From: Isoetes taiwanensis
Lineage: Eukaryota > Streptophyta > Lycopodiopsida > Isoetales > Isoetaceae
Length of the DNA stretch: 64,000 nucleotides
Direction: 5' to 3'
NCBI GenBank assembly: GCA_021234155.1
Contig: JAJEKV010000014.1
Span: 4,357,563-4,421,562 of the forward strand
Shown: positions 1 to 64,000 of the stretch, in pieces
Layout of the letters: every line of letters starts with the position of its first letter
Position numbering within the stretch: the stretch's first letter is position 1
Translations under genes and position numbers: made by a program
The notes under the pieces: generated by a model
Seen by the model: only the letters and a program-made list of their open reading frames with translations
Databases searched by the model: none
What the model was told of the DNA's origin: nothing

Positions 1-111
1 AAGGGTTGACCTAACCTTAATGGTTAAGCATTGATATTGAAGTCTGATCTATAATCTATAAGGTCATTTTTATATTATGGGGCTAATCAAATTCAAAGTT
101 AGAAGGGGATG
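1..111 (+). mobile_element. 3' internal end of a Copia element, with polypurine tract
   Basis: This stretch is the reverse complement of 11760-11870, which lies between the pol remnant and the LTR of the minus-strand Copia element. It is therefore the 3' untranslated end of an internal region, closing in a purine-rich tract (AGAAGGGGATG) directly before the LTR. Because the same LTR is followed by a primer-binding site and gag, it is shared by two head-to-tail elements, as expected of an LTR-LTR recombination array. The upstream element lies outside the window. Confidence 0.75.
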
Positions 112-507
112 TGTTGGACCAATGGAAAAACTCCATTGGAATCTCGAAGAGACGGTTATGGCATAACCGACTGCAACAGACTCGGCCGGAGAGTAATAAA
201 GATCAACTGAATGCTGAGCAATTGCGAGGTCGGTTGGATTCGATCACATATGAGTGATCGTTTATAGTGAAATTCTCCTTCTTATTTATGTTAATGATGA
301 TCGAAGTAAATCTTGCACTAGTTCATTACTTTGATACTATTGAATGAATTCAATGGTTAAGGTTAAGGCTTAAGTTTATTGCATAGATTTCAATGGTTAA
401 GGTTAAGGCTTAAGTTTATTGCGTAGATCAAATAACACTAAGTTGGTTGTCTAGTTCAAATATTTAGGAGTTCTTTAACAATATATCTTGAGCATTATTT
501 TCTAACA
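112..507 (+). mobile_element. Copia LTR (396 bp)
   Basis: The LTR starts TGTTGGACC after the polypurine tract and ends TAACA one base before the primer-binding site. It matches the minus-strand LTR at 11388-11759, so both belong to one family. The TG...CA ends are canonical. The copy here is longer, largely because a 40-bp segment beginning CAATGGTTAA is repeated in tandem at 351 and 391. No 5-bp target duplication can be assigned, because both sides are element sequence. Confidence 0.85.
351..430 (+). repeat. 40-bp tandem repeat inside the LTR
   Basis: CAATGGTTAAGGTTAAGGCT recurs at 351 and 391 with identical spacing. The duplicated LTR segment at 760-840 also has two copies with substitutions, while the minus-strand LTR has one, so the repeat expanded within this lineage. 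Confidence 0.8.
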
Positions 508-508
508 G

Positions 509-520
509 TGGTATCAGAGC
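509..520 (+). promoter_or_regulatory. Primer-binding site (tRNA-Met initiator)
   Basis: TGGTATCAGAGC begins two bases after the LTR end. This is the standard plant Copia primer-binding site, complementary to the 3' end of initiator tRNA-Met. A second copy at 918-929 comes from the 409-bp tandem duplication. Confidence 0.9.
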
Positions 521-933
521 TTTGATGGCAACCAGACTTGGAGCTTCATTACTAAATGGAGTTGATATTTTTCAAGGGAAAGCAGGCTTTCAGGCCGGAG
601 AGTAATAAAGATCAACTGAATGCTGAGCAAAATCGAGGTCGGTTGGATTCGATCACATATGAGTGATCGTTTATAGTGAAATTCTTCTTCTTATTTATGT
701 TAATGATGATCGAAGTAAATCTTGCACTAGTTCATTGCTTTGATACTATTGAATGAATTCAATGGTTACGGTTAAGGCTTCAGTTTATTGCGTAGATTTT
801 AATAGTTAAGGTTAAGGCTTAAGTTTATTGCGTAGATCAAATAACACTAAGTTGGTTGTCTAGTTCAAATATTGAGGAGTTCTTTAACAATATATCTTGA
901 GTATTATTTTTTAACAGTGGTATCAGAGCTTTG

Positions 934-1910
934 ATGGCAACCAGACTTGGAGCTTCATTACTAAATGGAGTTGATATTTTTCAAGGGGAAGCAGGTTTTC
1001 AGGCCTGGAAAGAAAGGATGAAGGATGTACTGCAAGCAGAAGATTTGTGGGATTTAATTGCAGGTTATGAAGAAGGAGACAGCAGTGCTACTCACTCAGG
1101 AGAAAGTGGAGCTAGTGAAGGCTCTGTTAATGCAGCTACTAGTGGAAGTGTGTCAAAACGTGCACAACAGGCTAGATGCATTATCTCAAGTAAGTTGAGT
1201 TCAAGCATTATGTTTAAACTAAAAAATAAGACACCTAAGGAGATGCGAGATTATCTAGTTAAACATTATGAAGTTAAGAACTCCTCTCAGATTGAGATGC
1301 TTGATAGAGAGCTAAGAAGGCTTAAGTTTAAAGATGAGAACAATCTTACACAATTCTTTCAAAAATATGACAATATAGTGACTGATATTGAGGCTGCAGG
1401 GGATCCTATAACAAAAAAATTTCATGTACTGTTACTATCTAGAGCTTTTTCAGAGTATGAACAATTGTCCATATTAGTAAGAGGTGTGGCTAGAAATCGA
1501 GAAAAGGCAGAACTAATGATAAGGACAGAAATTGAACAAAGAAAGATCATTAAAGGAGAGGAAGAAGAAAACTCTGAGATACTCTTTGTAGGAAAAGGAA
1601 AAGGGAGGTTTAGAAAGACTGGAAGTGACAAAAATAAGTTGGGACTATGTTATAGTTGCAAAAGTATGGGACATCTTAAAATAATTGTCCTAAGCTAAAA
1701 GAAAATAGATGTTTTAATTGTGAAGGGATTGGACATGTAGTTGCAGAATGTCCAAGTCCAAAAGGTGTTGGGAAAGGAAGGAATACAAATTATTCTAATT
1801 TAGAAAGGAAAAGCAACTTCTCAAGGGGAAGAAAGGAAGGAAATTCCAGCATCAATCTTACTCAAGAAACTAGCAATGATGAAGAGGACCCTGATGCAGA
1901 GGTAAGTTGA
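934..1910 (+). pseudogene. gag: Copia gag (UBN2-type), frameshifted
   Basis: This is the capsid protein of the Copia element. The ATG at 934 opens a frame that begins MATRLGASLL, followed by the gag core of the UBN2 type (residues ~95-190, including FFQKYDNIV). The first zinc knuckle starts (CYSCKSMGH) but a 1-nt frameshift near 1683 ends the frame at 1698. The continuing frame carries the second knuckle (CFNCEGIGH...C) and a basic and acidic tail to a stop at 1908-1910. Copia elements normally keep gag and pol in one frame, so the break marks a dead copy. The 524 ATG upstream belongs to the duplicated leader. Confidence 0.85.
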
Positions 1911-1929
1911 ATGCTATCTGTTCTATTTC

Positions 1930-2800
1930 AGAAAATTCAATAACAAAACCAATGACATGCCTGTTATAGATACTGGAACTGAGAGATCAGTAGTTAAAAC
2001 TACTGATGCTCTCAAGGAGAAAAGAAAAGAAAGGGGAACATTTGTGCAAATGGGTGATGGAGAGCTGCAAGAAGTGGATGAATCTGGAATGCTTGAACTT
2101 TATGATCTCGAAGACATAGTCAATTTGCATGATGTACTTGCTGTTCCAAAAATAATGAGGAACTTAATTTCATTCAGTCAACTAGTAGACATGGATTTCA
2201 TGCTTGTCTTTGACAATAAATGTTGTAAATTGTTCAGGGATAATAAAATTAAGTTCCTTGCAAAAAGAGTTGGAAATCTTTATGGATTTTATAATAAAAA
2301 TTTGTCTGGAAGCATTAATTCTGTTGAAATTCCAACTTTCAAACTGTGGCATGAGATACTAGGGCATGTCAATATGGATAATATTAAAGAAATGGCATAA
2401 AAAATAGAATAGTAGAAAAAAAAGGACTCATAATTGCTGCAGAAGGAGAGGATTCAGTCTGCTATGGATGTATGGTTGGAAAAAGTTCAAGATTACCATT
2501 TCCAAAAAGACAAGGACAAGCAGGTGATTTGTTAGAATTAATTCACAGAGACCTTTGTGGTCCCATCAATGTGAGAAGTTTACAAGGCAGCAGATATTTT
2601 ATTACATTTATTGATGATCATTCTAGATATACCAAATGTTTCTTTCTTACAGCCAAAGATCAAGCCTATAAGGCATATAGAATGTTTGAATCAGAAGCAG
2701 AAAGAAGTACAGGGAAGAAGGTAAAAATCCTAAGGTCTGACAGAGGGGGTGAATATGTAAATGATGTCTTCAAAAAATATTGAAAAGAAAAGGGATTAGA
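1930..2800 (+). pseudogene. pol: Copia protease and N-terminal integrase, truncated
   Basis: The frame contains a protease active-site-like DTG (DTGTERSV), then the pre-integrase segment (LWHEILGHVN), a stop at 2398-2400, and the first half of the integrase catalytic core (HRDLCGP, FIDDHSRY, RSDRGGEY). These supply the first two catalytic aspartates. The third catalytic residue is missing because element homology stops near 2800, just after a second in-frame stop at 2781-2783. The remaining integrase, RT and RNase H of the family occur on the minus strand at 12103-14341. The element is dead. Confidence 0.85.
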
Positions 2801-2853
2801 AGAGAGTAAAGCCTTACCCATGTGTTTTGCTATACTATAACTGCTCTGTCTGG

Positions 2854-2969
2854 CATAAATCAAATTCCTTTAGAAGGAGGTTGCGGTCCACGACATAGTC
2901 GAATGGAAATTCATAAATCAAACTCCTTTAGAATGAGGTTGCGACCCACGACATAGTCGGATGGAAATT
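2854..2969. repeat. 58-bp tandem repeat, two copies
   Basis: CATAAATCAAAYTCCTTTAG starts units at 2854 and 2912, each containing a ...CACGACATAGTCG core. The array begins directly after the point where Copia homology ends. No function recognised. Confidence 0.75.
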
Positions 2970-4144
2970 TGTATACTACAGCAAATAAATAAACAACGAC
3001 GTAGGGGAAAAAGAAAGAATAGAAGAAAATATAAAAGGAGGTTGAGCCAGGCAAGGCGAGCAAATCCTTTGCATCCGTCAAAGAAGGGGCTTAATTTTGA
3101 AGGGTTTTTTTATTTTTTAGAACCGTTCAATTAAAAAATAGCAAATCTTATGGTTAAGATTAGGACACGTCACAAACTTATGTGGCATGCTAGATGGATA
3201 TGCTAGAATTATAAGGATTGTTGTAAGGGGGGTTAAGCAAGCCTGCTAAAAATCGTAGCTTTTCAAGAAAAACTATATTGTATCCTTGAAAAACCACACC
3301 TCCACATACGTATAGTTTTTTTTTAATAATTAAAAAAAAAAAAAAGACAACCCGTCTTTTGTTTTTATTATTGTTTTCGATTGTCGACCAAATGTGGTGG
3401 GGGAGGGAGGTGCGTTAATAAGCATAGTGAATAATCACATGAAAAAATCTTAGCATCTTTGCAAAATTTAACATGCTTCTCAAACTAATAAGAAAAACTC
3501 AATAGAATACAAAATTTTCGATAACTAGCATGTAAAAGCATCCAATATTATGATATTAAAAATGTATATAGAGAAACCATTCCATAAACTAATGATGATT
3601 TCTAAAGACCATTGTAAAATCTAAAATTCATATAATTAAATATATTGCAGATTAGCATTGGTTTTGCACAATCAATATATGCTTAAAACACATCTTTTAA
3701 ACTATTGACGATTTCAAAAAATTATTGTACAACTGTAGAATTCATGTAACTAAACATGATATAAACTAGCGATGATTTTGCCATCTAGAATTCATCTAAT
3801 TAAATATAGTGCAGATCGGCATTGGTTTTGCAAAATTAATATATGCTTAAAACACGTCTTTTAAACTATTGATGATTTCAAAAAGTTATTGTACGACTGT
3901 AGAATTCATGTAATTAAACATGATATGAACTAGTGATGATTTTGCTAAATCAATGTACACTGAAAAACAATCTTATAAACTAGTAATGATTTCTAGAAAC
4001 TAGCTTAAAATTTCAAATTAGTACAAAAAATATGATATGGACTATTATGGGTTTTGTAAAACTAGGAAGGACACATGGTTTTTTTTTACATTGTGGATTG
4101 TCATCTAAGAAAACCACATACATACTGGTTTTCATGCTAATTTT
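2970..4144. repeat. AT-rich spacer with a degenerate 164-bp repeat
   Basis: No gene is supported here. From about 3540 to 4020 a degenerate tandem repeat is visible: CATTGGTTTTGCA followed by AATATATGCTTAAAACAC occurs at 3656 and 3820, with weaker flanking copies containing AACTAGTGATGATTT. It looks like minor satellite or decayed element DNA. Confidence 0.55.
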
Positions 4145-4573
4145 TTATACAAGTTCATTTTTGGGGGCCTTGTGCCACTTCTGCAAGTTTTCTTGCATCA
4201 ACCCTAGGGTATCCCTGAACTTGGCTTGTTCAGTTCTTATTTCGTTTAGTTCCCTAGACGATCGGTCGACAAGAACTTCATCATTGTTAGGTAAGTTCCC
4301 ATTTATGGGACCCCGCTCAGTACTTGCTCCCGGAGCGTTCCTGGCATCACCAAAACCCGCATTAGCTGCACTTGCAGCATGCATGGACAACACCTACAGG
4401 GTCAGCTGCTACTGGAGCAGCATCAGAGGTGCAATTTCGTCCAAATCGAACTCGGGCAGTTCATCTTCCAGATGAATGTCCTCGAGAGCAGGTATTATGC
4501 CGTCTTCTGGCGGATGCACTTCAAGCAAACCGTCAATTGGTCTAGTCGGCATATCAGGTGCAGGTTCAGCCAT
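4145..4573 (-). pseudogene. Start of gag-like ORF of an LTR retrotransposon
   Basis: Reading the minus strand, an ATG at 4573 lies directly downstream of a primer-binding site and opens an acidic, proline-rich frame beginning MAEPAPDMPT. A stop near 4405 and a frame change lead into a second segment (4393-4145) with a coiled-coil-like stretch (SRELNEIRTEQAKFRDTLGL). That position and composition fit the N-terminal part of a Ty3/gypsy or Copia gag. No zinc knuckle, protease or pol follows, so only the beginning remains. The identification rests mainly on context. Confidence 0.5.
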
Positions 4574-4575
4574 TA

Positions 4576-4588
4576 GGCTCTGATACCA
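4576..4588 (-). promoter_or_regulatory. Primer-binding site of minus-strand LTR element
   Basis: On the minus strand TGGTATCAGAGCC follows TGTAACA and one base, the classic end-of-LTR to tRNA-Met primer site arrangement. It fixes the orientation and the LTR inner edge. Confidence 0.8.
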
Positions 4589-4589
4589 C

Positions 4590-4985
4590 TGTTACAGCAC
4601 AAAAAATTTTCAAAGGAAAACCCTTGCCCGCGTCGCTATGCCGGTCAGAACCGCCCACACCTTGGATCCTAGATCCCCCTCACTGACCACGATAGCTTGC
4701 TACTATGCAAAACCACCCACACAGACTGGATCCTTCCAGAGAATTCTTCCTGGATGAATGGTTACCGGCTGGCCAAGCTTAATCCGGATCCTAGCAGTAA
4801 CAATCTGCCTTGGAGCCACACCTACAGCCTTGGAATCCAAATTCGAGCTCAAGGCCCAGCTCTTGAATCAATTAGCCAAGTCTTATAGCAGAATCGGCTC
4901 TCCTATTCTTCTCCTCACATGCCTCAGCTGCGATTGGATTATGAACATGCAGGGGCTTATGCCCAGATGCTTATAGATGACCTGG
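4590..4985 (-). mobile_element. Probable LTR (minus strand)
   Basis: The inner edge is defined by the TAACA end next to the primer-binding site. The outer edge is not visible as a TG terminus. I end it roughly where LINE coding similarity begins. There is no second copy in the window for comparison. Confidence 0.45.
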
Positions 4986-5129
4986 CAGAAATTTTGCAAT
5001 ATCCTACACTAGAGCAAATTGAGCCAGCCGGTGACCGATGTGCTTAGGATTGGCGGCAGAGAGGTGCTTTTGGGATAAGCCGCCCGCATGACGCACTTCC
5101 AAGAACACAACCTTCCCAATGTAATCAAT

Positions 5130-7260
5130 GGTTTGATGCAGAGTGCAAGGAACACAAATGCCGGCTCCGCCAAGTCCACGACCACGCTTTTACCCACATG
5201 CGGTCGGACAAGATCGCATCTTCCTTAAAGCTAAGAAAGCCGTACATTGCAGTATCAAAGGGAAATGTTTTACCTCCTCGAACGTCACCCCAGGACCTTC
5301 CTCGGCGAAGGGTTCTTAGAAAGCGATCTGACCCACCGGGGAATATCACTCCCGAGCGGTGGAGGCAATACTTGCAACAACTATACGACCCTCGGGGTGC
5401 ACATGCAAGATTACCCTTGCAAGAAGGCCCCGCTGCTTTGGAAATCACGCATTCGGACGTGGAACAAGGCTTACAACGCCTTGCCAATGGGAAAGCCCCG
5501 ACTTGGATGGTATGCGGCGTAATTGCTTAAGTGGGCGGGGCCGTCCATAATACCAGTCTTGACCGCCTTTGTTCAACAAGGCATTACAGAAGGCTTCCCA
5601 CTGCGGTGGACCAATAGCGAGTTGTTCCCATCTATAAGGCGGGGTGACCCACACCGCCCGACCAATTATCGAACAATCATGGTCGGGCCGGTGTTTTTGC
5701 AAAACCGCTTCTTTGGGATTCTCGAGCAGCAGTTGACGGGCCGGGGCGGCGAGAGGTGCGGGCCCTCACCCGTGGCGAGATTCGCACCAGCACTCAACCA
5801 TTGACCACATCTTCACGCTATGCGAACTCGATTGAAGACAAGCCAGGAACCGCCGATCTATATTGTTGCTTTGTGGATTTTGCGAAGGCGTTTGACACCG
5901 TGCCTCGGGGAAAAACTATGGGCAAGACCGCAATGTACCGGGGGGTCCTCAGAGATTTGCGTAATGCGAATGTACAGGCTATATGAAAGATGCTCGGTCG
6001 ATTCGCGGCAGACAAGCCAACCATTTGATAGTAGTATCGGGGTTCGTCAGGATGCCCTCTCCCCCAACATTGTTTGGGCTTTACATTGATCAATTGGAGA
6101 GGCTTTTGCGCGATAATGGGGGCGATGGAGCTCACATTCTCTATCGATCATCGAGGCGGTTCATATATCGCGATGATGTGGACCTCCTAGCTTACACACC
6201 AGCGGACATGCAACGACATCTCGATGCCCCGGACACATTACGCCAAGCGGCCGATATGCGGCGTCAATCCGCCAAGACTAAGGTGGTTTTCATATCATCT
6301 TCACGTCGGTAGGGGTCCCCTCCTTCGCCACCAAGGCGAGAATGTGGAAGTTGCATCCACATACAAGTATTTGGGAGTGGAGTTTCCTTCTACTATGCAC
6401 TTTGGGACACATCCATACGGCTACGAAAGTGACGGCAGTTTGGAAGGCACTATATGCAATGCAAAACAATAGTCATAGAGCTGAGTTGTATGATTGGGCC
6501 CATCGGTCCACACCTTCAAGGTCTTAGTAGAGCCCGTCCTTTTATATGGGGTGGAAGTATGGGGCCCGATGTATCACTTGCTACCGGAATGACTTGGAGC
6601 AGTCCGAAAAGCCTTCTTAGTACGAAAGCACTAGGGGTGAAGTCCACAATCCCATATCAAATTCTCTACCGCAGGAGACAGGGATTCTTGCCTCTTCGTA
6701 GGGCGCCCCTTGATCGCCACATTGTCTATTTTCGGAAGGTGGTCAATATGGACGATGCTCGCCTCCCTAAACTAGCTTATATCATGGCAATGGGGCCGAC
6801 GCGCCTCAAGGCCTGCTGGAGGGAAAAGAGAGCTCAATGGTTGGCTAGATGGAATGTGCAGAGCACAGTGCATACATATGCAAATAGAGGCAGATCGCCA
6901 TAGCTTGAGGCAATATCTTGACGCTTGCTTCCTCAAAGAAGCTTTGGAATGCCAATGCCCTTGAACATGTCAAGACAAAGACACTATCGGCCACACATAA
7001 ATCCCACATTGGAACGCGGGCCCGAATGCTACCGCGTACCCACTTGCCCATGAAAAGGTGCGCACTCATTGCCTCCATTCGCATTGGGGCACATCATCTT
7101 CGAATTGAGACGGGCATGGATTGGTGAGCCACGCCAGATGTGCTCGGCTCAATGCCGCCAAATGGGAGTCATTGAGGATGAATCTCATACCCTTCAAAGT
7201 TGCCCAAAGATATGATCAAATTCGGACGCTTATTATGCCGAAGTTGGTCGCCCGCCAGCC
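5130..7260 (+). pseudogene. LINE ORF2: reverse transcriptase and zinc motif, many frameshifts
   Basis: Motifs in order, spread over several frames: end of the endonuclease (WFDAECK, ~5135), RT fingers (NGKAP near 5485, RPTNYRTI near 5660), palm A (AFDTVPRG, ~5890), motif B region (GVRQDALSP, ~6040), the catalytic loop with YRDD in place of the usual YADD (~6165), thumb (YLGVEF, ~6370), and a C-terminal zinc motif C-x3-C...EDESHT...CP (~7140-7210). Stops and frame changes occur every few hundred bases, so it is non-functional. The GC content is clearly higher than that of the flanking DNA. Confidence 0.85.
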
Positions 7261-7411
7261 ATTACATGTGACATTGAGCACAGCATCCGTACGGGTGCTG
7301 GGATCATGTACCTTCAGGAGGTTATGGACATGCGAGATCAGCTATGTCCTCGGGCACACACTTGACATGTATATATACATTGATGTATACTTGTACAGTT
7401 TGACAGCATTC

Positions 7412-7484
7412 TTATTACTGCCACGATTTTTCCCTCGAAAACCCTTCGGGGCGGGGTTTTTTTTTTTAACCCGGGCAGTAATAA
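7412..7484 (+). promoter_or_regulatory. Conserved 3'-UTR hairpin of the LINE
   Basis: An outer perfect stem, TTATTACTGC/GCAGTAATAA, encloses TTTTTCCCTCGAAAACCC and GGGGTTTT, which form a second stem. The same layout with different paired bases recurs at 37571-37638, 46937-46998 and 62248-62309. In LINEs, 3' structures are commonly bound by the element's own reverse transcriptase; that role here is inferred. Confidence 0.7.
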
Positions 7485-7562
7485 GTTTGCTGCGCTCCTT
7501 CTGGGTCCCATAGGCCGATTGGCCTCAGTGGACGATAAAAAATCATTCTCATTCTCATTCTC

Positions 7563-8262
7563 TGATCCAAATTCGTGCCCTCAACCAATACTTCCTCCCA
7601 GCTTTATAATACAAGCTTTGGAGTTAACTATCGGTCCCATATGCCCAAAACTGGCCAGATTAGGCTTTTATTTGATCCAAATCCGTTCTCTACAACTAAC
7701 CCATCGATCTGGCAGCCGGATTCCTTCACGAATTCATCTCCTCCGATCAATATCAGATTTCTATGACCCATCGAATCCTTTGCTGCCACATGTCTCTTTA
7801 ATGGTTTATTAAAACCATAGCTAACATATTTATCTTTCATGTTAATAACATTGGCCCCTAGTGCCTATACAAGTTACATTAACATTAATATAATAATGTT
7901 AACCATGCAACCATATAGGTCTTCTGCCTCGGCAAACTCTGCTAGCTCCTTCTGCACTAATATTTAGTAATATTAGTGCCCCCTAGCGGACCGTTACCTG
8001 CCGCTAGCCATTACTACCCCTTATTTCACTTCCCGTCACCATAGACTGGTTACAGTCAATATGGCCCATTAAATCACAATTGCCCGGCAACCGTGACCAA
8101 CGGTACCCCCGTGCTCATGAACGTCCGTCAAGGGCCCGATTCCAGCTATGCCCTTGGGAGCACCTGTAACAAATATTGGTTATATTGTTTATATAGTACC
8201 ATTAAAACCATGATAGTCTAATTAAAAACTATAAAATGTTTATTTGCAAGGTTGTTTCCCTC
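7563..8262. other. Spacer, nothing recognised
   Basis: Short frames only. No domain, repeat or terminal structure that I can support. Confidence 0.5.
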
Positions 8263-8810
8263 ATATTAGTTAGTGGCACTTTTGTGTCAAGCTTAGCCCT
8301 TTTTGTGTCAAGATATCTATGTATTCTGTCACTACATTGACACTTTTTTGACACAATCACAAGATATAAGTGCCACAATCTGTAACAAAAAGTTGACGTA
8401 AAATTGCCATTATATATGATACTACAAAATGATGCAAAACTTCTACAAAATGTGACAAGAAACTATCACAAAATGTGCCACAAATGCGTAGCAAAATCGA
8501 CCCAAAACTGTAGAACTGACGATGCTATAGTGGAAACAAACCTATTGCTACATTGACTTAAATTATGTCACAATCTTGTTGCAACAAACGATGTAATCAT
8601 CATTATAAAAGCTAACGAAAAAATTCCAAAAATTTGACATACATGTGCCATAAGAATGACGTTGTTATTGACACAATTGTATTGACACAAGTTCTGACGC
8701 AATGAAATTAATCTGTGTCACTTTCAAGCTTCTGACACAAATCTGACAAACCTTAGAAGGTAGTGACGCAGGGGTTGACGCAAAAACCCTATCCTCTATG
8801 CACCTACAAT
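8263..8810. repeat. TGACACAA/TTGTGTCA-rich segment
   Basis: Variants of TTGTGTCA and its complement, and of TGACGCAA, occur every 20-60 bp, often near TGCCACAAA. The same vocabulary fills 19430-20050, which ends in a CACTA-like terminus. Repeated short words like these are typical of the subterminal regions of CACTA or Mutator-like elements; I cannot find terminal inverted repeats for this piece. Confidence 0.45.
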
Positions 8811-11387
8811 GCAAATATTCAAAAAAGGAAACACTTAACATACATTTCATATAATCTAATTAGCCTAAAAGGCAGCATGGACAACATTATATCACCATTA
8901 TAAGGTGCTAACGTTCTTTAAGAATGAAGGCACCAAAAGATCCTCTGAGATGATTATGCTTATTAAGGAATCAGGTAGCTACTTTGCATGCTTGTGCTTC
9001 TGCTTGAAATTATTATTGCTGTAGAATTATGGTAGTATTATTTTATTTTATTTCAGTACAGAATCTTGATGCAAGTCTTAGATTTATACCTTGGTTCAAC
9101 AGAATGAATCCATTGATAAGGTACCTATTATGTGGACTCTACCTTGCGATTATGCTGGTAGTTTTGAACCTTGAGCAAATCTTGGTATACACGAATGCAG
9201 ATAGCACTCAAGTCAAAGCAGCTACAAACAATCATAACAATTATAATCAAGTTGGAAAATAGACCTACCCAGTTGAGGATGCACTACAACTTGGTTCAAT
9301 CTCCATTTTGAGAATGAATCAAAACATGAATCATAAATGAAAAAATTACAAAAGAAAAACTGCATTACTCACTAATATATAAATTCATTACACGTCTTGC
9401 TAAAATCCATTCTCCAATAGTTGAAAATTGTTTTCTTTTAAAGTTTCCTTCCAACTGTGACGAGCCTGTCGAGTTGACCCTCCTAGCAACTAGGGATCTT
9501 GTCTTGTCCGATTATATATAAATACTAGAAATAGTGCCCAGCGTTGCTGGGCATTTCATCAGGCATAGTTTCAAAAGCTATTGAAGACGACGGATTTAAA
9601 TAGAGAACAAACGTTAAATGAAACTTAAAAAATGGAGTGTGGTAAATAAATTTACAAATTCAAAAGTGTTACATGGTAATAGGATAGGAAGGTGTGGTTT
9701 GATCAATGATTCTGGACTGATCAACTTGAATTGTTCGCTCTAATTTGAAGTTTGAAGTTGTCATTCTACAATGTTTATTTATTTATGGTGGGCATTGCAG
9801 AACATTACTTGGTGATGCATTAGGTGTAAACTTGAAAGCATTGATACATGAAATGCAGACAATTAATACATGGGTCTTGTAAGTTGAATTCAAAAGAATC
9901 ATATGAAATGCACATAATCAATACATCGGCCTATATGAATGCATGCATTTTGTGTATTTTTATGAGAAGATAGGGAGGGAGGGAGAAAGAGCACGATTAC
10001 ACATGCAACTGTTATAAACAAAATTTGATGGTATTTTCTAACTTGAGTTCATATGGGCATGCATATTCCATCCTAGGAACACTTAGTCATCCAATTACTT
10101 CCACATTTCCTTGGTTCAGCTTAAATTTATATAAGCAATGGTATGGTTGATACAAGTATAAGGTGAAGACCTTGCATTCAAATACTATAAAAACTTTGTA
10201 GTTATTGCGTTTGAAATAGCAACAAATGTTATTGAGCATATTTCTGTTGAGCAATGGCCAGTGTTTGTACATCAACAATGTGTTGGGGAGGGAGGGAGGG
10301 AGGGAGGGAGAGGGAGAGAGCATGGATGCATGTGTGTTTTTGTATGAGGTAGAGAGAAAATGAACAAGCCTTCATGTTGAATGATCTGGTGCTAACCACC
10401 TTATTTCCAAACGAAAATCACATGCCTGTGATATGTAGCATAACCTGGTACACCATCTCTGCACATCATAATAAAATAAGGAATATCAATGCATATGAAA
10501 AGCAAGCAAATGAAAGATGCTCTTTTTGTTTCAACTGCGCCTTGTATTTTGTTCTTTATGTAACAAACGCTTCATGTCCGCAATTTGCTCTAAGGCCATG
10601 GCCTCTGAATTTGAAGAGACATAACTTAATTTATAAATTAAGAGGGACACAACGTAATTAATTATATTTATGTTCAACTTTATTTTCCATGTAGTCGCGG
10701 TGAACAGGCCCACATCATTTAGCTAGACAATTTTGTCGAGTCTGCATATTCTTCACATTATCAATTATAGCCCTAAGACTTAAGATAAAGTCAAGAACAT
10801 GTAAAATGCATGTTGTAACCCCATCTGGACTTTGGATATCCCATCCCTACCTTGGCCATTCTGAATAGATCTATTGATGTATAGGTACAGTACTGCACAT
10901 TATAAACTGGAGAGAGTCAAACTCAGGTTTCATGGCCTTCAGCGCCAATTGTGTAGAAGTATTCAATTCCTGACATGTAGATGAGAATTTATTGAATGAT
11001 ATGAATTTGAGATAGACACATATTATGGACTTTTAACACCGTATAATGCTGCCTAATCTGAATATATACTCAAGTTTCTGATCTGTAGAACAATAGACAA
11101 CAAATGCTAAGCTACAAGAACTAAATCTCATGAAGTTAAAAAGTTTAAAGGGCGTACAACATTTGGCATATCACTATGCCTATTGTTGAAATGTTGATCA
11201 AGAAACTCTTCTCACTGGAACATTTCTCTGCAGTAGCCACATTGCCAATGATGTAACTGCATATGTTCTAGTTTTCTTGATCACGAAACATATCATTACT
11301 TGGACCTGCAATTTGGAGACATATTGTATCCTACATTATCCGCAAATGGTAAAAGGTACTACAAAAAAGCCCAATTGGCCCATTTAA
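8811..11387. other. Spacer with a short hairpin and GGGA microsatellites
   Basis: No gene supported. Visible details are a perfect 7-bp stem GCCCAGC-GTT-GCTGGGC at 9536-9552, a GGGA run at about 9970-9985, and a longer GGGA repeat at about 10284-10310. The LTR of the minus-strand Copia element begins at 11388. Confidence 0.5.
10284..10320 (+). repeat. GGGA microsatellite
   Basis: At least six consecutive GGGA units followed by GAGAG. Four or more G-triplets at constant spacing could form a G-quadruplex. Confidence 0.8.
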
Positions 11388-11759
11388 TGTTAGAAAATAA
11401 TACTCAATATATATTGTTAAAGAACTCCTCAATATTTGAACTAGACAACCAACTTAGTGTTATTTGATCTAGACAATAAACTTAAGCCTTAACCATAACC
11501 ATAACCATTGAATTCATTCAATAGTATCAAAGCAATGAACTAGTGCAAGATTTACTTCGATCATCATTAACATAAATAAGAAGGAGAATCTCATTATAAA
11601 CGATCACTCATGTGTGATCGAATCCAACCGACCTCTGTGCAGCTCGCAATTGCTCAGCATTCAGCTGATCTTTATTACTCTCCGGCCGAGTCTGTTGCAG
11701 TCGGTTATGCCATAATTGTCTCTTCGAGATTCCAATGGAGTTTTTCCATTGGTCCAACA
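11388..11759 (-). mobile_element. Copia LTR (372 bp, minus strand)
   Basis: This is the reverse complement of the LTR at 112-507, with matching termini (TGTTGG...TAACA read on the minus strand) and only one copy of the 40-bp internal repeat. A polypurine tract lies at 11760-11771 and 3' internal sequence continues to about 11870. It is the 3' LTR of the pol remnant at 12103-14341. Confidence 0.85.
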
Positions 11760-12102
11760 CATCCCCTTCTAACTTTGAATTTGATTAGCCTTATAATATA
11801 AAAATGACCTTATAGATTATAGATCAGACTTCAATATCAATGCTTAACCATTAAGGTTAGGTCAACCCTTCAATCTATTGTCTTCTTGTTTTTCCTATGC
11901 AGATTTGGCTTGAATATTATAAAATTACATATTTGCAGCATTCCCCTTAATGTTAAATATTCATTATCTGCTAAAAATCTTGCTCTAGTATATCAAACTG
12001 TACAAACTTCTGATTGTATTTCTCTGTGCCCTTTGATTTTACTGTATCTTTCTTCACTGAATTTGAATCACCTGTTTTTGTTTCACTTAAACCAATATTC
12101 CC

Positions 12103-14341
12103 CTATAATTTTGTAAAGCTATGTACTGGCAAGACCTTTGTTAAAATAACTGCAGTTTGATCTGCTGTGAATTTGTACTCCACAGAAATGATTCCCTTGA
12201 CAATCATATCTCTGATAAAATGTACTTGAAGCTCAATATACTTTGTCCTTTCATGTAGGACAGGGTTTTTAGCCATAGCTATGCAACTGATATTATCAAT
12301 AAACAATGTTGTAGGCTTATTTTGAACTGCTTCCAGTTCACATAATAATCTTCTGACTCAAACAACTTCTCTACTAGCTAAGGATGTTGCATTATATTCA
12401 GCTTCAGCTGTAGACATGGCTATGCAACCTCGCTTTTTACTTCTCCACGACACTGTGCTTCCACCAATCTGCAAAATATACCCTGAGGTAGATTCTCCTA
12501 TGTCCAAATCTCCACCCCAGTCTGCATCTGAGTATGCAGTTAATTCTAAACTTGTATTTGTGAATGTTAGACCTTCATCATATGTTCCCTTTAAAAATCT
12601 GAGTACCCTTTTGGCAGCAAGCCAATGTTGTTTTCCAGGATTATTTCCAAACCTAGTATGCCTAGTCTACTGCAGTTGGCTATGTATAGAAGACATCCCA
12701 CCAACTCTCTATATGGATAATTCTCCATTTGTGCCATTTCAGCTTCAGATTTAGGGCTTAGGTCAGAGCACAATCTCTGGCCTGTTGCTAGTGGTGTTTT
12801 CACACTATTGCAGTTAGCTAATCCTTTCTCCAACATACCTTGAATATTGTTGCTCTATGTCAGAGTTATTCTTTTTTGTTCTCGATTCCTGTGTACTTCA
12901 ATACCAAGGAATTTTTGCAATGACCCTAGGTCTGTCATTTGAAATCTATTGCTTAGTACTATTTTGCAAAAATTCAGACATTCCATATTGTTTGCAACCA
13001 TTATGCAGTCATCAACATACAAAGCAATGAAGCAAAAAGTATTTTTCTCTCTGTAGACATACAAATTACCTTCATTTTGAAGTTTAAAGAAACCTTGCTC
13101 CTTCATAAAGTTGTCCATGCATAAAATACCATTGTCTTGGTGATTGTTTGAGACCATATACTGCTCTTTTAAGTTTACATACTAAATTTCCTCCTTGTTC
13201 AAATCCTTTTACTTGTTGCATAAATATCTCCTCATCAAGGTTAGCATTTAGGAAAGCAGTATTTACATCCATGTAGTGAATCTCAAGATCCAAAGCATTT
13301 GCATATGCAAGAAGTATTATCAAACTTGTAGCTTTACTATTGGAGAGAAAGTTTCCTCATAATCAATCCCCCTTTTATGTGAAAATCTTTGTGCTACTAA
13401 TCTTGCCTTGAACTTTCTTTTGCCATCATTGTCAATCTTTATCTTATATATCCATTTATTTCCAACTATATTTTTGTGTACTGGTTTCTCAACAACTTCA
13501 TACGTTTTTGTCCTATCAAAGGATTCCATTTCTCTTTCCATTGCAATCTTCCATTCTTTTGCATTCTCACTAGTCATAGCTTCTTCATAACTCTGTGGTA
13601 TGCTTGGCTCAAGTATTGCCATGATTTCGTTTATCTCTACTTCATTCCTTTGTAACCTTTTTGATGTGCCTGTTACTGTCCTCCCAAGTTCCTCATAGTT
13701 TGCATCTTTATTCCCTTCTTTTAACTTCTCAACTTCTGTTTTCCTAGCTTCTTTACCATGTTGAACATCCCTGTTATCCACCTCAGCATATTCATGTTCA
13801 ACTTTATCCCTTTGCTTACTAATTTCTTCATCTTGTTTTGATTGCTTCACTTTGAGTTTCTTCAACAAACAACCCTGATCTATTGTCAATTTTCTTTTCT
13901 GTCTTTGTAAAGTATCATTTCATTGAATCTAACATCCCTTCCAACAATGATTTTCCTACTTTCTGGAATATATAAACTATAGCCCTTAGATTGTTCATCA
14001 TATCCTACCATAAAGCACCTAACTGCTCTGTCATCTAATTTTTTTCTTTTTTCTTTTTGAATATGCAAAAAAGCAATACTTCCAAATGCTCGAAAATTCT
14101 CATACCTTATTTTTGTGTTGCTCCAAAGATGCTCTGCTATTTGTCCATTTAGACTTGATAGAGGTTCCTTATTTTGTATAAATACTGCATTTTTTACAGC
14201 CTCCTCCCATAGAAAGTTGGGTAATCCTGATTGCTTTAGCATTGATCTTATTGAATCAAGAATTGACCTGTTTTTCCTTTCTACAACTCCATTTTGTTGT
14301 GGAGTATGGCTGCAAGTTACTTCGTCTACCAATGGATACAT
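12103..14341 (-). pseudogene. pol: Copia pol: integrase C-terminus, reverse transcriptase, RNase H
   Basis: Read on the minus strand, 14341-13886 is the distal integrase (TPQQNGVVERKN and the rest of the core). Next is an acidic linker, then RT from about 13620 (GNKWIYKIK, then RLVAQRF). RT continues through 13323-13084 (DVNTAFLNA, VYGLKQSPRQW) and 13157-12855 with the catalytic YVDD. RNase H follows (12836-12591, 12306-12103; HERTKYIELQVHFIRD). At least four frameshifts or stops break it. It contains exactly the half of pol missing from the element at 112-2800; integrase homology starts here where it stops there. Confidence 0.9.
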
Positions 14342-14345
14342 TTAA

Positions 14346-16779
14346 TCTATGGCTAGAAAAATTAAAAACCTTTGGAAAATAAGCTATCGCTCTTTATTTG
14401 CGTTGAGCTTCGATGGTTGACGATATGCTCCTTGCCGGAGGTTAGCATCCCAAGGTCTGCAGATTGGGTCACAGAAGAAAGGTCGTCTGGTAGCTTTTTA
14501 ACTCACCTCACAATTATGTTTAATATGAAGAAGCTCGTGGCCAATGAAAGGCATGTGTAGCTCAAGGTAAAGGCCCCCAACTCTGCCAGATTGTTGCCAA
14601 GGCTCCACTCTGTTTGCTTGTCTGCCTATCGGCCTGCGTGATTTTTATTTAAATGCAGGTACATATTTCCAAATTCTTGCTTAAGATACCAATGACAGAT
14701 CTGAATCTCCATCAGGCTATCTTTCTTGGCCATGCACGAGGTGTGAAGATGGACTTTCAGCATTAGTAGATCTGCTATCCCCTTTAGATAAGTATCCCTC
14801 TACTGATCGTGAGTAGATGATCCATCCAACCCTGCAGAAAATTCATCCAAGCCATTTTCATTTATTGTGTAGAAAATCTAATTGCCTGGTCCATGTCCCT
14901 GTTTTCCAGCCCTTTGTACATAGTTGCAACAACACAAATCAGTTCAGGTCACATGACATTAAGGGCTACATTAATTGGAGTCTCATCTAGTGATGAAAGG
15001 TTGTGTTATAGATTGCCCAGATTGTACAAACAATGTAGGCTCTACAATAGTTCCAGTCGATTCCTGAGTTTCTTCCTTTTGTGCAGTCCATTAAGTTAAA
15101 GATAGGGTTATTGTTTTCATCCCAAGTTCATCCCATTTCGCGATGGCATGAGCATGGTGAAAAGGCAAAGATGAGTGATGGTGTGGCAAAACACGAAGGG
15201 GTGGAAATATGAAGAATTTGCCTAGCCAACTTCGCAATTTTTTAGAATAAGCATATTTCACCGTGGTGACTTGGCATTTCATTGTATGATGTGGCATGTC
15301 ACATGATGTCTAAGCATTTTATGCACTTTTCATAGAAATTGATACCGAAGGAGCCACCAATCTTCGGATATGAAGGTTCAGAAGCCACCAAGTTAGATGG
15401 CTGGGGTTTCCAAATCCCTCCTTGCTAATGATCTATAGAATTTAGCCAAAGTTAAAGATAAAAATTGGCTTTAGATAGATAATAATAACGTCGCAACAAC
15501 AAAGCTTGAATCCCTCATAACAACGGAGAAACCATATTCATGGGCATTGCCATTATTTTGTCAAAAACATATCACAATATGGATTAAAAGACATAAGTCA
15601 AATACAAAATATAGTGATTTGTGCAAGCTTTTATGCATTCACATGCATTGTTCGTTCCACCTAATAAAGAAGTCGAAAAACATTTGTGCATGTGTCTATA
15701 GGATCCTAGCATTAAGATCTTAGCATTCTTCTTTGCAAAAAAAAGGTGCCGAGGAAACATGGGGGGATTTAATTTAATCCAATAATGTTTGCCCGATCAC
15801 GAACCGTATCTTTATAACCTAAGATTGTCAAATGTTTTGGATGGTATTCGTATAAGAATACCGTAAAAGCTGACAGTGGCACTGTGGATTCGAAATAAAA
15901 GAATCGAATCTGGGGTTCTATTTCTCTGGCGTTTAGGCTCAAATGATGCCGATGCAGCAGGCGGCTATGGCGGCTATGGTGCCTCCATGCTTGTGCAGGC
16001 ACTGAGGCGCTCCATTTTTTCTGTAGGAACTATGGCAAGTATAGCGCTTCTGTAGGAACTGTGGCCGCTATGGCGGGTCGTTTTTCCCTTTTTTGTTGCT
16101 TGCTTTTGGTCTATTTTGACAGTTCAGCTTGCAAAGGAAAGGAAAGGAAAGCTCGAATGCAATTTGTCATCGAAAAACAGGGGTCGTGGCCATGGCTTGT
16201 TGGGCGCAAAACCCTGCTTCTTCTGGCATGACTCTGCAGTGAAGAGCATAAGACGACCTGTAGGTGTTTGAATCCTTCTGTGATACAGATGAAAGGAGGG
16301 ACATATTACCTTCAGAGTTTCTGGATAATCTGTGTCTTCAAAGGCTGGTTGATCAGGTGAGCCAAGGGCATAGGATTCTTGTTGGGGTTCAATTCCCCAA
16401 GCCCTGGTCTGTTGCAAGTCTGAGTTCTATCAGGATTTCCAGGTAAATAAGTGATGTGCCACCTATAAATTGCCGTGCTTGGCATACATATCATGGATGG
16501 CATTGCAGCAAGAATGCTAACTTAAGTAGCACTATCTATCTCTTGGCATGCCTGTTGCATGTGGCTACAGATTACATGCTGAGAATACAACCCAATCCTG
16601 AAAGAGCATGAGAGCAAATTCTGGTTATACATGTTGTCAAAAATCATTCGTGCATGATTTATGCTACCATATCTTCTATATGCAGTGTCGAGGATAGTGC
16701 CAACAATGACCTCTAGTCATATCACCATCAGGCATCCGAGCATGAATCATTTTAGTTTCTGCTAGGGCTGCAAGACTAG
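14346..16779. other. Spacer, nothing recognised
   Basis: Only short frames without recognisable domains. Copia homology stops at about 14330. Confidence 0.5.
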
Positions 16780-18005
16780 CAAATACATTTAAACTCCAAG
16801 CAGATATCGTCGGGCTGCAACCCCTTTTTGTTGGACTTTAGTCTCATGGTATTGATCGAAGACCCCTTGGGCATCATGAAGCCATCCACACTTACCATAC
16901 ATGATAATCATTGCAGAACTAATAATGGCAGTCCATGATAAGTGCCTTTAAAGCATCCTACCAAATAATTGTGTTGATCCTGTCAGATATCCACTCATGG
17001 ACTACCACCTCAGCGTGAAGTTTCTTTCCCTGCCCTATGAAAGTCAAGCATACACTTAGAATCATTGTATGTGCAAACTTATCTGTGCTGAGACCCTTTC
17101 TGCTGCATTTGCTCAAAAATCTTGAAAGCACTTCCCTTGTCTTTATGTTGTATATATGCAGAAAACACTCGCCATACATATTGATAAGAGCTTCTACAAC
17201 AACACCTTCGAACTCTAATCTTTTCATTATTTCATTATCAAATACCTGCAAAATGGTTCAGTGACATGACTCCAAACTCCAGTGCGTCCCCAACTCCAGT
17301 CTCCACTTCAGCCTGGAAAATAAATTCAAACAAGTCATCCAAGCAGTCTCTCTGAATCATCATAGAATTGAATCACAGGCCGGCCCAGTGTAAGTGTAGA
17401 TATTTTCCATCAGATGATAGGAATTGTGGGGATCCATCTGGATGAGCTGCTGGAAGCATCTCAATCCTAGATCTGCTTCCCCATATGTATTGCAAGCACT
17501 AAGCAGAGATGTCCACATTTCTTTACATGGGGTACACGGTGCAGTTTGAGGTAATTTTTCTGCCACATACAATTGTCCTGATCGTGCAAGGAGATCAACC
17601 ATACAAGAATAACGATCCATTATTGCTGCAATCCCAAATTCTTCTGTCATTCTCTTGAAATAATTCCGGCCCTTCGAGATCAGATTCCCATGGCTACATG
17701 CATTGAGAAGACATATGAATGTCGTAGAATTTGGCTTTACTCCAAGTCACAGCCATCCTTAAAACAGTCCACAGCCATATTACCACTACTCATGCCATAT
17801 TCTATAGCCAACACATCAGTGCTTCCTTAAGAATACTAAGAAATGTGAGCTTGTTAGCTTCAACCGCTTTTTGCTTAAATAGTTTAAAAGCTGCTGGGCC
17901 ATCTGCTTTCTGAATATATGCTGCAATCATCCATGAAATAACATCCCGCTTAAGCAATCTGTCAAATACTTGTGGGGCATCATGGAACCTGGAACCTGAC
18001 ATAAA
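16780..18005 (-). pseudogene. Pentatricopeptide repeat (PPR) protein fragment
   Basis: PPR proteins bind organellar RNA. Several PPR-like pieces are readable on the minus strand. 18002-17802 gives a motif with VFDRLLKRDVISW. 17650-17360 gives the E-type segment (YSCMVDLLARSGQL, then LLSACNTYGEADLG). 17251-16958 has EALINMYGECF and GQGKKLHAEVV, and about 16940-16860 a partial MYGKCGWLHDAQ. Frames change repeatedly. The E segment, normally C-terminal, lies 5' of further PPR units, so the order is scrambled or two copies are joined. It is a non-functional relic, possibly of a PLS-class gene. Confidence 0.75.
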
Positions 18006-18170
18006 CTGCAGTCATTATATTCCATGAGATCACGGTTCCATGGGACCTGGAAGATGCTGATTGCCGCCTTGTACAATCCATGGTGCCGTATCCTGCAATC
18101 ATACATCTTCCTGTATGTAACATCCACTTGGTTGACATCTTCCATGCATGTAACAGAGGATTTAGACATC

Positions 18171-19429
18171 TGCCTGTTCTTAGCTTTTTTATTTTCCGTT
18201 GCTTGTGTATCTATGATGTTAGTATATCGGTGTTGCCATAGCTACAGAATATTTTATTACTAATCTTGTTAACTGTTTGTCCTTTTTAAGCGCATCCAGT
18301 AATATTCTTAATTCCTCTAGGATTAGTTCATTAGAAACTTTGATTGTAGACATTTGTTGGAGGCCAGCTCAGAATCCTTTGTTTTATTCTATTGCTTGTA
18401 AAATGTAAGGTTATGTGAAAATCCCCTTTTTTTATATGTATTTTGATCACTTTCTTTGATGTTATAGTTCAATGACTTGAAGAACCAAGAACCTATTTAT
18501 CTTAATTTTGACGAGGTTAGCAATTTTATTGGAAATTTTAAGATGCCTCTCTATTTACATTTAATTGTTAACTAGAATAGCCTTGGAGCAGTGATTTCAC
18601 CTTTTTACTATATTCTTCAATAGTGGCATCCATCTCATTCCGAACATGATGCTTCCGAACATGATGCTGGTCTATCTTACAGCAAGAAAGTAATTCAGCC
18701 ATTTGTTATATAGTCAAAAGCAGATGTGGCCAAGCTTCAACCCTCTCTCATGCTCATGTTAATATATAAGGCTTAAAGACTTAAATTCAAAAATATAGAG
18801 GAGGCATATAACTTGATTGAAATACTTCCTTGCTGGATGCAGTAATACTGGCCTTTCCATAAGTAATGGAAGGCTAGTCCATAATCTAATCAGTAAATAT
18901 GGCCTTATTGATATTGTGATTTTAAGCAGCTTACTTAGAATCTGTGTTAAATCCAAAAATATAGAGACATATAACTTGTTTGAAATAGGTGCATAATTTG
19001 AGAATTGACCAAGTTCTTTTCTTTCTTAAACAGGTTAGCGAAGATGAAGAACGCAATCAGCCCAATGATAAAGGTCCATCTCCTACCAACGACGATAATC
19101 TGGAATGAAAATAATCCATGGTAGAAAGTGTTTCAAAATGAAAACTATTGGATTTATTTTGATCAATGTTAGAAGTACTCTAAATGTAAAACGATCTTCC
19201 ATTTGACCTTAATTTCCTTATTTTGTCAAGTAATTTACTGGTGCACGCAATTCCTTTTCATTTTTTCTTCCTCTGTTCATTGTGCATGATGCAACTATGG
19301 ACTCAAATGAAACCAATCTGGGATGATCTCAAATATAAATCCCTTCCCTCCCCCCCCCCCAAAAAAAAAGAAAAAAAAAATCTATTAATGAAAAGATAAA
19401 ATGACAAAAAATAAAGGTGGAATTGCCAC
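18171..19429. other. Spacer with one possible terminal exon
   Basis: No gene is clear. At 19031-19033 CAG precedes a 25-codon open segment (19034-19108; VSEDEERNQPNDK...) ending in TGA, which looks like a small last exon, but no upstream exon could be linked to it. Confidence 0.3.
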
Positions 19430-20050
19430 AAAAGGACATAAAGTGAAGGTATGATGGACACAAATTTGACAATAGTCTCATTATAAAATTGACATGCATA
19501 TGTTGCAAAAAGACTTAAATTTTGACACAATTTTGTTACTCAACTATTATAAAAAGGAAACTAGTTCGTCATAACAAAAAGATATACAACGTGTAATAAG
19601 AGTTGTAAATCTGACGCAAAGGATGTCAACCTATGCAAGCTAGGTGCACCAATATGATGTAACAAGTTAGTTGCATAATCGAGACTAATATGATATAAAT
19701 ATGACGCAGTTGTCGACAAACTTGAATATAAGTTTTGACATAAATATGCCATGCTATTGTTACAAACGTAGTCATTGTGTTAAGACTAATCTGATAAAAA
19801 ATAGGACACAAACATTGAATAACTTAGACATAAGCTCGACACAAATATGGCATGCAATTGCCACAAATGCAGTCATTGTGTCGAAACTAATATGATACAA
19901 AATATGACGTAATTATTGAATAACTTGGATACAAGATCGACGCAAACATGCTATGCAATTGCCACAAATGTAGTCATTATGTCATTTTTGCGTTATGTGG
20001 TCGTGACGGAATACTTGACGCAAAAGTTGACGTCCATGCGACATCAAAGT
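19430..20050. repeat. TGACACAA/TGACGCAA-rich array with ~101-bp units
   Basis: A degenerate repeat containing GTAGTCATTGTGT recurs at 19770, 19871 and 19972, with TTGCCACAAATG before two of the units. The same short words occur at 8263-8810. Together with the CACTA-like end at 20194-20218 this may be the subterminal region of a CACTA-type element. Confidence 0.5.
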
Positions 20051-20059
20051 ATAGCACTT

Positions 20060-21742
20060 TTAGCGTCATTATTCTAGAATGGGACTCGCAAGAAACCAAC
20101 AAAACCGCCCCAACTACCCACGAAAAATAAAGGGAAAATCCAATTATATCATTTGGACCCCAAAAAATACAATGCTAATAGATGTGTAAAAAGGCTGCCC
20201 TATTATGTTGTAGTAGTGAGGGGTGAAAGTGATAAGCCTTGACGGTAGCAAAAAAGGCATAAAATCCTCCCCCAAACCCCGTGGAGAAGTTCGGAGACCC
20301 TTCATACGTTTTTTCCACATCACCAACAAACAAAGTGAGACAACACAAACATACCAGGGGATAGCATCACCCAAGGGGTGGAAAAAACATCCTTCAAATG
20401 GAAGAAAAAAACATGATAAACAGAAATTTGTGCCAATACAATAAACAAAGAAGGGGAGGGTGGGTTCAAAGAGAATAAAATGACTGGCGAGAGGACCCGA
20501 TGAGATGTTGCTTAACTTTAAAATTTGTAATTTGAAAGGGCATCGCGCATGCATGCATGCAAGACATTTGCTACCCCATCCTAGAATGTCAAATGTCTCG
20601 GATCGAGAAGAATGGGGCTCGCGTGAAACCAACAAACCGCCATTACCTCTAGTATTCCATCAAACTCAAATCCAAAAACTATGGTGAATGAAGGTTAAAA
20701 ATCCGAGGCCGGACATGCCACAAAAATAGAATTCCAAATGATGCCAAACCCGGCGGGAAGAAGCCCCTCCCATGCAAACAATCCAAAGAGAATAAAGCTT
20801 ATGGTGCTTCTCATTCATCTCGTTTTTAATGGTGGGCTTGGTATTTCTTTCACACATCCTACCCACGAAAAATAAAGGGAAAATCCAATTAGATCATTTG
20901 GACCCCAAAAAATACAATTCTAATAGATGAGTGGCTGAACCGCCGAGGACTTATCATGCCTTAAAAACCCGCCCTTTCTATCAAAAACCCTAGTGTGATA
21001 AGCCTCTCAATTTCGAACAAGCGGATGTGATATCGCTCCCAAAACCCCGCGTAATATAATGAGGTTTGGGACACCAATGGTGTCATTCACCAACACATCC
21101 AAACAAGAAAAAATAAGGCCGATAGCATCACCCAAATGGTGAAAAAAGAATCACCTAATTGAGGAAAAATATGATAAACCGGACTTGTACAAGATATAAA
21201 CAAAGAGGGTTGGTTCAAGAATAAAGTAGAAGAAGAGGAAGGAAGGATGCGATTTCCTTTTATTTCGCATTCAACAAGCGGGCATCGGGCCATGCATGAT
21301 CCAAAAATTTCCCATTCTAGAATGGGTCAATCCGATGTCACCGGATCGATGCGATTCTAGAATGGGACTAAAAAGAAACCAAAAAACCGCCGACTACCTA
21401 TTCGAAAACAAGGTCAAGGGTGAACCCCGCGGGGCCGAAGGCCAAAGGCCAGGATAGCAAGAAAGACAAAATTGGCTAAACCCGGGCAGGAAGAACCCCT
21501 CCCCGCCTCGAAACAATTCAAAGAATAAAAGCATTGCGAAGAAAAGCCAGCCTCGCGGGATGCGGCTTCGCGCTGAAAAAATTAGAAGGAGGTTGTCATT
21601 CAGCGCGCGTGTGCATGACATCAATGTGTCCCATTCTAGAATGGCGATCCGATGTATGGGAAAAATATTTTTACAGGCCCTTTGAAAGCATGATCCAAGA
21701 TTTGACACTATACGGCGAAAAATGCCCTATTATTTGTAGTAG
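20060..21742. repeat. Nested repeat block with CATTCTAGAATGG motifs
   Basis: A ~70-bp segment starting ACCCACGAAAAATAAAGG is present at about 20115 and again at about 20860. The palindromic ATTCTAGAAT recurs near 20073, 21322, 21352 and 21635, usually followed by GGGACT and AAACCAA...AACCGCC. No coding sequence is supported. The block looks like several overlapping or duplicated non-autonomous element ends. Confidence 0.55.
20194..20218. mobile_element. CACTA-like right terminus
   Basis: The plus strand ends ...CCTATTATGTTGTAGTAGTG, which reads CACTACTACAAC on the minus strand, a typical CACTA-superfamily terminus. A near-copy with the same downstream GAGGGGTGAAA ends at 21744. I could not find matching left ends, so the extent is unknown. 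Confidence 0.4.
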
Positions 21743-24480
21743 TGAGGGGTGAAAATGACCTAGTGGGTCAAAAAGAAGGAACAGTACCGCACCCTTCATA
21801 CTATTTTTTCCACCCTTCACCAATTGAAGTGTAACCTATGCTATGCCCGAAGACCATAAAGGATAATATTTCAATCATAACCTTCTTAAGCCATAATCGC
21901 CCGTGATCCTAATGCCCGAAGGGTAGCGTGTCTTTGAATTTGTAATTTGATTCATTCTTTTGCTACTCGGCCAAATAGCCAGGGAGAAAGAAGCTGGCGA
22001 GAATTTCCGGATTCACTCTAGTATTCCAAAACTCAAACGCCAAAACTATGGTGAAGAAGGTTGTTAATCAAACTCGACCAACAATTCCAATGGATGCCAT
22101 GCGATGGAATAAAAAATGCAAATCCAATTTTGATTTTTAGGTGCCTGTTAATTTGTTTTTTCTTGATTTTTTCAGCCCGGAAACTACCTTCAAATTGGGG
22201 CTAGGAAGACTTCCATGCCTACTTGGCTAAACTAAATGGTTTTGCATCCATCACACTTTCTTGTGATTTTGGCTAAAATTTCACAAATGGTGTCATTCGA
22301 AAAGACAAATATTAAGCCATCAAGAAGCTTATAGTAATTTGAGCAAATATACCAAGGGTTTTGGCAAAGACATTGAATTTCCTTTTAAATACATTCAACA
22401 AGACATAAACATACATGAACATGTTAAAAACCTAAAAAAAAGGGACTACATTGTTCAAGAGTTTTCCTCTAATGCTTCAACTTAATGTACTTGAAACAAG
22501 AAAAGAAAGTGGAGAAAAAAAAAGAAATATAAACTGTGATTTGAAATTTCTTAAAGCTAGTACATACATTAGAAGTTGAATTTGTCATTCAATCTATCCA
22601 TTTTTCCAAGCCCATTCTATCTTAGGGGAAAATAATTGATGTCCTGAAAGATATGATCCAAGATAGGTGAAGGTTTGGCTATTCAACCTAAAAACTCACT
22701 TGGGGAACAAAAAAATTGGGCTAAAAAGCTTCTTTTTTTGGGCATTTTTTCCATTTACTTTAGCCGCTTTTTCCTTGGCAAAATCATTCTTTGGAAAGGG
22801 AGCCATTTGGCTAACCTTAGCCAAGTCCCTTTAAATTCCATGGTTGGTCGCACTAACTCACGAGATTGCCAACAACGAAGTCCCTCCTTGCAAAAGCCCA
22901 AAGCAAAGACTTACGTAAATGTCACCAGTCGAGGGAGATGACCAAGAGAAATGATCACCGGTCGCATCACTCCAATACCATTCCGATTGCCAATTGGAGA
23001 TGAGGAGAGATGCTCCACCGTGGTCTTGCATTCCGGATGATTACACCCTCACTGCGGATGAAATGTGGACATCATTATCACGTTAGCAATTCCCGGTTTG
23101 CTCATGGAAAAAGGATGTCACCGAGTGCACGAGACCATTCCTGTGGGTTAGTGCAGGAAATAGGTAAGCTTTAATACAAGAAAGCAGAAGTGTTGCATCT
23201 TTGGAACAGCTCACAAAACCGAGAAGAAGATAATTGATGTTGATGAGCATGTAGCCACAACTCCCCGGTAGCGGCGCAGGAAAAGGAAACAAAGAAATCA
23301 CACCAAAAGTAAAAGGACCCCAGATCAGCCAAGCACAAGTCCACAAGGGTTCACACTCCACGACCAAGACATGGGAAAAAGGTACATGCCTGCTTTTTCG
23401 TGGCTCGATTTTGAATTGGCAAAGATTAGAAGGTGCTGTAGACATTGGACATGACAAAGTACCAAAGAGCCTTCAAAGACACCGCGAAGACTGGCGAAGA
23501 CAACGGTCTTTGGAGACACCAAAGCATGCTGAATCCAAGGGAGATTCAAGTAGTACCGATGGTGCCAACAATTATAGTATAGTTCCAAATTCCGCATTTT
23601 GCCTCTACAAAGGCCTCCTCTAACACCTTGTTCTTTGCGGGGAAGGAAAACGATGGCGAAGATGTCGGCAATCGATTCGAGGCATCGTTAAGCGGTGAAA
23701 CATTGACACGGTCAAGGGCCGAAGGTTGTGGAAGAAGAAAGTGAGGGTGAGTCGAAAAATGACCTTGATGAGGACGTCCCCATAGAAGTAGCATTTGGAA
23801 AGAAAAACATGGCTAATGTAATTTTGCCTTATGTATTTCAAAGCGTGCAAACCTTGATTTTGCAAGACAACCCTAAACCATCACCCAAAAGGTTTTGTTC
23901 AAACAATTAATATATTTGATCCCCGTTTTATTCCACCTTTAATGTGCAAATTTTGGTTTGGATTATTCATTCAACTTAGGCTTCAGAAAAAACTTGTCCG
24001 CCGAAAAAAGAAGGCACCAATGGTTATACTTAGTGAATCGATGAAGAAGACAATACAGATAAAAGAAGTGCCAAAGACAAACTCTAACATACAAAAGGTG
24101 CCTCAAGTATCCCTGTTACATTTCAGAATGTGTATTCTCTACAAATTTCGGTTGTTAATTGGAGCTCATTCTTGCATGCGGGAGAACAAGACAGTCGTGA
24201 ATGAAGAAACCAATGACAAAGGCAAAGCAAGGGTTACCGATAGCCGGAAACACCCATACATTGGGGGCGGGGAGATACTAATAAGGATGTATCGACTATG
24301 GCTATCAGCACTCTCCATCATCCGGTAGCAAAGATAAAGCGTAGTCCAAAGAGGTTGCGGCCTGTCCAAAGACCTCCCGATAGCACTTCCCAGCAGAGTC
24401 CAGCACACATTGCAGCACAGACAAGCACGATGCAGCACACATCGACAGTGGTTGCAAACGCCCAAGGATGGACACCCAGA

Positions 24481-25113
24481 CGGAAGTTGATGGTGCTGGA
24501 CGTAAATGGTGTACCGGCCACGCACACAACAGGGAGAATGAACGGGGAAAATCTTGCCTCCACCACAAACCAAGCATGTTGTAAAAGAAACAAATAAGTA
24601 CCTCATTTGCGCACCCGGGTATCATGAGTTTGTGGAGTGGGCACTGCAGAGGTTTGATATTGTTATTTGGAGTGCTTCTCTACTTCGGAATACAAGGGAT
24701 ATGGTGGATGCATTGTTCTCTGATTTGCAGACCAGATTCTTGAAGGTAGATGGTCAAGAGCATTGCTATGCATGCGAGCATCCAAACAGACCAGAAAAGC
24801 AGATTTTTTTCAAGGAGTTGAAGGTTGTACTTGAGGATTTTCCTCAAAATCATGGTATGATTTTCTTGGTTGATGACAGCCTACACAAAGGGTTTCTAAA
24901 CCCTGCACACACAACCCTTCCCATTATGCCTTTCAAGGGGCAAGAAGAGGACAACTTTTTGTAGAAGTTTGTGTGTCCAACTTTGGAATACTTGTCTTCT
25001 CATACAGTACAGGAAACGATCTCACAGGTTGACATCACTGATGCATGGTTGGAAGAGGAGACAGTTGTAGTGCTGGATTACTGCCTCAACAACTATCTTG
25101 TCTCGGCCTACTA
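24481..25113 (+). pseudogene. FCP1/NIF (CTD-phosphatase-like) HAD-domain protein, element A1
   Basis: FCP1/SCP-type phosphatases remove phosphate from Ser/Thr, classically in the RNA polymerase II CTD. Here motif I reads VLDVNG (~24498), with Asn where active phosphatases have the second Asp. A frameshift follows at about 24545. The frame then gives GYHEFVEWALQRFDIVIWSAS, KQIFFKELK and motif-III-like FLVDDSLHKGFLNP. A stop at 24962 interrupts an otherwise continuing C-terminus (VCPTLEYLSS...QVDITDAW). Upstream acidic and basic linker frames (23730-24330) may be part of the same protein. It is convergent with the transposase-like gene. The same gene occurs in A2, so it is probably cargo of the element. 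Confidence 0.7.
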
Positions 25114-25503
25114 TATCCTCAATGCTCCATTAGAAGTACAAAGGCAGCTGCTGGGCACCCTTCCTGGCGACCGGATGACTCAAGAACCGATGACTCAGGA
25201 AGTAACCATTGTACACTACTTTTTTGTAATATATATGTATGATTACTTTGTCTTATCTTCAGTATTGAGTGATCTTGAGTGATGTCTCTAATCTTGAGTG
25301 TACAATTTTCTGTAATATATATCAAGCTTACTCTCCAATACTACAAGCATTGTTTCCAATACTAAAATACTCCAATACAGCAGTCCAATACTACAAACAT
25401 TGTCTCACAAGCATTGTCTCCAATACAATGATCAAAATTTGAGACAAGTACACAAGTAACTACAGATTTGTTACAATGATAAAACAACTAGGCCAAAGCA
25501 TAT

Positions 25504-27811
25504 TCAACCTTCATATGGCAGACTGTCAAGGATCATCTGGTGAGTTTCAACTGGCCGGACAGATTTGAATTGGCTAGAACAACTATCTGACCAAACTATA
25601 TGCCTGGAGAAATCTACACCATTTGATACAAGCCATGAATTGTGCTTTCTAAGACAGTGCTGCACAAAAAGAGTGTCATGAAGCTTGTCATCACTCAAGT
25701 AAAAATGGGTTTCCTTCAATAGCTTTCTGATCCCAGAACTGATGTCCATCCTATACGTGATGTGGACGAGAATTGTTATCTGGTCATTGTGCCAATGCTG
25801 GCTTTGAACCTCCCTTTGTATTTTTATGCTGTAATTCTCTGCAAAATCAATTACAGAAACAATGGTGCCATCTTGGATATTGTCCAGGCAACTCCTGAAT
25901 TGCATGGCCTGCCATCTAGCCCTGTAATTGTGTGGCACGAATATCTTCAATGTGGAACACAGATATGAAATGAAATCCTTCACTGCCGTTCTCTTGTAAG
26001 ACAATCTGAGGACTGGCTTTGGTCCTTTCTTTTTTTCCCCCTTGCCATTTGAGGTCTCGTCTTGTGCTGCAGCTTCAGACTGTGTCCCACCAGCTTCCTT
26101 GGATTTCTTACTTTTGTTTCCCTTCTTCTCAACTTGTGCTGCAGCTTCAGGCTGTGTCCCACCAGCTACCTTGGATTTCTTACTTTTGTTTCCCTTCTTG
26201 GTGGCATTGGCTCTTTTCTTTCTGCTGCCACCTGGCACATCCTTGCTAACGCAGTCTGCAACTCCACTAGCCTCTTCTGTCTCCACTGGAATCTGTAACA
26301 AGGTCTGTAGCATAAAACAGAAGATTAGCGCAAGTTGAAAGCACAAAAGCAGTTTTCAGCGGATGACAGCACATATCAGCATGTTTCAGCATGCAATAAA
26401 GAGAGTATTACCTTTTCAAACGTCTTCCATTCAAGCAAGAACTCATGATTCTCTCTTTCTCTTGGACATATAGGAAGAGTTTTCATGCCACACTTCTGAC
26501 ATGTCTGCATCAAGCAGTCATGTTTATGCCATTCTTCACCCTCACTCTTGTTGCAAACCACAGCCCTCTAGAGCTCGCTGGTTGAGTCATACATATGTTG
26601 GCTGGCCAGACACGTCTCACCAGGTCCACAGACCTCGCAGGTGCACTTGCACTCTTCACCATGAAATCCAGTTTTCGCTGACCTTAATGCATTCAGGGCT
26701 ACCCTGGCATACTCCAACTTCATATGGTATATGCAACAACAGGTTTCCCTTTCTGATACTTTCTTTACATAAATAGGCTTCAACTTCTCGAAAGCCTTTA
26801 AGCAAACAGGGTGTTCAGGATGTGCCTTTTTGTATTGTTGAAATAGCTGCAGCTGAATGGTGGCCGTTGGTTAGAAATATTTATGCAATAATAGCAAAGA
26901 AAAATTTGTATGGAAACTTATACTTGTGTGACCTCCATAAGGTGCAAGGGATAAGAAATTCGGAAGCCTGACTCTCCAACAGTGTTCACAACATCTTTCT
27001 TGCAAGGAGAGACTCTGCTATTTTGTTTCCAGAATTCTGTTATGCTTTGCTTGCAAGCAGGGGTGAGAGAATCGCACTTCAACCTCCTTTGGAAGATTCC
27101 CAAGGACGGCTTTCGATTTTCTTAATGCAGCAGTTGCAATTGTTGACCTCATGCAACCTATCATAAGAAATATTGCACATTAATCAATGAACATATCCCA
27201 TCCAGAATCACTCAGCAGATACAAGCACTTAAAAGCACTTAAAAGCACGAAGAAGCACAGGCATGAAAGCAAGAATTAGATGCACCTAACAGCCCTGCCA
27301 TAGTGGAATTGCATCTCGATTTTGTGGAAGAAGCCATCACCAGTATTGAGGTTCTGGCTCTCCAAACATTATGGTTCCTTTGCCTCTTTGTGGCTGCCAT
27401 TGTCTGTTTCAAGTTGTTGAGCAGCACCCCCGCTGCCTTGCACTCCTTTGGATTTGGCAAAATTCCAGGTTCTGAGATTTCCTCTTCATCACATCGGCCT
27501 TGAGTTCGGGTGAACGCTTTTTGGTGAGCTTGAAGTAATCAACTACAAGCTTGGCTATTTCTTGCATGTGTCTTGTGCTCATAACCTCCCGTTCAGCCGC
27601 TGCTTTCCTCATCTTATTCCGTAATCTGTATTCTCTCTTTCTCTCTGCATCCAATTTCTTGTAAATTGCAGAGGAAACTGGATCTTCACGCGATATTTCC
27701 TGTGTTGCATTGACATCCAACAAATCTGGAACACTGTATTGGAATTCATCAGGCCGAAAGTGCAATGCTAAACGTGTGATTGCCTCCAGGCCGGTATCAG
27801 GGAGCGCCATG
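25504..27811 (-). pseudogene. Cysteine-rich RNase H-like transposase candidate, element A1
   Basis: The minus-strand multi-exon gene probably starts at the ATG near 27811 (MALPDTGLEA), although the frame is open to 28032. N-terminal part: basic coiled-coil (AERKREYRLRNKMRKAAAE). Middle (26783-26376): zinc-binding-like region with ETCCCIYH, CKCTCEVCG and CQKCG...ICP. C-terminal part (26300-25504): lysine-rich repeats, then VSVIDFAENY with a conserved Asp, HWHNDQ, and VWSDSCSSQFK with a second Asp. These resemble RNase H-fold transposases. A2 encodes a clear paralogue that continues further with GGALEKRF. The frame here stops soon after QFKS, so the third catalytic region is lost. An in-frame stop at about 26569 is also visible. 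Confidence 0.65.
26060..26205 (-). repeat. 72-bp in-frame tandem repeat in the A1 transposase candidate
   Basis: Two copies of a 24-residue lysine-rich unit (KGNKSKKSKVAGGTQPEAAA...) lie in the linker before the RNase H-like domain. Units differ at a few residues. It probably acts as a basic nuclear or DNA-contacting tail. Confidence 0.8.
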
Positions 27812-28093
27812 AAATTCCTGAGAGAGGGAGAATTAGTGAATTGGAGGGAGAATTTTCGCGGGCCATGAGGTCGTGGTAGTTCTGGGCTCCAACGAATTTG
27901 CAACGTACTACCACTCGCGCGAAAATCCAGCCAAAATCCAACAATCATTTTCCTAACGGTTCGTTGGTGAGGTGGACATGCGAGTACATGAAGGGCGTCA
28001 AAAATATGACGGGCAGTTACGCCCACCAGCACCCAAATTAAGCAAAAGCAGGGGTGCTTTAAGCGGGCTAAAACCCTGCTATAAGCATGCTAC

Positions 28094-28117
28094 AAGCATG
28101 CGTCCGGACGCATGCTT
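28094..28117. repeat. 24-bp perfect palindrome near the right end of A1
   Basis: AAGCATGCGTCC is followed immediately by its reverse complement. It lies 27 bp inside the right terminus and is preceded by further AAGCATGC copies. It may be a transposase-binding or structural subterminal site. Confidence 0.85.
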
Positions 28118-28148
28118 TTGATACCCACCAGCATACTTTCACCCTGAG

Positions 28149-30519
28149 GCCGAGCTAGAAGGTCTTTATCTGTGATGGATATATTTTTCCCATCATTTTA
28201 GTTGCTAAGATCATAACCTGCTCAAATCCAGCTGTTGAAATGAAGTTGTTAGTAGGCTTACATATATTTGCAGTTTTCTGATGTCAATTTATTCTATCAC
28301 AAGGATGTTTCGAAAGAGAATAGTTTCTATCAAAGATATATGTCAAGAATCATTAACTACAAAGAAGGTAAGATCTTCAATCTAATAATACTTGCCAAAG
28401 TTATCTTCATAAGTTGAATTCCTTTCCATCCCAAAGGTTTTCTTGTAGGTACATCTATTACTAGCCGCAAATCTCTTACATGAACAATAGGTGCAGACTG
28501 GCATGTCAACCCAGCTCCTTTCTTCTCCCATCATGCAATGCAACATGGTTATAATTAAATCATGTGAATTTACACATGCAAATTGCAACACGGAATTACA
28601 TAGCCTACATTTGTGAATTGTATAATTGATGCCTATATGTTAAGGAGATTTTGTGGCATTAGGTGCATTTAAAATGCAGATATCCTATTCAAATGAATTG
28701 TTGTTCATGCTTGCATTTATTACTTATAGTTTTTATCAATACATCATATGCTCAGACTGGAGACATCAAAACATAATTGCCACATAATAGAATTGGTATA
28801 TGAGTAGATAAGCTTTCTAAGTCTGTGTTATGTAGATTGAAAGCTTGGTGTTCATCGCAAAGATAATGCACATTTATTGGATTCTAATATTCTTTCTTAC
28901 AAGGATATCGGTAGCAAGAAATATGAAATTTAAGAAAGGAGCAGTTATTTAAGCTTTGAATACTTGACATGATTTGCAGAAAATGGTCGATGCTAATGGA
29001 TCCAAGTTGCAGGAATAATGGGAAGTAGATAGGTTTAGAGTACTACACGAAATAATGTTGATAGAGATGTGGATTAAGTTATGAGATGTTGTTGGACCTT
29101 CCACTGTCTTTGAGATACTTTGGTGCTTGACATGGTAATTCCTTGGGATGCTTTATGTGTCACAGTTCCTGCACATACCATCTAGCCAAGGTTTATAAAT
29201 GTATACATGGTTCTTAATTGATAATATGATTTTATTGTCTATATATAGTGGTTCTTTGGTCATGTGTTATATTGGGTTGACCATATCGCATATTTAATCC
29301 ATTTTGTATACTGCATGCAGTAATTGCAATCAGTGGAAACACGCTTGTAATAGAAGCTGTGAATATTCTTGCTCGAAATGAAATCTTCTTAGCTTTAATA
29401 AAAATATCATGATTTTTCCAAAACAAGTTGTCAGGGAGGTATTTGGGGGCATGGTGGGATTATTGAACAATAATTCTATGGGTACTGGAGAAAATGGGAT
29501 TAATAGCAGCAGCTCTAGCATCTGGTCCAGGAGCAATTGCTCCAAATGAGGGCCTTGGAAAAGATGCTCCATCCAACCGCTGCAGATGCATTAGGAAAAG
29601 ACTTTTATACAGTTATTCTGAATGAAGAACTTTTCAAGTCAACTAAAGTACGTACAATTGCTATCAGTTTATCCTTAATCTCCAACAGATTGATATATTC
29701 TCTTACTTTTGTATTAGTCTCCCATATTTTCTAAATAATGTGGCCTCTTTATAAATAGGTTTCATAGAGTGTCAAATCGTTAAGATGGATGTCTTTTCTT
29801 CCTGTTCATCTGAATGATCAATGTCAATTGTTCTTATGCTCCTGCCAAAATTTTGGTTGTGTAGCATCCCAGTTGTTGAATTAAGCAAACCATGTGGCCA
29901 GCTGTTACCAGTGGACACTCAATTTGAGGCCGTGATTGGTTTGATTGTATAACATATAAGACTATTTTCCAACTGCACCTTTCTTATATGACAGTTGACC
30001 AGGTTTGCTTCGAGCCAACGTCTAGATGTACATCTCAATTATAGTACCTGTTATGGATACAAATGAGAGAATCATCGTCAATGAGATTTATCCTATCTAT
30101 GGTACCCAAATCTATGAATGGTGCCCACATTATAAATTAGATGTTTTTGATCGATTATTGATGTCATACATTTTTTATTACTTCAAATATATCTTATACG
30201 TTTGCTATGCTATCTGTTTCAGCTTGGATCTTGGAGATTTAGGTGCGGACATTGAATATCAATTTCATTATTGGAGATTTATGTGCAGACATTAAATATC
30301 AAGTCCATGAGAATTTATGTTCATTTTGGAACGCATGAATATAACTGCACAATTAGTTGCAACATCATTCTCATTGGGTGAATACATTTCTAATTACACT
30401 TCTTCTGCAAGTTCCAACTAAAGTATCACAAAGTCCCCCCCTCCCTAAGCAACACAACCATTGGCTTATCCTAGAGAACAACATTTGAAAGCCCATTCTT
30501 TATAATAGTTTATATATGG
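28149..30519. other. Spacer between A1 and A3
   Basis: No gene that I can name. 29420-29640 has composition like coding sequence (AADALGKDFYTVILNEELF) but no recognisable domain and no clear splice structure. Confidence 0.4.
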
Positions 30520-31989
30520 TGTAGGGTAAAAGCATGAAAGGGTGTCTATAAATGTAGCCCTTTTTGTACATGTACATATACAACGAATGCACATTTTTGG
30601 AATAACTGTCATCATGATCCGCTAGTAACTGCCATGATTAATGCTATCCACTACTCTGTAACCGCACCATTTTCGGATTTCAAAATTCTTTACCAAATTC
30701 TTTCCTAGTTTGCCTCTCGTTCACTATCCCGCCCCTGCCTTCTCTGCTTGCATTCCGATCACGAATTCTTTATCTAGCTATGGCCCCAAAACACCCCCAG
30801 ATCAGTGCTTGCTCATCACCACAGCCGAAGCAAGAAGCCAGTGCTTCCGGCAGTGGAATCTTACCTCCAAAGAGTAAACGTTTGGGTTCTGATGTGATCC
30901 AAGTCAAAGACCTCCGTGATAAACATGCCGAGGCCACATACCCAACCTAGAGAAGGTTATAACGAGGTATGGGATGAAGCTCCAAAAAATAGAAGAGGAT
31001 TCAAGGAAGGGAGAATCCAGAACGCATGGAAAGATGATTTTTTAAAATATTATAAATTGGTTTATGGCAAGAAACAGGTTACAAACCATTATATTTCTAC
31101 CTATTTTGCCAGAGCATTTGCTCTTCACTTGAAGGGACGACTTGTTGATTGGATGGACGTGGCTAGGACCGCCAAAGATCTTGCCAAAACTTCAGAAATT
31201 ATAGAGGACCCTACAACAGGTAAATCCTCAAATATCAAATAGGACACCGTATTGCAACAGAATATTAAAGCTCTGGGTTATTCTAGATCAGATGTTGACA
31301 CAATAAAGCAGTTACTTAAGCATGGGTCGGAGGAGAAAACTAACCTATTGAATGAAGTAGAAGCACTGGAAGCAAAAAGGAGGGATGCATTGAAGGTCAT
31401 CAGCCGGATTGAGGGTAGAAAGGATATGCTATCTGAAGATCTGCAGCAGATTTCCCAAAAAATAGATGAGACAAAATTGGAATTTGACAAATTGTCCCAG
31501 GATCCTGCTGGAAATCAAGTTAGCTTCGGAGTGTTGAAGTACAAGTTGGAAGACTTGGTTATGAGTAGACATGAGAAAGAGCAGCACTGTTCTAAGCTAG
31601 AAATTGGTTTGCAAGAAGCAACTACAGAAATTGAAAGGCATGAAATCTCAATTGAACAAGCAAAGGAAAAACTTAATTGCATTGCATTGGTTCAGCAAAG
31701 GCATTCACAGATTTTGGATTTCATGGGGAGAGCAGGACCTATTGTTCTGCACCCGAGGCCCTACCCTGTAGGAGCTACTTCTATAAAGCAGTTCATCACA
31801 TTCAGTTCATGTACCTGTTGTGGCCAAGGCTTTGGCAAATCTGGTTTGTTGCTGCTAGCTCCATGCTGAGATGCTTATTGCCTCTTCTGCTTGTGTTATC
31901 TAGTCCATGAAAAACAGAATTGCATAAAAGGTTGCATCTGGGATGAGGGCATTCGAATTCAGCTTGGTTTCCCTGCTGTGAAAGGTATG

Positions 31990-32600
31990 CATTACTCTCA
32001 AAATTTAAACTTATATTTCTCTTAATTCATATTTGTTATTGTAATCTGCATAGTTCTACATGTATGGCTTTCGGTGCATTGCTATTCCTTGTACATGTAT
32101 AACTTTTAGTGTACATCTGTAAGAAGAGGTACATAGGCATATATTTGCTTGTTTATTGATGCTTTTATTTTTTAGCTTGGACTGTAGAAGTATCAGTTGT
32201 ACATGTATCTAATGGAGTCTACATCTGTAAATAGATGTACATGCATTTATTTTTAGAGTGCATCTGTAGATGGATTCATAAGTATGTGCATTTTTTATAT
32301 ATATGTGCATTTTTTGGGCATAGATCTACATTCCCTAACTGGATATCTGGGTACATCTAGGTAATTCTAGGTAATTCAAGGTAATTCTAGGTATATCTAG
32401 GTACATCTACGTACATTTAGGCACATCTAGGCACATCTAGGTACATCTAGGTAATTCTAGGTACCTTAAATGTACAGAAGGTACATTGAGGTACATTACA
32501 TGTACATTTGCTGTACATGATATGTACATGTTGAAGCTGAATGTACCAGAATGTACCTGATATTTCTCATTGTTTAAGTTCTGTTTTCATGTTCTTTTAT
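31990..32600 (+). repeat. TGTACAT-rich intron with period-10 repeat
   Basis: The intron between the RING-like and linker exons has more than fifteen copies of GTACAT or TGTACATGTA. Between about 32340 and 32470 it contains a tandem decamer of the type TCTAGGTAAT/TCTAGGTACA. The same TGTACAT word dominates noncoding gaps of A2 (52990-53460 and 59460-59910). Confidence 0.75.
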
Positions 32601-34000
32601 GTCTATTGAAATTTAGATCATTTGTTTGTTTGCAGATGAGGCTGTTCCTATCCCAGAAGCACCTTTCATGGCTGATGTTCTTGAGCCATCTGCATCGACT
32701 CTCTTTACAGATTTTATTGACCATAAGCAGACTGAATCTGTAGACCCGAAACCTTCTAGCTCCAGATCACCAATGACATTTACAGTGCCGGTAATAGAAC
32801 CATTTGCAACAGTGCCTCTTCGAACATGGCAAAGTGAAGTTGAGGAAATAGAGAGGATGGCAGTTGAGAAAGCTAAAGCAGTTGTAGGTGCAGAGCCTTT
32901 ACTGACTGCTCCAACAGAAACACTTTCATCACCAAGTGCTAAATTACTAATTGGAAAAGCTCCTAAGAAAGATTCAGCTTCTGTCTCAGCATCATCTGCA
33001 GATGCCAGTTCTGTACCTGTTACAGAAGCTACAATGGACACAGATCCAGATTTTAACCCAAGAGAGTGCAGGGAATAGGAGTCCACTCCAAAGAGGAGGC
33101 AAAAGAATGCTGGTGATGTAACTCCAAGAGGTAAAAAACAGGCAAAATCTCCAGCAACAAAAAAAATGTCCTCCGAAAAGAAAATCTCTAGGCAAAAAAG
33201 TGCCACCACCACCAAGAAAGCGGTATGTACAAGATGAGCTAATTTTGTTAAACATCTCAGATTTATAATAATTAACCACATTGTTTTTGTACATAGGACA
33301 CGATCACAGGCCGTGAAGGAAAATGATCATGCTGAGTCGGAACCAGAAGATGAAGAGGAGGACCTACAAGCAAATATTGATGTGATAACAAAGAAGGTGC
33401 AGCAGTCCATAGAAGATGCTGAAGCATATGATGAAAAAACAAGGTGAGTAATATACAATTGATTACAATAGATATATTCTTTTGCTAATGCTGTTGTTTA
33501 CTTGTACAGTTTAGTGGACCGACTGAAAAGGTTGGTTCCATTCACTCCTTATAGGACTGTCCTCCTAAGCCTGCACCCTCTGTCTTTCAAAGTACTTTTT
33601 CTCTAAGATGGTAGATGTCTATGGGAGGTAGGCTAGCATTGAAACATATTTATGTTATTTCATTCCCTAAGTCACTCATCTTATGTATTAATATGTATTC
33701 TGGATTTGTGTGCAGATACCTTTGTAGCTGTCTTTCATCTGATTGGAAACGCAAGTTATTTATATTCCGACCGGACATCTTCCAGAATTTTGTGAATTCC
33801 CTCAAGAACAGAGGGGGGCAGATGTACAGAACACTCACATAAAGGAAGGGCTGGATGGCATTTTAATTGCAAGATGCCAATACATATTTGTTCCAATTCT
33901 GCAAGGCCCAAATGTGGCATTGGTAATACTTGTGCTTGCTGGTCCATCGAAAAGCACTCTTCCATCTATAGCTAGCCCAAGTATACAGATCCTCTCTCCT

Positions 34001-34322
34001 GGGTGAAAGCATGCTACGGTGTACCACTTTTGGAACCCTCACAAGTACCCACACTGGGTACTTTTAAAACTGATACTTTCTGTTTTTTCTTCCCATTAAA
34101 ATCAATCCAAAAAATTTGAATCGAAGGTTAATAACATGTCAATCTATAGTAATAGAGGATAACAATACTATTAGAGACTAAAATGAATGAATCAACTCTC
34201 AAACTTATTGTTTATTGAGACATTTATGCACGTTCCCAGTACCCAGTGCTGGGTACTTTTTTGGGTAGTTCTGCACTCCCTAAAAAGAACTTTAGATGGT
34301 ACACCCTAGCATGCTTTCACCC
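34001..34322. mobile_element. 322-bp MITE with GGGTGAAAG ends
   Basis: The terminal inverted repeats begin GGGTGAAAGCATGCTA and match over about 27 bp with one mismatch. TCCT flanks both ends (33997-34000 and 34323-34326), a 4-bp target duplication. Terminal GGGTGAAAG and duplication length match A1 and A2, so this is probably a non-autonomous member mobilised by an A-type transposase. It interrupts the Ulp1-like region of the A3 gene. No coding capacity. Confidence 0.85.
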
Positions 34323-35141
34323 TCCTGTCAAAGGCTATGTACCCGATGCTAAAGTGGTCTAGAAGTAAGTATGAGTTTCTGTTTTGTTTTCTATGATTTG
34401 ATTATTCTCATATTGCAATTCTTATGCTTTGTTTATTCTCACATTGCAATTTTGCAGGTTTCATAAGCTTGTGATCAATACCATGATGCTGGGATCCAAC
34501 AGCTTAAGCCATGGCAGGAAGAACTTTGATGCTGCTATCTTCTGTCCTAAAGTGCCAGAAACTAGTACCAGCAACCCTTGCATGTACATTGTGGCTTACA
34601 TGTGCAAATTCATAGATGCCATGGTTGCTGCACAGCCAAGCTCCATTTTTGTAAGTAGAACATGTTATTTTCCTATTAGTTGTTTGTTGGTATAGTCCTC
34701 TAATACTTGTGCACCATGCAGATGACATCCAGTTGGTTCATTGATGCCTATGCCAAGTCACGGAGGGATCATCTAATGGAGGCATTAATTGTAGAAGGCG
34801 AGATAAATATACAAACAGTTGTTCCTACACAGGGTAGATAGTCTCTTTGACTTGTTTGTAAATTATAGTTTTGTATGAGCCATGCTCTAAGCTTCTTTGT
34901 ATTCAATAAATAATGGAAAAATGATTTTTTTTTTTTTGTCTCACTTACACCTGTGCAAATAACAATTGTGTAATTATCAATGTGTTTCAATTGTGTAATC
35001 TGAAATGTAATTATCAATTGTGAATAGACTCTCAAGTGCTTTCTTGCTGACAGGTGAACTACCAGGAGAACTACGCCCGGTGTCACAGAGCACAAGAGTA
35101 CCACAAAGAAACACAGATAAACATGAGCATGTTGGAGCAAC

Positions 35142-36879
35142 CTAGGCCACCGAACCTAGAAGTCCGACCCCGGAGGATCCAAGAGATAACAAAATACCAA
35201 GATAACAGTGGAACAATTCAAAGACCAAGACATGTGAAGTTCATTAGATATTTACTATACATGTTCCTACATTTTACCCTTGCCGAGGTTGCCCATACAA
35301 CCTACTCATATTGAAGCGAGCTCTGCGATAAAGAGTAGAATAATGATTCAAAGATGAAGAAATATCAAGTCATGTTACCACATTGATGTAAATCCAACGT
35401 CGTGCACTTTGTTGAACAAATTAGAGATCTAAACATTCTCCAATAAAGCTTACCTTCGAATCATTTCCCCTATAAGGACTGCAAATATACTCATATCAAT
35501 GTCACTCACTAGTTATATTAAGAAGTGTTTCTTATTGCCAACGCTGGACTCCTTGCCATAACCGCATTGTAAAAGCCCCATAAGCTTCATATTCAGATAC
35601 TCTCTTCACCATAGTAACGTGAATCTCACATAAATTCCCCACGTTCTGTCGAGTCCCCATATTGACAGTAAATTACTTAGCTATGATTACTCATGTTTTA
35701 TATTTAAAATCCACATCCTTAGCTTATGCATTCAATTGGCACTACTAATGTGAAACCTCAAGCAAGCGCTTCCAACTTAAAAATCCATAAGGTCTCATGA
35801 CCGTAACTGCTTCTATCCCATGCCGAGTGATTATAAGCTCAGACTTCATCTTCAGGACACCTTCAAGAGTCAAATCTACAATTAGCTCATTATTATTATA
35901 ATTATATCATGTATTCTCTTAGTTAAACATGACTTCAACCATTCATAGAATGCAAGATCTTATTACTTGTTATTATTATGCCTAGCTCTTCATGCTCCAA
36001 TCTCCTCTGCTGCCAAGCTCAGATACAACCCAATTCCATCCATGGGTATTTAACTTTATATTATGACACACAATTGAATTGACAAAAGTAACGAATACAA
36101 GTCCAACAAGATAAAACACAAAACATAAAATGACAAAAACATAACATGAACACAAAATGGCATTGGGGAGCTCGGTGTCAACCAGATCAAATACAATCCT
36201 GCCTTTTCTGAAGTTCTCGTGCTGAATCGGTGCAATTTTTGGCCATTCCTGACTTAGAATCAGCCCTTACAGATATGTTTCCAATCATTGATTACCTTCT
36301 CTAGCCTTATGAGTCTCCAATAAATTCATAATTTATCATGATGATTACCTTCTCTAGCCTTATGAGTCTCCAATAAATTCATAATTTATCATATTTGCAT
36401 GCAAAAATCATGTACAGACTAATCATGGCAACTCATAGCACCTCAATTGATCATAGCAAAACTCACCTGAGAATTTCTTTGCACATAGACCTCTAGCCCC
36501 CTTGCAATTGATTGCTCCTCCAAAACTCCAAGAATCAAACTGCAGAAGAACATACATAGTGCAGCCAATTCTGACTCAGCATCACTATTTCTGCCATAAC
36601 TTTTGCATACGGATGAATTTTGGGCTAATCAGACACATTCCGGAAAGCTTACTCAGAAATCTTTCAAAAAAAAAGAAAAAGGATCTCGGGTCACCGAGAT
36701 ATGATGCTTCAAAGCTCGGGCTCCAAAACTGCCCAGAATTGCTCCCTGCCTTCATGCTCTGCAACAATTCTTTTTCCAAAGAGACAAAATCCTGAACTAT
36801 GCTGCATACATATTATAATGTGTACATATGTACATAAGTACATATACTGGCCAATCAAGTGCCTAGGTCTGTTACATTT
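35142..36879. other. Spacer, with a 53-bp tandem duplication
   Basis: A possible coding piece at 35054-35314 (VNYQENYARCHRAQ...) follows a CAG but has no recognisable domain. GATTACCTTCTCTAGCCTTA occurs in two consecutive units at 36290 and 36343. Nothing else could be assigned. Confidence 0.45.
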
Positions 36880-37745
36880 GCAGTCTAGGAGTCAAAACTA
36901 TGGTGCCCTACGCTATTCTTTTACAAGAGACAGGTTTTTGGCCTCTTCAATATTCTGCCATGAAGCCCCATCTCCACTACATCAGCAAGTTGCAGCACAT
37001 GATGATGATAGGTACCCTCTTCTCGCGCTTACTATGTCTGAATCTCCCCAGCGTTTGAAACGATGTTGGAAAGAGAACTGTAATGCATGGTTTGCCCGCT
37101 AGCCTATGCAATCAGAACACTGCATGGTGCTTGCTAGTTCTGATCCTGAGCTTTTGCAACAATATCTTGATGGTCATTTTTCTCAGAAGATGTGGGGTGC
37201 AGTTACATGTGGGGTGCAGTTACCTTAGCCCAAGTTAAAACTGGTCATTATCATGCACATATAAATCCCACTTTGGCATCAGGACCACAAGCGTATTTGC
37301 TCGCTTCTTTGTCCAGGAAAAGGCTTTTAGCTATTGCACCAATTTGCACAGGGTCCCACAAGCTACGGATTGAGATAGGTATATGGGAGTGGCTGCAATT
37401 ACCATGAGAAGCGAAATTATGTGCATGTTGTCAATTACAGGTTATTGAAGATGAAAGCCATACTCTGCTAAGATGTCCTGCTGTCAGGTTCTGTTAATTA
37501 ACTTTAGTTCCACGTTGCGCCATCAGTAGTCATCGCCTACTTATATTTTCTTCTTGCTTGTCTAGTATCATCATTACTACAAAGATTTTTCCCTTGGAAA
37601 CCTTTCGAGATAGGGGTTTTTTTAATCCTAGTTGTAACGGTTGTACTGGACGATTGTATGGGTCCCATGGCCTCTTGGTCTTCGTGGATGTTAAAAAATC
37701 TATTCTATTCTATTCTATTCTATTCTTTTCTTTTCTTTTCTATTC
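36880..37745 (+). mobile_element. 5'-truncated LINE, ORF2 C-terminus and 3' tail
   Basis: This is the same family as the LINE at 4990-7562. It retains the C-terminal part of ORF2 in several frames (GFWPLQYS-like, then RLKRCWKENCNAWFAR, NPTLASGP) and the zinc motif CACC...EDESHTL...CP near 37425-37485. The 3' UTR hairpin (37571-37638) and the GTCCCATGGCC...GTGGATG tail follow. It ends in a TATTC microsatellite at about 37700-37745. Non-functional. Confidence 0.8.
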
Positions 37746-37888
37746 TCTAGAGTAAAATAGCTCATTGGATCAGCTTTCTCTGCTACTTTGTGGGCTAATT
37801 CTTTGTACATGTCTATATGTTTCTTAACAATAAGTTCCAATATATGAAAAGCATATTATCTGGAGTGCCATGTTAGATTATATTCAAA

Positions 37889-39144
37889 ATGTCTCTTCTC
37901 TTATGGGCATCTAGTGCATCTAGAAAGGCAAGGGTAGCAACTGCTTTACAGGTGTTGTCTGAAGGCAGTAAGGATGAGTTGTCCGCAATCTTGGACACAT
38001 TGAAAGCTCGACAGAGTCAGCTTCAACAACAATTGCCTCCAGATGATATATTTTACCAGTCTGACTGTCAGGATGTAGTTCAAGCTTCTGTATTCATGTG
38101 GTTGAGGTAGACCATCAAGCTCATATTAAGTGTGCTGAGAACATATCCTCATGTGCAGTCCTTGGTTATTTTACTGGTGGCTATTTGGATTTTTCACGGT
38201 TCCGTATTTGGTTATCTCGGCTTTTGAGACGCCTTCAGCTTCCTCCTTTTCAGTCCATCAAGTTGTTGGCGAAAAACTTTGTTCTTATTATGTTTGAAAG
38301 TAGTGATGCAGTGGACTCTTTGGTATCAAGAGGGATTGATCCGCTTGGTGGAGAGTATATGATGTATCAGTATTACTCTCCTGGTTTTACACCAGATATG
38401 GTTCGCGCATTAAGGATGCCTTGCTGGTTCTCGATACGTAATCTTCCTCCTGATCTAATGGCCCATCAATTTCTAGTTGCAATTGCAAATGGTCTTGGGG
38501 TTCATATCTCACATTCCATCATGAACGGTCCGAGGATTTGTGTCTCCGTGCCAGTGGACTCGGCTTTACCAGATTATATGGTGGTGAAAAGTGGGCCTTG
38601 GTATAAGAAGTTGGATCTTAAGCTTCTGAATGGTCCAGAATTAGCCCTTCTGTTTCCTGACAAGGAGGCTTTTGCTAGCTTTCGTCGAGGCACTCGTGCG
38701 TCTCAGGCATCTGTTCAACCTTCTTCTCAGGCTCAAGCTCCCGTTGTTACTTCTTCATCTATTCATGATCAACCTTTACCAGTTGTGTTGCATTCCTCAT
38801 CCATGGAAGGTGCTCTAATTCCAGTTTCGACAGTGTCATCCTTAGTGCCATCATCTGTACCTGTAGTTCATTCTTCTCTCCATGTTGATGCTTCTTCCTC
38901 TCATGTTTCTGAGGTTGTTATGACTGATGGTCCTAATCTTCTGTGTGCAAAAGAGTCATGGCAGCAGGTCAATTAGAAGAAGGCGGCGAGGAAGAAATCT
39001 GTTATGTCATCTCACGAGGCTATCCCGCCTCGTTCTATTCAGTGGTATGATAATTTGATGTCTGTTGATGATCATCTCGATGTGGTAGACCATGTTGATT
39101 GTGATGAGGCCATTAAACGCCTCAAGGTGGCACAAGGAGTTTGA
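37889..39144 (+). pseudogene. LINE ORF1 (DUF4283-like nucleic-acid-binding protein)
   Basis: Two overlapping frames (37889-38110 and 38098-38976), then readthrough past a single TAG to about 39144. The core reads FVLIMFESSDAVDSLVSRG and MPCWFSIRNLPPDLMAHQFL, the layout of the DUF4283 domain of plant LINE ORF1/gag-like proteins. A Ser/Val-rich, low-complexity C-terminal region follows. No zinc knuckle remains. Because a poly(A) tract follows 120 bp after the end, this is a retroposed copy lacking ORF2. The host-gene alternative (a zinc-knuckle CCHC protein) is less likely. Confidence 0.6.
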
Positions 39145-39265
39145 GTATATACTGTGTATGGGTGGTTTTGCTTAGTGGACTATTTCGTCCTCTAGGTTTT
39201 GAGTCCCATGTCACAAGTCCCTTGTATGTATCTTGATTTTTCTTGATAATAGATTGTCGTCCTTC

Positions 39266-39291
39266 AAAAAAAAAAAAAAAAAAAAAAAAAA
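39266..39291 (+). repeat. Poly(A) tail of retroposed ORF1 copy
   Basis: 26 adenines follow GATAATAGATTGTCGTCCTTC. The reverse complement of that 3' end followed by T residues occurs at about 61056-61085, showing a second copy of the same 3' end on the minus strand. Confidence 0.85.
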
Positions 39292-40390
39292 CACTTTGTA
39301 ATTTATATCCTTTATTCTGCAGGCACTTCTGTTACTAAATTTTCAAATCCAAATGCGGATTGGAGTTACATTCCAATCTACTCATGAAAATCACAGAGAG
39401 AACACAAGTTGTTGTAGATAAAAGAACTCTTATATCATACAAAATGTTATATCCTTCATTCAAGCGACCATGCGGAGCATTGTCTATACTTTATATTTTG
39501 TACTGTGTGAAATTGGACAGTCTGAAGATACTGGCTCTTCAATCCAACTAAAAGGCAAGTGAAATAATATTCATCTCCTAGATTTTTTTCTTGGGACTAT
39601 TTTTTGAAGCCTCAAAGGGAGCCTTTTTCATATCTTCAAGTGGATTCCTAAACCTAGTACTACTATTTTTGTTGGATGCATTGACATGTTTGCCAACTAT
39701 GCAGTCTGTCAAGCTTATTTGGATAATGGCTACTGGTCAGACCATGAGACCATAAGAACTGCTCACATTTCTTTATAATGCAACAAATGGCAACCATATT
39801 TGATCTGCACATGGTTCAAAAGCTTGTGCAAGCATCACAATGTCTAAGACTCTTTTGCATGGGTTCAATGAGTATGAGGAGCAGATATTCAAAGGTAGCT
39901 TAGATCCTTAGAAAGATTCATATGACAAGGATGAACTAGAACTGTTTGTCTTCCTTTTGTAAAACTGTTATTTCATATTTGAAAGTACATTTTTATTGTA
40001 AGGACATCTTCAACGGAATAGACATCTACAACTTGGATAAATGTGTTTGCTATACACAGATCTGCTGAAAGAAGGGCATGATTTGTTTAGGAAAGGGCTC
40101 CTTTATAAAGCAGTGCTGGTATTAAAAGCTAAAGTGTTGAAGAATCTACAAGGTGCAGAGATGTGGGGTTTGCAAGTAACGATTACTTCTAGAAAACGAT
40201 GATGAACAGATAAATTATTTATACAGAACGGCTTATGCAATACATAGATGAATGTCCTCCTGTCACTCTTCCTCCAGAAATGAAGCTGATACGTTTCAAG
40301 TATGTGCACTTGACATATATAGAGAGAGAGAAATAACATCAAGTTAGCAAAGTTGTAATTATATATAGCATTAAGCTCATAAATTAAGGC

Positions 40391-41056
40391 ATGGACTAGA
40401 GAAATATCAAAGTTTGTAACTATCATCAAAAATACGAAAACCTCCAAAACATATTAATTATTGGTCTTATGCAAATCAAAACCTTAATTATTACATACTT
40501 ATCTATGAGAAAGTAGCTATTGCTAGTAGAGCGTGATCTAATAAGCCACTTTTAATCCCGTAGATTCCACTATTCCGATTACTCTATTGGACCTTAAAAT
40601 ACTGCCAAACTACGCATATATGTATCATGAGGAAGAGTGGTCTTAATCCAAAAGAACTTGTGCTATTGACATTATGTTTTACTCAATATCGTTATTTTGC
40701 TGGCAGTAGTATTGTTGACATGTTCATAAAGAAAAGTATAGACATTGGGAATGATGACCTAATGCAAGGCACAACAACAGATGAATCATGGACTAGAGAA
40801 ATATCAAAGTTTATAACTATCATCTCAAATATGAAAACCTCCAAGACATATGTAATTATTGGTCTTATGCAAACTAAAACCTTAACTATCACACACTTAT
40901 CTATGAGAAAGTAGCTATTGCTAGCAGAGCACGATCTAATAAGCCACTTTTGGTCCCATAGATTCTGCTATTCCAATTACTTTTATTGGACCTTAAAACA
41001 CTACCAAACTACCTATATGTATCTTTAAGAAGAGTGGTCTGGATTAATCCAAAAGA
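40391..41056. repeat. 397-bp tandem repeat (copy 1 and start of copy 2)
   Basis: CATGGACTAGAGAAATATCA begins units at 40391 and about 40788. Copy 1 is uninterrupted. Copy 2 is split by element B at 41056/50827 and resumes at 50831-50965. Copy 1 therefore preserves the pre-insertion sequence (CCAAAAGAACTTGTGCTATT at 40648). The repeat itself has no recognised function. 39292-40390 upstream shows nothing assignable. Confidence 0.85.
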
Positions 41057-41100
41057 AACAAGGTGACGGATCAATCGCACTAATGACCTGTAGTGCGATT
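41057..41100. repeat. Left terminal inverted repeat of B with internal hairpin
   Basis: The terminal 34 bp match the right end. Just inside, AATCGCACTA (41073-41082) and TAGTGCGATT (41091-41100) form a perfect 10-bp stem. At the right end the matching zone instead contains two direct copies of ATTAGTGCA (50780 and 50799). Confidence 0.9.
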
Positions 41101-41631
41101 GCGTCCAAAAAAGATTCCTTTTTCAAAAAACCCCAAAATTTGGTACTTTTGGCATATCTTAAGAAAACATTTAGATAAACGGTCCTTTGACCTTAAAAAA
41201 AGTGCATTTTTTAGAACAAACAAACAAAGTACAACATTTATAATTAAAAGGAGGTTGTTTTTGGTAGTATTTTAAACGCTTTTGCACTTGACCTGGGCGC
41301 ACATACACACAAACACAATACTAAGAACAGTTAGAAGCATCAAAGAAATTGCAAAAAATGATACAAGGCCAAAATATGATGTAAAATAGATAAGAATGTC
41401 TATGCGCGCATAGACATGCACCCTGTTTAAACAAGCCACATTTTAAAAAAGTCATCATTTAAGTGCAAATAATGATACAAGGGCGTTTTCATCCAAAGTG
41501 TAGTTTAAAGAAGAAAGGCATGTCTATGCGCGCATAGACATGCTCCCCTTTTTTAACAGACGATTTCTTTTTCAAAGTCAATATTTAAAAATAAATGTTA
41601 TTTTTTTCAGTTTATAATCAGACACACAATT

Positions 41632-44600
41632 TTAAATGTCATGGGGGACCTCCTTATCATTAAGGGGTTCATCATCGGAAACATTGTGTTCTTCACCGTT
41701 GTTCGGATCCGTTTCTTCCTCCTCTTCCTCTTCCTCTTCCTCTTCCGGTTGTTTTTCCACCTCAGGTTCTTTATCTACCACTGGCATCAACTCAACATAC
41801 TCCGCTTGGTGATCAGTGTTGCCTGATGCAGGCATCTGTGGCTCTGAACTGCTTATTCCTGCTTGATCGCCACCGTCCTTCACACCCACTTCTTGTTTCT
41901 CATCAGGCAAGTTCATTAAAGAACATATCCTGGACTTAATGAAAGCAACACTATCAGAATCATACTCCACTGCAACACAGTTACGACCCTTCCTCAAAGC
42001 ACATGAAATGGTCGTGCCAGAGCCCGAAAATGCATCCACAACCCAGTCTCCTGGTTGTGAAAACATTTCCAGAAGCCTGTTGATTAGCTGCTGGGGCTTC
42101 TGGTACGGGTTGACAATGCGACCCTGGTGAACTGGGTCGGTCAACTTCTGTGTAACTGCAGGGAGGTGGAAGACATTTCGGTAGTCCATTCCCTGTGTGT
42201 TGTAGTGTTGTAAGGTCCTGGTGCCTAGTGTGCTGTGGTAACCGATGTGAATCTGTTCAAATACGTTTATAAGTCTAGCACCCCCACCATGGCCACGGAT
42301 GTTGGTCTTCACCCTGTAAAACAAATGAAAGAAGTCAGAGACAATTACGGACACCAAGTTTAAAAGAGATGCAGACTTACCATATCGCGGTTCGAATCCA
42401 AAGATTGCAAGTGTTCCTTCAAATAAGGCTTGAACCAAGCCGGCTTGGTTGGTGGAGTGAAAGACAACGATCCTCCACAAAGGTGCTGTGTTTAGCTTTA
42501 CCAGCCGTTTGACAAAAGAGTCAAACTCTGCGTACTTAAAAGGCGCGTCGTCACCTCGGCTGTCAGGCAACTTAAACCCGTAGGGTATGTCAGCAATGAT
42601 CAAGGAGTAGTCACCAGGTTTCAACACTCTGTCTATCTTCACACAATCCCCCTGGTAGACTTGGTAGAGACAGTGGTGGCCAAATTCATCAAAATTCTCA
42701 AAAGCATCCGGTACAATCGCCTGATCGGCCTCTTGTACCCTTTTCAACTTGGCTCTTTCATCTTTTGCTTGCTTCACCAAAGTCAAGAAACCTGGTGGTA
42801 CCGGGTCTTTTTTTCTCTGCAAGATAAAAAGAAAGTGAGTACACTGCAACTCCATGCGTGCATGGCAAGGCAGCATCAAGTTTGCTGTGCACGCACAACA
42901 AAGATTTAGTTTTGTCCATGCGCGCATAGACAAAACTGAGGTTTTGCTATGCACGCATAGCAAAACCTAAACTTTGTCAATGCGCGCATGGACAAAACTA
43001 AATCTTTTGCCGTATGCGTGCATAGCAAAGACTTCGGCTTTTGTCTATCGCCAAGATAGACAAATGGTAAGATGCAAGATAAAAAGCAAGCAAATACTTA
43101 CCCAGTTAGTAAAATTTGAGGCAAATTGTTTTATCTTCTCATCGGACGAGGAAATAGGGTACAGCTCCTGAACTTTTTCCCAAGTGTCGCAATTTAAATG
43201 GAGCATTAGTTGTTGCTAGTTGTAGCACAATCTTTTTTGCTGCAAAAAATGATGTCGATCACACAGACAAAACCTACAAATGTAAGTGACAGAGTACTTA
43301 CTGTTTAAACTCGTGCTGCATTTCTTCTAAGGTGAACTGCCCGTCGACAACTTTTTGCAGAACCTCGCAAACTTTGTCCATGTTTTTGAGGCCCTGCATT
43401 TCCCTCCAAGGCATCACACTCATATCCTTTTGTTTGGAGGGCTCTCCCCTTTTTCTTTTTGTCTCAGGCTTCTTCCCCTTTGTCTTCAAGGTACCGTCCG
43501 CATACATATCAAAAATTTTCTCCTGCAGATCCCAAATCTGTGGTGCACACACAAAAAAGATTGAGTGTCTATGCGCGCATGGAGTAAGGTGAGATTCAAA
43601 CACAACAACTAGGGAAACTTACCCGGCCGTGCCTGAAGGCTAGCTGAAACAGATTGTCGTATTTAATCAATGAAGTCCTGGCATCTTTTTGATCGTAAGT
43701 CAAACAACACTCAATTGCACATTGCTCCTTTAAAGCGAGATAAGCGTCTGGATCATCCTTTATGTCTTTCTTTCCGGGGTTCTCTGCCCTATAATTATCA
43801 TATTCTCTGTGCATAAATTTAATTTTATCTGGCAAGCTCATGCTCAACCTGTAGTCGTTGTCTACGTTGTGGCTCATAGCAAGCAGTTTTGCTTCAGCGT
43901 CAGTTACACCAACGTAGACGACAGCGTAGAGAGATGAGAAGATTGCTTGCTTGAGTTCTTTCCAATTCTGCCTTTTTGCCTTAAATGTGTGTGTTCCACC
44001 AATCACAATGTACATGTAATTGTCAGCCTCTTCTTTCTTAAATTCTTCCAAGGTTTTATAGTACTTAGGGTCGACAATCACTATGTGTGGGGACACAGTT
44101 GCATTCGACCTGGCCCTGATTCTCTCTTTTAAGGCCGCCAGGTGGTTCGGATAAATCTTTCTTACCTGCAATGACCTGTTACCCTGAGGATCCTTTGGGC
44201 ACAACTTCACTCTATCAATCTGTAAATGCATAATGCCAGGCACCCGGCACCTCTTCTCAATGTCCTCCAGCATTTTGGAGGCCTCGTCCTTGCCCTTTGA
44301 GGCTATCTTCGTGCCGGGTCCTTGGGGCAAGTTACACTTCGAAGACTCCCCCTTTTCTGACTTCTTCGGCTTCCCCTTGACTTTGAATTCAGGCTCTGTT
44401 CCGGTCACAATGCTTGCTTTCCGCCAGTCCGCTGCCGTCTTTTTTTTCTTCTTTTTTGGCAAAACCAGTTCTTCCTCCTCCGAACTCTCCGTCTGTTCCA
44501 CCTCTTCTCCCTTTGGCTCTACCCCTTGCTCTACATCTGGATCTACCTCTGGCTCTACCTCTGGCTCTACCTCTGGCTCTCCCATTTCTGCTTCACCCAC

Positions 44601-45600
44601 CGCCTTTGGGTTCAAGAGTGGATCCTTGCACTTAAGCATCAGGTTCAAGTTTTTACGACAAGATCCCCGCAAAAAAAGTTAGAAAAACCCTATGCGCGCA
44701 TAGACAAACAAAAGTACTTACCTTTTCTTGCTTGAAACAAGCCTGTATGAATTCTTGGGCGTTCTCATTCGCGGACATACTCAGTCTAAAAAACATCGGG
44801 TCAACTAAGTACGTGGTGTCTTCTCCCTTTACGGTGGTGGTGATCGTTATTGTAGCCATGCCGAAAAGTTGAATTTCGGTGATTCTGCCACACTTCTTAA
44901 AATCTGATCCGGTCAACTTCGACTTTGGCAAGGAAGATTTCGTGGCAATGTACAGATACACATAGTGCCGTGTCTGGGGATATTCACCACCTCTAATGAT
45001 TAACCATTGACAGTTCCTACAGAAGAGAGAACCGCCATCATTGCGGGTCCACGCTTGCGGTGGTAAAGGTAGGGAGCTTCAGGAGCGGCACATCCTCGAG
45101 AAGGCTTTACGCCTTTGGGTTTCTTCCTCTGAAAATATAAAGTACAAATGAGTCGAAAAATAAAGAATGCTACAAAACAAAAGCGAGACTAAGTAAAGAG
45201 TGAAAACAAAAACATAATAAACCTATGCGCGCATAGACACACTAGGTTGTTGTCTAATGACAAGTAGACAAAATACCTATTGTGTCTATGCGTGCATAGA
45301 CATAAATGGTTTTTTGTCTATGCATGCATAGACAAAAACCTAGGGTATCTATGCGAGCATAGACACCTTAAGTTTTTGTCTCTGCGTGCAAGGACAAAAA
45401 AGAATTGTGTCTATGCGCGCATAGACACAACACTAGCAACTACCTACATATTTGCCTAAAATACAAAAATATACGAACAAATATCTAAAAAGTAGTGCAA
45501 CTAACCTATTTTTCATTTTCCACACAAGCTAACAACATCTAAAAAATGCAACAAACTAATTCTAAAAATAGGCAGGAAAACCGTACCTTGAACCTGCCAT
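41632..45600 (-). CDS. ParB-like domain plus beta-class N6-adenine/N4-cytosine DNA methyltransferase
   Basis: Multi-exon gene. Exon 1, 45600-45587 (MAGS); exon 2, 45126-44722, with FCRNCQW and a frameshift near 45045; then an acidic linker exon to 43623, holding a ParB/sulfiredoxin-like domain (VIGGTHTFKAKRQ near 43990). Short exons 43537-43302 and about 43214-43101 follow, then 42816-41632, interrupted by a 63-67 bp intron near 42314. The last exon has methyltransferase motif IV as DIPYG (42591-42577), NPYQKPQQLINRL, and motif I DAFSGSGTT (~42036-42012). Motif IV before I defines the beta class of amino-methyltransferases acting on adenine N6 or cytosine N4. An acidic tail ends in VPHDI. ParB-methyltransferase pairings are known from phages and bacterial mobile elements; introns and location argue against contamination. 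Confidence 0.85.
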
Positions 45601-45814
45601 TTCAGCGAGTGCTATACAGAGTTGTATGGAGATGTTCTGCAAACTTGGGAGAAGAGAACTCGAAGGCGAAGCGAGGCGGAGCGGCTGGCGCCTAGAAGCA
45701 AGGTATCTATGTGAGAAATTATTTATACTCCGTATTCGTAGTTGCAGTTTTCGTATGGAAAGATACATGGACCGTATATTTTTTTCCCATGGGGTTGCTT
45801 ATAGTACTAGTGCC

Positions 45815-46030
45815 GTCTATGCGCGCATAGGCAACTGAGTAGACTTATGTTTATTTACTGAACCTATGCGTGCATAGTATTTGTTTCCTAATCCCATGCG
45901 TGCTTAGGATTTGTTTAGGCCATCTATGCGCCATAGATAGGCAACTGAGTAGACTTATGTTTATTTACTGAACCTATGCGTGCATAGTATTTGTTTGCTA
46001 ATCCCATGCGTGCTTAGGATTTGTTAAGTG
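45815..46030. repeat. 110-bp tandem duplication in the divergent promoter region of B
   Basis: GCAACTGAGTAGACTTATGT occurs at 45831 and 45941, and each unit carries a CTATGCGTGCATAG palindrome and CCCATGCGTGCTTAGG. The block lies between the start of the methyltransferase gene and the first plausible transposase exon, where a shared regulatory region would be expected. Confidence 0.8.
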
Positions 46031-46164
46031 GAATGTATGGGATTGCTCAGTGGATTGTCAGTGGACTTGCTTGTTAGCAACCGTGCCGAAGTTTTTATTC
46101 TGTACAAGTAAGTCTTACACAAGCTGCTTTTGTCTTGCAGCAAAACATGTCGACACGGTGATCC

Positions 46165-49100
46165 ATGTTAAGCCGAAGTCCACGACATTTTGTTTTAGCT
46201 TGCACGGTGGTAAGTTCTCGCTCTCCCTCACCTCCACAAGACATTACAAATCGTGGCAAGAATCCTCAAGAAGAAATGGAGGAGTCTCCGCCCCCCGCAC
46301 ATTTGATCCGCCCCTCTTCCACATTTGTCACTCCTTCACCCACTCACATAATACGCCGCCGTGTAAATTTAGAACTCCTTCGCCAAAAACTTTCCACCAA
46401 GGCAAATATTCTCCATCTCCTTCATCGCAGGCACTGAAAATGGGAGGTCCTTCTCTTTTTGATACACCTTCTCCTTTACAAGGAGCACATCAACCCCGTG
46501 TTAGCCCGGGGCCCACAGCTCTACCTGCGTTCCCAGCTGCCCCTGAAAAAGTGCAGACTCATTGCCTCCATTCGCCGCAGTGCCCACCATCTTCGCGAGA
46601 TCGGTGCGGGTGGATTGGGGAGCCCCGCCAGACAAAGCTCTGTCGCTTTGTCAAACGGGTGCCATTGAGGATGAGTCTCACACTTTCCGAAGTTGCCCAA
46701 ATTGGGTCAGTCCGGGGCGCCAGCACGCTCCCTTAGTGCGGCTGGACTTGCCCTTGCATTTGCGATGAACACACCGTCGATCGTGCCCGGGGGTCGCGTA
46801 CATTCAGAGAGGTAATCTTGGACTGCGAGGTCACATTTGCCCCCGCCTGGCTGCCCGCTAATTAGGCACTACGGGTGTGGTGTATGACTATATATATTTG
46901 GGTGTTTCTGCATTTTATATGTTAGTCAGCAGGCTGATTGCTGCCACGGTTTTTCCCTCGAAAACCCTTCCGGGCGGGGTTTTTAACCCGGCAAAATCCG
47001 CTTTGTCGCTTTTTGTATTGGGTCCCATAGACCGATTGGTCTCCGTGGACGATAAAAGTACCTTCCTTCCTTCCTTCCTTCCTTCCTTTTAAGGAGCTCG
47101 AACAAACACTGGAGGATATTTCGCGTTACGCTAGGCAGATTCCACAACGAAGTAAGGGACCTTCTCTGGCAGAGAGGGTTGAAGAGGAAGATATCTCCAC
47201 GCTGAGAAGAAAAAATCAAGGACACTATTTCCACGGTCATTCTCCACTTTGCTCAACCTAATTAAGTGACGCCGAGGTTCGTACACCAGCCGTCATAACA
47301 AGCGAGTACCACAAGAGAGCCCTCCTTTGCAAGATCTAGCTTTTAAGAATCCCTACAAAGCCAGAAAGAGATTTAAAAGGGATCCTTTAAAAAAAGTTTT
47401 TCGTACAGTGTTACGGAACAAGCTCATGGGCTTGAAATATCTGAGGCCTTTAAGGAGGCTAACCTGTTGTCAGAAAAAATGTTTGCAGTCCTTCACATTT
47501 TCTGCCATAAGGAACGCAAGGCATAGCTTTCACATCAATGACCGGGGTGACCAGAAGCTTACCCTCGCTATTAACGCCGCCGAAGACGGAGACAACTTTT
47601 CTTACTACATGATGAGGAAAACTGTTTGTCAACTAGCTTTCAAAAGCATACATGCCTTAGGTAGCCGGCGAATGGCTAGAGTGCAGAAACGCTTGGATTT
47701 GAATCCACGTATTGATGACTACTGTCACCCAAAAAAAATAGTTGGCATGTACTGTTTAGAAGCGAAGGCTTGGCTTGTGGATTTCTTTGACAAGAATTGC
47801 GAAAGGTTGCCAAACAAATTCGGTTTATCATCTAATGGATAGCTTTTGCAAGAAAGAGGTCTATTCCTTGTACAAAGATCTCTTCCGTGCTTGGGACGAA
47901 GTTCATTTCTTACTCCTACTTCCTTCCGGTTGTGGAAGCGGAATTTAACCTCGTTAGGATTCAAGAGACACAGTTTTCCGTCTGCGCGCCTCGTTCTCTT
48001 TTGAAGGAGAAGAGATCTCGACTAAGGTTCCCGCAGAGAGAAGTAAGTACCCACGTTCATGTTTACCTACACGCACAATCAATGTTTTCATCGATCATGC
48101 TGGCTTAGTCAAAAAATCAATCTTGTCTATCGCGCCGATAGGGAAGAGTGTTTTTGTCTATGCGTGCATGGGCAAAGAAACAAGGTTTGCACCCGGTTGG
48201 TCTTCATGTCCACTTTCGAGCAAAGTGTCCTGTCTATGCGGCGCATAAGCATAGGACACCGATTTTAGCGATCTGTTTAAGTAAACCGACAAAGCTTCTC
48301 ATTTTGTTGCTTGATCAAATTTCGCGAAGACTCCAAGAGCACGAGAGGCTCGGGTTTAGAGAGAAGGAAACTTGCGAAGCATCGAAAAAAATCAAAACAA
48401 TCTGGAGAAGCCATTACAGTATATGTCTGTTGTGATTGATGGCATGGACCAGAAAAAGACAAACCTGTCTCACTTTGTGAATGTTCCTAAAGAGTTACCG
48501 GAAGCGGATTTTTTGAGGTTGCATTTAGTTGGCGCCCTGATTTTTAATTGTGGTGAACTGCAGAGTTTACTTGACTTACCCAAACATTCATGGTGATCCT
48601 AACCTTCTTGGACAATTCTTAACAAGATATTGTCGGCAAAAGAAAAGCTACCTCCGGTTTTTTATGTGCAAATTGGACAATACCACCGGAGAAACAAAAA
48701 CCGTGTATTCTTTGCTTTACGTGCTATCTTTGGTAGAGCTTGGCATATTTAGGAAGGTTAAAGTGGGCTTTCTTCTAGTGGGTCACACACATGACCAGAT
48801 CGACCAGATGTTCAGTCGCTTTTCGGTGAGACTCCGCAGAAAAAAAGCTTTCTGTCTTGACTCCTTGTTGGAAGTGATTGAACAATCTTACAATCCAGAA
48901 CCGGTTATCGAGGTCTTAGCCGAGACTATCGATTTCCGTGAATTTGTTTTTCAAAAACAGTCTACTTCAGGTCCTGCCATCCACCCGCTAAATAATTTGA
49001 CATTTCAGCATCATGTCAAATTCAAAATTCGCAACGGGAAAGCTTGTCTTCAAGGTAAATACTTTGTAACCTCCAAGTCCTGGCTGCCTGAACCAGGGTT

Positions 49101-50036
49101 GGAGTACCTTAAGTTTATCCCAGACGTTACAGAAATGAAAAGAGCTTTGCAGCAGCCCCTAAAAAGTTCCATTGACTACACCAAAAAGAATCCAGCCAAG
49201 GATCCCTTTGTCTCGCTGGCCAACATGGAGAAAAACATACGGTTGGGATTTAAGTACTTCAGTGACGTAGACAAACGCTGGTGGGAAGACTGGTTTGAGG
49301 TCATGACAGATTTAACAAAGATCTTGAAGAGCACTGTCTTAGAGGTTCCCTTTAGATGGCCTTGTAGTTGGCCGTCACAACCTGTTCAAATTCCACAGGA
49401 AAGTGCAGTCGGGACTGCACTCCCCAGCCTGGTGAATAACAAAGAACCTGACCGTCAAATGTATTTAGGGGCGAGAAAAGCAGTAAAAAAGAAAGTCGGT
49501 CAAACTCCAGAAAAGCTTGCAGACTTACAAAAGGACATGTTAATAGCAGTCCCTTCAACAGATGACGATGAGGAGCGTCCTTTCTGGATTGCAAGGGTCA
49601 AAGATATTACCTACAAAGATAACCTTCCTTCCGGTTGTAAAGGTTCACCGGTATGCCACTAAGGCTCTGAGATCCATATACTGGTAGATATGATCCTCAA
49701 GTCGTTCCTGTCAAGAAGGGAAGGAAAACAATGAATAAGAATCACGTGGATGATGTCAACTTGAATGAAACAGCTGTCCTTGCCTACGACTTTACTTTGA
49801 GGGTTGATAATAAACTTCGCAGCACAACAGTTACATTGTTGAAGGAACAAATCGAGGACAGCTCGGACGACACTGAAGAAACTGAGGAGCCTACTTCGTC
49901 CAGTTCTTCAGGCGAACCAACAGAGGGTCCTAGTAGTGGAGATGAAGAAGGAATCGATGAGTATGACGACGTTCCTGATGAAGCCACTCTCGCCGATTGG
50001 CAGCGCGCTAACCCTGGCAAGAAGCTGCTATTGTAA
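46165..50036 (+). pseudogene. DUF7869-type transposase of element B
   Basis: N-terminal pieces lie at 46165-46437 and 47091-47260, separated by the nested LINE. 47327-47842 carries the segment CQLAFKSIHALGSRRMARVQ. About 47840-48060 continues with VYSLYKDLFRAWDEVHF. The RNase H-like core gives IDGMDQKKTNLSHF (48432), then, in 48550-49662, KLDNTTGETK (48669) and GHTHDQIDQMFSRF (48781); these hold candidate acidic catalytic residues and are hallmarks of DUF7869 proteins of plants, algae and animals. The C-terminus (FWIARVKDI, then 49731-50036) is acidic. Frameshifts near 49640 and 49690 and between the main frames, plus the LINE insertion, suggest an inactive copy, although some gaps may be introns with palindromes. 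Confidence 0.75.
46487..47090 (+). mobile_element. Nested 5'-truncated LINE fragment in B
   Basis: AAGGAGC flanks both sides (46480-46486 and 47091-47097), a 7-bp target duplication. The body starts within ORF2 (NPVLARGPQLYL), includes the zinc motif with EDESHTFRSCP, and keeps the 3' hairpin (46937-46998) and the GGGTCCCATAG...GTGGACGATAAAA tail. It ends in a CTTC microsatellite. It is the same family as 4990-7562. The insertion is younger than the element B copy that it interrupts. Confidence 0.85.
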
Positions 50037-50792
50037 AGGTGTAAATTTGTAGTTACATTCCTGCTATGCACGCAGAGGCTTTAATATTTTTGTACGTAAG
50101 TTGTTTGAAAAGCAAGCAAGACTTTTGATATTTGTTGTGATACACTCTTGCTTTGCGTGCAAAGCTTGTGTAAACTTTGTAATGATGTTGAATATTAAAC
50201 AAAAAGACCTTTTGGAGTACTTTTTTTATTTTCATTTGCTGAAATAATTTTTTTGTCTTGGACTGTCTATGCGCGCATAGACATTTTATCTTAAAGTTTG
50301 TTCCAGGCTTGGTGAATGAACTCAGACAGTGCCTTCTTTGCAAGCTTTTTAGATCTTAAGTGAAAGAGATTCAAGCTCGTACAGCGTTTCGAGTGATTTG
50401 TATTATTTTTTGGTATACCAAAAAATTTCTAACTGGGACTGTCTATGTGCGCATAGCACCTTGTCTCCCAGGTTTTTCTAGGACTACTAACGGAACCTGT
50501 ATTTTTCCTTTTTTGCTAGCTTTTAAAAGTTGTACTAGCTAAGATTCCAACTATTTTTTTTTTGTTGATTTCTTGTCCGTGCTAACTTCCCCAAGTTTTT
50601 TTTTTTGTTTTTAGGACACCCAAAAATGGTGCACGGAAAGTAAAAAGAACAGCATTTTTTAATAATTAGACGCCAAAAAGAGCACCTGTTAACTAAATTT
50701 GTAGTCTATTTTTTTGAGTGACCCCCCAAAAGTGGTCGAATTTAAGGGAATCTTAGGGAATCTACAAAAGATGCTTTTTATTAGTGCAATTG

Positions 50793-50826
50793 CAGGTCAT
50801 TAGTGCATTTGATCCGTCACCTTGTT
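50793..50826. repeat. Right terminal inverted repeat of B
   Basis: The reverse complement begins AACAAGGTGACGGATCAA and continues in register with the left end, with two mismatches at positions 19-20 of the repeat. It is followed by AAGA, the target duplication. Confidence 0.9.
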
Positions 50827-50830
50827 AAGA

Positions 50831-51447
50831 ACTCATGCTATTGACATTGTGTTTTACTCACTATCACTATTTTTGTAATAGTAGTATTGTTGACATGTTC
50901 ACAAAGAAAGATATCGACATTGGGAATGATGACATAATGCAATGGACAACAACAGATGAATCTCATTTCATCTGACCTGTAAATAACCAACCGTTCATAC
51001 CTTATTAATGCAGGAAAACTACCAACTTGTGTGCAAAAAGGTTATAAGGATTAGGCATTTGCAAGTATGTCATTACATGGCACTTTTGGGAACCTCATAA
51101 AGTCAGTTGGTCTTGGAGGTGTTTGACATCTACATAATGAGGGGCTATCCACTAGGTTATGTCTTGGTAAACAATGCAATTACTTGCTAAAATTGAGGCT
51201 CATACTTTTACCCCAAAGGAATCTAAATGATTGATTTCAATCTACATAAAATAATGGTTTGAACAGCATTGCATTTGTAGATCTCTTTCTGGCTTACATA
51301 TTTTTAGCCATGGTGGCAACAAGGGCCATAGCACCATTGCGAGAAAATTGCTTAGCTCATGTTACAGATGTAACTTGACATTAATTATTCTCTGTCTTCA
51401 AAATGATAAACAAAGTGTTCCAATACTAGTCTCTACTTTTCCTACCA
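50831..51447. other. Host tandem-repeat remainder and spacer
   Basis: 50831-50965 continues copy 2 of the 397-bp repeat (compare 40656-40786). The rest up to A2 shows no gene. Confidence 0.7.
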
Positions 51448-51781
51448 TGTCGGGTAAAAGAAAGCTAGGGTGTCTAAAAAAAATGCCCTTACATTATGTA
51501 TAATGTAGGGCATGTAGGCACCCGTTTTTGTTATTTTTTTGAATTTTAGTTAGTTGGGATATGTAATGATTAGGAGTAGCCACGTCAGCAATTCAAAATT
51601 ATGAGTGGCAGTGGCAACCAGAACGGACCTTCATTGCAATTTTTCGGAGGGAGATTGCGAAGTGTTTCCTGTTTAGGAAAAAAATTTGCCGCCGTTCCAA
51701 TTTTACGTGTTTTCGAAAGTGATCAACGGTAATTCGACCAACTATTCTTCTTCCTCGAAATCCTTGCCAAAAATCCAAGCA

Positions 51782-54223
51782 ATGGACGCCTTTGCCTCCC
51801 TAAGTCACCCGAGATTAAACAAAAATTTGAAAATAGCCGATTCTAGCAAGAAAGCCGAAAAAAACAAGAGGAAGGTTCAAACTTCTGAGGAACCAGGGCC
51901 AAAAAGAAGACTTATTTGTGAAGAACCCATTGTTGTGGAAGCAAAGCATGTAAGATGTGTAAATGCATGAAATTTTCCAGGTTTACAACGATAATGGACG
52001 CCGAGCAAAGGGGGGCCCAAAGACATACGGGGTTCAAAGAATCTAGCGTGAAGCCAGAGTGGGCCGAGAACTTCTACAAACATTATGAAATTGTTTTTGG
52101 TAAGCGGGAGGTCACAAATCGCCATGTACCTGAGTACTTTGCTCGTGCATTTGCCCTTCAATTGACAGGTAAAAAAAGTAGATTGGGATACTTTTAAAGT
52201 TTTGGCCAAAGATTTGGCAAAGGGAGGAGCAAAAGAATCTGCTATTACGTAAGAAATTGCGACCTCTAAATCCACATCCAAGGTTCCTAAATTTCAGCAA
52301 GGATTTTACCCTAAGGAAGAGCTTGAATTTGCGTAAACTACATTGCGGCAGTGTCATGGAGAGTTAATTAGCGGCACATCCAAGGTTGAAGAACCGAAAA
52401 TCCAAAGCGGATTGCAATTACGTGACAATATAAATAAGATTTCGGGAAGAAAGGATGCACATGAAGAGGACCTAGCAATGATACAAAGAAGACATCAATA
52501 GTGTTCTCGGCGGCCTTCAAGAGAATAAGAGAGACATCAAGACTGCGGCAAAAGCAGGAGGTAGACCTTTTGATGAGAGATAGAAACAGGGAAGGAAGAA
52601 ATGCTTTGAGAATTCAGGAGCCATTGGAGAAAGCCATTCGGGAGAAGGAGTTATGTGAAAAGAGGATTGCGAACTTGAGGAGGCCCACAAAGTTCGGTTT
52701 GAGTCTTCTTGCAGACGGCTTGATGATATGCATAAGTACATGATGCATTCTGCAAATTCTCCTTCAGCCCAAAACAAGCTTAGTGATCTCTCCAAATGAA
52801 GAAAAATTCATATCCCCGTGCATGGATGTGTGTTTTGCGCGAATGGCTTTGCTAATAATGAACCTATCCTAGTTGCTCCATGCGAGCATTCATTTCATAT
52901 CTTCGTTTCTCATATTCTATTTACTCACTGGACTATCACGCCCAAGAGCATGCAAATGGGACGATAACATTTCAAAGACCTTGGGTGTGTACACCTGGAG
53001 GTAAGCGATTTTCATGATTTATGTTCAATTTGCTGCACCCGTGATTACCGCAATGTAGAATCCATTTACATGTAGAATCCATTTACATGTAGATTGTCGC
53101 ACTTAAGGTTTTGCTACAAAGATGTAGGAGTGTCTTGGTTATTTTATACTTATAGTTCCTTGGCTTGCATGTCATACATATATGTGTTTCTTACATACAT
53201 GTTGTACATTCACAGTTGTAGGGTCCTAAATGTAGAACTTAAATACATAAAATTAGGAGTTGTGTCTTGAGTTTTTGTGTGAGAACATTTAGAGGTATTT
53301 TATGTACTGTGTGATGTGTACATGTGCATACATTGGAGCACATTCATGTACATTACATGTACATTCCATCTGGATAAATAGCTGTTTACATATGTATGTA
53401 CTCAAAGTACTTCAATGTAGATCAGTTCTAGTAATATGTACAGCTATTGATATGTGCAGTAATGCTTAGAGACCCATTAGTTTGAGACCGATATCCGACT
53501 GTTATGTGATTTATTTTCGAGCTTCAAAGTGCCAAAAACTACATGAGCGAAATTACACCACGCATCAAAAAAAAGCTTGTTTTCAAATTCGATTTGCATT
53601 GTGTCGAGGGAAGCAATTTCTTATTCTTGGTTCGGTTTCCACGGTTTTGGAGGTTCCAAAGAAAATTGAGGTGCAAGATGTAGCCGAGGGAAAGAAATCA
53701 GTGATTGAAGGAAAAAGCAAAATCACTATTCCTGCGGTGATACAGGTTGAGGAGGCTGGCACTTCAGGTCTGCATGGTGACATTCCAGATTATGAGCAGG
53801 AACTCGAGAGATTGAGGGAGCAGGCTAAGGCCACATCTTCAAAAGTAAAGGCAGCAGCAGAAGATGTGACTCCAAAGAAGAACTCCACGCCTAAAAAGCC
53901 ACAGAAGAAGATAATTGAAGCAAGAAACAAAACAAAGAGAAAGCATTTTATTTTAGTGTACAAAGCAGCTGAGAAATCCATGACATCCTATGTTTACAGG
54001 TCCTAATGAAGAGGAATATTCCGAGCATCAAGATGTAGAGCCCTATACTTTTAAGTTTGTGTCAAAACTTGCTTCTGACATAGCAAAGGACGCTGAAATT
54101 CCTGACAATGAGAAATCGAGAAGGGTTTCGACGAGGATTCCGGACCTAATAAGAATGAAAGTGAGGAAACCAAAAAGTAGGGAAGGAAATGGATCGACCG
54201 ACTCAAAACAAAAGATGTCGTGA
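51782..54223 (+). pseudogene. Coiled-coil and RING-like gene of A2
   Basis: The start MDAFASLSHP is followed by a basic segment (PGPKRRLICEE). 51955-52197 has EWAENFYKHYEIVFGKREVT and YFARAFALQLTG, matching the A3 gene. A broken coiled-coil region (52380-52740) follows, then a RING-like cluster at about 52820-52900 (CVFCANGFANN...LVAPCEHSFH). After a TGTACAT-rich intron, 53620-54223 encodes a charged, lysine-rich linker (TPKKNSTPKKPQKK). Multiple frame changes and stops show decay. An Ulp1-like part comparable to A3 is not clearly recognisable. Its role in transposition is unknown. Confidence 0.6.
52990..53470 (+). repeat. TGTACAT-rich intron of A2
   Basis: ACATGTACATT, TTACATGTAGA and related words recur densely. 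It corresponds in position to the TGTACAT-rich intron of A3 (31990-32600). A second block with the same words lies in the minus-strand gene at 59460-59910. Confidence 0.7.
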
Positions 54224-54729
54224 GAAAGCGAAGAATGATCTCTACAGTAACTTGATCTACATTTCTTACATTTTTTCTACATCTAGTATCCAAGTTAAAA
54301 ACTTTAAAATAATATGGATAGTAGTAGACGAATGTAGATGATTTGTGTAAATGTAGTGGTCATTGAACCCAATTTGCGCAGTTCAATACAGCCATACGAT
54401 GCCTTGTTCGAACCCGAATGATGAAGCTCAAGAAGGCAAGGATTTTCCCGGATCTTTGCCCGAAATGGAGTGTTATTTATTTGAACAAGATGTCTTTGGA
54501 CATGGATGTTGGGAAATTTTCCAACCGGCATGTGGATATGTATGCCGTCTTGGACTTTGAACTTGTTCATTTGTATGTGTAAGTCAAGTTAGTAATTGTA
54601 TCCTTTTCAACTTGTTATAGGTACCGCACTCTGTGTTCCGGATGATAAGAAGGTAAACTGTATGTTCCCACCCGGACTGATGATAAGAAGGCAATTAAAA
54701 AAGATAAATCGACGGCGACCTCCGATCGT

Positions 54730-55150
54730 GGAAGTTCTTTTACCAGATGGATCATGATTCCAATGCTATGTAGGAGTTACTTGAACATCACACTTTGGCC
54801 ATCTTCAACATGGCACTTACTAAGAGTAAGAACATGGAATTTTTCATCAAGGACATTGCGTTGACATGGGCCAAGGCAAGGGAAAAACGTTTAAAAAGAT
54901 GATAAATCTATGGCATATCTTATCTAGGATAGTTTTTCATGTTCCGGATGCCCTTATGTTTTATCGGAAGAGATATTGTAAAGGTAGCTCTTTACCCTTT
55001 CCAGTAAGATAAATTTTCCATGTAAGGTAAACCGAAGTTGCGATGGATCATGATTCCAATGCTATGTAGAGTTAATTGAAGGCATCTATCTACCGAACAT
55101 CACACTTTGGCCATCTTCAACATGGCACTTACTAAGAGATAAGAACACCA
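54730..55150. repeat. Direct repeat of ~90 bp within A2
   Basis: GATCATGATTCCAATGCTAT followed by ACATCACACTTTGGCCATCT occurs at about 54752 and 55041, with a 25-bp length difference between the copies. No coding function assigned. The surrounding 54570-55990 holds no recognisable gene. Confidence 0.7.
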
Positions 55151-56006
55151 TCAACATTCATGATCTTCAATTATGATCTCCTTCTACATAAATGCTTTAC
55201 ATTGACGCTGACATGCTTGCACTTAAGAGGTATTTTTCTATTTCACATTTGTTCTCCTTTTATTAATATTTTGGGAAAGTATGAAAGGAAATTGGATAAT
55301 CCATGTTTTGCGAAAAACTTTTGAAGCTTTCATTCATTTGCAAAGAAAATACAAAATAGATCCATGGGTCTCCATGCATTTTGCAGCTCCATATCCTCAC
55401 TATGGCACGCGGTTGTGTTTTAAGGGTATCGACAATTGTGTCCCATCTTTTTGAAAACATAAGCATGGACAAAATCCATTCACCTTTCATTCATTTGAAG
55501 ATTCATAAGTGTCCACAAGCATGGACAAAAATCCTTCACGAAAATTCATAAGTGGGGATTCATGTGGCCTCTATGTTGCAAAATTATATGCGTTTGTAGA
55601 CACAAATCGTGTGTGGTAAAACTACCAATGTGAGTGTCTCACTTCTTTTGTCTTGCAAACAAATGGTTTTTAATACTTATTATGTAAGTATTGTTGTCAC
55701 ATTTGCGTGATTACCCATGGAAAATGAACCTGTTCTTGACAAAGTATGCATCCGATCGTCGTGATGTTCTCACCCGAGCACTACTACTTGTGAGTTAGAC
55801 CACATTCAAATCGCACCAACCTATTAGACCACCGGTACTAATAAATGTTGCTAAGAAACAGACTCTCCCTATTGTCAATGCTAAACACTATTTGATTATA
55901 AAATACACATTTTTTTATTGAATTTGAATACAATCTCTTTTTATTCAACTCCACCATACTTTATTGATAAATTGCATGTTCTTTCATATCAGGTGTACAG
56001 AAAAGG

Positions 56007-56633
56007 TTGATAGTGTTTGATATCAATAATGTTTTGGCAAAACAAATACATAGGACTTTGGTATCAGATGATCAGCTAGTTGGAAATTATGACATAATAG
56101 GCAAGAAAGTGTTGTTTTTAAGGCCCCACCTAGACGAATTCCTGGAATTTGTATTTGAACACTTTGAAGTAGGAATATGGTCATCAATAGCTCCATGGAA
56201 CCTATCAAGAGTAGTGGATAAAATCTTGACAATGACGCAGATAAGGGACTTAAGGTTCACCTTTGATGGAAGCCATCGCTTGGAGTCGCCTTTCCGATTG
56301 CAAACAAGTGAAGATAAACCTTTGTATCTGAAGCCAATTGAGTTTATATAATGAGAAGTATCCGCATGTGAATAACAAAGAACACACTAATAGTAGATCG
56401 ACTCAAAGTACAAGATGCTCTTCAATCCCAACGAAAATTGCATATGCCCACCTTCATGGCGGAAAGTGATGTTGAAGACACGGTCTCTTTTGACACTTCA
56501 AACCATGGCTAGAGGGTTTGTTGATAGCACCGCACCTGCAACAAGATGTGTGAAGCGTAATCCTTTACATAATCCATCCCATGTACTAACACCAACCGCT
56601 TGGAGGCAAATACTTCGAGGGCTACAAGGATGA
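56007..56633 (+). pseudogene. FCP1/NIF (CTD-phosphatase-like) HAD-domain protein, element A2
   Basis: The open frame gives motif I as VFDINN (~56018), with Asn in place of the second catalytic Asp as in A1. FLRPHLDEFLEFVFEHFEVGIWSS is shared in layout with GYHEFVEWALQRFDIVIWSAS of A1. A stop at 56349 and a frame change lead to 56395-56633 (KYKMLFNPNENCICPPSW), the family's motif-III-adjacent segment. The domain is thus nearly complete but broken. It lies between the RING-like gene and the convergent transposase-like gene. DxN instead of DxD suggests weak or absent phosphatase activity, possibly a binding role; this is inference. Confidence 0.7.
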
Positions 56634-56927
56634 GAAGGCATGTCCAAGCTATGGACAAGCTGCAAGAAAGTAACATATTAAAACAGCAGAATAGTATGTA
56701 CTGGCTTCACATCGGCTGTGACCAGATTTTGAATGTAAATTAATGTTAATATAAAACATGAACAACAGACTTGTATATATTGGCATCATATATGATATGA
56801 CCAGGTTGTATATCTTGTGATATGTAATACAAGAGTTTTTGTCTCCATACATGTTCCACTTTCTTCTTTGTTTCATGAATCAAAAGAAAAGCTATTGATA
56901 TCCATTATAACAGAACAAGTTCACAGA

Positions 56928-57475
56928 CTAGTTTAACTTCTTCATGCAACAATTGATGAACATTTTGTACTTTCTGATATACATTGTGCTTGGAAACAGA
57001 AGATATTGTGTGATACTGAAATTTAAGTATCAAAATGCACTTCAGATTAAAAAATAAGTAAATAAGAAAAAACTTGCAGCAATCGACTAGTTTTCTCAAC
57101 ATAACACATACTAGTTTAACTTCTTCATGCAACAATTGATAAACATTTTGTACTTTCTGATATACATTGTGCTTGGAAACAGAAGATATTGTGTGATACT
57201 GAAATTTAAGTATCAAAATGCACATCAGATTAAAAAATAAGTAAATAAGAAAAAAACTTGCAAAGAATCGACTAGTTTTCTCAACATAACACGACTAGTT
57301 TAACTTCTTCATGCAACAATTGATAAACATTTTGTACTTTATGATATACATTTTGCTTGGTCACAGAAGATATTCTCAGGATACCCAAATTGAAGTATCA
57401 AAATGCACTTCGTGATTAAAAATAAGTAAATAACAAAAAACTTACAAAGAATCGACTAGTTTTCTCAACATAACG
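56928..57475. repeat. ~181-bp tandem repeat, three copies, in A2
   Basis: ACTAGTTTAACTTCTTCATG begins units at about 56929, 57111 and 57294. The block lies between the two convergent genes of A2, so it may have grown in their 3' regions. No coding function. Confidence 0.85.
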
Positions 57476-58121
57476 TAAGATGATGGCAAATATGAAAGTT
57501 CCTTTGTACGTAACTTAGTCATGTGCACTCAACAATCTCGTAGGCTTGATATAAGCATGTCATGCACCTCTCGTGTGATCATATATGTTGTACGTGTTCC
57601 CCTTCAACTTATGCTTGACTGCCGGCATCGTGAACTTTGCTCCAATTACGATTCAAATTGGTACCAATACTATTTTGTCATCCAAAGAACTTGTACTTGT
57701 GCTTTGTGCCTTGTAGCGGTTGATAGTAATGACCAGCTATAACCCCGTCACCAGCCAAAGATTCTATTTCCATAGTCGTCAATCACATCTTCCCGAAGAA
57801 TATGCATCTCCTTCACGATAGGAGGACGGCGTATGGAACATTTTCATGATTCCCAGGGCAGCAAAAGATGCAAATATGTCTCCAATTTGGAGTACATCGG
57901 ATAGTTCTTGCTCATCACCGCATAAAACCAACTAGCTCTTCTTGTTCGTCGACCGACTGGGCGAACTAGGCTCCAGTTTGTGCGCCTTCCATGCACCACA
58001 ATGCTCGAGATTCTCACATTCTCCCCATCTGAAATTCAAGCAACCATTGCAAAACATGACAGGGGATCTATACATGACAAGTGTTGGGTCACCGGATTAA
58101 TAGCGCATACACAATGTATAG

Positions 58122-60620
58122 CTAGAGTACCGTGCAATGTCTCACAATCTGAACGAGGGTCCCCAAGTAATGTCTTCTCGCCATCACCTCCCATATGACT
58201 CGTCCATTTTGCACTTCTTTTGTCTCAAAGAAAGTGCAAGCAGAGTTGGCACCCAAAAATCGAACACCATTCTCTTTCCTTTGCTCGTCTAGGAACCTTT
58301 TCTCCAAAGCACCGCCCATCATGTTCTCCTTTTCCATGGCCTCGAGCCAAAATAATTCCAATCGCATCCTAATTTTATACCTGTTATAATATTGGGCCAC
58401 ATTCAAATAAAAGGCTCGAGAACACTTAAACCGAAAGCAAAGACACCCATCGACCCACATGACATGGTATTTGATGTGGCCAAAACCTTTTGCATCATCC
58501 AAATATGGTGCTTCTTGAGTGCAAAATGAACAAAGAAAGCATCATGCTTCATAACATCTAAACATACAAATGAACAGCTTTTTTCAGCTCGCCATTGACT
58601 TTCATCATGGTTATATGCACCGAATAGTTATCCGGTCATTGTTCCAATGCTTTCTGACTGAACTTCCCTAAATGGTCGCAAAGTGTAGTTCTCTCAAAAG
58701 TCCATTACCGACAAAACAGAATCATCCCTCAAATTTTGCAATCGATTTCCTGAATTGTTTGCTCGCCAACTTGTTTGAAAAGTTGTGAATAGTGAACTTT
58801 GTAAGGTGCTGAAACATCTTGTCAAGCAATGTACCTGGAGTCCCGCTTTCAGTAACAAGCTTCAACCTCCTTGAAGTGCCAGCTTTGGAAGGTTCGTTCA
58901 CGTACTTGTAAACTTGCCATTCAATGTTCTCATTCTCATGACTCTTTCTCCTTAGGACAGATTTGAATATTTTCAGTGCCACAGTTCTGGCACTCTCCCT
59001 TCACACAGTCCAAACTATGCCACTCTTCGCCTTCCTTATCACAGACCGTAGCTCTCCACATAGCACCAACATTTTGAAATGTTTTAGAAGGAGCTTGGCA
59101 GACGCCATTGTTCTCATCTGCTGCACAAACACCACAAGAACATGTACAGTTGGCATGAAATTTGCTCCTCGGACGCTTAAAAGCTTTCCCCCAGATAGAT
59201 CAGCTTGTTCATGCTTCACGCAGCAGCATGTGTTCCTCTCTTTCAACCTTCTCACACACGTAGGCTTAAGCAGCTCGAACTTTCTGATGCTAATCTTCAC
59301 TTCAGGATGTTCATCTTTGAACATCTCATACAATTCACTCTGCAAGGAAAAAAATGGCATGTATAAGTAAGATATAAATTAGAACTACTTACGAATTCAA
59401 AGATGTTGCAGACATTGCATTAGTTCTATGGCACTCAGATCATGATTTGATATACATTCAACTACTATACCACACCATCATACATACCCTGTACATGATA
59501 TGTACAAATGTATAAATAATGTACTCCAAAGAGTTCCAGATGTACATAAAAAAACTCAATATGTAACCAGGTCACAGACAGTATCACTGTATTACAGATG
59601 TATGTATTTCATACTTTTCTTATGGAAGGAAGTACATTTAAATACTTTTATGTATCACCCTATCTTTAAAGACTATCCTGAGATCAGAAAGGCTTAAAAT
59701 GTACTATAATGTACTTGGGAACTACAAAAAGCAAGACTATAATAACACAGCCTGACTTTCAACACATTTTCTGCCTTATGCCACATTGGATGTAACTGGA
59801 AGTACATCCAAGTACTTTTCCCTTAAACATAGCCCATTCAAGACCTCCAAGTGTAAAAATATAATTATTGTAGTTGGATGTACTACAATGTATATCGAGA
59901 TACATCCCTTACATGGAATGCAAATAGGATTACTAAACTTATCCAGATGCACATAAGCTAGCTTCTATCAAGCTTGCAAGAAAGAGGATTAAAAGACTTA
60001 AAACTGACACAGGGGCATGTCCAAAAACGGATTGGAAGTGTCCTTTTCTTCCCGACATCCCCTCGTACTTTTGAGAAGTTTTTGTGTGGGTTAACCAAAA
60101 CTCATTTACCAACCGCTTGGTTGATTCCTAAGCATGTCCGCCTGGGTTGCCTTCCCGCCAGCTGCCCACATATTAGCACCTGATAATGACATCCGCTTTC
60201 TTCTAATTGCAGCTTTTGTGAGGTTTCTTGCTTGCACTTGAAGAATTCTCGAGGCTACTCCTTTTTGCCCGAGTTTTCCATTCTCACCAACAATCATTGA
60301 TAACGAGGAATGCTTAGTCGCTAATTTATCATTGCTATTTGCTCTTTTCACTTCCCCGCCAGACCTTCACGGATATTTTTTAGCATAGTATCCTTCGAAT
60401 TGCTTGCTTTGGATTTCCAATGGCAGGTTCAAAAAAGAAGTGCAGCCTTTCATCCCGAATGTTTTCATCGCTAAAGCTCTCCTTTTGCACAGACGTAAAT
60501 CTTGAACCCGATCATATATAAATTTACAAATTTCATCAATCTTACGCTTCATTTTCTTTGTCACATTCCCGATATTGCAATCTTCTTGCGCCATTTCTCG
60601 CGCTCCTTCGTTGTTCATCA
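58122..60620 (-). pseudogene. Cysteine-rich RNase H-like transposase candidate, element A2
   Basis: Minus-strand paralogue of 25504-27811. N-terminal exon from about 60620 (MMNNEGAREMAQED, basic). Next, 59360-59000 has FKDEHPEVKI, FELLKP and NTCCCVKH, and, after a frameshift near 59165, CTCSCGVC and CQNCG...ICPKE, matching A1 nearly residue for residue. 58982-58600 carries the RNase H-like start (VMDF with ENYT in a broken frame). 58502-58122 has VMWVDGCLCFRFKCSRAFY and GGALEKRF, extending beyond the point where A1 stops. Several frameshifts and stops make it inactive, but together with A1 it defines the family. Confidence 0.65.
59460..59910 (-). repeat. GTACAT-rich intron in the A2 transposase candidate
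   Basis: Words such as TGTACATGATATGTACA, GATGTACAT and AAGTACATCCAAGTACTT recur. Same vocabulary as the introns of the plus-strand RING-like genes of A2 and A3, although this gene is on the other strand. Confidence 0.7.
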
Positions 60621-61055
60621 TGGTTCTTAAGTGGTTTAGGGTTAGCCGGAGGAATTCTCGCAAGAAGGAGGGAAATCCTCGGAGTCACAAGTTTTACCCG
60701 TAAAGTGGGAAATTCTCCTAACGTTCAGGCGTTTCTTGGAGTGGTTACAGCGGCGGGAATTGAAATCTGCTTCATGATTGCGTTTTAATTGACGTGGCAA
60801 GTAGTTCCGAAAAAAAAGATTCCATAATATAGCTATTATGTACATACTGAAAAAACGGTTATGTATTTGAAATGTGATACATCTCTTACTCTACATTTGG
60901 CCAAATGTAAGACACCCTAGCTTTCTTTTACCCTGTCACAAGATACCAGTTCACACCAATGCAGCAACAGAAGACAAAATGAACGATCGGATTGAAGATT
61001 GGCATTCTACCAAATACATCTAAAAGCTCAATGTTCAAAAAACTAATTGCTAAAT

Positions 61056-61090
61056 TCTTTTTTGAAGGACGACAAACTATTATTCAGTAT
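61056..61090 (-). mobile_element. 3' end of a retroposed LINE copy (minus strand)
   Basis: T residues followed by GAAGGACGACAAACTATTAT is the reverse complement of the sequence just before the poly(A) at 39266. It marks the 3' end of another, very short or strongly diverged, copy on the minus strand. Its inner extent is not clear. Confidence 0.6.
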
Positions 61091-62247
61091 TACAGAAGAA
61101 GTACACACATAGATGCAGAGACATGAATAAAATCTTTATATTCAAATAGCACAAACATTGACACACATATTACCCTACTTCCAGATGGAAACTAATAAAT
61201 ACTTATACAATTCTCACCAACTAACTCCATCAGGCAAATAAACGAACAAACAAAGAATGCATACAGCAAAACACGATAATCTAACCTAAGTAAGCATTCA
61301 ATTCAATCCAACCCACCCATTCCCCAAGCCTGCGTTACTGCTAGTTAGACAATTTTTCTTACCGACCAATTCTATCTACCATCTTTGGTATCCTTTTGCA
61401 TCTCTTTTCTCCTAAACTTCGTATCTTGTACCTCTCTCCTTTGCTAGTTGTTGTCCTTGTCTATTTCACTTGAGACTTGTTTGAACCCATGGGCAATATA
61501 GTTTTATTTTCTTCTATCTTGATTGATGACTCTGCATAAACAACTTGTAATTTCTCACTTGTTAGACATTTTCCTCAACTTAATGTACCTTGAAGAGTCT
61601 ACATCTCTATACTCTAGCCGTCATACATTCTGTCTGCTTCTGTGTCAGCATGCATGTATTTTGGTTATGAAGGAGATGCCTAGAAAGCTTTGTCCATATG
61701 TGGTCCATAGTAGTTCTAGAAATGACATTTACCTTCGTTTCACAGAATAGAAGGTAAATGAGGTTCTAGAACTATGGAGGTAGTTACTAGCCAGTTAGTC
61801 CATTTTGTCTTGTCTTCTAGTTCCCTATTTAGCCTTCTTGCTCACGTTTCTTTCTCATCAGCTTCTTTGTTAGTCTATTTTGTCTTGTCTTCTAGTTCCC
61901 TATTCAACCTTTTTGCTCACGTTTCGTTCTCATTAGCTTCTTTGCATCTCCCTTCTCCTTTTCTTGCCTAGTTCGATGAGGCCTAGATGAGCCCTAAGGA
62001 CTTTAGGTTCATCTTGTCTTGGTATTTTGCAGGTTTCAAGCTAGAAGAACATTCCATATGATGTACCAAGCTGGCATAATGGCTGAAGAGCTTGATCACG
62101 AGATGGTTGTAGTTGGATATCTATTCAAAAAAAGCTTTACGTCATTTTCTCTTGTTCATTGTTGAGAACTCTAATTACGTACTTTCAACCCAAAAAGGTT
62201 GGTTGGTCGGAGGGTAGCACATTGAGCCCTAATGGCTTAGCGTTACT

Positions 62248-62309
62248 ATTATTGTCAGGTTTTTTCCTCGAAAATCCAAAAGAACGAGGTTTTTTAATCC
62301 TGACCATAA
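62248..62309 (+). promoter_or_regulatory. LINE-type 3' hairpin
   Basis: ATTATTGTCAGG and CCTGACCATAAT form a 12-bp stem with one mismatch around TTTTTTCCTCGAAAATCC...GAGGTTTTTTAA, the same architecture as 7412-7484. It is repeated at 63772-63833 in the second tandem copy. It shows that the 1.5-kb unit includes the 3' tail of a related LINE. Confidence 0.65.
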
Positions 62310-62326
62310 TGGTTTCTCTAATAAGA

Positions 62327-62470
62327 GCATGTATGTATTTTGGTTATGAAGGAGATGCCCGAGGCTTTATAGGAGCATGTATGTATTTTAGTTATGAAGG
62401 AGATGCCCAGGAGGCTTTGTCAGCTTGTATGTATTTTGGTTATGAAGGAGATGCCCAGGAGGCTTTGTCC
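62327..62470 (+). repeat. 48-bp tandem repeat, three copies, in frame
   Basis: GCATGTATGTATTTTGGTTA starts units at 62327, 62375 and 62423, giving 16-residue repeats (CMYFGYEGDA...) in an open frame. Matching units occur at 63851 and later in the second tandem copy, and a single unit at 61647 and 63173. Confidence 0.85.
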
Positions 62471-64000
62471 ATATGTGGTCCATAGTAGTTCTAGATTTGT
62501 TAATTTATTGCTCAAACCGAAGAGGTATACTGGATATAGTGGATCATTAGGTCATAAAATTTGAGAGGACATATATCGGATAAATTGCTTCAAAGGTATA
62601 AGAAGAAGAAGAACTTGAAGTTTTTCTGGCAGATGTACAAAATAGGTTCAAAGAACCATACCATCACTATGTGAGTTTCCAAATCCAAGAAATCCATATT
62701 ATTGTGTCAAAATAGAATTCCAATATAAGAGAAAAGCTGGGACTTTTAGTGATTACTGTTGAATAGATGATTGAATGCTGCTCGAAAAGATTTACTCAAA
62801 GGAAAAACAAATGGCCTACAAAGCAACAACAATGATAAGTATGAAAGTCGAATTAACAGTCAATTGATCATTTTGGAAGTTACATAATTAGACAATTTTT
62901 CTTACCTGCCAATTCTATCTACCATATTCCGTATCCATTTGCAACCCACTTCTTCTAAACTTCTTATCTTTTTGTTGTCCTTGTCTATTTCGCTTGAGAC
63001 TTGTCTAAACCCTTGGGCAATATAGTTTTATTTTAATCTATCTTGATTGATGACTCCGCATAAACAACTTGTAAGTTCTTACTTGTTGGGCATTTTCCTC
63101 AACTTAATGTATCCTTGAAGAGTCTAGATCCTATACTCTAGGCATCATACATTTTATGCCTTACGTGGTCGGCATGTATGTATTTTGGTTATGAAGGAGA
63201 TGCCTAGGAGGCTTTGTCCATATGTGGTCCATAGTAGTTCTAGAAATGACATTTACCTTCGTTTCACAGAATAGAAGGTAAATGAGGTTCTAGAACTATG
63301 GAGGTAGTTACTAGCCAGTTAGTCCATTTTGTCTTGTCTTCTAGTTCCCTATTTAGCCTTCTTGCTCACGTTTCTTTCTCATCAGCTTCTTTGTTAGTCT
63401 ATTTTGTCTTGTCTTCTAGTTCCCTATTCAACCTTTTTGCTCACGTTTCGTTCTCATTAGCTTCTTTGCATCTCCCTTCTCCTTTTCTTGCCTAGTTCGA
63501 TGAGGCCTAGATGAGCCCTAAGGACTTTAGGTTCATCTTGTCTTGGTATTTTGCAGGTTTCAAGCTAGAAGAACATTCCATATGATGTACCAAGCTGGCA
63601 TAATGGCTGAAGAGCTTGATCACGAGATGGTTGTAGTTGGATATCTATTCAAAAAAAGCTTTACGTCATTTTCTCTTGTTCATTGTTGAGAACTCTAATT
63701 ACGTACTTTCAACCCAAAAAGGTTGGTTGGTCGGAGGGTAGCACATTGAGCCCTAATGGCTTAGCGTTACTATTATTGTCAGGTTTTTTCCTCGAAAATC
63801 CAAAAGAACGAGGTTTTTTAATCCTGACCATAATGGTTTCTCTAATAAGAGCATGTATGTATTTTGGTTATGAAGGAGATGCCCGAGGCTTTATAGGAGC
63901 ATGTATGTATTTTAGTTATGAAGGAGATGCCCATGAGGCTTTGTCGAGCTTGTATGTATTTTGGTTATGAAGGAGATGCCCAGGAGGCTTTGTCCATATG

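Follow-up and report, generated by a model that had tools for sequence, protein, structure and literature searches.

The window analysed here, a 64,000-nucleotide stretch of the genome of the lycophyte Isoetes taiwanensis, contains at 41057-50826 a DNA transposon, 9.77 kb in length, in a damaged state. Its 34-nt terminal inverted repeats (41057-41090 on the plus strand and 50793-50826 on the minus strand) are 94% complementary (32/34), and the target-site duplication AAGA was read from the sequence on both flanks (41053-41056 and 50827-50830). Genome-wide, the 17-nt end was recovered with at most one mismatch at 81+65 sites, as against 0+2 for the reversed control, and the 90 exact ends listed form 24 inward-facing pairs less than 20 kb apart. 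A perfect 4-bp target duplication flanks 16 of the 17 fetched copies, the sole exception, L008, having a 5-bp repeat at its flanks, and 4-bp duplications were likewise read at the flanks of all six complete elements of family B (6/6). With inverted ends and duplications at independent sites, this is a cut-and-paste DNA transposon, and its full-length copies in I. taiwanensis are about 9.2 kb long. A first-pass annotation, made from the letters of the sequence, had described such a unit enclosing two divergent genes; both points stand, with a methyltransferase gene on the minus strand and a DUF7869 gene on the plus strand.

The minus-strand gene begins with a first coding exon bearing the ATG (45587-45600, placed by splice consensus) and continues through an N-terminal exon with a CxxC pair (44722-45128, from sequence), a large exon with the ParB-like domain (43623-44665, 5' boundary approximate; domain at about 43620-44264), a mid exon (43302-43537, matched in 20/21 related Isoetes loci, L028 being the exception) and a small exon between the ParB-like and methyltransferase parts (43102-43239, splice consensus). 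It ends with the exon bearing the catalytic motif IV, DIPYG (42381-42816, from sequence and profile match; motif at 42577-42591), and a last exon with motif I, DAFSGSGTT (41632-42313, splice sites read by eye; motif at 42010-42036). Motif IV thus precedes motif I, which is the beta-class order, and the GGTHTFKA segment (43977-44000) lies upstream of both in the same gene, an arrangement that had been noticed earlier and that a PF01555 profile match (E=1.4e-17) bears out. Judged by motif order and profile, the product is a beta-class amino-methyltransferase. Its closest solved structures are CcrM (6.7e-11) and M.RsrI (1.2e-7), and the nearest ones are mostly adenine enzymes, with one weakly matching N4-cytosine enzyme; the predicted activity may be of the N6-adenine or the N4-cytosine type. 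CcrM and M.RsrI belong to the same beta-class family but are stand-alone bacterial enzymes with the sites GANTC and GAATTC, respectively, whereas the transposon enzyme is joined to a ParB-like domain.

The ParB/Srx-like assignment of that domain fared less well. A PF02195 (ParB_N) profile search of this part gave no match in Pfam, and while an untrimmed profile comparison with ParB reached E=0.02, trimmed ones did no better than shuffles, of which 21/100 equalled the hhalign result, such that the ParB-like identity is weak at the sequence level. A low-confidence structure model (pLDDT 43) has the strand/helix order b-a-b-b-a-b-a, and a Foldseek search of 350,542 chains with this model ranked sulfiredoxin first (E 0.14) and a ParB-N domain second (E 0.34). 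The CTP-binding GERR-type box of bacterial ParB is replaced by GGTH, GGNH or GGSH in all aligned sequences.

The plus-strand gene comprises a first large coding exon (46147-48042, from sequence), broken in the window copy, and a second exon (48313-50036, acceptor approximate) with the motifs DGMDQ (48438-48452), LDNTTGE (48673-48693) and GHTHDQID (48781-48804) and the DUF7869 domain at about 48565-49059. The same motifs had suggested a DUF7869-type transposase, and the PF25273 (DUF7869) profile agrees (E=2e-32). Sola-1 transposons have 4-bp target duplications. The elements studied here show this trait, as expected of Sola-1 in Repbase, and 4-bp duplications are also reported for Sola2 (PMC3627910). 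We call the element Sola-1-like, its transposase being recognized here solely through the Pfam DUF7869 match. The first exon is interrupted by a nested insertion of about 0.6 kb (about 46480-47090) that ends in a (CCTT)n run and that none of the 10 other fetched full-length copies contains. Compared with the reading frame of other copies, that of the window copy is also broken at several points, and the splice acceptor preceding the ParB-like exon seems to have changed.

Both genes are present in all full-length copies examined (11/11, the window copy and the 10 others), and both are missing from the seven short copies that share the ends (7/7). Thus, the only end-sharing copies fetched without the methyltransferase gene lack the transposase too. 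The pairing extends to related families: 22 of 24 neighbouring listed PF01555/DUF7869 places are divergently laid out, with 0-2 pairs in position-shift controls, and the seven of these that were fetched all hold both genes (7/7). In a fern-cyanobiont bin with eight DUF7869 contigs, all five contigs holding both genes show the divergent layout (5/5), the other three ending too close upstream for a call. Among four Isoetes loci picked by DUF7869, no element shown to lack the methyltransferase gene was found for comparison; three carry it, and the fourth, L028, has it with an interruption following the N-terminal part. All PF01555 places scored in the genome passed the cut-off (150/150, from 1,444 rough candidates), and the gene is thus a high-copy transposon gene rather than a single-copy host gene.

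Selection was estimated from stop-free pairs with estimable dS. In family B, median dN/dS is 0.02 for the motif-I region (29 pairs), 0.17 for the motif-IV region (4 pairs), 0.03 for the ParB-like part (3 pairs), 0.06 for the mid exon (18 pairs) and 0.04-0.05 for the transposase (DUF7869 0.05, 10 pairs), the high pairs reaching 0.55 for motif I, 0.53 for motif IV and 0.42 for DUF7869. The fern bin gave 0.019-0.052 for the motif-I region (4 pairs), 0.023-0.024 for the ParB-like part (2 pairs) and 0.045-0.059 for DUF7869 (3 pairs); the mid exon within family A gave 0.49-1.14 (5 pairs). The low ratios indicate that both genes are under purifying selection and that the second gene is maintained as a functional component of the element; the high pairs speak against this. 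Given its presence in every full-length copy, the same divergent layout in related families and this purifying selection, the methyltransferase gene is integral to the transposon, as had been proposed. The unit in the window is a damaged member of an old and very successful two-gene DNA transposon lineage in a land plant, and the family is large and ancient.

The main feature of the element, absent from the first-pass annotation, is its set of palindromes. All 17 sites in the window lie within the element (17/17), with none in the remaining 54 kb. Two exact 20-bp palindromes, TGTCTATGCGCGCATAGACA, lie downstream of the methyltransferase stop (41397-41540, starting at 41397 and 41521). Within introns there are three at 31-bp steps (42913-42994), in an interval that folds as a long hairpin, single sites with three mismatches each at 43566-43585 and 44687-44706, and, in intron 1, an array of six (45220-45427), five of them at 31-32-bp steps. 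A further site is found between the divergent genes (45814-45833, two mismatches), another in a transposase intron (48155-48174, three mismatches), and two downstream of the transposase gene (50264-50459; that at 50264 exact, that at 50440 with four mismatches).

Each family has a palindrome of its own: CTAT-GCGCGC-ATAG in family A, GTAT-TCCGGA-ATAC in B, GTAT-GAATTC-ATAC in C and GTAT-AAATTT-ATAC in D, with another multicopy palindrome in the fern bin. The core of the family C palindrome consists of the same letters as the M.RsrI site. Exact occurrences genome-wide number 3,392 for family B (control 0), 64 for C (control 11) and 12,556 for D (control 17), and that of A occurs 600 times with at most one mismatch (control 0). 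An exact 14-mer palindrome occurs at least twice in 20/21 other Isoetes loci, and such repetition arose in at most 1 of 50 dinucleotide shuffles of each of 22 loci. In 10 loci, 124 of 127 palindromes fall outside the coding mask (hand-read for the window and taken from tblastn matches for the other loci). They occupy introns and the DNA between genes, and steps of 31, 42 or 51 bp, approximately 3, 4 or 5 helical turns, are frequent. Among gaps shorter than 70 bp, 69/78 in family B are 41-43 bp, 17/28 in D are 27-32 bp, and the 38 in A divide into 21 of 31-32 bp and 17 of 60-65 bp; family C has no such gap at the stringency used for the step count. Full palindromes were found in 7/11 fern-bin contigs read, including four sites at 41-bp steps in L040 and ten at 50-52-bp steps in L057; L053, L055, L041 (half-sites) and L042 (one half-site), some of them without the upstream region, gave no full palindrome. 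The equal steps may partly be a product of unit duplication. The gene-less 3.6-kb copies retain palindromes: of 27, 21 fall where these copies do not align with the 9-kb ones, a number that drops to 15 once six just beyond the shared end are excluded.

Bacterial ParB-parS systems likewise use short palindromic sites in clusters, and in the transposon such clusters lie on the element itself. The palindromes look like address sites for a DNA-marking enzyme. The reading we favour, to which we give about an even chance on the present genomic evidence, is that the ParB-like methyltransferase recognizes the palindromes of its own family, binds their arrays and methylates the control region of its own element. 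The enzyme, probably a dimer, would bind the array cooperatively and place methyl groups on adenine, or on cytosine N4, within or close to the palindromes; the resulting mark could tune the two divergent genes or, alternatively, keep the control region open despite host CG methylation. The CpGs at the palindrome centres are being eroded by transitions, which suggests that host CG methylation reached the sites anyway. The family A core, GCGCGC, lacks adenine and the family D core, AAATTT, lacks cytosine, and hence no single base type in the hexamer could serve as target in all families; that role would have to fall to the TAT/ATA flanks, which the families share. A bolder version, which we offer tentatively and hold to be rather unlikely, is a self-addressing system: the enzyme would load on palindromes aligned on one helix face, spread or cluster along the element in the manner of bacterial ParB starting from parS, and confine a non-CG mark to its own family, the six-base codes GCGCGC, TCCGGA, GAATTC and AAATTT in the shared TAT...ATA frame co-evolving with it like restriction-modification specificity and gene-less derivatives being recognized by their palindromes.

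The reader of the palindromes could instead be the transposase, or a host factor, with the arrays serving transposition or autoregulation as the subterminal repeats of En/Spm or Ac do, and with the methyltransferase working elsewhere, for example genome-wide or at the ends. This possibility, which we doubt but take seriously, would account for the persistence of sites in 3.6-kb copies that must be mobilized in trans and for their retention in L028 despite the interrupted methyltransferase gene, and family B keeps one palindrome while its transposase sides are 77-96% identical and its methyltransferase sides 71-94%. However, the sites are mostly internal, in methyltransferase introns and the intergenic region, rather than crowded at the ends, and in the fern bin full sites are found in the upstream part of the methyltransferase gene or in the interval separating the two genes.

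Less probably still, the arrays might be formers of hairpins (RNA or cruciform DNA), for instance intronic ones that give rise to small RNAs or influence splicing, or they might be palindromes that template switching or unit duplication has multiplied, with no protein reading them. Two window arrays do form much stronger folds than shuffled sequences (z -14.9 and -11.4). In families A and B, complementarity in the flanks beyond the core exceeds the between-site control, adjacent family A linkers match better when inverted (0.58 vs 0.34; 7 linker pairs), and in the fern-bin arrays the CCC/GGG centres and the steps alternating between 51 and 52 bp suggest inverted units. Yet the cores are exact even in family D, where extended arms are weak, and in C, where none are seen; a hairpin needs no constant hexamer core, whereas more than 12,000 sites share one, and sites are also scattered singly. 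Quite improbable is a restriction-modification-like addiction system or donor-site tool, in which the ParB-like domain, like certain prokaryotic ones, would be an NTP-dependent nickase or DNase and the methyltransferase would protect the element's sites from it: the available account of the Bacillus cereus ParB-methylase Bce_0392 reports nonspecific nicking of DNA (PMC5512222), but the GERR box is replaced in all transposon sequences aligned. It is hardly credible that the methyltransferase gene travels with the element as a mere passenger, a view already contradicted by the selection data. The gene has stops or frame breaks in most family A copies, but the transposase of those copies is broken too, dN/dS between families is low for both genes and the pair layout is constant where seen.

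DNA-marking transposons have been described from a few lineages. The element described here seems to show its own address, in thousands of exact, family-specific, stepped palindromes otherwise without evident reason for upkeep. The AMT1-type 6mA pathway is reported, in the part of the source available, to be lost in plants (PMC12695648), and a transposon-made 6mA or 4mC mark should therefore stand out. The Isoetes assembly is described, in the accessible text, as drawing on Nanopore sequencing of DNA prepared from isolated nuclei (PMC8566536), which would make self-marking answerable without new sequencing, provided that these are native reads whose raw signals were kept; a direct test of whether a transposon marks its own DNA may thus be possible.

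By the literature searched, the palindrome arrays appear to be new, and the ParB-methyltransferase transposon gene already a known kind. Such transposons have been reported from algae, of which the first-pass annotation was unaware: Sola1-1_Ec32 of the brown alga Ectocarpus, 21.5 kb with a 1104-aa protein, carries, according to the text available, a ParB-like and N4C/N6A methyltransferase gene that runs on the other strand from its transposase, as does the Isoetes element (PMC12477816). The latter, in contrast, is about 9.2 kb long in a lycophyte and its type also occurs in fern-bin contigs; palindrome arrays, a selection test and a copy census belong to the Isoetes work and are not mentioned for Sola1-1_Ec32 in that text (PMC12477816). 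Retrotransposons of dinoflagellates and charophytes likewise encode their own methyltransferase and are thought to self-methylate, but theirs is a host-gene-derived C5-cytosine enzyme, and element-specific palindromes go unmentioned in the part of the report at hand (PMC5890265). Fungal DNA transposons of several superfamilies have a DNA-modification enzyme, a TET/JBP dioxygenase, as a recurrent second gene, which oxidizes 5mC rather than amino-methylating, with no ParB-like domain mentioned in the available sections (PMC12730594). As far as the accessible account goes, N4CMT of bdelloid rotifers is a bacterial-type amino-methyltransferase tied to transposons in a eukaryote, but a host gene fused to a chromodomain that silences transposons, whereas the Isoetes enzyme is carried by the element (PMC8885841). 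The domain pairing itself recurs in prokaryotic ParB-methylases, in which, by the portion available, a ParB/Srx-like domain is joined to an adenine methylase (PMC5512222). The suggestion of a phage-like strategy found no support from the ParB-like exon, which had no tblastn match up to E=1 in 50,697 phage records and no relatives in IMG/VR or, fern-bin contigs apart, in prokaryote genomes by pattern scans, the sensitivity of which is limited, since the same kind of GTDB scan missed contigs that hold the exon. The methyltransferase part matches 86 phage records, with 22.7-26.1% identity among the 15 matches listed.

The unit at window positions 41057-50826 had been described in a first-pass annotation as a DNA transposon with two divergent genes, and this description was borne out. 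Its inverted ends are 34 nt long and 94% complementary, and AAGA flanks it on both sides as the 4-bp target duplication. The minus strand carries a ParB-like/methyltransferase gene of about seven exons, with the methyltransferase downstream of the ParB-like segment, and the plus strand a transposase gene that matches the DUF7869 profile (E=2e-32); the predicted exon limits in both were placed by eye from consensus splice sites. The order noticed earlier, motif IV preceding motif I, was likewise recovered in the methyltransferase, which matches PF01555 in a profile search (E=1.4e-17). The window copy is damaged: it has frame breaks, a splice acceptor that is apparently altered, and about 0.6 kb of inserted sequence. 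The insertion (46480-47090, in a transposase exon) terminates in (CCTT)n, has relatives of 75-79% identity at 7029-7208 and 7398-7540 (within 7029-7540), and looks like a retroposed repeat. The window also contains a remnant of a Copia-type gag at 901-1698 (PF14223, 4.7e-12) and a DUF4283 frame at 38065-38976 (PF14111, 3.1e-10).

Genome-wide searches covered an assembly of 1,658,258,908 bases in 1,110 contigs. The 17-nt end, with at most one mismatch, was found at 81 and 65 places on the two strands; its reversed control gave 0 and 2. Among the matches listed, exact ends at 90 places form 24 inward-facing pairs, of which thirteen span 9,161-9,770 bp, nine 3,575-3,914 bp, one 12.5 kb (G000 C80:212162-224653) and one 17.3 kb (C974:8082723-8100041). 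The last two, perhaps copies with nested insertions, were left out of the set that we retrieved, which comprised 10 of the remaining 12 long (9.2-kb) pairs and seven of the nine short ones. All ten fetched long copies align across the two genes, and identity among long copies is 89.6-95.8%. The seven short copies match the long ones over no more than about 430 bp at one end and 130-175 bp at the opposite end, and no open frame in them exceeds 174 aa; in one of them, L014, the 430-bp end comes in pieces. A perfect 4-bp target duplication flanks 16 of the 17 fetched copies, and the long copy L008 has a 5-bp TTACC repeat in its place. Copy number, target duplications and the whole-length alignment of 11 copies rule out that the unit is a host gene, that its ends arose by chance or that its parts are merely unrelated neighbours.

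The same gene pair recurs in related elements. Genome-wide profile searches with DUF7869 (9,907 rough candidates) and PF01555 (1,444) each gave 150 scored places, all above the cut-off. Among the matches listed, DUF7869 lies within 20 kb of 24 of the 150 methyltransferase places and is oriented head-to-head in 22 of these pairs, as compared to 0-2 pairs in seven position-shift controls. Seven of the pairs were fetched (L018-L024) and constitute a second family, B. Its ends (AACA..GATTGC..) are particular to it, and 4-bp duplications flank all six complete elements examined; over the longer matches, amino-acid identity with the window element (family A) is about 30-60%. A methyltransferase gene was present in three of four loci picked by DUF7869 alone, and at locus L028 it is interrupted after its N-terminal part; ten more loci picked by the methyltransferase all contained the ParB-like exon and the mid exon as well. 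Identity among family B members is 77-96% for the transposase halves and 71-94% for the methyltransferase halves; in the comparison of L019 with L022 the two halves give strongly different values (94-95% against 77-85%), and L019 and L023 are similar in both halves (86-96%). It is possible, going by these sequences, that the methyltransferase module changes faster or is exchanged.

Outside Isoetes, the methyltransferase profile was run as a pattern scan over the GTDB contigs. It matched five contigs only, all belonging to a single bin, uncultured Trichormus sp., and all containing the ParB-like exon. Trichormus azollae is a cyanobacterium that lives in the fern Azolla. The genes on these contigs are interrupted by intron-like gaps. 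Eight contigs of the bin carry DUF7869, with open frames of 529-924 aa; in five the ParB-methyltransferase stands head-to-head with the transposase, and the other three reach no farther than about 0.8-0.9 kb upstream from where the transposase match begins, too short to tell. Given the introns and the DUF7869 neighbours, these contigs are apparently fern or other eukaryotic DNA, present as host contamination. One neighbouring frame in this fern bin had no match in a Pfam scan. Capture of the gene from bacteria was considered and rejected: the GTDB scan with a ParB profile found no match, but it proves little since it missed the five contigs that hold the ParB-like exon, and the Trichormus-bin contigs read as eukaryotic DNA. 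Recent capture from a phage was also set aside, as the ParB-like exon has no phage match and the methyltransferase is phage-like only distantly; viral contigs yielded nothing useful or only weak matches for DUF7869, and one weak match for the methyltransferase.

Purifying selection holds both genes. Pairs with stops, fewer than 60 codons, or inestimable or near-zero dS were dropped before counting, and those retained have loci in common and are hence not independent. In the methyltransferase gene of family B, median dN/dS is 0.02 around motif I (29 pairs, 0.01-0.55) and 0.17 around motif IV (4 pairs, 0.02-0.53), with 0.03 in the ParB-like part (3 pairs) and 0.06 in the mid exon (18 pairs). In the transposase gene it is 0.05 over DUF7869 (10 pairs, 0.04-0.42) and 0.04 over the N-terminal part (14 pairs). 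The fern-bin contigs gave 0.019-0.052 for motif I (4 pairs), 0.097 for motif IV (1 pair), 0.023-0.024 for the ParB-like part (2 pairs) and 0.045-0.059 for DUF7869 (3 pairs), with synonymous sites saturated in most other pairs and two loci left out as duplicates of contigs already included. Medians within family A (0.54-0.72, all pairs) were set aside because frame-broken copies distort them. The methyltransferase is thus a working part of the element, and the selection data rule out that it is a passenger gene.

The ParB-like part is a likely candidate member of the ParB/Srx superfamily. It has no ParB_N match in Pfam. Profile comparison with bacterial ParB brings the ParB boxes into line when untrimmed (E=0.02) and is no better than shuffles when trimmed. 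AlphaFold models of the exon reached a pLDDT of 44.6 from a single sequence and 43.2 with five rows; the low-confidence model (pLDDT 43) has strands and helices in the order of ParB/Srx, and its top two Foldseek matches in the PDB are a sulfiredoxin (E 0.14) and a ParB-N domain (E 0.34), which represent the two branches of that superfamily. PDB profile searches of this part and of DUF7869 gave nothing or weak matches only.

The gene pair is a further member of a type of element already reported from algae (PMC12477816), and the added novelty lies in arrays of palindromes, which appear new: among the matches listed in a literature search spanning titles, the openings of abstracts and few subscription papers, none reported them, nor such elements in vascular plants. 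The window element contains 17 sites like TGTCTATGCGCGCATAGACA (at most five mismatches), four of them exact, and the other 54 kb of the window none. Such sites number 4-20 per copy in the ten other long copies and 1-6 in the seven short ones, where 21 of 27 fall outside the stretches that align with long copies. Of those 21, six are just beyond the shared end and may have been inherited along with it, leaving 15. The TGTCTATGCGCGCATAGACA type is absent from family B, which has TGTATTCCGGAATACA, while a third family, C (L025, L026, L030), has GTATGAATTCATAC and a fourth, D (L027, L034), GTATAAATTTATAC. All four have the frame (C/G)TAT-hexamer-ATA(G/C), the inner six-base palindrome being family-specific. 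An exact 14-mer palindrome occurs at least twice in 20 of 21 loci, the exception (L037) having seven imperfect family-B sites; dinucleotide shuffles (50 per locus, 22 loci) never contained more than one. Genome-wide, the family A palindrome was found 600 times with at most one mismatch allowed (control 0); exact-match counts for B, C and D were 3,392 (control 0), 64 (control 11) and 12,556 (control 17). The fern-bin palindrome is GTCGATGC-NNN-GCATCGAC, its centre mostly CCC or GGG, and full sites are present in seven of 11 contigs examined (L040 four, L051 two, L052 four, L057 ten, L058 three, L054 one, L056 two) and absent from L053, L055, L041 and L042. The bacterial parS consensus has TGT...ACA ends and a CG centre, and TGTATTCCGGAATACA resembles it in these features, in length and in 5 of 8 half-site letters, a likeness that may be chance.

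The palindromes are largely noncoding: 124 of 127 in 10 Isoetes loci lie outside the coding mask (exons read by hand for the window, tblastn matches elsewhere), and the remaining three fall in methyltransferase matches that may span the gene's short intron. Gaps below 70 bp between neighbours are 41-43 bp in 69 of 78 cases in family B, 31-32 bp (21 of 38) or 60-65 bp (17 of 38) in the window family, and 27-32 bp in 17 of 28 cases in family D; family C has none at the stringency used. Fern-bin contig L040 has 41-bp steps, and L057 has ten palindromes in one row at 2553-3033 with alternating 51/52-bp steps (range 50-52). On B-DNA, about 31, 42 and 51 bp correspond to three, four and five turns. 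Plain tandem duplication as the sole source of the arrays is rejected, as linkers vary between sites and families; unit duplication may add to equal steps within one array, and whole turns across different families are beyond what it alone accounts for.

Multicopy, family-specific duplex palindromes set at helical steps in noncoding DNA lead us to propose that their reader would be a dimeric protein that binds cooperatively. The element encodes two candidates, the ParB-like methyltransferase and the transposase. Recognition by the transposase is the main rival; we would favour the methyltransferase, since in both Isoetes and the fern bin many sites lie inside the methyltransferase gene itself or a short way upstream of it, since ParB proteins bind 16-bp palindromes, and since the relatives of the methyltransferase include an enzyme that recognises GAATTC, the core of one family's palindrome. 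A second rival holds that the arrays function as hairpins: two window arrays do fold as long hairpins (z -14.9 and -11.4), and pairing between the outer arms exceeds that of the control in families A and B, is weak in D and is not seen in C.

Site decay in family B, and to some extent in the window family, falls largely at the central CpG, mostly as C-to-T and G-to-A changes, a pattern which suggests, at the level of sequence, that the host has CG-methylated the palindromes. The TAT/ATA letters are seldom altered in families B, C and D; the window family differs in that the right-hand half of its site alters more.

Follow-up and report, generated by a model that had tools for sequence, protein, structure and literature searches.

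Why should a transposon carry the same palindrome of about 20 bp many times over? This question is raised by a TIR element, transposon B, of the lycophyte Isoetes taiwanensis, which lies in a stretch of 64 kb (the window). An initial annotation had described more than twenty such palindromes as confined to this element, with arms that co-vary, and had considered a protein-binding or modification site, an RNA hairpin or a spread by slippage or conversion. The comparisons described below, made on sequence, suggest that these palindromes serve the transposon in recognising itself.

Transposon B and its palindromes

The element, its genes and its palindromes (the latter, like the element, with no strand assigned) are the following.

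41057..50826, no strand: TIR transposon B, 9.8 kb, termini AACAAGGTGACGG.../...CCGTCACCTTGTT
41632..45600, minus strand: left gene, with introns; start at 45600 read from splice-like junctions
about 43623-44672, minus strand: ParB-like exon of the left gene, weak profile matches
about 43301-43540, minus strand: further exon of the left gene, splice-like junctions
about 42376-42820 and 41632-42312, minus strand: methyltransferase exons of the left gene (PF01555, CcrM model)
46050..50037, plus strand: remnant of the right gene, frames broken, SINE-like insertion (by eye)
48562-49059, plus strand: DUF7869 region of the right gene (PF25273, E 1.9e-32), transposase candidate
41397..41416: perfect 20-bp palindrome, subterminal, 3' of the left gene
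41521..41540: perfect 20-bp palindrome, subterminal; dyad reaches 26 bp
42852..43064: array of five core matches (42852, 42916, 42947, 42978, 43012) and a variant at 43040-43064
43566..43585: palindrome, intron adjoining the ParB-like exon
44687..44706: palindrome, intron upstream of the ParB-like exon
45220..45427: palindrome array (45223, 45286, 45318, 45349, 45380 weak, 45411)
45814..46020: five core matches (45817, 45864, 45894, 45974, 46004), divergent promoter region
48155..48174: palindrome, right half of transposon B
50061..50167: degenerate palindromes at 50064 and 50151, beyond the 3' end of the right gene
50264..50283: perfect 20-bp palindrome, subterminal
50440..50459: degenerate palindrome, subterminal

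A 4-bp duplication, AAGA, lies on both flanks of transposon B, and 4-bp duplications are seen by eye in five of the six copies with two ends (window B, L006, L008, L009 and L025), L019 being the only one in which none was found. TIRs and a 4-bp target site duplication, both present in the element family, are features of the Sola superfamily; for Sola2, 4-bp duplications are stated in the excerpted text of PMC3627910. These features are shared with Sola but are not specific to it, and element B is not filed as Sola. The exon borders of the left gene, as well as its start, are the authors' reading of splice-like junctions. Its methyltransferase matches PF01555 (N6_N4) with E 6.7e-17 and 62.6 bits against a curated cut-off of 26.7, and those of a second clade (see below) reach 66.0 and 67.7 bits. 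Against the CcrM model NF050803, with one exon given, the match (E 1.9e-14, 53.4 bits) is below the equivalog cut-off of 830, and by its sequence the enzyme is CcrM-like only.

The ParB assignment is weak. It is based on profile matches in one clade-2 copy (L026), whose exon matches TIGR03764 with E 9.4e-5 (22.2 bits against 143.75), phrog_1033 with E 0.005 and phrog_723 with E 0.28, a better match being phrog_30771 (E 0.00085), of unknown function. The window exon matches phrog_723 with E 0.21, and that of L030 gave no match in PHROGs or NCBIfam. No ParB match was found in Pfam and no sequence relative in the PDB; a model from four sequences (pLDDT 54) had no fold match at E≤0.001, and none of the candidates scored in a search with the joined-exon protein was a relative at E≤0.001. 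By sequence and by fold alike, the ParB label given by the initial annotation is tentative.

The four perfect copies reported earlier, TGTCTATGCGCGCATAGACA, are found at 41397, 41521, 45408 and 50264, and the two variants quoted with them at 42942-42965 and 43040-43064. The pattern CTATGCNNGCATAG, with up to two mismatches, has 24 matches in the window, 24/24 within transposon B (41059-50824 in this count), where 1.86 are expected by chance in the window (sd 1.36; maximum 6 in 100 shuffles). Up to six mismatches to the 20-mer, all 17 sites of the 64 kb are within 41397-50459; at seven, where chance matches begin, 26 of 32 are. None of the 19 core matches with at most one mismatch falls in an exon, as delimited by the authors. 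The array at 42852..43064 occupies the intron separating methyltransferase exon 1 from the next exon, and its last four core matches are spaced 31-34 bp; that at 45220..45427, upstream of the larger exons of the left gene, contains the perfect 20-mer at 45408 and keeps a register of 31-32 bp beyond its first site; the core matches of 45814..46020 are in part tandem duplicates. A separate palindrome cluster, CCATTCTAGAATGG, is located at 20-21.6 kb, and no methyltransferase or ParB match was found near it.

Two methyltransferase clades with two palindromes

Two palindromes occur with two clades of the methyltransferase, M1 (CTATGCGCGCATAG) with clade 1 and M2 (AGTGTATTCCGGAATACACT) with clade 2. 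In the 1.66-Gb genome the perfect M1 20-mer has 184 copies and perfect M2 has 1925, with none for either reversed control. Six elements with both termini hold 67 sites in 37,025 bp inside and 0 in 76,480 bp outside (a count that included L008, a copy with suspected base-calling errors), and only 1 of 133 sites is in the matched exons over 14 loci; i.e., the sites are non-coding. Palindromes are also present in related families and in derivatives that lack the element's genes but have the same termini. In the window the palindromes are confined to transposon B and, as far as tested, they are confined to elements with TIRs in general; B-type copies are not their only carriers.

The methyltransferases of clade 2 are 59-64% identical to those of clade 1 in one exon, and in an unrooted tree the split has a support of 100 and a long branch. 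M2 occupies the same intron and upstream region as M1 does in clade 1; among loci with both exons found, that intron holds sites in 6/7 M1 and 4/4 M2 loci. Of 14 tabulated methyltransferase loci, nine carry M1 only, five M2 only and none both. Twelve loci (L025-L036) were chosen from 150 matches by methyltransferase match, not by motif, so as to sample the range of identity, and for L027 and L034 the choice was made in part because no perfect 20-mer was listed nearby; here M1 or an M1-like form was found in 7/7 clade-1 and M2 in 5/5 clade-2 loci, again never both. An exact M1 within 6 kb accompanies 12/18 clade-1 and 0/20 clade-2 matches (Fisher p 6.9e-6; 38 of the 150 matches were testable, and the 12 include the window copy), the other 6/18 clade-1 matches having neither exact M1 20-mer within that distance. 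For M2, on C1-C97, the figures are 3/3 clade-2 and 0/2 clade-1 matches. A search for a third methyltransferase clade via PF01555 led to two more loci, nearest clade 2, both with M2. A third motif, CTATGACGTCATAG (L031/L032), was dropped, its inferred perfect form having 5 genome copies against 1 for the control. Only one clear switch, from M1 to M2, is observed, so the co-divergence amounts to one event. The switch with the methyltransferase clade, with the same places kept, supports the proposal of the palindromes as candidate targets of the ParB-like/methyltransferase product that the element itself encodes.

Register, symmetry and alternative origins

A common register among the arrays is real. 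In asymmetric M1 neighbours up to 260 bp apart, drawn from 66 of 252 places, 32/36 distances are 40-43 or 80-84 bp, and in the first 50 of the 1925 M2 places 11/17 distances are 41-42 or 83-85 bp. Spacings of 26, 28, 34-39, 45 and 47 bp also occur and misfit helical phasing; a first de-duplication made for the phasing, with L008, L010, L013 and L018 included, was distrusted (8 distances left, 6 of them at least 25 bp). Arrays with the 40-43 bp register support a spread by tandem duplication. Whether such a spread (or replication slippage, or template switching) could be the whole explanation, with no function at all, is another matter: L028 and L036 have arrays of nearly identical units, the block 45814-46020 is duplicated, and template switching might symmetrise arms too, but the near absence of sites from matched exons, the unrelated palindrome in the same intron of clade 2, and an array in L027 whose spacers differ while the core matches are kept (by eye) make purely mutational spread very unlikely.

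Symmetry itself might be selected if the palindromes formed hairpins, whether in RNA, with a role in splicing, stability or small RNAs, or in extruded DNA. Many sites are in introns and some dyads reach 28-36 bp. Moreover, genome counts of 184 for TGTC..GACA, 17 for TTGC..GCAA and 18+15 for their hybrid correspond to a positive association (odds 184x17/16.5^2, about 11), and clade 1 has, outside the core, a small excess of complementarity over shared composition (z 3.4-6.1; at the strictest threshold about 0.42 per pair, compared with 0.32) in 39 to 116 non-redundant sites by threshold, with L008, L010, L013 and L018 excluded. On the transcript strand, G-U mismatches slightly exceed A-C (69 vs 47 cells, p 0.05; 199 other mismatches). 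However, the commonest counted form is the asymmetric TGTC..GGCA (127+125, i.e., 252), against 184 TGTC..GACA and 13 TGCC..GGCA, a negative association (odds 0.15); clade-2 arms have no clear complementarity (p 0.04 to 0.89); the innermost arm pair has 18 G-U vs 19 A-C; and a fixed core, subterminal and intergenic sites, gene-less copies and the common register also speak against hairpins, which are an improbable explanation. Of the claimed covariation, the pairing of TTGC with GCAA and the small clade-1 excess stand, the mostly asymmetric TGTC..GGCA and the fixed core do not fit it, and the RNA hairpin finds no clear support. The pairing of TTGC..GCAA arms beyond independence is more than a plain dimer site needs.

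Palindrome centres in copies L008, L010, L013 and L018 do not match those of the window. Cut-and-repair footprints were considered and rejected, as the same messy patches are found in coding sequence (among the matches listed). Differences within one base of CG/CHG are raised about 4- to 5-fold in rate, transversions and indels included, and the assembly is described as nanopore-based and polished in the excerpted text of PMC8566536. Taken together, these three points make base-calling error at methylated CG/CHG the probable source of the variable centres; L025, in which similar patches are apparent, was kept in the analyses.

Candidate self-recognition and related systems

The account given moderate confidence is that the palindromes are clade-specific self-recognition sites of the ParB-like/methyltransferase product, working in a VANC-like manner. 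Binding and methylation, a dimer, helical phasing and the purpose of the palindromes are what we infer: the palindromes would be cis-acting sites marking the family's own DNA, and an element-encoded protein, most likely its ParB-like part, would bind the dyad as a dimer, in arrays whose spacing corresponds to about three helical turns (31 bp) or about four (40-43 bp). The methyltransferase would then mark the promoter, introns and ends of the element, and this marking may regulate the element or protect it against silencing by the host. Within the element, the site set would multiply via tandem duplication; a change in protein specificity would lead to replacement of the whole set, each protein clade having its own palindrome, and gene-less derivatives would retain sites to be served in trans. 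A bolder version, tentative and rather doubtful, is that a captured bacterial ParB-like/adenine-methyltransferase module provides a private epigenetic label on clade-specific arrays, by which lineages maintain their own copies, gene-less ones included, and that protein and about twenty palindromes per element switch together, founding new lineages.

The DUF7869 transposase may be the partner in place of the methyltransferase, which would then be uninvolved. Subterminal repeat arrays of DNA transposons are known, the TnpA sites of En/Spm being an example, and here palindromes are present at both subterminal regions and are kept in gene-less derivatives sharing the same termini. As the transposase travels with the methyltransferase, clade tracking cannot tell the two apart; the densest arrays, however, are internal (intron, upstream region) and not terminal, and transposase binding is considered unlikely.

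The self-recognition reading has its closest model in the VANC motifs of Arabidopsis VANDAL elements, described in the excerpted texts as short and located in introns, intergenic and terminal non-coding DNA (PMC5735166, PMC10398659). Here, too, an element-specific short motif is concentrated in non-coding DNA, and it differs between sister families along with the encoded protein, in a single switch. Self-recognition of the VANC type further involves an element-encoded protein that binds its motif and clears silencing marks. The likeness (non-coding motifs, multiplication as tandem repeats, a sister-family difference tied to an element-encoded protein) is one of analogy only, as far as the excerpts go. 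VANC motifs are given there as 8-9 bp, compared with dyads of about 20 bp here, and the word "palindrome" is absent from PMC5735166; VANC is a protein of Arabidopsis VANDAL, whereas the candidate here is ParB-like and CcrM-like, in a lycophyte. Another example is Sola1-1_Ec32 of Ectocarpus, whose accessory gene combines a ParB-like part with an N4C/N6A methyltransferase and is read from the other strand than the transposase (PMC12477816, excerpted text), an arrangement which, compared by description, resembles that of transposon B, although the host here is a vascular plant. For such algal genes, binding and modification of the element that carries them has been proposed; the excerpted text names no target motif, and "palindrome" is absent from the main text (PMC12477816).

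A defined, countable target that switches with the methyltransferase clade makes the idea of own-element modification testable, with two proteins, two palindromes and a single specificity prediction. If true, this would be a second, seemingly unrelated case of VANC-like self-recognition in land plants, and specific sites of a plant genome would be connected with a DNA methyltransferase of bacterial type. How far adenine methylation occurs in plant genomes is disputed. In bacteria, ParB binds the palindromic parS, the consensus of which has TGT..ACA ends and a CG centre. Transposon B resembles this system in a putative ParB-like domain and a palindromic site, but has no sign of a partition function, many arrayed sites per element and a marginal ParB homology. 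The inner 16 bp of M2, TGTATTCCGGAATACA, share the TGT..ACA ends and the CG centre with that consensus.

Element B and the placement of its palindromes

The palindromes described in the initial annotation lie in a TIR transposon with the following features.

41057–50826: element B, with termini AACAAGGTGACGG and inverse and a 4-bp duplication, AAGA
Minus strand, left gene: ParB-like exon upstream of exons matching an N6/N4 DNA methyltransferase (PF01555, E 6.7e-17)
Right gene: DUF7869 (E 1.9e-32), a candidate transposase
About 46590–47090: SINE-like insert with a TTCC-repeat tail, in the right gene

Both domain matches come from profile searches; the insert, and the right gene broken and split by it, were read by eye. 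In the same way, a clean 4-bp duplication was recognised in five of six two-ended copies (window, L006, L008, L009, and L025) and was not found in the sixth, L019. The left-gene methyltransferase also resembles the CcrM model (E 1.9e-14), yet far below the cut-off of this model. The ParB assignment of the upstream exon is weak: the window copy resembles only phrog_723 (E 0.21), the exon of the clade-2 copy L026 matches TIGR03764 (E 9.4e-5), phrog_1033 (E 0.005), and a phrog of unknown function (E 0.00085), and that of copy L030 gave no match in the same searches.

The initial annotation had confined the palindromes to B and placed them in introns, the divergent promoter region, and subterminal regions, and for this window both statements hold. 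All four perfect 20-mers of the window and all 24 core matches with up to two mismatches (1.86 expected) lie within the element, where they occupy introns, the stretch 5' of the left gene, the divergent region, and positions close to either end. None of 19 core sites with at most one mismatch falls in window exons as delimited by us, and only 1 of 133 sites at 14 loci falls in a matched exon. In the genome searched (1,658,258,908 bases, 1110 contigs), the perfect 20-mer of this palindrome, M1, occurs at 184 places, and its reversed control at none. Among 20 loci read around the first-listed M1 places, which are not a random sample, 18 have a recognisable element terminus; the other two (L022 and L023) lack one, but have sequence in common with loci having it. 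The proteins of the element were unmatched at 14 of these 20 loci, and three copies with no protein match (L006, L009, and L019) have both termini, are 2.6–3.6 kb long, and carry 7–9 sites each.

Two palindromes in two methyltransferase clades

Relatives of the methyltransferase exon number at least 150 (150 scored among 2761 candidates). From these, 12 loci (L025–L036) were chosen by methyltransferase match and identity, L027 and L034 in part for the lack of a listed perfect 20-mer nearby. Clade 1 was defined by at least 65% identity to the window and clade 2 by 59–64%, a border fixed after L030 (64%, M2) and L031 (66%, M1-like) had been seen; in an unrooted tree the clades separate with support 100. 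Among these picks, M1 (CTATGCGCGCATAG) or an M1-like form is present in 7/7 clade-1 loci, and clade-2 loci have a different palindrome, M2 (AGTGTATTCCGGAATACACT), in 5/5 and M1 in 0/5. With the window and L007 added, nine of 14 loci have only M1, five only M2, and none both. Perfect M2 has 1925 copies genome-wide (reversed control, 0).

For the 38 of 150 methyltransferase hits on contigs with both M1 lists complete, exact M1 (the TGTC..GACA or TGTC..GGCA 20-mer) lies within 6 kb of 12/18 clade-1 hits, window counted, vs 0/20 clade-2 hits (p 6.9e-6); on contigs C1–C97, 3/3 clade-2 vs 0/2 clade-1 hits have an exact M2 at a distance of 6 kb or less. On the same contigs, a listed M2 was found by eye within 2 kb of six of seven PF01555 hits, the remaining one being L037. 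This locus, where M2 is mostly degenerate, is one of two further loci taken from the PF01555 search for their odd match range; both are nearest to clade 2 and have M2. At loci with both exons, the intron between methyltransferase exon 1 and the next exon contains M1 in 6/7 cases (L025 being the sole exception) and M2 in 4/4.

Degenerate M1-like sites with altered centres (CTATGATGGCATAG and similar) occur in the introns of L031 and L032, and are either CpG-decayed M1 or a third form of the motif. Some 550 bp 3' of their methyltransferase exon, clade-2 elements also show another palindromic structure (L026, about 2772–2808; L029, about 253–290; L030, 205–240), possibly located at the end of the element; in L030 it has the form TTTGAAACGGGAGT...ACTCCCGTTTCAAA.

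Spacing and symmetry of the sites

Exact asymmetric M1 neighbours, drawn from 66 of 252 places, yield 36 distances of at most 260 bp, of which 32 are 40–43 or 80–84 bp; for M2 neighbours, taken from the first 50 of 1925 places, 11/17 are 41–42 or 83–85 bp. For the symmetric M1 form the only distances were 52, 52, and 124 bp, and the window arrays are mostly spaced by 31–32 bp. The difference between 31 and 41–42 bp is one helical turn, which suits cooperative binding on one DNA face; other spacings are also present, and many of the arrays share a common ancestry.

The arms had been described as co-varying, and this proved true only in part. The core dyad is the part kept throughout. Outer-arm complementarity in clade 1 shows a small excess over shuffled arms (z 3.4–6.1, depending on the redundancy threshold; in an earlier run on all copies, 3.54 vs a shuffle mean of 2.93, the largest of 2000 shuffles reaching 3.56), but the excess is not clear in clade 2 (p 0.04–0.89). 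In genome counts, which contain array duplicates and copies of copies and therefore non-independent events, TGTC..GACA (184) and TTGC..GCAA (17) arms go together (hybrid, 33; odds ratio about 11), but the TGTC/TGCC pair avoids symmetry (TGCC..GGCA, 13; hybrid TGTC..GGCA, 252; odds ratio 0.15).

Candidate recognising proteins and other observations

Because two unrelated palindromes occupy the same non-coding places, each was confined, at the loci tested, to a single methyltransferase clade, and M1 is kept in gene-less copies, the two palindromes are best explained by a trans-acting protein of the element whose specificity would have changed, in data that cover one switch event. The favoured protein is the ParB-like/methyltransferase product, a putative binder already proposed in the initial annotation; its resemblance to ParB is weak, and the main rival is recognition of the palindromes by the transposase instead. 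In the literature consulted, the closest way of working is that of the Arabidopsis VANC proteins, which recognise motifs of their own VANDAL family (PMC5735166, PMC10398659), and the closest protein is encoded by the ParB-like/methyltransferase gene of Ectocarpus Sola1-1, for which binding and marking of its own transposon have already been suggested (PMC12477816). Palindromic targets of such proteins do not appear in the titles and abstract openings that searches of the open-licence literature listed.

The published I. taiwanensis assembly is based on nanopore and Illumina data (PMC8566536). When L008, L010, L013, and L018 are compared with window positions 41059–50824, the differences cluster at CG/CHG sites, comprise transversions and indels, and break reading frames; they are probably nanopore base-calling errors at methylated cytosines. 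Errors at CG/CHG sites probably break several copies, and repeat studies on this assembly need caution.

A separate cluster of CCATTCTAGAATGG-like palindromes lies at 20069–21645, and no methyltransferase or ParB match was found near it.

21312 and 21631: perfect
21352: one mismatch
20069 and 20576: two mismatches

Finally, a lone perfect 24-bp palindrome, AAGCATGCGTCCGGACGCATGCTT, is present at 28094–28117.
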